32,132 nt of DNA, taken from NCBI GenBank assembly GCA_016793885.1, contig JAEUHE010000026.1:1-32132 (forward strand). Direction: 5' to 3'. This stretch comes from Verrucomicrobiales bacterium (GTDB lineage: Bacteria; Verrucomicrobiota; Verrucomicrobiia; Limisphaerales; UBA11320). Of the stretch, positions 1-32,132 are shown one piece after another. The notes below the pieces were generated by a model. It saw only the letters and a list, made by a program, of their open reading frames with translations, was not told the DNA's origin and made no database searches. Position numbers and translations under genes: made by a program. The first letter of the stretch is position 1; each line of letters begins with the position of its first letter.

Positions 1-180
1 CTGTCGCTGCGGGGGCTCTGCTACGACAGATTACCTTTTGAACTGCGAAGCGAATGATCTGGATGACACTCAGGACTCAGAAGCAATCCTCTGACACCCT
101 CCCAGCCGAAGGCCTCCGCGTAGCGGCTTCGTCCAACCAGCGCAGTCGAGCCAACAGCCCTTAGCGCACTACCATTTTAC
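1..180. other. Left edge, no confident gene
   Basis: Two + strand frames are open at the window edge. One stops at 55-57 and the other at 92-94; either could be the last codons of a gene starting outside the window, but neither tail is recognisable. The remainder holds an imperfect hairpin at about 108-132 (arms CGAAG and CTTCG) and a GTCCAAC heptamer at 131-137. A 26-codon ORF starts at ATG 181 and ends at 259-261, inside the GTTAGGC heptamer discussed with the cassette-like site. I cannot assign a function to any of this. Confidence 0.3.
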
Positions 181-256
181 ATGAGTTCCAACTCGATCAT
201 CACGGTCTTCGTCACTGCGCTCTCGAGATTCGGCGGGCTGTGGCTCTCCGCGAGGC

Positions 257-263
257 GTTAGGC
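257..263 (+). other. attC-like core heptamer (GTTAGGC)
   Basis: GTTAGGC fits the consensus GTTRRRY of the right-hand core site of integron attC sites. It lies six bases before the ATG of the 269-736 gene, which is where such a core sits relative to a cassette ORF. The partner heptamer GCCTAAC, its exact reverse complement, lies eleven bases after that gene's stop. Fitting the consensus is observed; the integron interpretation is inference. A complete upstream attC is not clear, the best left-core candidate being GTCCAAC at 131-137. Confidence 0.35.
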
Positions 264-268
264 GGCCT

Positions 269-736
269 ATGCTTCAGCCCGTGGGAATAGTAATCGCTGC
301 TCTCATCGCTGTTGCGATTGGGTGGTGTATGTGGCTGATCGGCGCCAATAAAAAAACGAAGCGACTTAATCATGATGCTACGCCCACGAAACTCCCGGCC
401 ACGGAGCGCTTCGGCGACGCGCTTGCTCGAGGCTCAAAATTTCGTTCGGTCGAGCCATCCGAGCTCGGGGCCGCATTTCGAGCGCAGCTCCTTGACGTTT
501 GCAGGGCAGATTCAAACGTAGCCGGTGTCTGGCTGGCTTGGCTGTCATCAAGCGACGCCGCGCCAGAGCTATTGGCGACCTTGGTGCTTGACCGCCCCGA
601 AGAGCGCGCGATCCGTGATTTCATTGCGCGAGCGGATGCGCTGGGTGGTCCGCGTTTCGTCGTCGCGGTGCCGGAGGGCGTCCCGACCGCCGAGCCATTC
701 TATCGGAGATCCGACCTAGAGTTGCCTCGAGCGTAA
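269..736 (+). CDS. Membrane-anchored protein with SseB C-terminal-like domain
   Basis: A 155-residue protein. Residues 3-26 form one hydrophobic segment (GIVIAALIAVAIGWCMWLI) followed by a lysine-rich stretch, so it is probably anchored with its C-terminal part in the cytoplasm. Residues 70-150 run as a helix with a buried-looking cysteine, a strand (VAGVWLAWL), another strand (LATLVLD), a helix, then RFVVAVPEG and a terminal PFYRR. This order and the closing PFYRR resemble the C-terminal domain of SseB ('enhanced serine sensitivity') proteins, whose biochemical role is unclear. The similarity is from memory and moderate. The ATG lies just downstream of GTTAGGC and the stop just upstream of GCCTAAC, so the gene may be a mobile cassette. 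No Shine-Dalgarno sequence is evident. Confidence 0.6.
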   Translation: MLQPVGIVIAALIAVAIGWCMWLIGANKKTKRLNHDATPTKLPATERFGDALARGSKFRSVEPSELGAAFRAQLLDVCRADSNVAGVWLAWLSSSDAAPELLATLVLDRPEERAIRDFIARADALGGPRFVVAVPEGVPTAEPFYRRSDLELPRA

Positions 737-746
737 TGACCGCGCC

Positions 747-793
747 GCCTAACGAGAAAGGGTCCAGGCAACGCCGCGTGGCGGCGTGCCTGA
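747..793 (+). other. attC-like site, left part, with bulged hairpin
   Basis: GCCTAAC at 747-753 matches the RYYYAAC left core of attC sites. It is followed at 765-792 by a strong imperfect palindrome: CAGGC then ACGCCGC, loop GTG, GCGGCGT then GCCTG, with one unpaired A (A770) between the two left stem segments. Unpaired bases of this sort are a hallmark of folded attC sites. No GTTRRRY partner is seen within the next 100 bases, so the site is incomplete or diverged. It could instead be a terminator-like hairpin of the upstream gene, but no T-run follows. Confidence 0.35.
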
Positions 794-938
794 GCCGGAT
801 CAGATGCACGCGAACGCCCACGTTGCCTCTCGACTCCATTCTGTGTGCCTTTGGCGGTGCGTCGCTGAGCAGTTTCGGAGGAAGGGCAGAACACCGCCTG
901 CACCAGAGCCTTAGCGGACCCAGAACGCGGCCATCCTT

Positions 939-1346
939 GTGCAAATCATAAAACTAGCGGCGGCCTATTTCGTGTGGGTGTTTGGAACTGGTTTTCTGCT
1001 TGGGATATTCCGAACATTATGGTTAGTCCCGCGATTCGGAGTTAGGACAGCAGAGTTGATGGAAATGCCGTTCATGCTGATCGCGATTGTCATAGTCGGT
1101 CGATGGATAAGTCGGCGGATTGGTTTCGGCGAACGTGGGTCGGTTCAGTTGAAGGTCGGAATGAGTGCGTTTGTCATGTTGGTGACGACTGAGATTGCAT
1201 TTGGAGTTCTGCTCAGAGGACTTTCGCCTATCGAGCTGCTCCGCGACCGGGAACCTGTTTCCGGGGCGGTCTACTATTTGCTCCTCGTGATGTTTGCAGT
1301 CTGGCCCTGGGCATACTGGCGGTCCGTTCGACGCGGTGTTACCTAA
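939..1346 (+). CDS. Four-helix integral membrane protein, unknown function
   Basis: A 135-residue protein starting at GTG. It has four hydrophobic segments at about residues 4-26, 43-61, 71-93 and 108-126. Between the first two is FRTLWLVPRFGVRTAELMEM, a stretch I associate with a widespread family of small uncharacterised membrane proteins in Proteobacteria and related phyla; I know of no demonstrated function. An arginine-rich tail (RSVRRG) suggests a cytoplasmic C-terminus. It follows the SseB-C-like gene by about 200 bases of palindromic DNA and its stop is directly followed by CCTAATGCC, which weakly resembles an attC left core. The GTG start is chosen because it is the first in-frame start before the first hydrophobic segment; there is no clear ribosome binding site. 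Confidence 0.65.
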   Translation: MQIIKLAAAYFVWVFGTGFLLGIFRTLWLVPRFGVRTAELMEMPFMLIAIVIVGRWISRRIGFGERGSVQLKVGMSAFVMLVTTEIAFGVLLRGLSPIELLRDREPVSGAVYYLLLVMFAVWPWAYWRSVRRGVT

Positions 1347-1519
1347 TGCCCTGCGCAGCGACCCCCCCGTCTGTCGGCCCCCTATTGAACAGCACCCTGA
1401 AAGGCGTGCCACCTTCCGGATCTTGGAGTGACGAACGGATCAGGTTCGTTGATTACGGGTGAAGCAAGTCTCAGAAAGGCGTGGCATCGCTGCGCGATGC
1501 TCGATATTTCTAATGGTTC

Positions 1520-1550
1520 CCGGGGGTGCGGACACCCCCGGCTAATTTTT
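1520..1550 (+). terminator. Rho-independent terminator-like hairpin
   Basis: A perfect nine-base-pair GC-rich stem (CCGGGGGTG and CACCCCCGG, loop CGGA, 1520-1541) is followed by CTAATTTTTG, giving a five-T run at 1546-1550. On the + strand this is the usual intrinsic terminator layout, although the T-run starts four bases after the stem. It lies about 170 bases after the membrane protein stop. The alternative is a member of a palindromic repeat family. Confidence 0.45.
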
Positions 1551-1896
1551 GTGAACCCTGCGGGTTCGGGGCCCCTTTCTTCTGGTTATGGGAACTTGTT
1601 GTGCATTCATCAGACTGAGCGATCGAAACATCGAAGCGATGATTCGGCAGCCGAGCCTGGTTTACTCGTTGCTGGGTTTGCCGGATGGGCCTCCGCGATC
1701 GAAAAAATCAGGGATCCTCAATGAACGCTTCGAAAAACGCACTTTTCGATGGCGCTCTGATCCTGGGTCGGGTCGCCATCGGTGAGTCGACCCATTTCAC
1801 ATGCGTCCTCAAGCTCTCAAAGTGGCGGTTGCTTGCGCGGCTGTGGCTGCTCTAGCGGTCGCGACTCTCTGGCGTTAAGCTAAACCAACTTGCTTC

Positions 1897-1937
1897 CGAA
1901 CTTGTGGGTAATGCTTAGAACCCTCTGCAGTTTTCCC
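1897..1937 (+). repeat. Solo end of the 7623-7959 repeat family
   Basis: About 41 bases match the outer end of both arms of the large inverted repeat at 7623-7959. The shared features are CTTGTGGGTAATGC or close variants, then AGA, CCCTCT and a closing TTTTC. Against the right arm (7918-7959) it has roughly seven substitutions. Only the outer 40 bases are present here; the inner hairpins of the full element are missing, so this is a fragment or a separate short family member. Confidence 0.6.
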
Positions 1938-1978
1938 GCGCGGCGGAGTGGGATATCAGCTCCGTTGTTTAGGTCAAA

Positions 1979-1996
1979 GCGGCAGAGGTCTGCCGC
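1979..1996. repeat. Short palindrome, REP-like
   Basis: GCGGCAGA and TCTGCCGC are exact reverse complements separated by GG. Outer hexamers GGAGTG (1945-1950) and CACTCC (1997-2002) could extend the structure around a larger interior loop. I recall similar palindromes scattered through Verrucomicrobia genomes, but copy number cannot be judged from one window. Confidence 0.4.
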
Positions 1997-2066
1997 ACTC
2001 CATATGTCACCCAATCCTCGCGATTTTATTCTACCGGGCTCTGGTTCATCAAAGTCATCGCCCAAG

Positions 2067-2390
2067 ATGCGGTTCCGTCGGCCCTGGATTCGTCTCAGGA
2101 CCAGGCGTGCGCGACATTTGACAGCAGAGTTCGAGGTGGAACGATCACTGCTTCATGGGCTCGCTGGGGTGCCCTGCCAGGCGGTGGCCGAGAATGTGGC
2201 TGACGGGGGCGTTCTATTCAGCGTCTCCGGAATATTGTGCGAGTTTGCGGTCGTGCGATTGACGGGATCAGGGCATGTTGAAATCGACCCCGCCAGAGTT
2301 CCGTTTCAATTCTATGTAGATTGGGACGATTTCAAGCAGTGCTGCCTGGGGCCACACAGAGGCTCAGGGCCAAGTTGCGAAGATTTCTAA
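2067..2390 (+). CDS. Hypothetical protein
   Basis: The frame is open from 1890, but the first part runs over repeat DNA and reads unlike protein. From ATG 2067 the product would be 107 residues, starting MRFRRPWIRL. After a basic N-terminus it reads as a plausible small beta-rich domain: acidic strand region, GGVLFSVSGILCEFAVVRL, then GSGHVEIDPARVPFQFYVDW and a C-terminus with a cysteine pair (QCC). No family is recognised. It ends 11 bases before the MESH1-like start, so the two may be co-transcribed. The N-terminus is uncertain and the whole ORF may not be translated. Confidence 0.4.
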   Translation: MRFRRPWIRLRTRRARHLTAEFEVERSLLHGLAGVPCQAVAENVADGGVLFSVSGILCEFAVVRLTGSGHVEIDPARVPFQFYVDWDDFKQCCLGPHRGSGPSCEDF

Positions 2391-2401
2391 CAGCTAAACC
2401 G

Positions 2402-2947
2402 ATGAACACCGATATAGCATCTTTGTTGGCGGCCATTCAGTTGGCCGCGAGCTTGCACAGCACGCAGCGTCGCAAGAACGCAGCTGCCACCCCCTACATC
2501 AACCACCCGATAGCGGTCGCCGAGATCTTGGCTCGAGTCGGCGGGGTGAGTGAGTTGGCCGTTCTTCAGGCGGCTATCCTCCATGACACCCTGGAGGACA
2601 CCACCGTGACGCGCGAAGAGTTGAGCCATCGTTTTGGCGAGTCGGTGTGTCGCCTAGTGGAGGAGGTGACCGATGACCGCACGCTTTCTCAAGTTGATCG
2701 AAAGCGGCGCCAGATCGAGCACGCCCCGCATCTTTCGCGCCCGGCACAGTGCATCAAGGTGGCAGACAAGATCTGCAATGTCTCGGACCTGTCCTCCGAT
2801 GAACCCCCGAGTTGGTCGCTCGCCCGAAAGCGCGAGTATGTCGATTGGGCGGAACAGGTCGTCCATGCGTGTCAGGGGTGCAGCCCAGCGCTTGAGCAAG
2901 AGTTCAGGCAGGTGGTAGAAAAAATTCGAAAGGAACTCAGGCACTAG
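2402..2947 (+). CDS. MESH1/SpoT-like HD hydrolase, (p)ppGpp 3'-pyrophosphohydrolase
   Basis: A 181-residue single-domain protein. It carries the signature of the SpoT hydrolase domain in small stand-alone form: RRK near residue 23, PYINHP at 31-36 with metal ligand H35, the HD pair H61-D62 inside HDTLEDT, EVTDD at 88-92, and KVADKICN at 119-126 with D122. Family members remove the 3'-pyrophosphate of ppGpp or related nucleotides in the cytoplasm using manganese; MESH1 can also act on NADPH. There is no synthetase domain, consistent with the length (MESH1 is about 180 residues). The frame is open from 2321, but similarity begins at ATG 2402, so that start is preferred. It may counteract alarmones in the stringent response or detoxify those made by a small synthetase elsewhere. 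Confidence 0.9.
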   Translation: MNTDIASLLAAIQLAASLHSTQRRKNAAATPYINHPIAVAEILARVGGVSELAVLQAAILHDTLEDTTVTREELSHRFGESVCRLVEEVTDDRTLSQVDRKRRQIEHAPHLSRPAQCIKVADKICNVSDLSSDEPPSWSLARKREYVDWAEQVVHACQGCSPALEQEFRQVVEKIRKELRH

Positions 2948-2993
2948 AAAATTTCCGTTGGCGTTGCTTTCACCGGATCCTATTTTTCAGACT

Positions 2994-3233
2994 ATGGACT
3001 ATGACGAAGACAAAGTTGATGACGCGGTTCTCGCGCTCTTACACCTGACAACTTTCACGGACAGAGGTTTTCCCTGTGCGTGGAAAGGACAGAGTTGGGC
3101 GGCGATGGAGCGGCTCCACAAGAAGGGTTACATCTCCGATCCTGTGGGGAAGGCCAAATCTGTCGGCTTGAGCGAGGTCGGTGTGAAACGGTCCCAAGAA
3201 CTGTTCGCGCAGCTGTTTGGGCGCCGGTCTTGA
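2994..3233 (+). CDS. DUF6429 family protein
   Basis: A 79-residue protein from ATG 2994 (MDYDEDKVDDAVLALLHL). The pattern of an acidic N-terminus, a leucine-rich helix, AWKGQSW, RLHKKGYISDPVGKAKSV and a final LSEVGVKRSQELFAQLF helix is that of DUF6429, a small cytoplasmic family of unknown function. It reads like a compact winged-helix-type fold (helix, helix, GYISDP turn, strand, helix), but that is inference. A TTG 36 bases upstream is in frame; conservation begins at the ATG, so I use it. It is 46 bases after the MESH1-like gene and may share its transcript. Confidence 0.8.
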   Translation: MDYDEDKVDDAVLALLHLTTFTDRGFPCAWKGQSWAAMERLHKKGYISDPVGKAKSVGLSEVGVKRSQELFAQLFGRRS

Positions 3234-3275
3234 AGCGGCATCCCAGGCCGGGAAGGGAAGGGGACCGGCGTTTTA

Positions 3276-3378
3276 AACCGCAATGGACGCAATGGACGCG
3301 ATGGGGAATCCGAAGGGAACAGGAAAAGCAGGATTCCTTTTCCTTTCAGACATAGGGTCCTTTGCGTCCTTCGCGGTT
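3276..3378. repeat. Inverted repeat between convergent genes
   Basis: AACCGCAATGGACGCAATGG (3276-3295) and the reverse complement of 3359-3378 agree at 17 of 20 positions. The left arm also holds a tandem AATGGACGC (3282-3290, 3291-3299). Between the arms is an eight-base-pair stem AGGAAAAG/CTTTTCCT at 3321-3344. The element lies between the DUF6429 gene and the large - strand gene and could act as a two-way terminator or be a dispersed repeat. I recall similar repeats in Verrucomicrobia genomes. Confidence 0.5.
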
Positions 3379-3414
3379 CAACTCTTTCCCCAGCCGCAGA
3401 AACCGGTCGCGGAG

Positions 3415-6400
3415 TTAGTCCGGAGTGATGCGGGCGCCGATGGTGGAGAGTTCGAGTAGCCGATCGACATCGGGGTCCTTGGCCGCCCAAGCGATCCCTC
3501 GCAGCACGAGGATGCGGTAGAGCGGGTCATCGAAGGTCCACATGTAGTGACCGGGGATGCTGCCGAAGACACGGCCCTGGTGTCGCTCGTACGCCCAGAG
3601 TTGAGTTCGGGGCGACGCCTCTTCGGTCGCGCGGGCCAGAACTCGTAGATGGTTCTCATCGCCGTGGAAGGCCCAGTAGGTTTCATCCACGAGTTTCAAC
3701 GACTGGAACCCGCGCGTGATGGGATGTTCAGGCGCGGTGAAATTCAACTCCATGTCCCCGTGGCGATACTTCGAGCCCGCACCCATCGCGATCCCGATTC
3801 GCTCCGCATAGGCCAGGGCGTCCTGGCGTCCCTGCATGGCCCAGTGGAGATAGACCAGACCTCCGCCTCGCTTCTGATAGTCGTCCAGGATCGAGGCTGA
3901 GCTGGTGCTCCAACCCGCGTTCCGGGAATAGAAGATTGCCACGTCGGTTTCGCTGAGCTGTTGGGCGGTAGGAAAACCCGCATGGGTGCGGACTTTGACG
4001 CCATCGGCCAACGGGAGAAGTTTTGACCAGCGTTTTTGCCAGAGCGGGTAGTCATGTTCATCGATCCCATGGTCTTTGTCGTCCACGCAGAGCAGGAGTC
4101 GCAGGGGGCGAGGTGAGACAGTTGCAGTCCCTCCGCTTGCTAGGAACGGCGCCACTTCTTTCCAGGCCCTGGCCCGCGGCATGGGCGGATCGAGCCGAGT
4201 GATGGACGTGACGTCCAGCGGATTGGTGAGCAGGAAGGTGAGCAGGTCCTCCACTTGCTCCCCGCTCAGCGCGTGGATGAGGTTCTCCGGCATCAACGAG
4301 GTTTTCAACGGTTCGATGGATACCACATCGGCACGCGCCTGATCGACCTCGACATTTCCGGGGAGCCGCAGCGTTAAGCGGCTTTCCGTCAAGGATCGAA
4401 CTATACCGGCGATCTGGCTGCCGCTCTTCAGTGTGACCAAACTGCCTGCCTGGTCGGGGTTGATCGTGGCCGATGGGCGGGTGATGTCTTGCAGAACGGA
4501 ATCTCGATCCCGATGAACTAGATTGGACAGATCGGGTCCGAACGCCACCCCTTCGCCTCGAATCGCGTGGCAGGTTGCGCATCCTCCCTCGGAGAGAAAG
4601 ACTCTCCGGCCTCTCAGCCAGTTTCCCTGCACATCCGTTCGGGCGATCACCTGCCCGGGTGAGTTACTTGTCGAGCCTGAAGCCCACGGCAACGCGAGTC
4701 TGCTCAGTGGAACCGATCGGACTCGATCCTCAAGGACGTAGTCGATCCCGCTTCCAGTCCCGCTGCCACTCCCATCGGTCTTCGCAACTCCTTTCAGCTC
4801 AAACGACCCCCAGGGTGTTCCGGCAACAGCGACCAGCGGCAACTCGCGAGGCCCGTCAGAGGAGATATCCGCTCGCACGGTCATCATTCGATTTGCGAAC
4901 GGATCCGCGGCGAGATCCCAATCCAGCGAGGCACCCGGTTGCACGGCCGGGACGAAGATGTTCGCTCGGTTCACCAGGCCCTTCACTCTCCACGATACTT
5001 CAGATGCTCCGGAGGTGAGCCGGCGGCTAAGCGCTTCGTGGTCCGCAGATCCGGCAGTCCATTCTCTCCACACCGGGAGGGAGGGATGCGGGAGAACGAT
5101 CTGTTGAGTTCCCTCGGAGCTCTCGGTGGTGAGGTAGACGCCGTTGAGCGTCAGGGCGAGGTCGATTTCGGGTCGCTGGCGAATCGGGCTGGAGGTTTCC
5201 CAGGAGCCGGGCAGGGGAAGGGTTATCGCGTAGGTTTCCCGCTGAGTCTGGCGAGGGACTCGCAGCACCAGTGTGCGGCGATCTGCGGAGAGCGAGAGGC
5301 TTTGGATTTCGACCCAGCGCCTCGGAGAAGACATCTGATCGCGTACGACTTGATAGCCGGGACGCATAGTCTCGTATCGGTCGCCCGCGCTGACGAAGCG
5401 GCCGGCTTCGATCCGCACCTTCTCGCGTGCGCCCTTCCAGTCAGCGTCGGTGAGCGTGCGGTCGAACGCGATTCTAAATTCGTCGGGGGCGGAGGCCCAG
5501 ACGTAAACCGGTTGCGGCGTTTCCTTTCCGACCCAGCGCACTCGAAAGACCTTTCCTTGTCCGGCGGGACCGCTGCCCCAGTCGGGAGGCCCGCTATGAC
5601 AGGCCAGCAGGAGGTCTCCCTGCGGAGTCACGCAGGTGTCGACCAGCAGCATCCCGAGCGTTCCGATTAGGTGGTTCTGTGCCACGTAGCCGCCGGGGGT
5701 TTTCACTAACTGGGTCCGGTAGAGCTTGCCCCGGGATTCCCCGCAGACGAGCGCATCACCCGCCCAGCGGGCCGGTCCGAAGCTGGGGCCACCGTTCACC
5801 CCCTCGTTGAAGATCATGCCCACCGTGCTCTGGTGCTGGGGGCCATATTCGAATACGGCCGGCTCGTCGATCACCTGAGGGAGGTGTCGGGGGTGTCGTG
5901 GCGGAAACCCGTAGTGGAGGCCACGTTGGATATGGAGCAGTTCATCGAAGGGATTACCGTTTGGAAGCCAGGTGGCACCTTCCTGCTCGCTGGCGAAGAG
6001 ATCTCCGTGGCGGTTGAAGGCGAGGGCGCAGGTGAAGCGGACTCCGGTACAGAACGTTTCGCGTCGGGAGAAATCGGCGGAAACCCGCTGGATGGTTCCG
6101 TGTTCCGTGGTGAGCTTGAAGGCGGATTTGCCGGTGGCGCGATCGATCAAATAGGCATTGGCATAGTTTTCGGTTCCCAAGCCAAAATAGATCGATCCGT
6201 CCCGGGGATCCACAGCGAGTCCGACGGCGTCGACGTTCTGAGCGATCTCCGTCCATCCGGACGCGACCACGATTTCCTCATCGGCCTCACCATCGCGGTT
6301 CTTGTCCAGGAACAGTGAGACTTTCCCTTTGCTCGCGACGAAGACGCCGTCGCCGCGCGGGTCGTTGGCGGGCAGCAGAGCCATGCCGATGGGACCGCGC

Positions 6401-7515
6401 AGCGGCGACTTGTCCCAGAACACCGTCGAACGATCCTCGCGTCCATCCCCATCGGTGTCGGTCGCCAAATGGATCCGACCGTCGTAGCCGAGGGCAACCA
6501 GCTTGCCGTCGTGACGGTAGCGAATTCCGGTCAGATTGCGAAGCGAGAGCGGCAGTTCCTCCACGGCGAAACCTGGCACTAATAGTTGCACGAGGGGCGG
6601 ATCTTTCAGAGTTTCGAGCGAATGTCCACTGCCCCCCGCGGCTAGTGCGTTGAGAGCGGCGGCCCGGGAGAGCAGGGCTTGTTCGACCTGCTGGCGCTCC
6701 TCGTTGGTCAGTACTCGATCGTACAGTGCCACCAGCGTGATGTCCCCCTGGAACATGCCTTGGGCGAACGGCGGCTCCGCAGGGTCGTTGGAATAGAAGC
6801 GCGCGCCGATGCTGATTTCATCCAGTGCGAGGATGGATTCGGCGCGGGGTTTATCGGCCAGCTTGAGGCCATCGAGAAAGACTTCGTTGCCGTGGGCGCC
6901 GATCTTAGATCGGACCGTGAATACGTGAAAGCCACCGAACGGGAGCGTTGCCGGGAGGTTCTTGCCCGGCTGAATGAGGTTTTGGAATCCAGGACTACCT
7001 GCGGTTTCGAGGTTCAGTGCACTCAGCTGAGGCGTGGCGACGTTGCCGAAGTCGAGGTTGAACCCGCTCGTGTAGTCGTTCTGTCCCCAGGCAGCGCCCG
7101 CGAGGAGCCCGACGAAGGGGCCGGGATTCGCCTGGGGAGCGGCGAGCACGAACACGGTGATTTCACGGGTGGCTCGTTTGGACCCGGACAGGATGAGGAA
7201 GTCGTCCTTTCCATCGAATCGCACCAGCGCTTCCGAACCGTTCGCCAGGTACCGGGGACGTTGGGCGGGCGTGGGTTGGATGGCGAAAGGCGTGAGACTG
7301 GCGGGTGAGGCCATCCATCGGCCGAGGGGTGACCCGTTTCCAATGGCTGGAAGGCCGGCGGACTCCAGCAACTCGGGCTGACGAGCTGCATCCAATGCGA
7401 GGATGAGACCCTGTTTCACGGGCAGCTCCGCCGTCACGGCGTTCTGAACAGCGAGCGCGAGGGCGAGCGTGAGCGTCAGCATCGGCATGAAGGTGCGGAT
7501 GGGCAGGGGTTTCAT
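3415..7515 (-). CDS. Secreted LamG / beta-propeller dehydrogenase-like / cytochrome c / ThuA fusion
   Basis: A 1366-residue exported protein. In order: signal peptide (about 1-29); a concanavalin/LamG-like domain (about 30-290, ending in YDRVLTNEERQQVEQ); a soluble glucose/sorbosone-dehydrogenase-type beta-propeller of the kind common in Planctomycetes and Verrucomicrobia (about 300-660, with DTDGDGREDRSTVF and DKNRDGEADE, which look calcium-binding); linker and Ig-like segments; a c-type cytochrome with CATCH at 979-983 and a likely axial methionine M1075 in SLMPEN; and a C-terminal ThuA-like domain (about 1135-1360, with KDHGIDEHDYP, GGGLVYLHWA and GHYMWTFDDP). Such proteins are thought to oxidise sugars or polyols in the periplasm and pass electrons through the haem; ThuA domains are linked to disaccharide oxidation. 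The usual HEAT segment before the cytochrome is not obvious. Substrate unknown. It stands alone on its strand with a palindromic repeat upstream. Confidence 0.88.
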   Translation of the reverse strand: MKPLPIRTFMPMLTLTLALALAVQNAVTAELPVKQGLILALDAARQPELLESAGLPAIGNGSPLGRWMASPASLTPFAIQPTPAQRPRYLANGSEALVRFDGKDDFLILSGSKRATREITVFVLAAPQANPGPFVGLLAGAAWGQNDYTSGFNLDFGNVATPQLSALNLETAGSPGFQNLIQPGKNLPATLPFGGFHVFTVRSKIGAHGNEVFLDGLKLADKPRAESILALDEISIGARFYSNDPAEPPFAQGMFQGDITLVALYDRVLTNEERQQVEQALLSRAAALNALAAGGSGHSLETLKDPPLVQLLVPGFAVEELPLSLRNLTGIRYRHDGKLVALGYDGRIHLATDTDGDGREDRSTVFWDKSPLRGPIGMALLPANDPRGDGVFVASKGKVSLFLDKNRDGEADEEIVVASGWTEIAQNVDAVGLAVDPRDGSIYFGLGTENYANAYLIDRATGKSAFKLTTEHGTIQRVSADFSRRETFCTGVRFTCALAFNRHGDLFASEQEGATWLPNGNPFDELLHIQRGLHYGFPPRHPRHLPQVIDEPAVFEYGPQHQSTVGMIFNEGVNGGPSFGPARWAGDALVCGESRGKLYRTQLVKTPGGYVAQNHLIGTLGMLLVDTCVTPQGDLLLACHSGPPDWGSGPAGQGKVFRVRWVGKETPQPVYVWASAPDEFRIAFDRTLTDADWKGAREKVRIEAGRFVSAGDRYETMRPGYQVVRDQMSSPRRWVEIQSLSLSADRRTLVLRVPRQTQRETYAITLPLPGSWETSSPIRQRPEIDLALTLNGVYLTTESSEGTQQIVLPHPSLPVWREWTAGSADHEALSRRLTSGASEVSWRVKGLVNRANIFVPAVQPGASLDWDLAADPFANRMMTVRADISSDGPRELPLVAVAGTPWGSFELKGVAKTDGSGSGTGSGIDYVLEDRVRSVPLSRLALPWASGSTSNSPGQVIARTDVQGNWLRGRRVFLSEGGCATCHAIRGEGVAFGPDLSNLVHRDRDSVLQDITRPSATINPDQAGSLVTLKSGSQIAGIVRSLTESRLTLRLPGNVEVDQARADVVSIEPLKTSLMPENLIHALSGEQVEDLLTFLLTNPLDVTSITRLDPPMPRARAWKEVAPFLASGGTATVSPRPLRLLLCVDDKDHGIDEHDYPLWQKRWSKLLPLADGVKVRTHAGFPTAQQLSETDVAIFYSRNAGWSTSSASILDDYQKRGGGLVYLHWAMQGRQDALAYAERIGIAMGAGSKYRHGDMELNFTAPEHPITRGFQSLKLVDETYWAFHGDENHLRVLARATEEASPRTQLWAYERHQGRVFGSIPGHYMWTFDDPLYRILVLRGIAWAAKDPDVDRLLELSTIGARITPD

Positions 7516-8035
7516 GTGGAGGGAGGGTAACGCTGCCGTTTTCTTGAGGGCGAGAAAAACGTGGCGGCGGGGGAGCGTCGGAAGTGGGGGAGGATCGCCG
7601 GGATTCCCCTCCGGGGAGGGCGGAAAAGCGGTAGAGGACTCTCAGTATTACCCACAAGTTCTTCGACCAAATGTTAGAATCCCAAAGGGATTCCGCCTCA
7701 AAGCCCAGGGTTGGCGCGACGCAGGAGCGCCTACCCTGGGTTAGTCGCCGTTTTCTGACAACCCCATCGTGGGTTGCGACTGGATCGGCTAACACCCCCA
7801 ACCAACCGCAACCCACGATGGGGTTGTGAATTCTATGGCGCTTTTCCCAGGGTAGCTCGTTCCTCCCAACCCTGGGCTTTGAGACGCTATCCCGTTGGGA
7901 TAGGAGGCGAAGATCTTCTGAACCTGTGGGTAATGCCCAGAGCCCTCTACCGCTTTTCAGGCCTCGACGGAGTCGGGATTTTCTGATGGCGCGGATGCGC
8001 CTCACCCGGCAATTGTCACGACGGATTCGTTGGGC
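7516..8035. other. Intergenic stretch dominated by a large palindrome
   Basis: About 520 bases lie between the oxoamine synthase stop and the giant gene's start. 7623-7959 is the two-armed repeat. The remaining 107 bases next to the giant gene presumably hold its promoter, but no convincing -35/-10 pair was found. ORFs across this stretch (including a 280-codon - strand frame at 7163-8005) follow repeat arms or the antisense frame of the giant gene and are not taken as genes. Confidence 0.6.
7623..7959. repeat. 337-bp two-armed inverted repeat
   Basis: Two arms of about 160 bases face each other with the centre near 7791. Reading 7623 inwards and the complement of 7959 inwards, both give GAAAAGCGGTAGAGG, then ATTACCCACA, a small hairpin with GGGAT, CTCAAAGCCCAGGGTTGG, CTACCCTGGG and ACAACCCCATCGTGGGTTGC. 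Variation is concentrated between these blocks. Within each arm CCCAGGGTTGG and CTACCCTGGG form a smaller stem and GGGATTCC or GGGATAG another, so each arm is itself hairpin-rich. This is either two copies of one dispersed element inserted head to head or one large palindromic element. There is no open transposase frame. A partial copy is at 1897-1937. Confidence 0.85.
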
Positions 8036-9178
8036 CTAAATCCGCCCGACTGCTTTGCGGAGCGCCTGGAGCAAGCGGTCGATCATGGCGTCGGTGTGCT
8101 CGGAGCATACGGCCAGTCGAAGAATTCCTTCGGCGCCCACCCCGCTGTAGGCGGGGAGATAGGGTACCAGGATTCTTTGCTCGAGGAGATGCTCATGAAG
8201 CCGGCGCATGTGGGATGCCTCTCCCACGGTGAACCCAATGTTGGCGGAAGCCTCGTCACTGACTTGGATTCCAAGATCCTGTAGGCCTCGGCGAACGCGG
8301 CGCACCGCCCGTCGCAATCGATCGCGTGGGGATGGATCTGACAAGAGCAGTCCAAGCGCCGCAGCGGTTGATCCTGCCAACGGACAAGCCGGAGCGCTCG
8401 CTCCGTCGAAGTAGTGGGAAGAGGTCCGGCTGGCTCCCACGAACTCCTCCGTTCCTGTAACAATTCCTCCGAAGCCACCCAGCGCTTTGGCCAAAGTTCC
8501 GCAGACGCTCAAAGCCACTCCTTCGAAGGGCTCTCCACCGTTCACGTGATTCCACAGTCCCGCGGCCTCCCAAGTTCCGCGCCCGTTTTCACCCAGGACC
8601 CCGAATCCGTGGGCGTCGTCGAGATGCAGCATCGCCGGGGCGAATCGAGACAGCACTTCGATCAAATTTCGGACGGGGGCCACCCGTCCCGTCGCGGAGA
8701 CTACCCCGTCCGACAGCACCAGCGGGGCTCCACCTGCGGGTAGGTGGTTTTCCAGTTGCGATCGAAGGTTCGCGGCGTCCTGGTGACGAAAGCGGTGCAC
8801 CGGCTTTCCGGTGAGTCGAACCGCTTCCTCGAGGCAGAAGTGGGCATGCTCATCCAGGAAGATGGCGGCGGCCGTTCTGGCCAAGACCGGCATGAGTATA
8901 TGGTTAGCGGAGTACCCTGCGGAGAAATAAAACGCGTCGTCGGCCGCAAAGAAGCGTTGCGCGAGCTTCTCCACTTCGAGCACCAGTGGGCTCGTGCCGA
9001 ACCCGGCCCGGGTGGTGGCCGTATGCACGCCGTATTTCTTGAGGGCCACGCATCCTGCCTCAATCACTTGTGGATGTCCGTGGAGCCCTAGGTAGCTCGT
9101 GCCGCCAAAGTAGAGGTAACGGATACCGTCGATCGTGGTCTCGGGACCGGGGGCGGACTCCATCAATGGCGGTTTCAT
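8036..9178 (-). CDS. Alpha-oxoamine synthase family (BioF/KBL-like) PLP enzyme
   Basis: A 380-residue cytoplasmic fold-type I PLP enzyme. Features of the alpha-oxoamine synthase family: N-terminal YFGGTSYLGL, AFYFSAGYSAN (83-93), DDAHGFGVLG with D187 and H190, and GTLAKALGGFGGIVTG with the PLP lysine K231, followed by SAPACPLAG. Members condense an acyl-CoA with an amino acid: 8-amino-7-oxononanoate synthase (alanine plus pimeloyl thioester), 2-amino-3-ketobutyrate CoA ligase (glycine), serine palmitoyltransferase or 5-aminolevulinate synthase. No biotin or lipid genes are adjacent, so the substrate cannot be assigned. The protein is slightly shorter than typical BioF at its N-terminus. It follows the MFS gene on the same strand after 129 bases and might be co-transcribed with it. 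Confidence 0.8.
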   Translation of the reverse strand: MKPPLMESAPGPETTIDGIRYLYFGGTSYLGLHGHPQVIEAGCVALKKYGVHTATTRAGFGTSPLVLEVEKLAQRFFAADDAFYFSAGYSANHILMPVLARTAAAIFLDEHAHFCLEEAVRLTGKPVHRFRHQDAANLRSQLENHLPAGGAPLVLSDGVVSATGRVAPVRNLIEVLSRFAPAMLHLDDAHGFGVLGENGRGTWEAAGLWNHVNGGEPFEGVALSVCGTLAKALGGFGGIVTGTEEFVGASRTSSHYFDGASAPACPLAGSTAAALGLLLSDPSPRDRLRRAVRRVRRGLQDLGIQVSDEASANIGFTVGEASHMRRLHEHLLEQRILVPYLPAYSGVGAEGILRLAVCSEHTDAMIDRLLQALRKAVGRI

Positions 9179-9307
9179 AAGAAACAGAGCTGCGGTGCCA
9201 TGTGTTCGGCCTTCGCCATGATCACTGGCGCTCGCTGTTCATTTCGACACAGTCATGGCCCATCGGCCCGGAGGCAAGGTTTCGATCCGGGCACGGTTGG
9301 GGTCGCG

Positions 9308-10819
9308 TTAGGAAGCCTTGACCGCTGGGCGCAAGCGCATCCAGGCGACCACACCGGCGGCGAGCGCGATCCCTGCGCACAAGAAATAGGGCAGCGCCAC
9401 TGAGCGCGCATAGAGAGTGGTCGCCAGCAGAGGCCCCAGGATTCTCGCCAAGGCACCTACGCTTTGAGCCACGCCGAGATTCGCCCCCTGCTCGTCGGCT
9501 GGCGAGTTGCTCGAGATCAGACCCATGGTGGGAGCGCGATTGACTCCGGATCCGATGGCAAAGACTCCCAAGGCAAACAGCAGGCTAACGAGTCCTCCTG
9601 CCAAGGGAATCAGAAGCAGGCTCAGCGAGACCACGATCAGGCTCATCCAGATCAGTTTGACTTCGCCGAAGCGTTTCACCAGTCCGCCGATGGCGCGGCC
9701 TTGAACGAAGGCCGCCAGAACGCCGCAGTAGGCGAAGAGGAAGCCGACGCGTCCTTCGTCGAAGTAGAATCGGGGAGCCTGCAACATTTCGGGATAGGCT
9801 TGCTGGAGCAGTTGACGGTTCACGTGGGAGACGGCGTCCCCCTGCAGCGACTTGCTGAGTTCCGCTTGGAGTCGTGAAGGAAGGGCTACCTGGGTGAATG
9901 CTGGGGCATGGTAGAAACCGGGCTGGGCGATGAGTTGGTTCAGGGATTGCACCAGCGCTTCTGGTGTGTCCGCGCTGGGCGGCAGATCGATGCGCCCTCC
10001 TGCGAGCAACCCGCGAAGGTGTTGGGAGACTGGATCCACTCCTTCCTTGAGAACCTTAAGAAGGCGGGTGGGGTCCTTGAGATTGTGTGGGTGGAGCTTG
10101 GCGGAACCGAGCAGCAAGGGCAGGGTGGTTTCAAAACAAGTGAAACAGAAGGTGGCTAGGAAGAACAACAGGATGAGCAGGGCTAGAGCGGGGTTGCGCA
10201 TCGTGTGTCGCCATTGAGCGAACTTCGGCCGGGACACGGTCGGTTGGGCGTTGGGTCGGCGGCTTTCGACCAGGATGAAGCAGCCGAGCACAAAGTTCAG
10301 GGTGCAGAATCCGGCGGCGACCCAGCCTGGGGCTGCCAAACCGTACCAGGCGGCGATGGATCCGATCGCCGGGCCGAGGATGAAGCCAAGGCCGAAAGCC
10401 ATGCCGATCATGCCCATCCCTTTGGACCGGTTTTCCGGAGTTGTGATGTCGGCAATGTAGGCCGACGCAACCGAGATGTTGGCACCGCAGATTCCGGCGA
10501 AGACCCGGGATGCCAGCAAGATCCAGAGTCCCTTTTCGCCCTGGATGCCGGAGGCGAGAGCGAAGACAGCGTAGGAGATGGCCGATCCGGCATTGCTCAA
10601 GAGGAGCACCGGGCGACGTCCGATGCGATCCGACAGCCGTCCCCACATGGGGGCGAAGAAAAACTGCATCAGGGAGAACGAGCTGATGACCAATCCGATT
10701 TGAAAACCCTCAGCGCCAAACTTTTCCGTGTACCGCGGCAGCAGCGGCATCACGATGCCGAAGCCAATGAGGTCAATAAATACGGTCAGGAAGATGATCA
10801 GTAGTGACGGTTGTTTCAT
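9308..10819 (-). CDS. MFS transporter (TetA/DHA1-like) with large central insertion
   Basis: A 503-residue inner-membrane protein. The N-terminal half matches the DHA1 multidrug/tetracycline exporter pattern: FIDLIGFGIVMPLLPRY in helix 1, motif A GRLSDRIGRRPVLL between helices 2 and 3, RVFAGICGAN in helix 4 and GLGFILGPAIG (motif C) in helix 5. The C-terminal half has GVNRAPTMGLISSNSPADEQG and QSVGALARILGP. Between helix 7 (about residues 216-240) and the next helix (about 358) is an insertion of about 115 residues that is mostly helical and polar; usual family length is about 400. The insertion should face the periplasm if the topology is standard. Substrate unknown. A diverged eight-base inverted repeat (AGCGGGGA 10827-10834, TCCCCGCT 10866-10873) lies just upstream and could be an operator. 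Confidence 0.85.
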   Translation of the reverse strand: MKQPSLLIIFLTVFIDLIGFGIVMPLLPRYTEKFGAEGFQIGLVISSFSLMQFFFAPMWGRLSDRIGRRPVLLLSNAGSAISYAVFALASGIQGEKGLWILLASRVFAGICGANISVASAYIADITTPENRSKGMGMIGMAFGLGFILGPAIGSIAAWYGLAAPGWVAAGFCTLNFVLGCFILVESRRPNAQPTVSRPKFAQWRHTMRNPALALLILLFFLATFCFTCFETTLPLLLGSAKLHPHNLKDPTRLLKVLKEGVDPVSQHLRGLLAGGRIDLPPSADTPEALVQSLNQLIAQPGFYHAPAFTQVALPSRLQAELSKSLQGDAVSHVNRQLLQQAYPEMLQAPRFYFDEGRVGFLFAYCGVLAAFVQGRAIGGLVKRFGEVKLIWMSLIVVSLSLLLIPLAGGLVSLLFALGVFAIGSGVNRAPTMGLISSNSPADEQGANLGVAQSVGALARILGPLLATTLYARSVALPYFLCAGIALAAGVVAWMRLRPAVKAS

Positions 10820-10874
10820 CGCACAAAGCGGGGAGTCTCCGGTCCAGCCCTGCTGGCGTCAAGCATCCCCGCTG

Positions 10875-11025
10875 CTAGTGTAGTGTCTCACAAATGGCTG
10901 GTGTTTTGCGGCAAGGGATTTTCGATCCAGGCGAGGCGCGAATCACGAGCATATCCCAATTGGATCTGTGAGGAATGAGCAACGAGCGCAACAAAACACC
11001 AGCCATTTGTGAGACACCACACCAG
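10875..11025. mobile_element. MITE-like element with 34-bp terminal inverted repeats
   Basis: Terminal arms 10875-10908 and 10992-11025 are reverse complements at 32 of 34 positions, with 26 perfect bases in the inner part (10883-10908 and 10992-11017; for example CACAAATGGCTGGTGTTTTG). Both mismatches are transitions. The 83-base core contains a small palindrome around CAATTGG (10946-10958) and has no coding capacity. No target-site duplication was found and no transposase is nearby, so whether it is a MITE, a REP-type repeat or a structured RNA is open. An open frame continuous with the phosphatase gene begins inside the right arm, which is why the gene start must be moved downstream. Confidence 0.7.
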
Positions 11026-11088
11026 ATGCCTACTAGACAACCCCGATTTTACCGCTTAGTTTGCCATCACTACCAACCCGACATCACC

Positions 11089-12678
11089 ATGTATTTAGGA
11101 TCTCACTGGAGCCGGAGGAGATTGAACGTCTTGGGGTTCAACTTGGTCGGGTTCTTTCTGTTATCCCTGCTTGCGACTGGGGCGGCGGTACTGACTCGTG
11201 GGCCTTACTTGCAGATCGGCACGCAGGACAGCATTCGGATTCGTTGGCGTACGGCCGAACCGGAGGCGAGTGTGGTGTTTTTTGGCCAGGACCAGGGCTT
11301 ATTGTATGAGATCGCGGGCGGCCTTCTACCCAAGGTCAACCACGAGGTCGTCCTGCGAGGGTTGGATCCGGGCACTCGATACTACTATTCGGTGGGAACA
11401 CTCACCGAGACCTTGGCGGAGGGAGCGGACTATTACTTCCACACTTCGCCAGTTCCAGGGACGCCCAAGAAGACCCGCATCTGGGCGATTGGGGACTGCG
11501 GTACCGCTGGACTCGCGTTGTCGGAACGGCAGAGAGAGGTCAGGGACGCCTACATCGCCCACAGCGGTGGCGAACCCACCGATGTTTGGCTCGCTTTGGG
11601 GGACAACGCGTACTTTGCTGGGCTGGACTCCGAATACCAGCGGCGCTTTTTTGACATTTATCCCACGCTGCTGCGGAACACGGTTCTCTGGCCCACCTTG
11701 GGCAATCATGAGCTCTATGGGGGGCCAGCGGATGGCGTGTATGACTATTTTAAGATGTTCTCACTGCCCACTCAAGGCGAGGCGGGGGGAGTGCCATCGG
11801 GAACGGAGAGTTATTACTCGTTTGACCACGGCAATATCCACTTCGTCTGCCTGGACTCAGAGGATCTTCCCTACCGCGGAGCAGCGGCCATGATGCGGTG
11901 GCTGGAGGAAGATCTTGCCGCCAATACTAACGAATGGCTGATTGCGTATTGGCACAGCCCTCCCTACTCCAAGGGCTCCCATGATTCCGACGGTGAGTTT
12001 TCGCTGACCTACATGCGGACCAATGTAGTGCCGTTGCTGGAGTCGTATGGCGTCGACCTCGTGCTCTCCGGCCACAGCCATATCTATGAGCGCAGCTTTT
12101 TTCTCCATGGACATTATGGCGTTTCGTCCACCCTCACGGCAGACATGAAAGTGGATGCGGGCAGCGGGCGTTCGGAGGATACGGGTGTCTATTTGAAGAC
12201 CACTGCCGGTCCCTCCGCCGGGCAGGGAGCGGTGTACATCGTAGCAGGCTCCTCGGGTTGGGCTACGTTCCGGTTTGGAGTGCATCCGGCGATGTATTTT
12301 GATGCGTTGGAGACGGGTTCGATGGTCATCGATGTCGAAGGGAACCGGTTGGACGCCAAATTTCTCCGTGATACCGGAGAGATCCGAGATCAATTTACCA
12401 TCCTGAAAAGCAATCAGCCTGCCCCGCTCCAGGTTCGGCGGCTACGATTGGCGGAGGGTCAACTGTTTGCGTCGTTTCGCAGTGTGGCTGGAAGTTACTA
12501 TGAAGTGGAATTCTCACCCGATTTGCATGATCCCATCTGGCAGCGAGTTGGCGACACACTGCAGGCTTCGGGATCGATCACCGACTGGACCCATCCTCAC
12601 GATCCTTTCTCCGTTCATGGCTTCTTTCGCGTCATCGAGGTGGAACCACCGCCTCCGGCTGCGAGTCGGCTCCCCTAG
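11089..12678 (+). CDS. Secreted purple acid phosphatase-like metallophosphoesterase
   Basis: A 529-residue exported enzyme from ATG 11089. The frame opens earlier (10975) but those codons lie in the repeat element. Residues 1-32 form a signal peptide (basic MYLGSHWSRRRLN, then hydrophobic). An N-terminal fibronectin-like domain follows (about 35-120, with TRGPYLQIG and GLDPGTRYYYSVG). The metallophosphoesterase domain holds all five purple acid phosphatase motifs: GDCG (D136), GDNAY (D172, Y175), GNHE (N206, H207), H289 in HSPPY, and GHSHIYE (H329, H331). These bind a two-metal centre that hydrolyses phosphate esters. The tyrosine Y175 is the residue that gives the purple Fe(III) enzymes their colour. 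The last 80 residues form a module ending FFRV that also closes the haloperoxidase downstream. It is probably periplasmic or extracellular and scavenges phosphate. Confidence 0.88.
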   Translation: MYLGSHWSRRRLNVLGFNLVGFFLLSLLATGAAVLTRGPYLQIGTQDSIRIRWRTAEPEASVVFFGQDQGLLYEIAGGLLPKVNHEVVLRGLDPGTRYYYSVGTLTETLAEGADYYFHTSPVPGTPKKTRIWAIGDCGTAGLALSERQREVRDAYIAHSGGEPTDVWLALGDNAYFAGLDSEYQRRFFDIYPTLLRNTVLWPTLGNHELYGGPADGVYDYFKMFSLPTQGEAGGVPSGTESYYSFDHGNIHFVCLDSEDLPYRGAAAMMRWLEEDLAANTNEWLIAYWHSPPYSKGSHDSDGEFSLTYMRTNVVPLLESYGVDLVLSGHSHIYERSFFLHGHYGVSSTLTADMKVDAGSGRSEDTGVYLKTTAGPSAGQGAVYIVAGSSGWATFRFGVHPAMYFDALETGSMVIDVEGNRLDAKFLRDTGEIRDQFTILKSNQPAPLQVRRLRLAEGQLFASFRSVAGSYYEVEFSPDLHDPIWQRVGDTLQASGSITDWTHPHDPFSVHGFFRVIEVEPPPPAASRLP

Positions 12679-12835
12679 TGTTCTGTCTGTCGCGGGTAGG
12701 CCCACGACTCAAGGCATTCCATGTTCCTGGGAGGTTGATTCTGAAATCTTTTGAAAGAATAGGTCTCCTCCGATGATCCGCATTTGTGACGATTGATTCG
12801 TGGACAACGAGCACTGGCCTGCTAGAATTTTCCTT

Positions 12836-13636
12836 GTGCGAATCTTGTTGATTGAAGACGAAGGCGGAATCGCCGAGTTTGTCGTCAGCGGGTTGACGAA
12901 GCAGGGTTACAACATCGACCACGCGAGTGACGGGACGCAGGGCTTGGAGAAAGCCCTCTCTACGGACTACGACCTGGTGATTTTGGACCTGGTTCTCCCC
13001 GATTTTGACGGAATTGAAATTCTTCAGAAGCTCCGAGCTGCCGGGCGGGCGACCCGTGTGCTGATCCTCACCCAACGCGCTGAGGTTCAACATCGTGTCC
13101 AGGGATTGGAGTCCGGCGCTGATGGGTATTTGCCTAAGCCTTTTGACCTCACCGAACTGATCGCCAACGTGAAGGCGTTGCTGCGTCGGACGCCGCTGGA
13201 TTTGAGTGCTTCCCTGCTTCGCGTAGGGGACCTCGAATTGGATACTCGTCGGAAGTATGTCACGCGCGGCGGTACGGAGATCCATCTTCCTGCGAAGCAA
13301 TTGGCGATTTTAGAGCATCTCATGCGTCGTCCAAACCAGGTGGTTACCCGCCAAGATTTGGCGCGGAGCATTTGGGCTAGTGAGCCGGAAACGACGAACA
13401 ATGTCATCGACGTGACGGTTCATCTCCTGCGTGAGAGTGTGGACAAAGGCTACCTTTCGCAACTGATTCGCACGATTCGTGGCGTGGGCTACCAAATCGG
13501 CCCGGTTGCGGCCACGGTTCCTTCCACCTCGGTGTTGGAGCCTGGGCGCACCACATCGCCCGCGACCTCGACCTCTGCCGTCCCGCCCCTGGGTCGTCTG
13601 CAGGGTCCCTCTTCTCCGGTTTTTGGCGCCGTTTAG
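12836..13636 (+). CDS. OmpR/PhoB-family response regulator, orphan
   Basis: A 266-residue two-component regulator. The receiver domain (about 1-120) has the acidic pair E7-D8, phosphoacceptor D51 in LVILDLVLPDFDG, T79 and K101 in YLPKPF. The winged-helix effector domain (about 125-220) has LPAKQLAILEHLMRRPNQVV and the terminal RTIRGVGYQI typical of OmpR/PhoB proteins. A tail of about 40 residues rich in proline, serine and threonine is extra. I start it at GTG 12836 because the receiver fold begins there; an in-frame GTG 36 bases earlier adds unrelated residues. No histidine kinase is adjacent, so its partner is unknown. It lies 157 bases after the phosphatase gene, but a link to phosphate control is only a guess. 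Confidence 0.9.
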   Translation: MRILLIEDEGGIAEFVVSGLTKQGYNIDHASDGTQGLEKALSTDYDLVILDLVLPDFDGIEILQKLRAAGRATRVLILTQRAEVQHRVQGLESGADGYLPKPFDLTELIANVKALLRRTPLDLSASLLRVGDLELDTRRKYVTRGGTEIHLPAKQLAILEHLMRRPNQVVTRQDLARSIWASEPETTNNVIDVTVHLLRESVDKGYLSQLIRTIRGVGYQIGPVAATVPSTSVLEPGRTTSPATSTSAVPPLGRLQGPSSPVFGAV

Positions 13637-13822
13637 CAACCTGCTCCGTGCGTTGGGTTCGAATCGGAGGGTGCGGGAAACCCCGACCTTCCGGCCCGTA
13701 GGAGCCCGCAGGTGCCAGGTCTCTCGGCGCTTCCATCCTGTCCCGCAGGCAGGTTTTCCTACACCTTCCCCCCGTGTTTCCACTGTTTTTTCCCATTTGG
13801 TCCCAAACCCACCCCTGAGTGC

Positions 13823-13850
13823 TTGCGGCTCGTGTATTCTGTGGTAGTTA
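13823..13850 (+). promoter_or_regulatory. Possible sigma-70-type promoter before the haloperoxidase
   Basis: TTGCGG (13823-13828) and TAGTTA (13845-13850) are separated by 16 bases and lie about 27 bases before the haloperoxidase ATG. That leaves a leader of about 20 bases. The match to consensus is partial, and promoter consensus in this phylum is poorly known, so this is weak support only. Confidence 0.25.
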
Positions 13851-13877
13851 ATCACGCACCACATTGGTTCCCGAGCT

Positions 13878-15920
13878 ATGAAGTCGTTTCGAAAGTTGTT
13901 AGGGGCGTTGAGCCTGTCGTGCTGTGTGAGTTGGGCTGAAGGAGCAACTCATTCCATCGCCAGAATCTGGGATGAAGAAATCCTGGCTGCCATTCGCATA
14001 GACCTGCCGCATCCTCCGGTTCATGCCCGGAACCTTTTCCATCTCTCCGTAGCGATGTACGACGCCTGGGCGGCGTATGACGCTCAAGCGGTGGGCTATC
14101 TTTATCACGGCAAGCATACGGCGACGGACATCGAGGTCGCGCGTCGGGAAGCGATCAGCTATGCCGCGTATCGAATTCTGGTCGAGCGCTATGGTCTCTC
14201 GCGCTCCGCCAGCCAGACTCTCACTCGGCTGGACGCCAAGTTTGTGGCACTGGGGTATCAGCCCGAGAATCACTCGCGCGATCTGTCCACACCCGCGGGG
14301 GTGGGAAACTCGGTGGCGGCGGCTGTCTCCGGATACGCCTTCGAGGATGGGGCATTGCAGAATCGGGCCTATGCGGATTTCCCATCGTTTTTAGGGGGAT
14401 ACACGGCGATGAATCTGCCCTTAATCACCGGGAGTCGAGGGACATTGATCAGCAGTCCCAATCGCTGGGCTCCGTTGGCCATTACCAATGCAACCAGCCA
14501 GAACGGTTTGACAGCCGATGTGATTCAGAAGTTTTTAGGTGCCCAGTGGAAGGGGGTTCGTCCCTTCGCCTTGTCGCGAACCGATTCCAACCAGCCGTGG
14601 ATCGATCCTGGCCCGCCGCCCCAACTTCGTGGTGCTGGGGATGAGCAATATCGCAATGAAGTGGTCGAAATCATTCGATACAGCAGCGAACTTACCCCGG
14701 ATGACGGGGTGACGATGGACATTTCTCCAGGGGCCTTCGGCAATAGCTCGCTAGGTGCTAACGACGGGACGGGGCATCCAGTCAACCCATCCACCGCGGC
14801 GCCTTACCCCCCCAACGTGGTGAAGCGCGGCGATTTCGCGCGGATATTGGCGGAGTTCTGGGCTGATGGCCCCAACTCAGAAACCCCTCCCGGGCACTGG
14901 AACTCCTTGGCCAATCAAGTGAGTGATCATCCTTCGTTCGTGAAGCGCATCGGTGGCACCGGTCCGGTGCTGGGAGACTTGGAGTGGGACGTGAAACTCT
15001 ACTTTGCGTTAAACTCGGCTCTGCATGACGCGGCCTGCGCTGCTTGGACCCTCAAGCGACACTATGATGGCTACCGCCCCATTGCAGCCATTCGCTACAT
15101 GGCCGAGCGCGGGCAGTCGAGCATTCCTGGGGTGTTCTCCTATCATCGGGACGGGCTACCGCTCGTCAGCAATTTGATCGAGTTAGTGACCAGCGACACG
15201 GCGAAGCCGGATGGTCGCCACGCGGGTTTGTCCCCCGGGATGGTTGCCATTCGAGTCTGGCCTGGTCAACCGGCTGATCCGGTCAATCAATACAGCGGCG
15301 TGAAATGGATTGCGGCGGTCGATTGGATGCCATTCCAGAAGAAGACCTTTGTGACGCCCGCTTTTCCCGGTTACGTCTCAGGGCACAGCACTTTCAGTCG
15401 TTCGGCGGCCGAGGTTCTCTCGGCCTTCACTGGAAGTCCCTTCTTTCCGGGCGGGATGGGAACCTACACGGTTGCGGCGGATGTTGCGCTGACCTTCGAG
15501 CGCGGACCGAGCCAACCCATCCAGCTCCAGTGGGGCACTTATTTCGATGCGGCGGATCAAGCGGGCCTGTCGCGTCTCTGGGGCGGGATTCACGTTTCGG
15601 TAGATGACCTGACGGGCAGGAAAATTGGTGCGATCTGTGGACGGCAGGCCTGGGATCTGGCGCGGCGCTATTTTGACGGGTCGATTCTTTCCGAAGTGCC
15701 GATCGTCTCGATGCGGCCGCTGGACGTTTTCGAGTGCGAGATTTCCTTTCCGACGGTGCGTGGTTTTACCTATCGCCTCCAGTCCACCACCGGATTGCAC
15801 CTCCCGTTCGCCGACGAGCCGGGGACTTCCGTCCTGGCGACGGATTCTCAACGACTGCATCTTGACACCATCGACGGGCAGAAGAAGTTTTTCCGCGTGG
15901 TGCGGGACTTGAACCCCTAG
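13878..15920 (+). CDS. Secreted vanadium-dependent haloperoxidase (PAP2 superfamily)
   Basis: A 680-residue protein with a signal peptide (about 1-22). The three vanadate/phosphate-binding motifs of the haloperoxidase and acid phosphatase superfamily are present: K393 and R400 in KRHYDGYRPIAAIRY, catalytic H503 in PGYVSGHSTFSRSA, and R566 with vanadate-ligand H572 in RLWGGIHVSVDD. An alpha-helical N-terminal region (about 25-190) includes HARNLFHLSVAMYDAWAAYD, usual for bacterial members of this family. Such enzymes oxidise halides with hydrogen peroxide, but halide specificity cannot be read from sequence and some bacterial members act as phosphatases. The last 60-70 residues form a beta-rich module ending FFRVV that resembles the C-terminus of the phosphatase two genes upstream. 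Likely extracytoplasmic. Confidence 0.88.
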   Translation: MKSFRKLLGALSLSCCVSWAEGATHSIARIWDEEILAAIRIDLPHPPVHARNLFHLSVAMYDAWAAYDAQAVGYLYHGKHTATDIEVARREAISYAAYRILVERYGLSRSASQTLTRLDAKFVALGYQPENHSRDLSTPAGVGNSVAAAVSGYAFEDGALQNRAYADFPSFLGGYTAMNLPLITGSRGTLISSPNRWAPLAITNATSQNGLTADVIQKFLGAQWKGVRPFALSRTDSNQPWIDPGPPPQLRGAGDEQYRNEVVEIIRYSSELTPDDGVTMDISPGAFGNSSLGANDGTGHPVNPSTAAPYPPNVVKRGDFARILAEFWADGPNSETPPGHWNSLANQVSDHPSFVKRIGGTGPVLGDLEWDVKLYFALNSALHDAACAAWTLKRHYDGYRPIAAIRYMAERGQSSIPGVFSYHRDGLPLVSNLIELVTSDTAKPDGRHAGLSPGMVAIRVWPGQPADPVNQYSGVKWIAAVDWMPFQKKTFVTPAFPGYVSGHSTFSRSAAEVLSAFTGSPFFPGGMGTYTVAADVALTFERGPSQPIQLQWGTYFDAADQAGLSRLWGGIHVSVDDLTGRKIGAICGRQAWDLARRYFDGSILSEVPIVSMRPLDVFECEISFPTVRGFTYRLQSTTGLHLPFADEPGTSVLATDSQRLHLDTIDGQKKFFRVVRDLNP

Positions 15921-16036
15921 GAGGCCGTTGGACTTAGGATATCGTTCGGCAGTGGCTCAGGTGGGGCGAAGGAACCCAATCACGCGGGGTGGGAGGCGAA
16001 AGCAGCGGCGTGTCGTGATCCCTACTCAGGGGGAGC

Positions 16037-16462
16037 TCAGGGTTGGTTGGCCATCACGAAGTGGAGCATCAGCAAGGTCAGGCCAAAGTAGGTGAACATC
16101 TGGAAGGTGCCATTGTAGTCGGCGGTGAGCCACTGGCCTAGGGCGAGCTGAAGGAATACAAACAGGCTCCAGACCAGGGTTGCCAGCAGCCAGATGGGGG
16201 TGGATCGACGGATGAACTCACCTCGGCCGAGGGCGATGGCAGCGAGGAGGAAGGCAGCGAGTTCACTTGCGGTTAGCAGCCAGAAGGTGGCCGTAAGACC
16301 GGGAAAGCTCGCCAGGAAGGTAGGCCCGAATTTTCCATCGAACCACGAGGGAACCCCGGACCTGAGCTTATCTATCCCGGCGAATCCCCAGACCATAAGG
16401 ATCAGGAGGTTGATGGCCAGCAGGGCTCCGTTGCGAATCAGGGGGGTGATGGTTGCATTCAT
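16037..16462 (-). CDS. DoxX-like four-helix membrane protein
   Basis: A 141-residue integral membrane protein with four hydrophobic segments (about 9-26, 50-78, 88-110, 118-137). [13 protein letters not shown] in the first helix and loop matches the GxxKL-type signature of the DoxX family, which is associated with quinone or thiosulfate-related electron transfer in some members but is functionally varied. Its start codon overlaps the stop of the ATPase gene upstream (ATGA), and GGAG nine bases before the ATG lies inside that gene, so translation is probably coupled. Why a DoxX-like protein follows an amino acid transporter is unclear. It is the last gene of the operon. Confidence 0.7.
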
Positions 16463-17211
16463 AATTTGGAACTCCGTCTCAAAAATTCGCGCGTCCTCTC
16501 CAATCGAGGAGCGTTGAAGAGTTGCTCGGGAGGTCCCTCCTCCCCGATCATTCCCTGGTCGAAGAAGATCACCCGATCGGCCATCTCGCGCGCGAAGCTC
16601 ATTTCATGGGTCACGACGATCATGGTCATGCCCTCTTCCGCCAGATCCCGCATCACTTTCAAAACCTCCCCCCGCAACTCGGGATCCAGTGCGCTGGTCG
16701 GCTCGTCGAAGAGCATCGCCTGCGGACTCATGGCGAGCGCTCGCGCAATGGCGACCCGTTGCTGCTGTCCGCCGGAAAGCTGGCTCGGGTAGAACCCGGC
16801 GCGATCTTCCAAGCCTACCTTGCGTAGGAGTTCCCTGCCGCGCTCCTCAGCGCTTTCAGCCGTCTCTCCCTTCACGACGCGGGGCGCTTCCGTGATGTTC
16901 CGGAGCACGGTGAGATGCGGAAAAAGGTGAAAACTCTGGAACACCATGCCGGCCCGCAGGCGGAGCTGGCGTTGTTTTTCGCGATCCTCCGTCGTGAGCG
17001 TTTGGCCATGACGCTCGAACTGCAAGCCGTCGATCGTCACCGATCCCGAATCCATCGATTCCAATTGGTTGAGGCAGCGTAAAAAGGTGCTCTTGCCGCA
17101 GCCGCTGGGACCGATCAACACGATCGCCTCGCCGCGCGTTTGGCTCAGCGAAATGCCCTTCAAGACTCGCTGCGCGCCATAGGATTTGACCAGGTCCTTA
17201 ACGACGATCAT
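16459..17211 (-). CDS. Polar amino acid ABC transporter ATPase (GlnQ-like)
   Basis: A 250-residue ABC ATPase of the polar amino acid uptake family. Walker A is GPSGCGKST (34-42), the Q-loop is in [15 protein letters not shown] (89-103), the signature is LSGGQ (145-149), Walker B is MLFDEP (166-171), and the switch histidine is H202 in VVTHE. Family length is about 245. It overlaps the binding protein-permease gene by 14 bases and has the best ribosome binding site in the window, AAAGGAGG seven bases before the ATG inside the upstream gene. It should dimerise and drive import through the fused permease. The substrate is probably a polar amino acid, but it cannot be specified. Confidence 0.93.
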
Positions 17212-18844
17212 AGCTCAGCCTCCTTTCCAGACGCGCTGCGAGCAGCGATGCCGGGTAGCTCATTCCGAAGTAGATCGCGGCTGTGACCAGCCCGAGGCCG
17301 ATGTAGTCGTAGGTTGCCGTCGCCAGCATCCCGTAAACCTTGGTGAGTTCGACCATCGTGATCACCGACACCAGCGAGGAGTCCTTGAAAAGCGCGATGA
17401 AATCGTTGGTCACCGGAGGAAGAATGAGGCGTAGCGCTTGAGGTAGGACTATCCAGCGCAGGGTTTGTGATCTTGTCATGCCCAAAGCCGCCGCAGCTTC
17501 GAACTGGCCTCGTGAGATGGCTTGGATTCCGGCCCGATAGTTTTCCGCTTCGTAGGCTGCGTAGTTGCAGCCCAAGCCGATGACCGCGGCGGAAAAAGCG
17601 CTCAGCCGCAACCCAATGGTCGGTAGGCCGTAGTAAATCAGGTACAGTTGGATCAGCAATGGAGTGCCTCGGAACACCTCGATATAGATCGCCGCCAACC
17701 AGCTGATGGGTTTCGGTCCGTACAAGCGGGCCAGGGAGAGAATCAATCCGAGCGCGACGGCCAGGCCCATCGAGAGCACGGAAATGAGAACCGTCACACC
17801 AGCTCCCTTAAGCAGCAGCGGCAGATACTTGTCCAGATTGCTCCAAGTGGATCCGGGGGCGGTGGCGGCTGGTGTCGTGGATTCCTGGTAGCTGTCGAGC
17901 TGCGCCTGTCGCTGGTCCCAAACTCCATAACGAGAATAGATGCGCTCGATGGTTCCGTCCTGACGAAGATCCCGCAGAGCCTGATTCACGGCTTGGATGA
18001 GATTCGTGTCATTCAGACGGGCCGCGATTCCGTAATAGCCGGGAGCGAACGCTTGGCCGCTGCGTTTGAGCTGGGGCTCCTTCTGGAGATAGTAGACGGC
18101 GATCGGCAGATCAAGCACCACTGCATCGATGCGGCGGTTGTTGAGATCGCGGAAGCCCTCAACATTTCCCGGGTACACCCGCAGATCAGCAGCGCCGAAA
18201 TCGCGGAGAACTCGTTCTGCCGCCGAGGCTGATAGCACGCCCACCGCCTTACCGTTGAGGTCGGCGAGCTGCAAATCGTCCCGGTCCTCCTTGCGGACGA
18301 CGATCTGCTGGGAGTAGGCGAAGTAGGGAATGCTGAACAGCACCTGCTCGCGCCGCGAGTCAATGATCTCGAGCCCGTTGATGATGACGTCGAAATCGCG
18401 CCGCTGCAGGGCGGGCACTAATCCATCCCACATGTTTTGAACCATCTCTGCCCGGACCCCCAATTTAGCCCCCAGCGCCACGGCCAGTTCGACTTCGAAA
18501 CCGATCATGCGGGATGGCTGTTCCGGATCAGGGTACACGAACGGAGCTCCGCCTTCCCCATCCCCACCCCAGAGCAAGATGCCACGGCTGCGAATTTGCG
18601 ACAGCGTATCCTCGGTCGGATCGGCGGCTCCGAGGGCGCTCGATGTCCAGAGACCCCCGAGTGCCAGCCAGAGGAGGAGCAACGCGCCACGAAGCGGATG
18701 GCACCCATTCCATCTGCTGGCCCCGGCTGCGCCGGGTTGGAGATGTAACCCATGCATTCCAGCCGGGAGCGGATCAAGCCTCAGGGAACCGCCTAAAGGC
18801 GGAACTCCGTGCGGAAGATCTGTCATTTGCGTTTTTTGAGCCAC
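17198..18844 (-). CDS. Fused amino acid binding protein and ABC permease
   Basis: Two proteins that are normally separate are joined in one chain of up to 548 residues. After a signal-like hydrophobic segment (about 53-71), residues about 78-325 are a family 3 solute-binding domain ([47 protein letters not shown]). A linker rich in Ser, Thr and Ala follows, then a HisM/GlnP-type permease (about 340-548) with the EAA loop near [25 protein letters not shown]. Such fusions are known in some Gram-positive and PVC-type bacteria. The binding domain should face the periplasm, tethered to the channel. The start is uncertain: GTG 18844 overlaps the dehydrogenase gene by 22 bases, ATG 18826 and ATG 18757 are also in frame, and the first 50 residues are encoded by palindromic repeat-like DNA rather than conserved sequence. 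Confidence 0.88.
18711..18802. repeat. Two hairpins inside the 5' end of the transporter ORF
   Basis: 18711-18745 folds with CATCT/AGATG outside and CCCGGC (18722-18727), loop TGC, GCCGGG (18731-18736) inside. 18789-18802 is CCGCC, loop TAAA, GGCGG. The sequence between resembles dispersed repeats that I recall from Verrucomicrobia. On the - strand these hairpins fall at the start of the binding protein-permease gene and could either be translated as a spacer before the signal segment or form a leader that affects its translation. Confidence 0.5.
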
Positions 18845-19824
18845 TCCTGATTGACGCAGTTACGGGGCCGTTCTCCCCGGAGCACGCGCGCCACTTCCTG
18901 GGCCGCCTTGGAACGCATCTCCACGGATCCTTCCTCCGAATAGAAGGCGGTATGCGGAGTGATGATGAGGTTGACGACGGGGTCACTCTGTTGCCAGAGC
19001 CGAATCAGCGGCTCGCTGGTATCGGGTGGCTCCTGCGGCAGAACGTCGATTCCGGCGCCCGCGATCAGGCCACGGTCCAAGGCATCCGCCAACGCGTGCG
19101 TGTCGACCACGGCTCCGCGGGCGGTGTTAATCAGGAGAGCTGACTTCTTCATCTGCGCCAAGGTTCTAGCATTGATGAGATGCCGCGTCTCCTCGGTCAG
19201 GGGGGTGTGGAGTGAAACCACATCGCTCTGAGTCAGAAGGGTGTCGATGTCGACCAGGGGCACTCCGAAGCACTTGTCGAGGCCGGGACGCAGGTAAGGG
19301 TCACAGGCGATCACATTCATGCGCAGGGCTTTGGCCCGCAGGGCCATGGCGGCCCCAATCCGGCCGAGCCCCACAATGCCCATGGTCTTTCCGACGAGGC
19401 GAGGCACGGGTTTGACAGCATGAAACTCCCAGGGGGAAAGCGTTCGGATCAAACCGCGTTCCGTGCGGGCGAGTCCTCGATTGCAGGCCAACGTGAGCAT
19501 CAGCGCGTGATCCGCCACTTCGTCGACCCCATAGTCGGGCACATTGCACACCAGAATGCCCTGCTCCCCGGCCGCCTTGAGGTCGACGTTGTCGAAGCCG
19601 ACGCCGCCTCGGACGATGACTCGACATTTCTCGAGTCCTCGAATGACTTCCGCCGGCACGGAGACCTCGTGGAACACGATCAGGGCGTCGGCGTCCCGAG
19701 TGGTCTCGATCAGGTCCTTCGGCGATTTGGCGAGCAGGCATCCCACCTTGGCCAGGTCGGCAAGTTCCTGTTCTTCGAGGGTTGCCGGGGGCGTGAGGTG
19801 GTCCGTGACATAGACTTGGAACAT
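18823..19824 (-). CDS. D-isomer-specific 2-hydroxyacid dehydrogenase (CtBP/SerA-like)
   Basis: A 333-residue NAD-dependent dehydrogenase from ATG 19824 (MFQVYVTDHL). The nucleotide-binding motif GLGRIG is at 152-157, with the adenine-ribose acidic residue D175 in ACDP. The catalytic triad is R236 in NTARG, E265 in LPQEPP and H291 in TPHTAF. Family length is about 330. Members interconvert 2-keto acids and D-2-hydroxyacids; this one resembles the CtBP-like or phosphoglycerate dehydrogenase-like branch (it lacks the ACT domain of long SerA). An in-frame codon at 19860 adds 12 residues before the conserved start and is not used. It leads the operon that continues with the amino acid ABC transporter, so its substrate may be a keto acid derived from the imported compound; that is inference. 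Confidence 0.88.
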   Translation of the reverse strand: MFQVYVTDHLTPPATLEEQELADLAKVGCLLAKSPKDLIETTRDADALIVFHEVSVPAEVIRGLEKCRVIVRGGVGFDNVDLKAAGEQGILVCNVPDYGVDEVADHALMLTLACNRGLARTERGLIRTLSPWEFHAVKPVPRLVGKTMGIVGLGRIGAAMALRAKALRMNVIACDPYLRPGLDKCFGVPLVDIDTLLTQSDVVSLHTPLTEETRHLINARTLAQMKKSALLINTARGAVVDTHALADALDRGLIAGAGIDVLPQEPPDTSEPLIRLWQQSDPVVNLIITPHTAFYSEEGSVEMRSKAAQEVARVLRGERPRNCVNQEWLKKRK

Positions 19825-19933
19825 GTCTGAAGAATTATCAGCGCCCAAGCACTGACGCAATTCCTAGCGAAAGAAATCTGCAGCTTCAAGTCGGGGGTTG
19901 CTCCGGCTCCGCAATTCCGTCTAGCCTCCCCCC

Positions 19934-21166
19934 ATGCACCCTCTGGAACGGATTGTAGCGAGTCTCGCTTTGCTCTCCCTGGTGAGCGGAATTGGGAAGG
20001 CGGCAGAAGCCAAAATGAAAACCATTCACTCTCAACCGAGTTTTGTTCTTTCGACTCCCCAGGTGGAATTGGCAGTCACCCGTCTCGGCGGCCATTTGGC
20101 TCCGGTACGGTTTTATCGGAACACTCCGGCTCCGGTGCAGCCGTACCACATCAGCCCCTGGCAGGATGAAAAGCCATCGCCGATGCCGGCCCCGGTGTTG
20201 GTTCCGCTGAGAGGCGATTTTTTCTGCCTACCCTTTGGCGGCAATGCCGAGGAGGTCCAGGGAGAGAAGCATCCGCCGCATGGGGAGGTGGCAGGCAGCC
20301 GCTGGCAACTCGTCTCCTCGGTTCAGCAGGGGACGATCAACACGTTAACCCTCGCACTGGAGACTCGGGTCCGCGCGGGGCGTGTGACGAAGGAGATTTC
20401 CTTGGTGGATCAGGAAAATGTGGTGTATTCGCGCCACACGATCGAAGGATTTGCCGGGCGGGTTCCGCTGGGGCATCACGCCACCTTGGCGATGCCCGAA
20501 AAGCCGGGAGCGGTTCAGATCGCGACCAGCGCAATCCGGTTTGGCATGACCTGCCCGGGACTCTTTAGTGATCCTGCCAAGGGTGAGTACCAATCCCTAC
20601 TGCCCGGGGCTCGTTGGTCGAATTTGACGCAAGTGCCCGTCTGGGCCAAGGACCAGCCCGATGCGGATCTGACCCGCCTCCCGGCGCGTAAAGGCTATGC
20701 CGATCTGATTCAGCTGGCCAACGAGAGCTGGGAGAGCACGGGGGGACCGGCTTGGACGACGGCGACCTTCGCGGAAGCCGGCTATGTTTGGTTTTCGCTC
20801 AAGGATCCGGAGGTCCTGGCCAGCACCGTCTTCTGGATTGAGAATCACGGACGATACGGCCATCCATGGAAGGGGCGGAACCACTGCCTGGGGCTGGAGG
20901 ACGTGACCGCCTACTTCGCCGACGGCTTGGCGGCTTCGATGGCGGACAACGTGCTCACCCGCCAAGGCCTCAGGACGGCCCTCGAGCTGCGGGCTGACCG
21001 CCCCACCTTCGTGAACTACATTCAGGGAGTGGTAAAGATTCCAACTGGCTTTGAGCAGGTCAAAACCCTCGAGTTCAGCCCCGGGCAGGTCGCCTTTGTG
21101 TCGACGGCCGGCCACCGGGTATCCGCGCCCGTGCGGCATGAATTCCTGCGAACCGGTAAGCTTTAA
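19934..21166 (+). CDS. Secreted aldose 1-epimerase-like protein
   Basis: A 410-residue protein with a signal peptide (about 1-24, ending KAAEA). The rest reads as a galactose mutarotase-type beta-sandwich: VELAVTRLGGHLAPVRF near residue 50, LGHHATLAMPE near 180, and WIENHGRYGHPWKGRNHCLGLEDV near 300-325, whose histidines and acidic residue are in the places expected of a sugar-binding cleft. I cannot identify the catalytic histidine and glutamate with certainty, so it may bind sugar without epimerising it. It opens the sugar transporter operon (55 bases before the RbsB-like gene) and is divergent from the dehydrogenase gene, sharing a 109-base upstream region. A role in presenting a monosaccharide to the transporter fits, but is inferred. 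Confidence 0.65.
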   Translation: MHPLERIVASLALLSLVSGIGKAAEAKMKTIHSQPSFVLSTPQVELAVTRLGGHLAPVRFYRNTPAPVQPYHISPWQDEKPSPMPAPVLVPLRGDFFCLPFGGNAEEVQGEKHPPHGEVAGSRWQLVSSVQQGTINTLTLALETRVRAGRVTKEISLVDQENVVYSRHTIEGFAGRVPLGHHATLAMPEKPGAVQIATSAIRFGMTCPGLFSDPAKGEYQSLLPGARWSNLTQVPVWAKDQPDADLTRLPARKGYADLIQLANESWESTGGPAWTTATFAEAGYVWFSLKDPEVLASTVFWIENHGRYGHPWKGRNHCLGLEDVTAYFADGLAASMADNVLTRQGLRTALELRADRPTFVNYIQGVVKIPTGFEQVKTLEFSPGQVAFVSTAGHRVSAPVRHEFLRTGKL

Positions 21167-21221
21167 CTTTCTGCGTTTGCCCAAGCGTTCACTTCAACAT
21201 TCGAACCATTGAGATTCCACC

Positions 21222-22220
21222 ATGACCCCTTTTATGAAACCCTTATTGCTCAGCAGCCTGATGGTCGCGCTGGCCGTTCTCACCGGTTGCAAACCCTCCG
21301 CCGAGTCTGGTAAAGCGCCTGCCTCTAGTGCCAGCTCCTCCTCGATGGCGCAGGGAACCATCGGAGTCAGCTTGCTCACCCTCGACAACCCCTTCTTCAA
21401 AGTCATCGGAGACTCCATCACTGCGGAGGGCCGGAAACATGGCTACGAGGCCATTGTGGTCAGCGGGGATAAGGACGTGGCCAAACAGGGTAATCAGATC
21501 AAGGACTTTATCGTGCGCAAAGTGAGCGCGATCGTCCTGAGCCCCTGCGATTCGAAGTCCATCATCCCCGTGATCCAGGAAGCGAACGCCGCGGGGATTC
21601 CGGTGTTCACGGTCGACATCCCCTGTAACGAGCCGGGTGTCAAAATTGTGACTCAGGTGGCTACCGATAACTTCGGCGGAGGCAAGGAAGCTGCGCAGGC
21701 GATGATCGAAGCGTTGGGTGAAGCCGGCGGCAAAATTGCCATCCTCCACTTCAAGCAGGCCGAGTCATGCCTCCTCCGGGTCAAGGGCTTTAAGGAAGTC
21801 ATCGAGGCCCACAACGCGGGCAGCAAATCCAAGATCACGATCGTGACCGAATTGGAGAGCGGTGGCGCCAAGGATATGGGATTCAAAGCCGCCGAGGATT
21901 CGTTGCAGGCGCATCCCGATCTGCGCGGCATCTTCGCCATCAATGACCCGGCTGCCCTTGGGGCGCGCGCGGCGCTGGAGAAAGCCGGCAAGGCTCAGCA
22001 GATCGTCATCGTGGGCTTTGATGGCCAGCCGGAAGGAAAGCAGGCCATCAAGGATGGAAAGATTTACGCCGATCCCATTCAGTTCCCCGACAAGATGGGA
22101 GTTCAGATCGTGGACTCGATTCGGCGTCATTCCAAAGGGGAGACCCTGCCGCCTCAAATCTTGATCCCAACCAGCCTGTATCGCAAGGCGGATGCGCTCA
22201 AGGACCCCACGTTGAATTGA
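21222..22220 (+). CDS. Sugar ABC transporter substrate-binding lipoprotein (RbsB-like)
   Basis: A 332-residue lipoprotein. The lipobox LTGC places the acylated cysteine at C23, followed by a linker rich in serine and alanine. The mature part is a type I periplasmic binding protein of the ribose/galactose family: TIGVSLLTLDNPFFKVIGDSI, VVSGDKDVAKQGNQIKDFI, DIPCNEPGVKIVTQVATDNF and VIVGFDGQPEGKQAIKDG. Members bind monosaccharides or related cyclitols between two lobes. The exact sugar (ribose, allose, fructose or another) cannot be inferred. It is followed by its ATPase after 55 bases and belongs to the 19934-25112 operon. Confidence 0.92.
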   Translation: MTPFMKPLLLSSLMVALAVLTGCKPSAESGKAPASSASSSSMAQGTIGVSLLTLDNPFFKVIGDSITAEGRKHGYEAIVVSGDKDVAKQGNQIKDFIVRKVSAIVLSPCDSKSIIPVIQEANAAGIPVFTVDIPCNEPGVKIVTQVATDNFGGGKEAAQAMIEALGEAGGKIAILHFKQAESCLLRVKGFKEVIEAHNAGSKSKITIVTELESGGAKDMGFKAAEDSLQAHPDLRGIFAINDPAALGARAALEKAGKAQQIVIVGFDGQPEGKQAIKDGKIYADPIQFPDKMGVQIVDSIRRHSKGETLPPQILIPTSLYRKADALKDPTLN

Positions 22221-22275
22221 ACTCGAGGGCGCATAGTGCGGCGCGATCGCGACGAGGCTTGAGGAGACCTTCGAC

Positions 22276-23769
22276 TTGACTGTGGCTCCACCACCGCTCC
22301 TGGAGATGCGGGGAATAGCAAAAGCTTTCCCGGGAGTCCAAGCGTTGAGAGGTGTCAGCTTGCAGTTGCGGGCGGGCGAAGTCCTGGCGTTGTTGGGGGA
22401 GAATGGGGCCGGCAAGAGCACGCTCATGAAAATCCTCGGAGGCGCGCATTTGGCTGATCGCGGCAGCCTGAGCATTGCTGGCCAACAACTGTCGATCGCC
22501 TCGCCCGCTGACTCGCGAGCCGCGGGCATCGCGATCATCTATCAGGAGTTCAACCTGATTCCCGCCCTGAACGCCGTTGAAAACATCTTCCTGGGCCAGG
22601 AGCAGGTTCGCATGGGCTTTATCACCCGCGCCTCGGAGCGTTCGCGGGCGGCTGACCTCTTCGCGCAACTGGGGGTGGACCTTGATCTGGACACTCCCTG
22701 TCGGCGGCTTACCACGGCGCAGCAGCAGCTAGTTGAGATCGCGAAGGCGCTGGCTCTCAACGCGCGCATCATTGTGATGGACGAGCCCAGCGCGGCGCTG
22801 ACTTCTCATGAAGTCGACCGACTGTTCCAAATCATCCGGGAGTTGAAGGCCAAGGGCATCGGAATTGTTTACATCAGCCATCGGTTGGAGGAGATCTTCA
22901 CGATCGCCGATCGCGTGCAGGTGCTTCGCGATGGTGCGGACGCCGGGGAGCGTTTGATCGGAGACTTGGACCGGCACGAGCTGATTCGGCTGATGGTGGG
23001 ACGTGAGTTGACCGATGAGTTTCCGAAGCGCGCCTCGTGCATCGGGGAGCCGGTGTTGGAGGCGATCGGCTTGAGGCGTGGTTCCGCGGTTCGCGATGTT
23101 TCGCTCACCTTGCGCCGCGGGGAGATTTTGGCGCTGACCGGCCTGGTAGGCTCCGGCCGGACCGAGACGGTTCGGCTGCTGTTCGGGGCTGACCAGCGAG
23201 AGCAGGGGATCGTTCGTGTTCGAGGACAGGAGCGAGCCTTGCGCACCCCGTGCGAAGCCATCGCGGCGGGGATCGGTTTTTTGACCGAGGATCGCAAGTT
23301 GCAAGGCCTGGTGCTCCAGCACTCCGCCCGCGAGAACTATTCCCTTCCGAACCTCAACGACCTGTCCCGACACGGCTTCGTGCGACACGCGGCGGAACGC
23401 TCCGGTTTTCAGCACTACGCACACGCCCTTCGCATCAAGTTGGCCGGCCCTGAGCAGAGGGCGGGGGCTCTGTCGGGAGGAAACCAGCAAAAGATCGTTC
23501 TGGCCAAGTGGTTGGCCCGGCAGTGCGATGTCCTGATTTTCGATGAGCCTACTCGGGGCATTGATGTTGGGGCGAAGTACGAGATCTATCTGCTGATGAA
23601 CCAGTTGGTGGCGGAGGGCAAGGCGATTCTGATGATCAGTTCCGAACTGCCGGAGGTTTTGGGAATGGCGGATCGCATTCTGGTGATGCATGGAGGGCGG
23701 GTGACCGGGGAGGTTTGCGATGTGAAATCAACGACTCAGGAGGAGATCATGCGGTTGGCCATGGCGTGA
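22276..23769 (+). CDS. Sugar ABC transporter double ATPase (RbsA/MglA-like)
   Basis: A 497-residue tandem ABC ATPase. The first domain has Walker A GENGAGKST (41-49), a signature in the variant form LTTAQQQ (145-151) usual for this family, and Walker B VMDEPSAAL (167-175). The second has the degenerate Walker A GLVGSGRTE (289-297), an intact LSGGNQQK (399-406) and Walker B LIFDEPTRGID (420-430). As in RbsA/MglA, the second site is probably poorly catalytic because of the Walker A lysine change. The TTG start at 22276 is used because GAGGAG lies nine bases upstream; a GTG two codons later is also possible. It feeds ATP energy to the RbsC-like permease, whose gene starts eight bases after this stop. 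Confidence 0.92.
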   Translation: MTVAPPPLLEMRGIAKAFPGVQALRGVSLQLRAGEVLALLGENGAGKSTLMKILGGAHLADRGSLSIAGQQLSIASPADSRAAGIAIIYQEFNLIPALNAVENIFLGQEQVRMGFITRASERSRAADLFAQLGVDLDLDTPCRRLTTAQQQLVEIAKALALNARIIVMDEPSAALTSHEVDRLFQIIRELKAKGIGIVYISHRLEEIFTIADRVQVLRDGADAGERLIGDLDRHELIRLMVGRELTDEFPKRASCIGEPVLEAIGLRRGSAVRDVSLTLRRGEILALTGLVGSGRTETVRLLFGADQREQGIVRVRGQERALRTPCEAIAAGIGFLTEDRKLQGLVLQHSARENYSLPNLNDLSRHGFVRHAAERSGFQHYAHALRIKLAGPEQRAGALSGGNQQKIVLAKWLARQCDVLIFDEPTRGIDVGAKYEIYLLMNQLVAEGKAILMISSELPEVLGMADRILVMHGGRVTGEVCDVKSTTQEEIMRLAMA

Positions 23770-23777
23770 ATGATGCG

Positions 23778-25112
23778 ATGAAAACCACCTGGACGCGATT
23801 TTTATCGGACTACGGAATGCTTGTGGTGCTGTTGGTGCTGTGCGCTTTTTTCAGCCTGGTGACCTACTCGGAGCAAGCGCCCAGCGGGGGGGCGGCTGGA
23901 CAAGAAGTGGCGAGCGCTCTTCGTAGAGTTCTTCCACCAACCGGGACGATCCTGATCGCGGTCCTGGATCAACCTGACGATGCCGAATTTGCGCGAACCC
24001 TGGAGTCGGCCTGGGTCTCCGCGGGCGGTAAAGTGGCCGGTATCGCTCGGGGCGAACCGAAGGATGCTCGAGCGATTTTACAACGGTTGGCGGCAGAGGG
24101 ACAGAAGCTGGATGGAATCGGGTGCACTCCTGCGACGGCCGCCTGGCTGGTCTTCAAGGATCTTCCCGCGGACTTTGCCTCCCTGGGTTCTCCTCCGCTG
24201 ATTCGGCCAGCGAGCTATTGGTGGCCCAACTTCCTCAAGTCCGAGAACCTGCTGAACATTGCCAATCAGATCGCCGTTATTGCGATCGTGGCGATTGGCA
24301 TGACCATGGTCATCGTGACGGGTGGCATCGACCTATCCGTCGGCAGCCTCTTGGCGCTCTCAGCTGTTCTGACCTCGTGGACCATTCGGGAGTATGCGGG
24401 GGGGATTCAGGCGTCTGCGCTCGGGATGGCCCTCGCCAGCCTCTTCGCGATCCTTGTCTGCGGAGGAGTTGGAGCGTTCTCCGGATCGATGATCACTCGT
24501 TTTGGCATTCCTCCCTTCATTGTGACCCTCGCGATGATGCTGGTCGGTAGCGGGCTGGCGTACATCCTGGCGAAGGGTCAGTCCATTTATCAGATTCCGG
24601 ACTCGTTCGTTTGGCTTGGCCGCGAGGCTGACCTTCTGGGACTTCCCAACGCGGTGGTGCTTATGTTGGTGCTGTATGTCCTCGCTCACATTCTCATGTC
24701 TCGCATGAAGTGGGGCCGGTACCTGTATGCCGTGGGAGGAAATCGTGAGGCTGCTCGGCTCTCAGGTGTGCCAGTGGAGCGTGTGCTGATGCTCGCTTAT
24801 GTCGCGAGCGGACTACTCGCCGGGCTGGGGGGGGTGATCATGGCTTCGCAATTGAAAAGTGGCTCGGCTACGTATGGAAACATGTATGAGCTGTACGTCA
24901 TTGCGGCGGTGGTGGTCGGGGGAACCAGCCTGAGCGGAGGTGAGGGCAAGATCTTTGGAACCTGCATCGGCGCGTTCACCATTGCCGTCATTCAAAACGG
25001 CATGAACCTGACGGGTGTTGAAAGCTACACTCAGAAGGTGGTGCTCGGCTTGGTGATCTTGGGAGCGGTTCTGCTGGATAAATGGAGATCGAGCGCGAGG
25101 GCCGTGGCCTAG
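23778..25112 (+). CDS. RbsC-like sugar ABC permease with extra periplasmic domain
   Basis: A 444-residue permease from ATG 23778, about 120 residues longer than typical RbsC (about 320). Helix 1 is at about 12-30. Residues about 31-150 are then extra, before the conserved ANQIAVIAIVAIGMTMVIV and GGIDLSVGS (182-190) that mark the start of the usual permease core. The core shows EGKIFGTCIGAF near its end. The insertion reads strand-helix-strand-helix-strand-helix (TILIAVL, EFARTLESAWVSAGG, KVAGIARGE, AILQRLAAEGQ, LDGIGC, TAAWLVF), like one lobe of a periplasmic binding protein, and should lie in the periplasm. GTG 23766 would overlap the ATPase stop and is a possible start. It is the last gene of the sugar operon. 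The role of the insertion is unknown; docking of the binding protein is one idea. Confidence 0.9.
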   Translation: MKTTWTRFLSDYGMLVVLLVLCAFFSLVTYSEQAPSGGAAGQEVASALRRVLPPTGTILIAVLDQPDDAEFARTLESAWVSAGGKVAGIARGEPKDARAILQRLAAEGQKLDGIGCTPATAAWLVFKDLPADFASLGSPPLIRPASYWWPNFLKSENLLNIANQIAVIAIVAIGMTMVIVTGGIDLSVGSLLALSAVLTSWTIREYAGGIQASALGMALASLFAILVCGGVGAFSGSMITRFGIPPFIVTLAMMLVGSGLAYILAKGQSIYQIPDSFVWLGREADLLGLPNAVVLMLVLYVLAHILMSRMKWGRYLYAVGGNREAARLSGVPVERVLMLAYVASGLLAGLGGVIMASQLKSGSATYGNMYELYVIAAVVVGGTSLSGGEGKIFGTCIGAFTIAVIQNGMNLTGVESYTQKVVLGLVILGAVLLDKWRSSARAVA

Positions 25113-25133
25113 CTTGGCAAGCTCAGGATTCCT

Positions 25134-25163
25134 CCCGCAAAACCCGGATTTATTTTTGCAGGG
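25134..25163. terminator. Possible two-way terminator between convergent genes
   Basis: CCCGCAAAA (25134-25142) can pair with TTTTGCAGGG (25154-25163) with one unpaired A. The hairpin lies between the stops of the permease (+) and the MFS gene (-) and carries T-runs or A-runs on both arms, a common layout for bidirectional terminators. The U-run is inside the stem rather than after it, so the call is weak. Confidence 0.35.
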
Positions 25164-25166
25164 TCC

Positions 25167-26378
25167 CTAAGCGCGCGTGGCGGTCGCGGATTGCTTCTGT
25201 CCGCGGTAGGTCGCCAGAAAATAGGCCAATACCACCAGGACCACCACGGCCAAGCCGCCCCAGTAGCGGGGCCAGTTGACGTGTCCATCCATCTCGCACT
25301 TCTGCAACCACCACCCTGTGCTGAGGTATCCGAACAGACTTCCGATTCCCGTGGTCATGAAGCTAAACAGAGCTTGGGCTCGCGTACGCCAGCTCGGATC
25401 AATCCGCTCGTTCAGGTAGACTTGGCCAAGGATGAACGAAAACGCGAACACGAACCCGTGGAGCACGACGCCGGCAATGACCCAAGCCGGATGGTTGAGC
25501 GAATAAAAGAAGTAACGCAAGAAACCCAAGCTTAACCCGGTGGCCAGAATCCACTTCAGGCGCCAGTTGAGCAGGAGTCGGGAAAGTAGGAGCATGGCTA
25601 CGACTTCGGTGACTTGGCCCAAAGACATCCAGGCGGCGGTGCGTTCCAGTCCAAGTGCCCGGAGGTGGGTGGGCGTGAACGGATAGAACGCGGCTAGCGG
25701 GACGGCGAAGAGGGCGGAAGTGACAAAGACCACCTGATGATCGCGCAGTTTGAGAAGGGTGAGGGCATCCAACCCCAGCCGCTGGATCAAGCTTGGCCGT
25801 TGGGACGACGCAAGAGGCTCGACTTGGGGAAGCCAGCGAGTGAAGAGAGCTAGGCCGCCCCAGACTGCCGCGCTGACATACACCGCTCTGAGCGAGGTGT
25901 CGGCTCCCATCAGGCTCACCGCCCAGCAGCCGACCATCCAGCCGATCGTTCCCATCGCCCGGATGGGGCCAAACTGTCGTTGAGGGTCTTTCAGTCGGCC
26001 CATGACAATGGAGGCTGCGAGGCTCGAGGTGGGGGCTATGCACAAGGAATACAATTGGATCATGGCCAGCACTGTCCATGGGCCGGCTCCACGGTAAATG
26101 ACCAGCGCGATGCAGATCAGCATTCCTCCCGCGGCCAGGCCCAGCCATCGCAGCAGCCGTGCCGGGGCTATGTGGCGGTCGGCCATCGCCCCGAAGATCA
26201 GAGGCGAGACCAGCGCGGCGATAGCGGAGCACGAGAATGCCAGAGCCTTGATCGAGTGCAGTCCGTGTACATCCAGGACCGGCCCCAGAGGCACGAACCA
26301 GGCTCCGAGAGCCATGCCGTGGAGGAACAGCAGCGCTGCCAGTTCAGCCAGCTCGATTCGGGTGTTGTCCGGACGCAC
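25167..26378 (-). CDS. MFS transporter, nucleoside:H+ symporter type (NupG-like)
   Basis: A 403-residue membrane protein from GTG 26378. It has about 12 hydrophobic segments in two halves. The features suggesting the nucleoside/LacY-type MFS branch are LFLHGMALGAWFVPLGPVLD in helix 1, SPLIFGAMADRHIAPARLLR, QFGPIRAMGTIGWMVGCW and the late HGFVFAFSFILGQVYLNERI. Family members import nucleosides or sugars by proton symport; the substrate here is unspecified. The frame continues upstream to 26477, but those 33 codons are proline- and arginine-rich and unlike the family, so the later start is used. It is convergent with the sugar operon and divergent from the redoxin gene, which begins about 160 bases away. 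Confidence 0.82.
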   Translation of the reverse strand: MRPDNTRIELAELAALLFLHGMALGAWFVPLGPVLDVHGLHSIKALAFSCSAIAALVSPLIFGAMADRHIAPARLLRWLGLAAGGMLICIALVIYRGAGPWTVLAMIQLYSLCIAPTSSLAASIVMGRLKDPQRQFGPIRAMGTIGWMVGCWAVSLMGADTSLRAVYVSAAVWGGLALFTRWLPQVEPLASSQRPSLIQRLGLDALTLLKLRDHQVVFVTSALFAVPLAAFYPFTPTHLRALGLERTAAWMSLGQVTEVVAMLLLSRLLLNWRLKWILATGLSLGFLRYFFYSLNHPAWVIAGVVLHGFVFAFSFILGQVYLNERIDPSWRTRAQALFSFMTTGIGSLFGYLSTGWWLQKCEMDGHVNWPRYWGGLAVVVLVVLAYFLATYRGQKQSATATRA

Positions 26379-26540
26379 TGAGATACTGCGCGCAGGCAAC
26401 AGGCGAAATTTCAAGCTCCGTCGCCGGCTGGGGGGAGGGGGAATAATCAGGGAGGAACCTCGCCCGCCTCCAACCACCGGGGACGATCAGCTCATTGATC
26501 CTCGTGACAACGCAGGCCCGACCAGCTTAGAGTGGCTTTC

Positions 26541-28874
26541 ATGTCATTCTATCGCCTCCTGGCAGGGGTTCTTGTTGTGGCTTCCGCTGCGGTCTTCAAG
26601 CCATCCTTGCTGCTTGCCGACGACGAGCCCCCTCGCGTGGTCGCGGGCCTGACCAACCTGGTGGCCGGACACTCGGTGCATGGGGAAGCCTTTAACGAAG
26701 GACCCCGCCAGGCTGCCCGACTGATGCGCGGAACAGGGCAGGTCAAGTTGCTGATCACTACTTCCAACGCTCAAGCCCAGGTGTTTTTCAATCAAGGGAT
26801 AGGACAATTGCACGGCTTCTGGTTTTTTGAGGCAGAGCGCTCGTTTCGGCAGGTGGCCTTCTTGGACACGAATTGTGCGATGGCTGCCTGGGGCATGGCG
26901 ATGGCCAACGTCAACAATACCAACCGGGCTTTCGATTTCATCCAGCGCGCACATGATCTCAAGACCAATGCCTCGCCTCGGGAGGTGCTTTGGATTGAGG
27001 CTTACCACAAGTTTATTACCGGCAAGGAATCGGAGAAGGATCGTCGCAAGGAATTGGTTAAATCTTTGGAGAACATCATTCACCAGCATCCTGAGGAACT
27101 TGAGGCCAAGACGTTCCTGGCCTTCCAGATCTGGAAGAACGAAGGGGACGGTGTTTCCATCGGAAGCCGTCAAGCGGTGGATGCCCTGATGAATGAAGTC
27201 CTGGCCGTCGAGCCGATGCATCCAGTGCACCACGCGCGCATTCATCTTTGGAACTACAAGAAGGATGAGCGAGCGTTGAACTCGGCGGCCCGGTGCGGTC
27301 AGTCCGCCCCCGCCATCGCGCACATGTGGCATATGTCCGGCCATACCTTCAGCTCGCTCAAGCGATATGATGACGCGGCTTGGCAACAGGAGGCGGCAGC
27401 GCGGACGGATCATGCCCACATGATGGCGACGGGTATTCTGCCGGACCAGATTCACAATTTTGCGCACAATAACGAGTGGCTTTGCCGGAACCTGCTCTTC
27501 TGTGGTCGTGTGAGAGATGCTATCGATTTGGCTCGCAACATGGTCGAGCTGCCCCGGCATCCCAAATACAACACCCTCAATCGGAAGGACGACAATACCG
27601 CCTACGATAAGAACAACGGCAGTTCAATGTTGGGAAGGAACCGCCTGTTCGATGCCTTCCTCCAATATGAACTGTGGCCTGAGCTGATCGCCCTGTCGGA
27701 CACCTTTTATCTCGAACCCACCGACTTGCCCGAAGAGCAGGCGCGGCGCTTCTATGCCCTGGCCTTGGCGCAATACGCGATGGGGAAACCGCAGGCGGCC
27801 AGTCCCTGGCTCGACGGTCTCGATAGCTGTTGGAAGCAGCTCAAGCACGAGCGGTTCGAGGCGGCTGAGAAGGCCGAAGAAACGGCTAAAAAGTCCAAAT
27901 CAGAGACCGCCAAGGCCATGGTGAGCGCCATGGAAGGCTTCAACGATCGGCTGGATCGGGTGGATAAATACCGCCAGGAATTGAAAATTTGGAAGGGGAT
28001 TGCTGCGGGGCAAACAAACGAGGCCGCCCAGCTGCTCGAGGAGAACAAAGACCTGCCCAAGCCCCAACGTGCCCGGCTCTCGCATCGGCTGGGCCTGCGC
28101 ACAAACGTAATTCATGAGGCCGGGGAGATGCTCAAGAACTCGACTAACGAGGCTCCGTCCCTAGCGCTGGCGGCCCATTTTCTCTGGGAGGCGGGAGAGA
28201 CAGCTCAAGCCACTAATGCGCTTCACCAGCTCCGCTCGATTTCCTCTCAATTCGATCTCGAGACCCCGATTCTGGCAAGGCTGCAACCGATTGCTCGTTC
28301 TATGGGGTTGGCGGACGACTGGCGTTTGGGTACGCCGGTGAAGCCTGATGTAGGCGATCGTCCGCAACTCGAAACCCTGGGACCTTTTCGGTGGCAGCCA
28401 TCGATGGCACCAGAGTGGACCTTGGTGGATTCAGACGGAAAGTCGCGCTCACTGAGCGATTACCGAGGACGGCCGGTGGTGGTGGTCTTTTACTTGGGCG
28501 CGGGCTGTGTTCATTGCATCGAACAGCTGAATCTCCTCACTCCTGCCGCGAAAGACTTCGAAGCGCAAGGTATTAACATCCTTGCGGTCAGCACCGAGAC
28601 TCCCCAGGGCCTTCACAAAACCCTGCAGAAGTCATCTAAGCCAGGAGGGTTTCCGTTCCCCATCGTGGCCGATCCCTCCCTGGCTGCCTTCAAGGCTTAT
28701 CGCGCGTTCGACGATTTCGAAGACATGCCGCTACATGGAACCTTTCTCGTCGATGGCGAGGGGAAGATTCGCTGGCAGGATATTGGCTATGATCCGTTCA
28801 CGAACTTTCGTTTTCTCGCCGCGGAATCCAAGCGTCTGCTCGGGCTCACCGGAAAGCTCGTCGCCGCTAAGTGA
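26541..28874 (+). CDS. Exported TPR-like protein with C-terminal redoxin domain
   Basis: A 777-residue protein from ATG 26541 with a signal peptide (about 1-27, ending LLLADDE). Residues about 55-620 are helical repeats of TPR type; FWFFEAERSFRQVAFLDTNC followed by AMAAWGMAMANVNN is characteristic of a family of long TPR proteins. A segment around residues 430-465 is a charged, possibly coiled region (EAAEKAEETAKKSKSETAK). The C-terminal domain (about 625-777) is AhpC/TSA-redoxin-like: APEWTLVDSDGKSRSLSDY, then VVVFYLGAGCVHCIEQL with a CVHC pair (C656, C659), and a GTFLVDGEGKIRW strand. It probably exchanges disulfides or reduces peroxides outside the cytoplasm while the repeats bind a partner. 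The rhodanese gene follows after 25 bases. Confidence 0.82.
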   Translation: MSFYRLLAGVLVVASAAVFKPSLLLADDEPPRVVAGLTNLVAGHSVHGEAFNEGPRQAARLMRGTGQVKLLITTSNAQAQVFFNQGIGQLHGFWFFEAERSFRQVAFLDTNCAMAAWGMAMANVNNTNRAFDFIQRAHDLKTNASPREVLWIEAYHKFITGKESEKDRRKELVKSLENIIHQHPEELEAKTFLAFQIWKNEGDGVSIGSRQAVDALMNEVLAVEPMHPVHHARIHLWNYKKDERALNSAARCGQSAPAIAHMWHMSGHTFSSLKRYDDAAWQQEAAARTDHAHMMATGILPDQIHNFAHNNEWLCRNLLFCGRVRDAIDLARNMVELPRHPKYNTLNRKDDNTAYDKNNGSSMLGRNRLFDAFLQYELWPELIALSDTFYLEPTDLPEEQARRFYALALAQYAMGKPQAASPWLDGLDSCWKQLKHERFEAAEKAEETAKKSKSETAKAMVSAMEGFNDRLDRVDKYRQELKIWKGIAAGQTNEAAQLLEENKDLPKPQRARLSHRLGLRTNVIHEAGEMLKNSTNEAPSLALAAHFLWEAGETAQATNALHQLRSISSQFDLETPILARLQPIARSMGLADDWRLGTPVKPDVGDRPQLETLGPFRWQPSMAPEWTLVDSDGKSRSLSDYRGRPVVVVFYLGAGCVHCIEQLNLLTPAAKDFEAQGINILAVSTETPQGLHKTLQKSSKPGGFPFPIVADPSLAAFKAYRAFDDFEDMPLHGTFLVDGEGKIRWQDIGYDPFTNFRFLAAESKRLLGLTGKLVAAK

Positions 28875-28899
28875 ACGTGGTTGGATTCCGCCAGCGCCC

Positions 28900-29418
28900 A
28901 TGAATTTCCACCGACAACAATCGATCCTGTTTTATTTCTTCATGTTGGCCGCGACTTCGCTTTCTGCCCAGACCTGGACCGAACTGCTTCCCTCCATTCG
29001 GCAGCAGTTTCCCAAGGTTCAGCAGCTCTCGACCGCCCAGTTGAGTCAATGGCTGAGCTCTAGCAATCGGCCGGCTCCGCTCCTCATCGACACTCGAGCT
29101 GCAGAGGAATATGCCGTGAGTCATTTGCCTGAGGCCAAACGCGCTGACTCAGTTCGAGAGATCCAGTCCTTGATCACATCCCACCGGCAACCGGTGGTAC
29201 TGTATTGTTCGGTCGGTTACCGGTCTTCCGATCTCGCGACGAAGTTAATCAAGAAGGGGGTGACCAATGTCTTTAATCTGGAAGGTTCCATTTTTGCTTG
29301 GGCTAACGAAGGTCGTCCGGTTTTTCGGGGGCAGCGCGAGGTGAAGGATGTGCACCCTTACGATGAGAAATGGGGTCAGTTGCTAACGGTTCCTTATCGC
29401 ACCTTCAAACCGCGTTGA
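28900..29418 (+). CDS. Exported rhodanese-like protein
   Basis: A 172-residue protein from ATG 28900 with a signal peptide (about 1-23, ending SLSAQ). The rhodanese domain (about 45-150) has PLLIDTRAAEEYAVSHLPEA and the active-site loop CSVGYRSS with catalytic C103, then GVTNVFNLEGSIFAWANEG. Single-domain rhodaneses transfer sulfane sulfur through a cysteine persulfide. The frame is open from 28582 inside the upstream gene, but the signal peptide starts at 28900. A tail of about 25 residues (VKDVHPYDEKWGQLL) is extra and ends in a basic PYRTFKPR. It is probably periplasmic and co-transcribed with the redoxin gene. Confidence 0.87.
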   Translation: MNFHRQQSILFYFFMLAATSLSAQTWTELLPSIRQQFPKVQQLSTAQLSQWLSSSNRPAPLLIDTRAAEEYAVSHLPEAKRADSVREIQSLITSHRQPVVLYCSVGYRSSDLATKLIKKGVTNVFNLEGSIFAWANEGRPVFRGQREVKDVHPYDEKWGQLLTVPYRTFKPR

Positions 29419-29492
29419 GTCGGATGGATCCAATTCGATCCAAGGGCGACTTGGGTTATAAGAGGCGCATCCCCGTTTGTTCCTGTTGCCCC

Positions 29493-29521
29493 TTGATCGG
29501 GAGGGGCGGTGGCGCTAGAGT
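29493..29521 (+). promoter_or_regulatory. Possible promoter for the thioredoxin-like gene
   Basis: TTGATC (29493-29498) and TAGAGT (29516-29521) are separated by 17 bases, an ideal sigma-70 spacing, about 40 bases before the ATG at 29563. Matches to consensus are partial. If real, the thioredoxin-like gene can be transcribed separately from the redoxin-rhodanese pair. Confidence 0.3.
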
Positions 29522-29562
29522 TAAAGGAGTCCTGTTGTTGGTCTAAAATCAGTCAGTCGATC

Positions 29563-30009
29563 ATGAAACATCTACTTTTGTCTCTTGTCCTGTTGACTCT
29601 CCTTCGGCCTGCTCGGGCTGCTGAGGATGGTTCGATTTGGCACACCAGTCTCCCTGCTGCCCAGGCCAAAGCGAAGGAGGGTTCCAAGATGGTGCTGCTC
29701 GATTTCACCGGATCGGACTGGTGCGGCTGGTGTAAGCTGCTCAAGAAAGAGGTCTTCCAGACCCCTGAGTTCCTGGACTATGCAAAGAAGAACTTGGTGC
29801 TGGTGGAGGTTGATTTCCCTCAACGAAAGAAGCAGAGCGCGGAGTTGAAAAAGGCTAACGAGGAGCTGCAGGAGCGCTTTAAGGTTCGTTACTATCCGAC
29901 CATCATCCTCTTGAACAGTGCGGGCAAGGTCTTGGGTGAGCTCGGCTATCAAGAAGGGGGTGCCAAGCCCTTTATTGCCGAGTTAGAGAAGCTTCGTCGC
30001 AAGGGGTAA
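29563..30009 (+). CDS. Exported thioredoxin-family protein
   Basis: A 148-residue protein with a signal peptide (about 1-20, MKHLLLSLVLLTLLRPARAA). The thioredoxin-like domain has the CGWC redox pair at C54-C57 in FTGSDWCGWCKLLKKEVF, a strand LVLVEVDFPQ, and the conserved cis-proline region YYPTIILLNSAGKVLGELGY. The SDWCGWC form belongs to the thioredoxin_7/DUF255-like branch often found in Bacteroidetes and PVC bacteria. Likely a periplasmic disulfide reductase or partner of the redoxin and rhodanese upstream, to which it could supply electrons. The in-frame start at 29509 lacks a signal peptide and is rejected. Confidence 0.88.
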   Translation: MKHLLLSLVLLTLLRPARAAEDGSIWHTSLPAAQAKAKEGSKMVLLDFTGSDWCGWCKLLKKEVFQTPEFLDYAKKNLVLVEVDFPQRKKQSAELKKANEELQERFKVRYYPTIILLNSAGKVLGELGYQEGGAKPFIAELEKLRRKG

Positions 30010-30055
30010 CTTCTATCCTTCCGTCCTCTACTCAAGCATGTCGCTCAAGTTCCTA

Positions 30056-30091
30056 TGGGGTACCTAAGTGCCCCACATCGGAACATTTTTT
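30056..30091 (+). terminator. Weak terminator-like hairpin after the thiol cluster
   Basis: TGGGGTAC (30056-30063), loop CTAA, and GTGCCCCA (30068-30075) form an eight-base-pair stem with one wobble. A six-T run (30086-30091) follows after ten bases, farther than in a standard intrinsic terminator. It is the only candidate between the thioredoxin-like stop and the next gene. Confidence 0.35.
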
Positions 30092-30229
30092 CGCCAACGG
30101 TGTCTATCTTCCAGCGAGGCAGAGCGTGATCTAAACGGCGGTCGTGTCGGCTTGAGACAAAAAAGATTTGGGCTTCGGACTGCTTTTTGATTGATCCGTT
30201 CTGAGGACTCGATAACTTACACATATCGC

Positions 30230-31045
30230 ATGGCGTGTTTTTTTCAAACGCTCGCAGTGCTGGAAGGCTCAGGGGTTGGTCAAGGCGATTTGACCCCGGC
30301 GCTTTTGATCTTCTTTTTTCTCGGGGTAATCTTGATTGGAGCGGTCTGCATGGCCTTGATCTACCGACATACCCGGTTGACCCGCACCATGCTTCGGAGT
30401 CGTCGGGATACTGAGCTGTGGCGATCAGAGAGGTCAACTTGGCAGCCTATTTTCGATGCGCCCTTCCGTTGGCTGGCGGTACGCGGGGCCACCGCACCGA
30501 TGATCCAGGCCGCTTTGGGACTGAGGAATCCTAAACCTTGCTCTTGGGAGGAGGGACTCACTCGGGCCTTAGATCACAAACTTTTCATTTCTCCTCCCGT
30601 GAAAGGGTGGACGCTTGTGATGGGGGCGGATCTTCCGGATCCAGGTGAGGATGTGGATGAATGCTTTCACTTCCTAACCCGCCTAAGCCGTCAGGTCGGC
30701 GAGGTTCAATTCTTTAGTATCAACCGTTTGTTCAGTCATCATGCCTGGGTGATGTTGGATCATGGTCATGTCAAGCGCGCCTATGCTTGGAGTGGTCAGG
30801 CCGTGTGGAATGAGGGGGTCCCTACCGAGGCGGAGATCGCGCTTCGGCTTCACACGTTTGACTATTTTGAGAGCCCGGAACGGAGCTTTTTCGGTCACGC
30901 GGATCCGTTGGGTGCCACGACCGAGAAGGTTACCAATCTAGCAGCCCGATGGAGCGTTGATCCGACCACTGTGGATTTCCGTTCGTTACGGGATAACCGT
31001 GGGATTTCCGGACGTTTTTCGCCTTCAGCCCCTCCTCCTCAGTGA
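30230..31045 (+). CDS. Single-span membrane protein, unknown function
   Basis: A 271-residue protein from ATG 30230 (MACFFQTLAVLEGSG). One hydrophobic segment at about residues 22-46 (ALLIFFFLGVILIGAVCMALIY) is followed by an arginine-rich stretch (RHTRLTRTMLRSRR), so the remaining 220 residues should be cytoplasmic. The soluble part holds FRWLAVRGATAPMIQAALGL, ISPPVKGWTLVMGADLPDPGEDVDECFHFLTRLSR and HAWVMLDHGHVKRAYAWSGQ, alternating strands and helices of a folded domain that I do not recognise by name. I recall similar proteins only in Verrucomicrobia. TTG 30191 is an alternative start adding 13 residues. The zinc-ribbon gene follows after 24 bases, suggesting an operon. Confidence 0.7.
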   Translation: MACFFQTLAVLEGSGVGQGDLTPALLIFFFLGVILIGAVCMALIYRHTRLTRTMLRSRRDTELWRSERSTWQPIFDAPFRWLAVRGATAPMIQAALGLRNPKPCSWEEGLTRALDHKLFISPPVKGWTLVMGADLPDPGEDVDECFHFLTRLSRQVGEVQFFSINRLFSHHAWVMLDHGHVKRAYAWSGQAVWNEGVPTEAEIALRLHTFDYFESPERSFFGHADPLGATTEKVTNLAARWSVDPTTVDFRSLRDNRGISGRFSPSAPPPQ

Positions 31046-31069
31046 GGGATTATCCTCTTCTCTCCAGCC

Positions 31070-31345
31070 ATGCCTGCTCCTGAGATCTGTCCGAACTGTG
31101 GGGCGGTGGTTCCTCGGACCGCCCGCGTTTGTCCGGATTGCGGTTCTGATGAGGAGACTGGATGGGCCGACCAGGCCGTCTCGCAGCGACTGGGAATTCC
31201 GGATGATTCCTTCGACCATGATCAATTTGTCCGTGAGGAATTCGGGCAGAAGAGTCCACCTTCCCGACCGCCAGGGGGATCCTGGTTTTGGTGGGCTGTA
31301 GCCCTTCTCTTGCTGCTCGTTTTTACGTGGCGATTTCTGGGATGA
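31070..31345 (+). CDS. Zinc-ribbon protein with C-terminal membrane anchor
   Basis: A 91-residue protein. Two CxxC pairs (C7-C10 and C21-C24, CPNCG and CPDCG) form an N-terminal zinc ribbon. An acidic middle (GIPDDSFDHDQFVREEFG) leads to a hydrophobic C-terminal segment at about 70-88 (FWWAVALLLLLVFTWRFL). The topology is tail-anchored with the zinc ribbon in the cytoplasm. This arrangement, including the GIPDD..FD..FVREEFG stretch, recurs in small proteins I associate with Verrucomicrobia; function unknown. It is likely co-transcribed with the preceding membrane protein. Confidence 0.8.
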   Translation: MPAPEICPNCGAVVPRTARVCPDCGSDEETGWADQAVSQRLGIPDDSFDHDQFVREEFGQKSPPSRPPGGSWFWWAVALLLLLVFTWRFLG

Positions 31346-31943
31346 GCTCGGGCAGCTGTGCACTAGAATGACCGCCGTGAAGCAGGTCTTTCCGAGGCCT
31401 CATTCGCGACTGCGAGCGCCTGTCCATTATCCTAAAAAGAAGAATGGCCCGGCATCGATCTGATGCAAGATCTTGGCGGTCATGACTTTTGTCGAAGTTC
31501 GCCCTATCACCTTTTCGATACGCCTCACTTCGACGCAAGACATGCCCATCCAAGCTGTTGCACATCTCGATACCGCTCCATTCTCCTTTAGGATTATTCC
31601 CCCCGACGTCGCCTCGACCGGGAGCCTCACGTTCACCCGATGATTACCAGGGACAGGCCACTCCGATCCAGTGCCCTAGGCGCGCCCGTAGAAAGAGCGA
31701 GGATCTGAACCAGGGACAGGCCTCACTTCGTGGTCCTCTGAACACAGTGCCTATGTGTGCCCCTTTTGGACATCAGCCCTGTGTTGTTGATTGCCTGCGG
31801 TTATTCGAGCCCAGCCAACGGGCTGGATGCCGTTGCGTTCGAATCGCTTGAAGTCTCCTAGCGGGCAAACCTGGCGGTTTGCCCAGCTCATCCTTTACCT
31901 TCTCCCCTTGCTCGTTCCCTGGTTCCTCGCCCCGATCCACCTC
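31346..31943. other. Intergenic stretch with repeats near a transposase
   Basis: About 600 bases without a convincing gene. It holds a 14-base direct repeat ACCAGGGACAGGCC at 31647-31660 and 31709-31722, and hairpins at about 31809-31827 (AGCCC/GGGCT) and 31863-31884. A - strand ORF at 31427-31636 could encode 69 residues; it reads passably but has no recognised family and lacks a ribosome binding site. I treat the region as the flank of the transposase gene. Confidence 0.5.
31863..31884. repeat. REP-like hairpin next to the transposase
   Basis: GGGCAAAC (31863-31870), loop CTGGCG, and GTTTGCCC (31877-31884) form a perfect eight-base-pair stem. CTAG (31858-31861) lies at its left foot, comparable to the GTAG tetranucleotide that REP-associated transposases recognise in other bacteria. 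The position 60 bases from the transposase stop supports a REP element; the tetranucleotide reading is inference. Confidence 0.45.
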
Positions 31944-32132
31944 TCACCCAAAGATCCCACGCCCTAGTTTTCTCAGTGAATACAACTCCTGCCTCAACCC
32001 CGCCACCCTGGGAGGCTCCCTATCGCTCACCCTCACACCTATCCGTCCTTGGTTTCCCTCGATCAACTCCTTCATGAACCGTCGACCTCCTAACACCGCC
32101 CCATCGCTCAAATACCGGATCCGGCAGGTCAC
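31944..32132 (-). CDS. REP-associated tyrosine transposase, C-terminal part (cut by window edge)
   Basis: Only the last 62 residues are in the window; the gene continues beyond 32132 upstream on the - strand. The sequence CRIRYLSDGAVLGGRRFMKE followed by LYSLRKLGRG matches the C-terminal end I associate with IS200-like REP-associated transposases (RAYTs) in Verrucomicrobia and related phyla, where [CR]RYFTDG.VLGS and a final LYSLRDLR are frequent. The catalytic HUH pair and tyrosine would lie upstream and cannot be checked. Such proteins cut at palindromic REP sequences, and one such hairpin lies 60 bases downstream. Confidence 0.6.
   Translation of the reverse strand: MTCRIRYLSDGAVLGGRRFMKELIEGNQGRIGVRVSDREPPRVAGLRQELYSLRKLGRGIFG

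Follow-up and report, generated by a model that had tools for sequence, protein, structure and literature searches.

A predicted binding-protein lobe between the first two transmembrane helices of an RbsC-type sugar permease of Verrucomicrobiota and Planctomycetota

Introduction

What is an additional segment of about 120 residues doing between the first two transmembrane helices of an RbsC-type sugar permease, and where did it come from? The question is raised by a locus in a Verrucomicrobiales genome (contig JAEUHE010000026.1 of assembly GCA_016793885.1), of which we analysed a stretch of 32,132 nucleotides, referred to below as the window. The permease gene is the last of four, arranged in the order 410-aa open reading frame, RbsB-like lipoprotein, RbsA-like ATPase and permease. 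An initial annotation had proposed that the additional residues form half of a binding-protein lobe in the periplasm that could dock the RbsB-like lipoprotein or sense sugar on its own. Permeases with fused, complete binding domains are already known (PMC8025302), as are free single-lobe binding proteins (PMC10805632), and in the literature and in Pfam and NCBIfam we found no earlier description of a family-2 sugar permease with a single lobe of this kind between TM1 and TM2.

Results

The permease gene (23778..25112, plus strand) encodes 444 amino acids with a match to BPD_transp_2 (PF02653) in Pfam over residues 157-430, which spans positions 1-268 of the 269 in the profile with an E-value of 1.6e-46. 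In a full-length model (pLDDT 82) the transmembrane domain superposes on BtuC (1l7v) over 279 residues with a Z of 16.9 and an rmsd of 4.9, and a search of PDB sequences found no sequence relative of the permease. The protein falls below the NCBIfam equivalog cut-offs, the best being GguB with 232 of 450 bits, followed by RbsC (PRK09512) with 230 of 398, and the cut-offs for the other named sugar-permease equivalogs are likewise not reached. Judged by its sequence the permease is a member of the RbsC/BPD_transp_2 family, with ribose specificity not proven, and this membership also fits the RbsA-like ATPase and RbsB-like binding protein that adjoin it.

The first transmembrane helix, TM1 (residues about 8-29; 23799..23864, plus strand), is identified by hydropathy (a segment at residues 6-34), by a helix at residues 2-28 of the full-length model, and by an alignment that runs without gaps along TM1 of E. 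coli RbsC when the insert is removed; its N-terminus is taken as cytoplasmic from the known topology of RbsC. The transmembrane core common to ordinary RbsC proteins occupies residues 150-444 (24225..25109, plus strand). The ends of the insert were set by trying cut points against E. coli RbsC. The score is highest, 580 as compared to 549 with the insert in place, when residues 30-149 are deleted, and this yields a gap-free join of TM1 to TM2 in which the permease, cut between SLVT and PNFLKSENLLNI, aligns with STLS and PNFFTINNLFNI of E. coli RbsC. The inserted domain is thus exactly 120 residues long (23865..24224, plus strand), one codon away from the 23868-24227 first noted, and the cut-point test bears out the original observation that residues of about 31-150 are absent from ordinary RbsC proteins.

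Searches of Pfam, NCBIfam and PDB sequences gave nothing significant for residues of about 30-150; an FtsK_4TM match (4.7e-5) was dismissed, as it spans TM1 and the linker and occurs in only one of 34 members. The highest 19-residue hydropathy mean within the insert, 1.24, does not reach the value required here of a membrane segment, and because of the topology of RbsC the insert is predicted to lie on the periplasmic side, in the first periplasmic loop. Relatives within the order and phylum carry the insert at the identical position, with roughly 30-58% identity to it, so it is not a chance occurrence.

The structure of the domain was modelled with AlphaFold2 (residues 29-161, 81-sequence alignment), giving a pLDDT of 86.3 and a pTM of 0.78. 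The repeated strand-helix pattern described in the initial annotation is present in this confident model, in the order entry strand, helix, strand, helix, strand, helix, strand, short helices and exit strand. The structure prediction that had been suggested as a check shows the insert to be ordered, and disorder is ruled out, since across residues 11-110 of the domain model the mean pLDDT is at least about 88. The top Foldseek rows for the insert, whose E-values are modest (2e-3 at best), are with few exceptions periplasmic binding proteins; after re-ranking by VIA-align against the PDB, the 50 best rows all belong to this class (Z 9.6-12.0), and in most of them the matched part is the C-lobe. 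Residues 35-146 superpose on residues 103-234 of the E. coli ribose-binding protein (RBP) over 105 residues at 2.3 Å (Z 11.1), and the corresponding lobe in allose-, arabinose-, glucose- and xylose-type proteins aligns to them as well. In RBP, residues 104-235 form the C-terminal lobe, an uninterrupted stretch flanked by two hinge crossings, and the hinge strands would here lead into TM1 and TM2. We can therefore propose with good confidence, on the basis of the model, that the insert is one whole lobe with the C-lobe fold of a sugar-type periplasmic binding protein; a whole binding protein has two lobes and a hinge, whereas these 120 residues make up one lobe. The suggestion of a half binding-protein lobe holds as to the lobe fold, given the VIA-align ranking and the RBP superposition, with 'half' giving way to a complete lobe, and where a match to binding-protein N-lobes had been anticipated it is the C-lobe (RBP 103-234) that is matched.

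Sequence comparisons give a fainter signal. Among 81 insert members the most frequent Pfam matches are to Peripla_BP_6 (22 members, best 5e-4) and Peripla_BP_4 (13 members, best 1.2e-4), both below the curated cut-offs, and the best binding-protein family score in the members inspected is 20.3 bits against a cut-off of 31.7. In one member inspected, the matched part of the Peripla_BP_6 profile (116-200) falls at the beginning of the C-lobe, in the same register as the structure. Comparisons by hhalign of the insert with the local binding proteins, the C-lobe and the N-lobe gave probabilities of about 5% or less, no higher than shifted controls, and some members have weak Pfam matches to HEM4 and other alpha/beta families. 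Both of these last results would be expected if the fold match reflected a general flavodoxin- or Rossmann-like resemblance and the domain were unrelated to binding proteins; we consider this quite unlikely, as the best 50 VIA-align rows are without exception binding proteins, mostly matched in the C-lobe, and the two commonest Pfam matches are both to binding-protein families. With the Pfam matches below cut-off and hhalign yielding nothing, the fold is claimed confidently and common descent with binding proteins only as likely. A recent duplication of the neighbouring RbsB gene is unsupported, the hhalign comparisons having given nothing beyond the controls, and the lack of a profile relation to the local binding proteins likewise leaves descent from RbsB unsupported. 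With the register set by hand, no counterpart of RBP D215, Q235 and similar positions was identified in the insert.

The view that this is an unusual architecture for a family-2 permease is strengthened by a survey of 30 relatives, in which the insert occurs in 9 of about 210 PF02653 permeases (about 4%); this rules out that it is general in RbsC. The source genome encodes 11 PF02653 permeases, one with the insert. The insert-containing region was matched in 34 of 97 genomes of wider relatives (the source genome included, and one of the 34 marginal) and in 12 of 388 genomes of a phylum-wide sample; matches G047 and L051 were left out as partial or marginal. The pattern common to relatives is YGM..VL..LC.FFS..T..Q.P.G.AA ... 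G.P.D.R ... W ... P...WPNFLK..NLLN. Two peptide patterns, scanned against 84,980 species genomes, yielded 259 matched stretches, of which the best 80 were retained; the titles of those 80, from which the taxonomy comes, are of Verrucomicrobiota and Planctomycetota, except for a few MAGs with implausible names. We note that L084, L106 and L125 have 'Klebsiella pneumoniae' (one) or 'Proteobacteria' (two) titles on contigs with a verrucomicrobial-type operon, and these organism names are probably wrong. The insert is not peculiar to the source genome, and the homologue collection that had been called for places it, among the best 80 of 259, in one permease clade of these two phyla.

In a sample of 392 Planctomycetota genomes at least 30 carry the domain, this being a lower bound with at most ten candidates scored per genome; in several it lies at megabase positions in the first contig, so the domain is no artefact of fragmented assemblies. 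An assembly artefact is also ruled out by its presence in many unrelated assemblies, in some of them megabases into single contigs. A search for viral relatives found none, and carriage on plasmids was rejected, since the plasmid matches are permeases of less than 60% identity and 10 of 1921 records cover 80% of the query.

To trace the history of the domain we used a tree built from the transmembrane part alone, with the insert left out, of 54 carriers and 23 non-carriers. In these 77 rows a single change splits carriers from non-carriers (SH-aLRT 97), on an unrooted tree in which several non-carrier branches are long. The simplest reading of the sequences would be one gain in the ancestor of the carrier permease clade; a very old gain followed by loss elsewhere would be a less simple account. 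The Planctomycetota rows are placed among those of Verrucomicrobiota, and transfer between the two phyla is therefore likely.

Conservation within the insert is uneven. Six residues are invariant (Q33, G92, P94, R98, W123 and F133), three of which form the motif G92-x-P94-xxx-R98 (24051..24071, plus strand) in the first helix turn after the third modelled strand; a conserved turn and helix, T117...W123 (24126..24146, plus strand), follows the fourth, and both motifs are on the cleft side. The lobe passes into TM2 through the exit motif WPNFLK..NLLN (24222..24257, plus strand), in which W149 is found in 99% and P150, F152, N157 and N160 in 100% of aligned sequences. Residues R98, T117, W123, Y147 and W149, invariant or nearly so, are on the ligand-cleft side of the binding-protein fold, and loop conservation is 2.51 bits on the hinge/cleft side versus 1.77 bits on the distal side, for segments picked after viewing the model. 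We infer that the conserved face points to the permease mouth or to a docked RbsB. Mean pairwise identity is 54% for the lobe, 80% for the transmembrane domain and 78% for RbsB, such that the lobe diverges much faster than either of these.

The neighbouring genes are those of a sugar importer. The RbsB-like protein (21222..22220, plus strand) is a two-lobed sugar-binding lipoprotein with the lipobox LTGC (Peripla_BP_4, E 2.7e-55) and 32% identity to E. coli RbsB, and it retains 9 of 11 positions taken as ribose contacts. It is followed by an RbsA-like double ATPase with a TTG start (22276..23769, plus strand; PRK10762 RbsA, E 8e-165). Among the 68 loci with enough flanking upstream sequence to be counted, an RbsB homologue is beside the insert permease in 64 and RbsA is within reach in 51. 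The RbsA-like ATPase is absent from the stretch read in 17 (L060, L072 and L129, for example), and the importer genes are therefore often split; in L060 and L129 RbsB directly precedes the permease. Because an RbsB homologue is so regularly present, the lobe comes in addition to a complete binding protein rather than in its place.

The first gene of the group encodes a 410-aa protein (19934..21166, plus strand) with no assigned family and no Pfam, NCBIfam or PDB-sequence match, which is probably secreted; by eye alone, it has short motifs like those of sugar mutarotase-like proteins. Its homologue is found in 42 of the 68 loci, often adjoining the binding protein or the permease. This recurrence and the fast divergence of the lobe are both compatible with a structural domain that has no transport function and contributes to folding, to stability, or to contact with the envelope or with the 410-aa protein. 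Such a role seems improbable to us, given that the domain is retained with invariant residues across the whole clade and two phyla, and that 26 of the 68 stretches, some of which end early, show no 410-aa gene.

Two further features of the window were noted by inspection. On the minus strand at 17198-18844 is a 548-aa protein in which, judged by eye, a type I permease is fused to an amino-acid-type substrate-binding domain, with its ATPase adjoining (16459-17211); this is an ordinary fused-domain importer and a contrast to the insert permease. Downstream of the sugar importer, on the opposite strand (25167-26477, minus), stands a nucleoside-permease-like MFS protein that matches TIGR00889 with an E-value of 4e-56 but below its cut-off.

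Discussion

Comparison with known systems shows that the parts of the insert permease are familiar and their combination is not. E. coli RbsC and PF02653 share its whole transmembrane core but lack the ordered 120-residue TM1-TM2 domain, as do about 96% of the PF02653 permeases in the 30 relatives. The type I sugar binding proteins (RBP, 1dbp/2dri; Peripla_BP_4/6) share the fold of the contiguous C-terminal lobe, whereas the insert has no N-lobe or third crossover, is anchored in a permease, and, as far as profile comparison can detect, is unrelated in sequence to the local members of that type. A large periplasmic loop domain of a permease beside a separate binding protein is seen likewise in MalF-P2 of the maltose importer, although in a type I importer permease, in a different loop (MalF residues 91-271) and with a different fold; MalF-P2 is known to contact its binding protein, and for the insert such contact is only inferred. 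In GlnPQ and OpuA, too, a binding-protein fold is covalently attached to the permease, but as complete two-lobed domains at the permease end, whereas the insert is a single lobe between TM1 and TM2 of a permease that retains a separate RbsB in 64 of 68 loci and so departs from a fused SBD. RmSBP of Rhodothermus marinus (6k1w), a Foldseek match to the insert, occurs naturally as a single alpha/beta domain that resembles a C-lobe and has no N-lobe; it differs in being free-standing, near a chemoreceptor gene and of amino-acid-type resemblance (PMC10805632).

What might such a lobe do? Our preferred proposal, to which we give about an even chance, is that it was gained once by the permease of an RbsB-RbsA-RbsC-type importer and serves as an attached docking and gating element. 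Each subunit of the permease homodimer would carry one lobe, permanently attached and jutting over the periplasmic mouth, where it could hold the RbsB-like lipoprotein or the lobe face bared when that protein opens, the permease-borne C-lobe engaging the N-lobe or the rim of the opening RbsB. It might thereby help to open the RbsB-like protein and steer sugar into the pore, much as MalF-P2, which contacts MalE directly (PMC3150292), holds its binding protein. Lobes of RBP taken in isolation still fold and can pair again with their complement, though they bind no ribose (PMC10601554); contact between the permease lobe and a lobe of RbsB is plausible on these grounds. That the most conserved loops are found on the cleft/hinge side, the one continuing into TM1 and TM2, counts for docking; the fast divergence of the lobe, unexpected in a tight conserved interface, counts against it. 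Distances in the insert correlate more strongly with those in the cytoplasmic RbsA (partial r 0.69) than with those in RbsB (0.36), revealing no RbsB-specific coevolution, and docking accordingly stays hypothetical.

The conserved polar and aromatic residues on the ligand-cleft side (R98, T117, W123, Y147 and W149) could alternatively mean that the lobe itself binds or senses periplasmic sugar through its cleft-side loops (G-x-P...R and T/N-Q..T..W), regulating the importer or providing a low-affinity route free of RbsB, and the full substrate-binding domains fused in GlnPQ and OpuA offer a parallel (PMC8025302). Only a single lobe is present here, however, and isolated lobes of the type I ribose-binding protein do not bind ribose (PMC10601554). 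The adjoining gene moreover encodes a complete RbsB-like protein that keeps the usual binding positions, which makes independent sensing by the lobe unnecessary. Direct sugar sensing is thus less likely, and we regard the reading as a whole as unlikely.

RbsC-type permeases work as homodimers, and two lobes are therefore expected per importer. If these faced each other they could form a symmetric two-lobed site above the pore, and in binding proteins the face corresponding to the conserved one is turned to the partner lobe. A dimer of single lobes has also been proposed as the binding-protein ancestor (PMC10601554). Against this, RbsB would be forced to dock around or on top of the pair, and binding proteins join two different lobes rather than two C-lobes. 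We think it very unlikely that the lobes pair in this way, and as remote a prospect that the pair is a built-in flytrap over the pore which takes sugar from RbsB; were it true, the importer would be a living counterpart of the proposed single-lobed ancestor of periplasmic binding proteins.

Returning to the attached lobe as a docking and gating element, the docking of binding proteins on family-2 sugar permeases, and their opening by them, are poorly known, and the insert permease provides a direct handle on both. The insert adds a domain architecture that is absent from the curated libraries searched, and it marks a permease clade of two phyla with ecologically important carbohydrate uptake.
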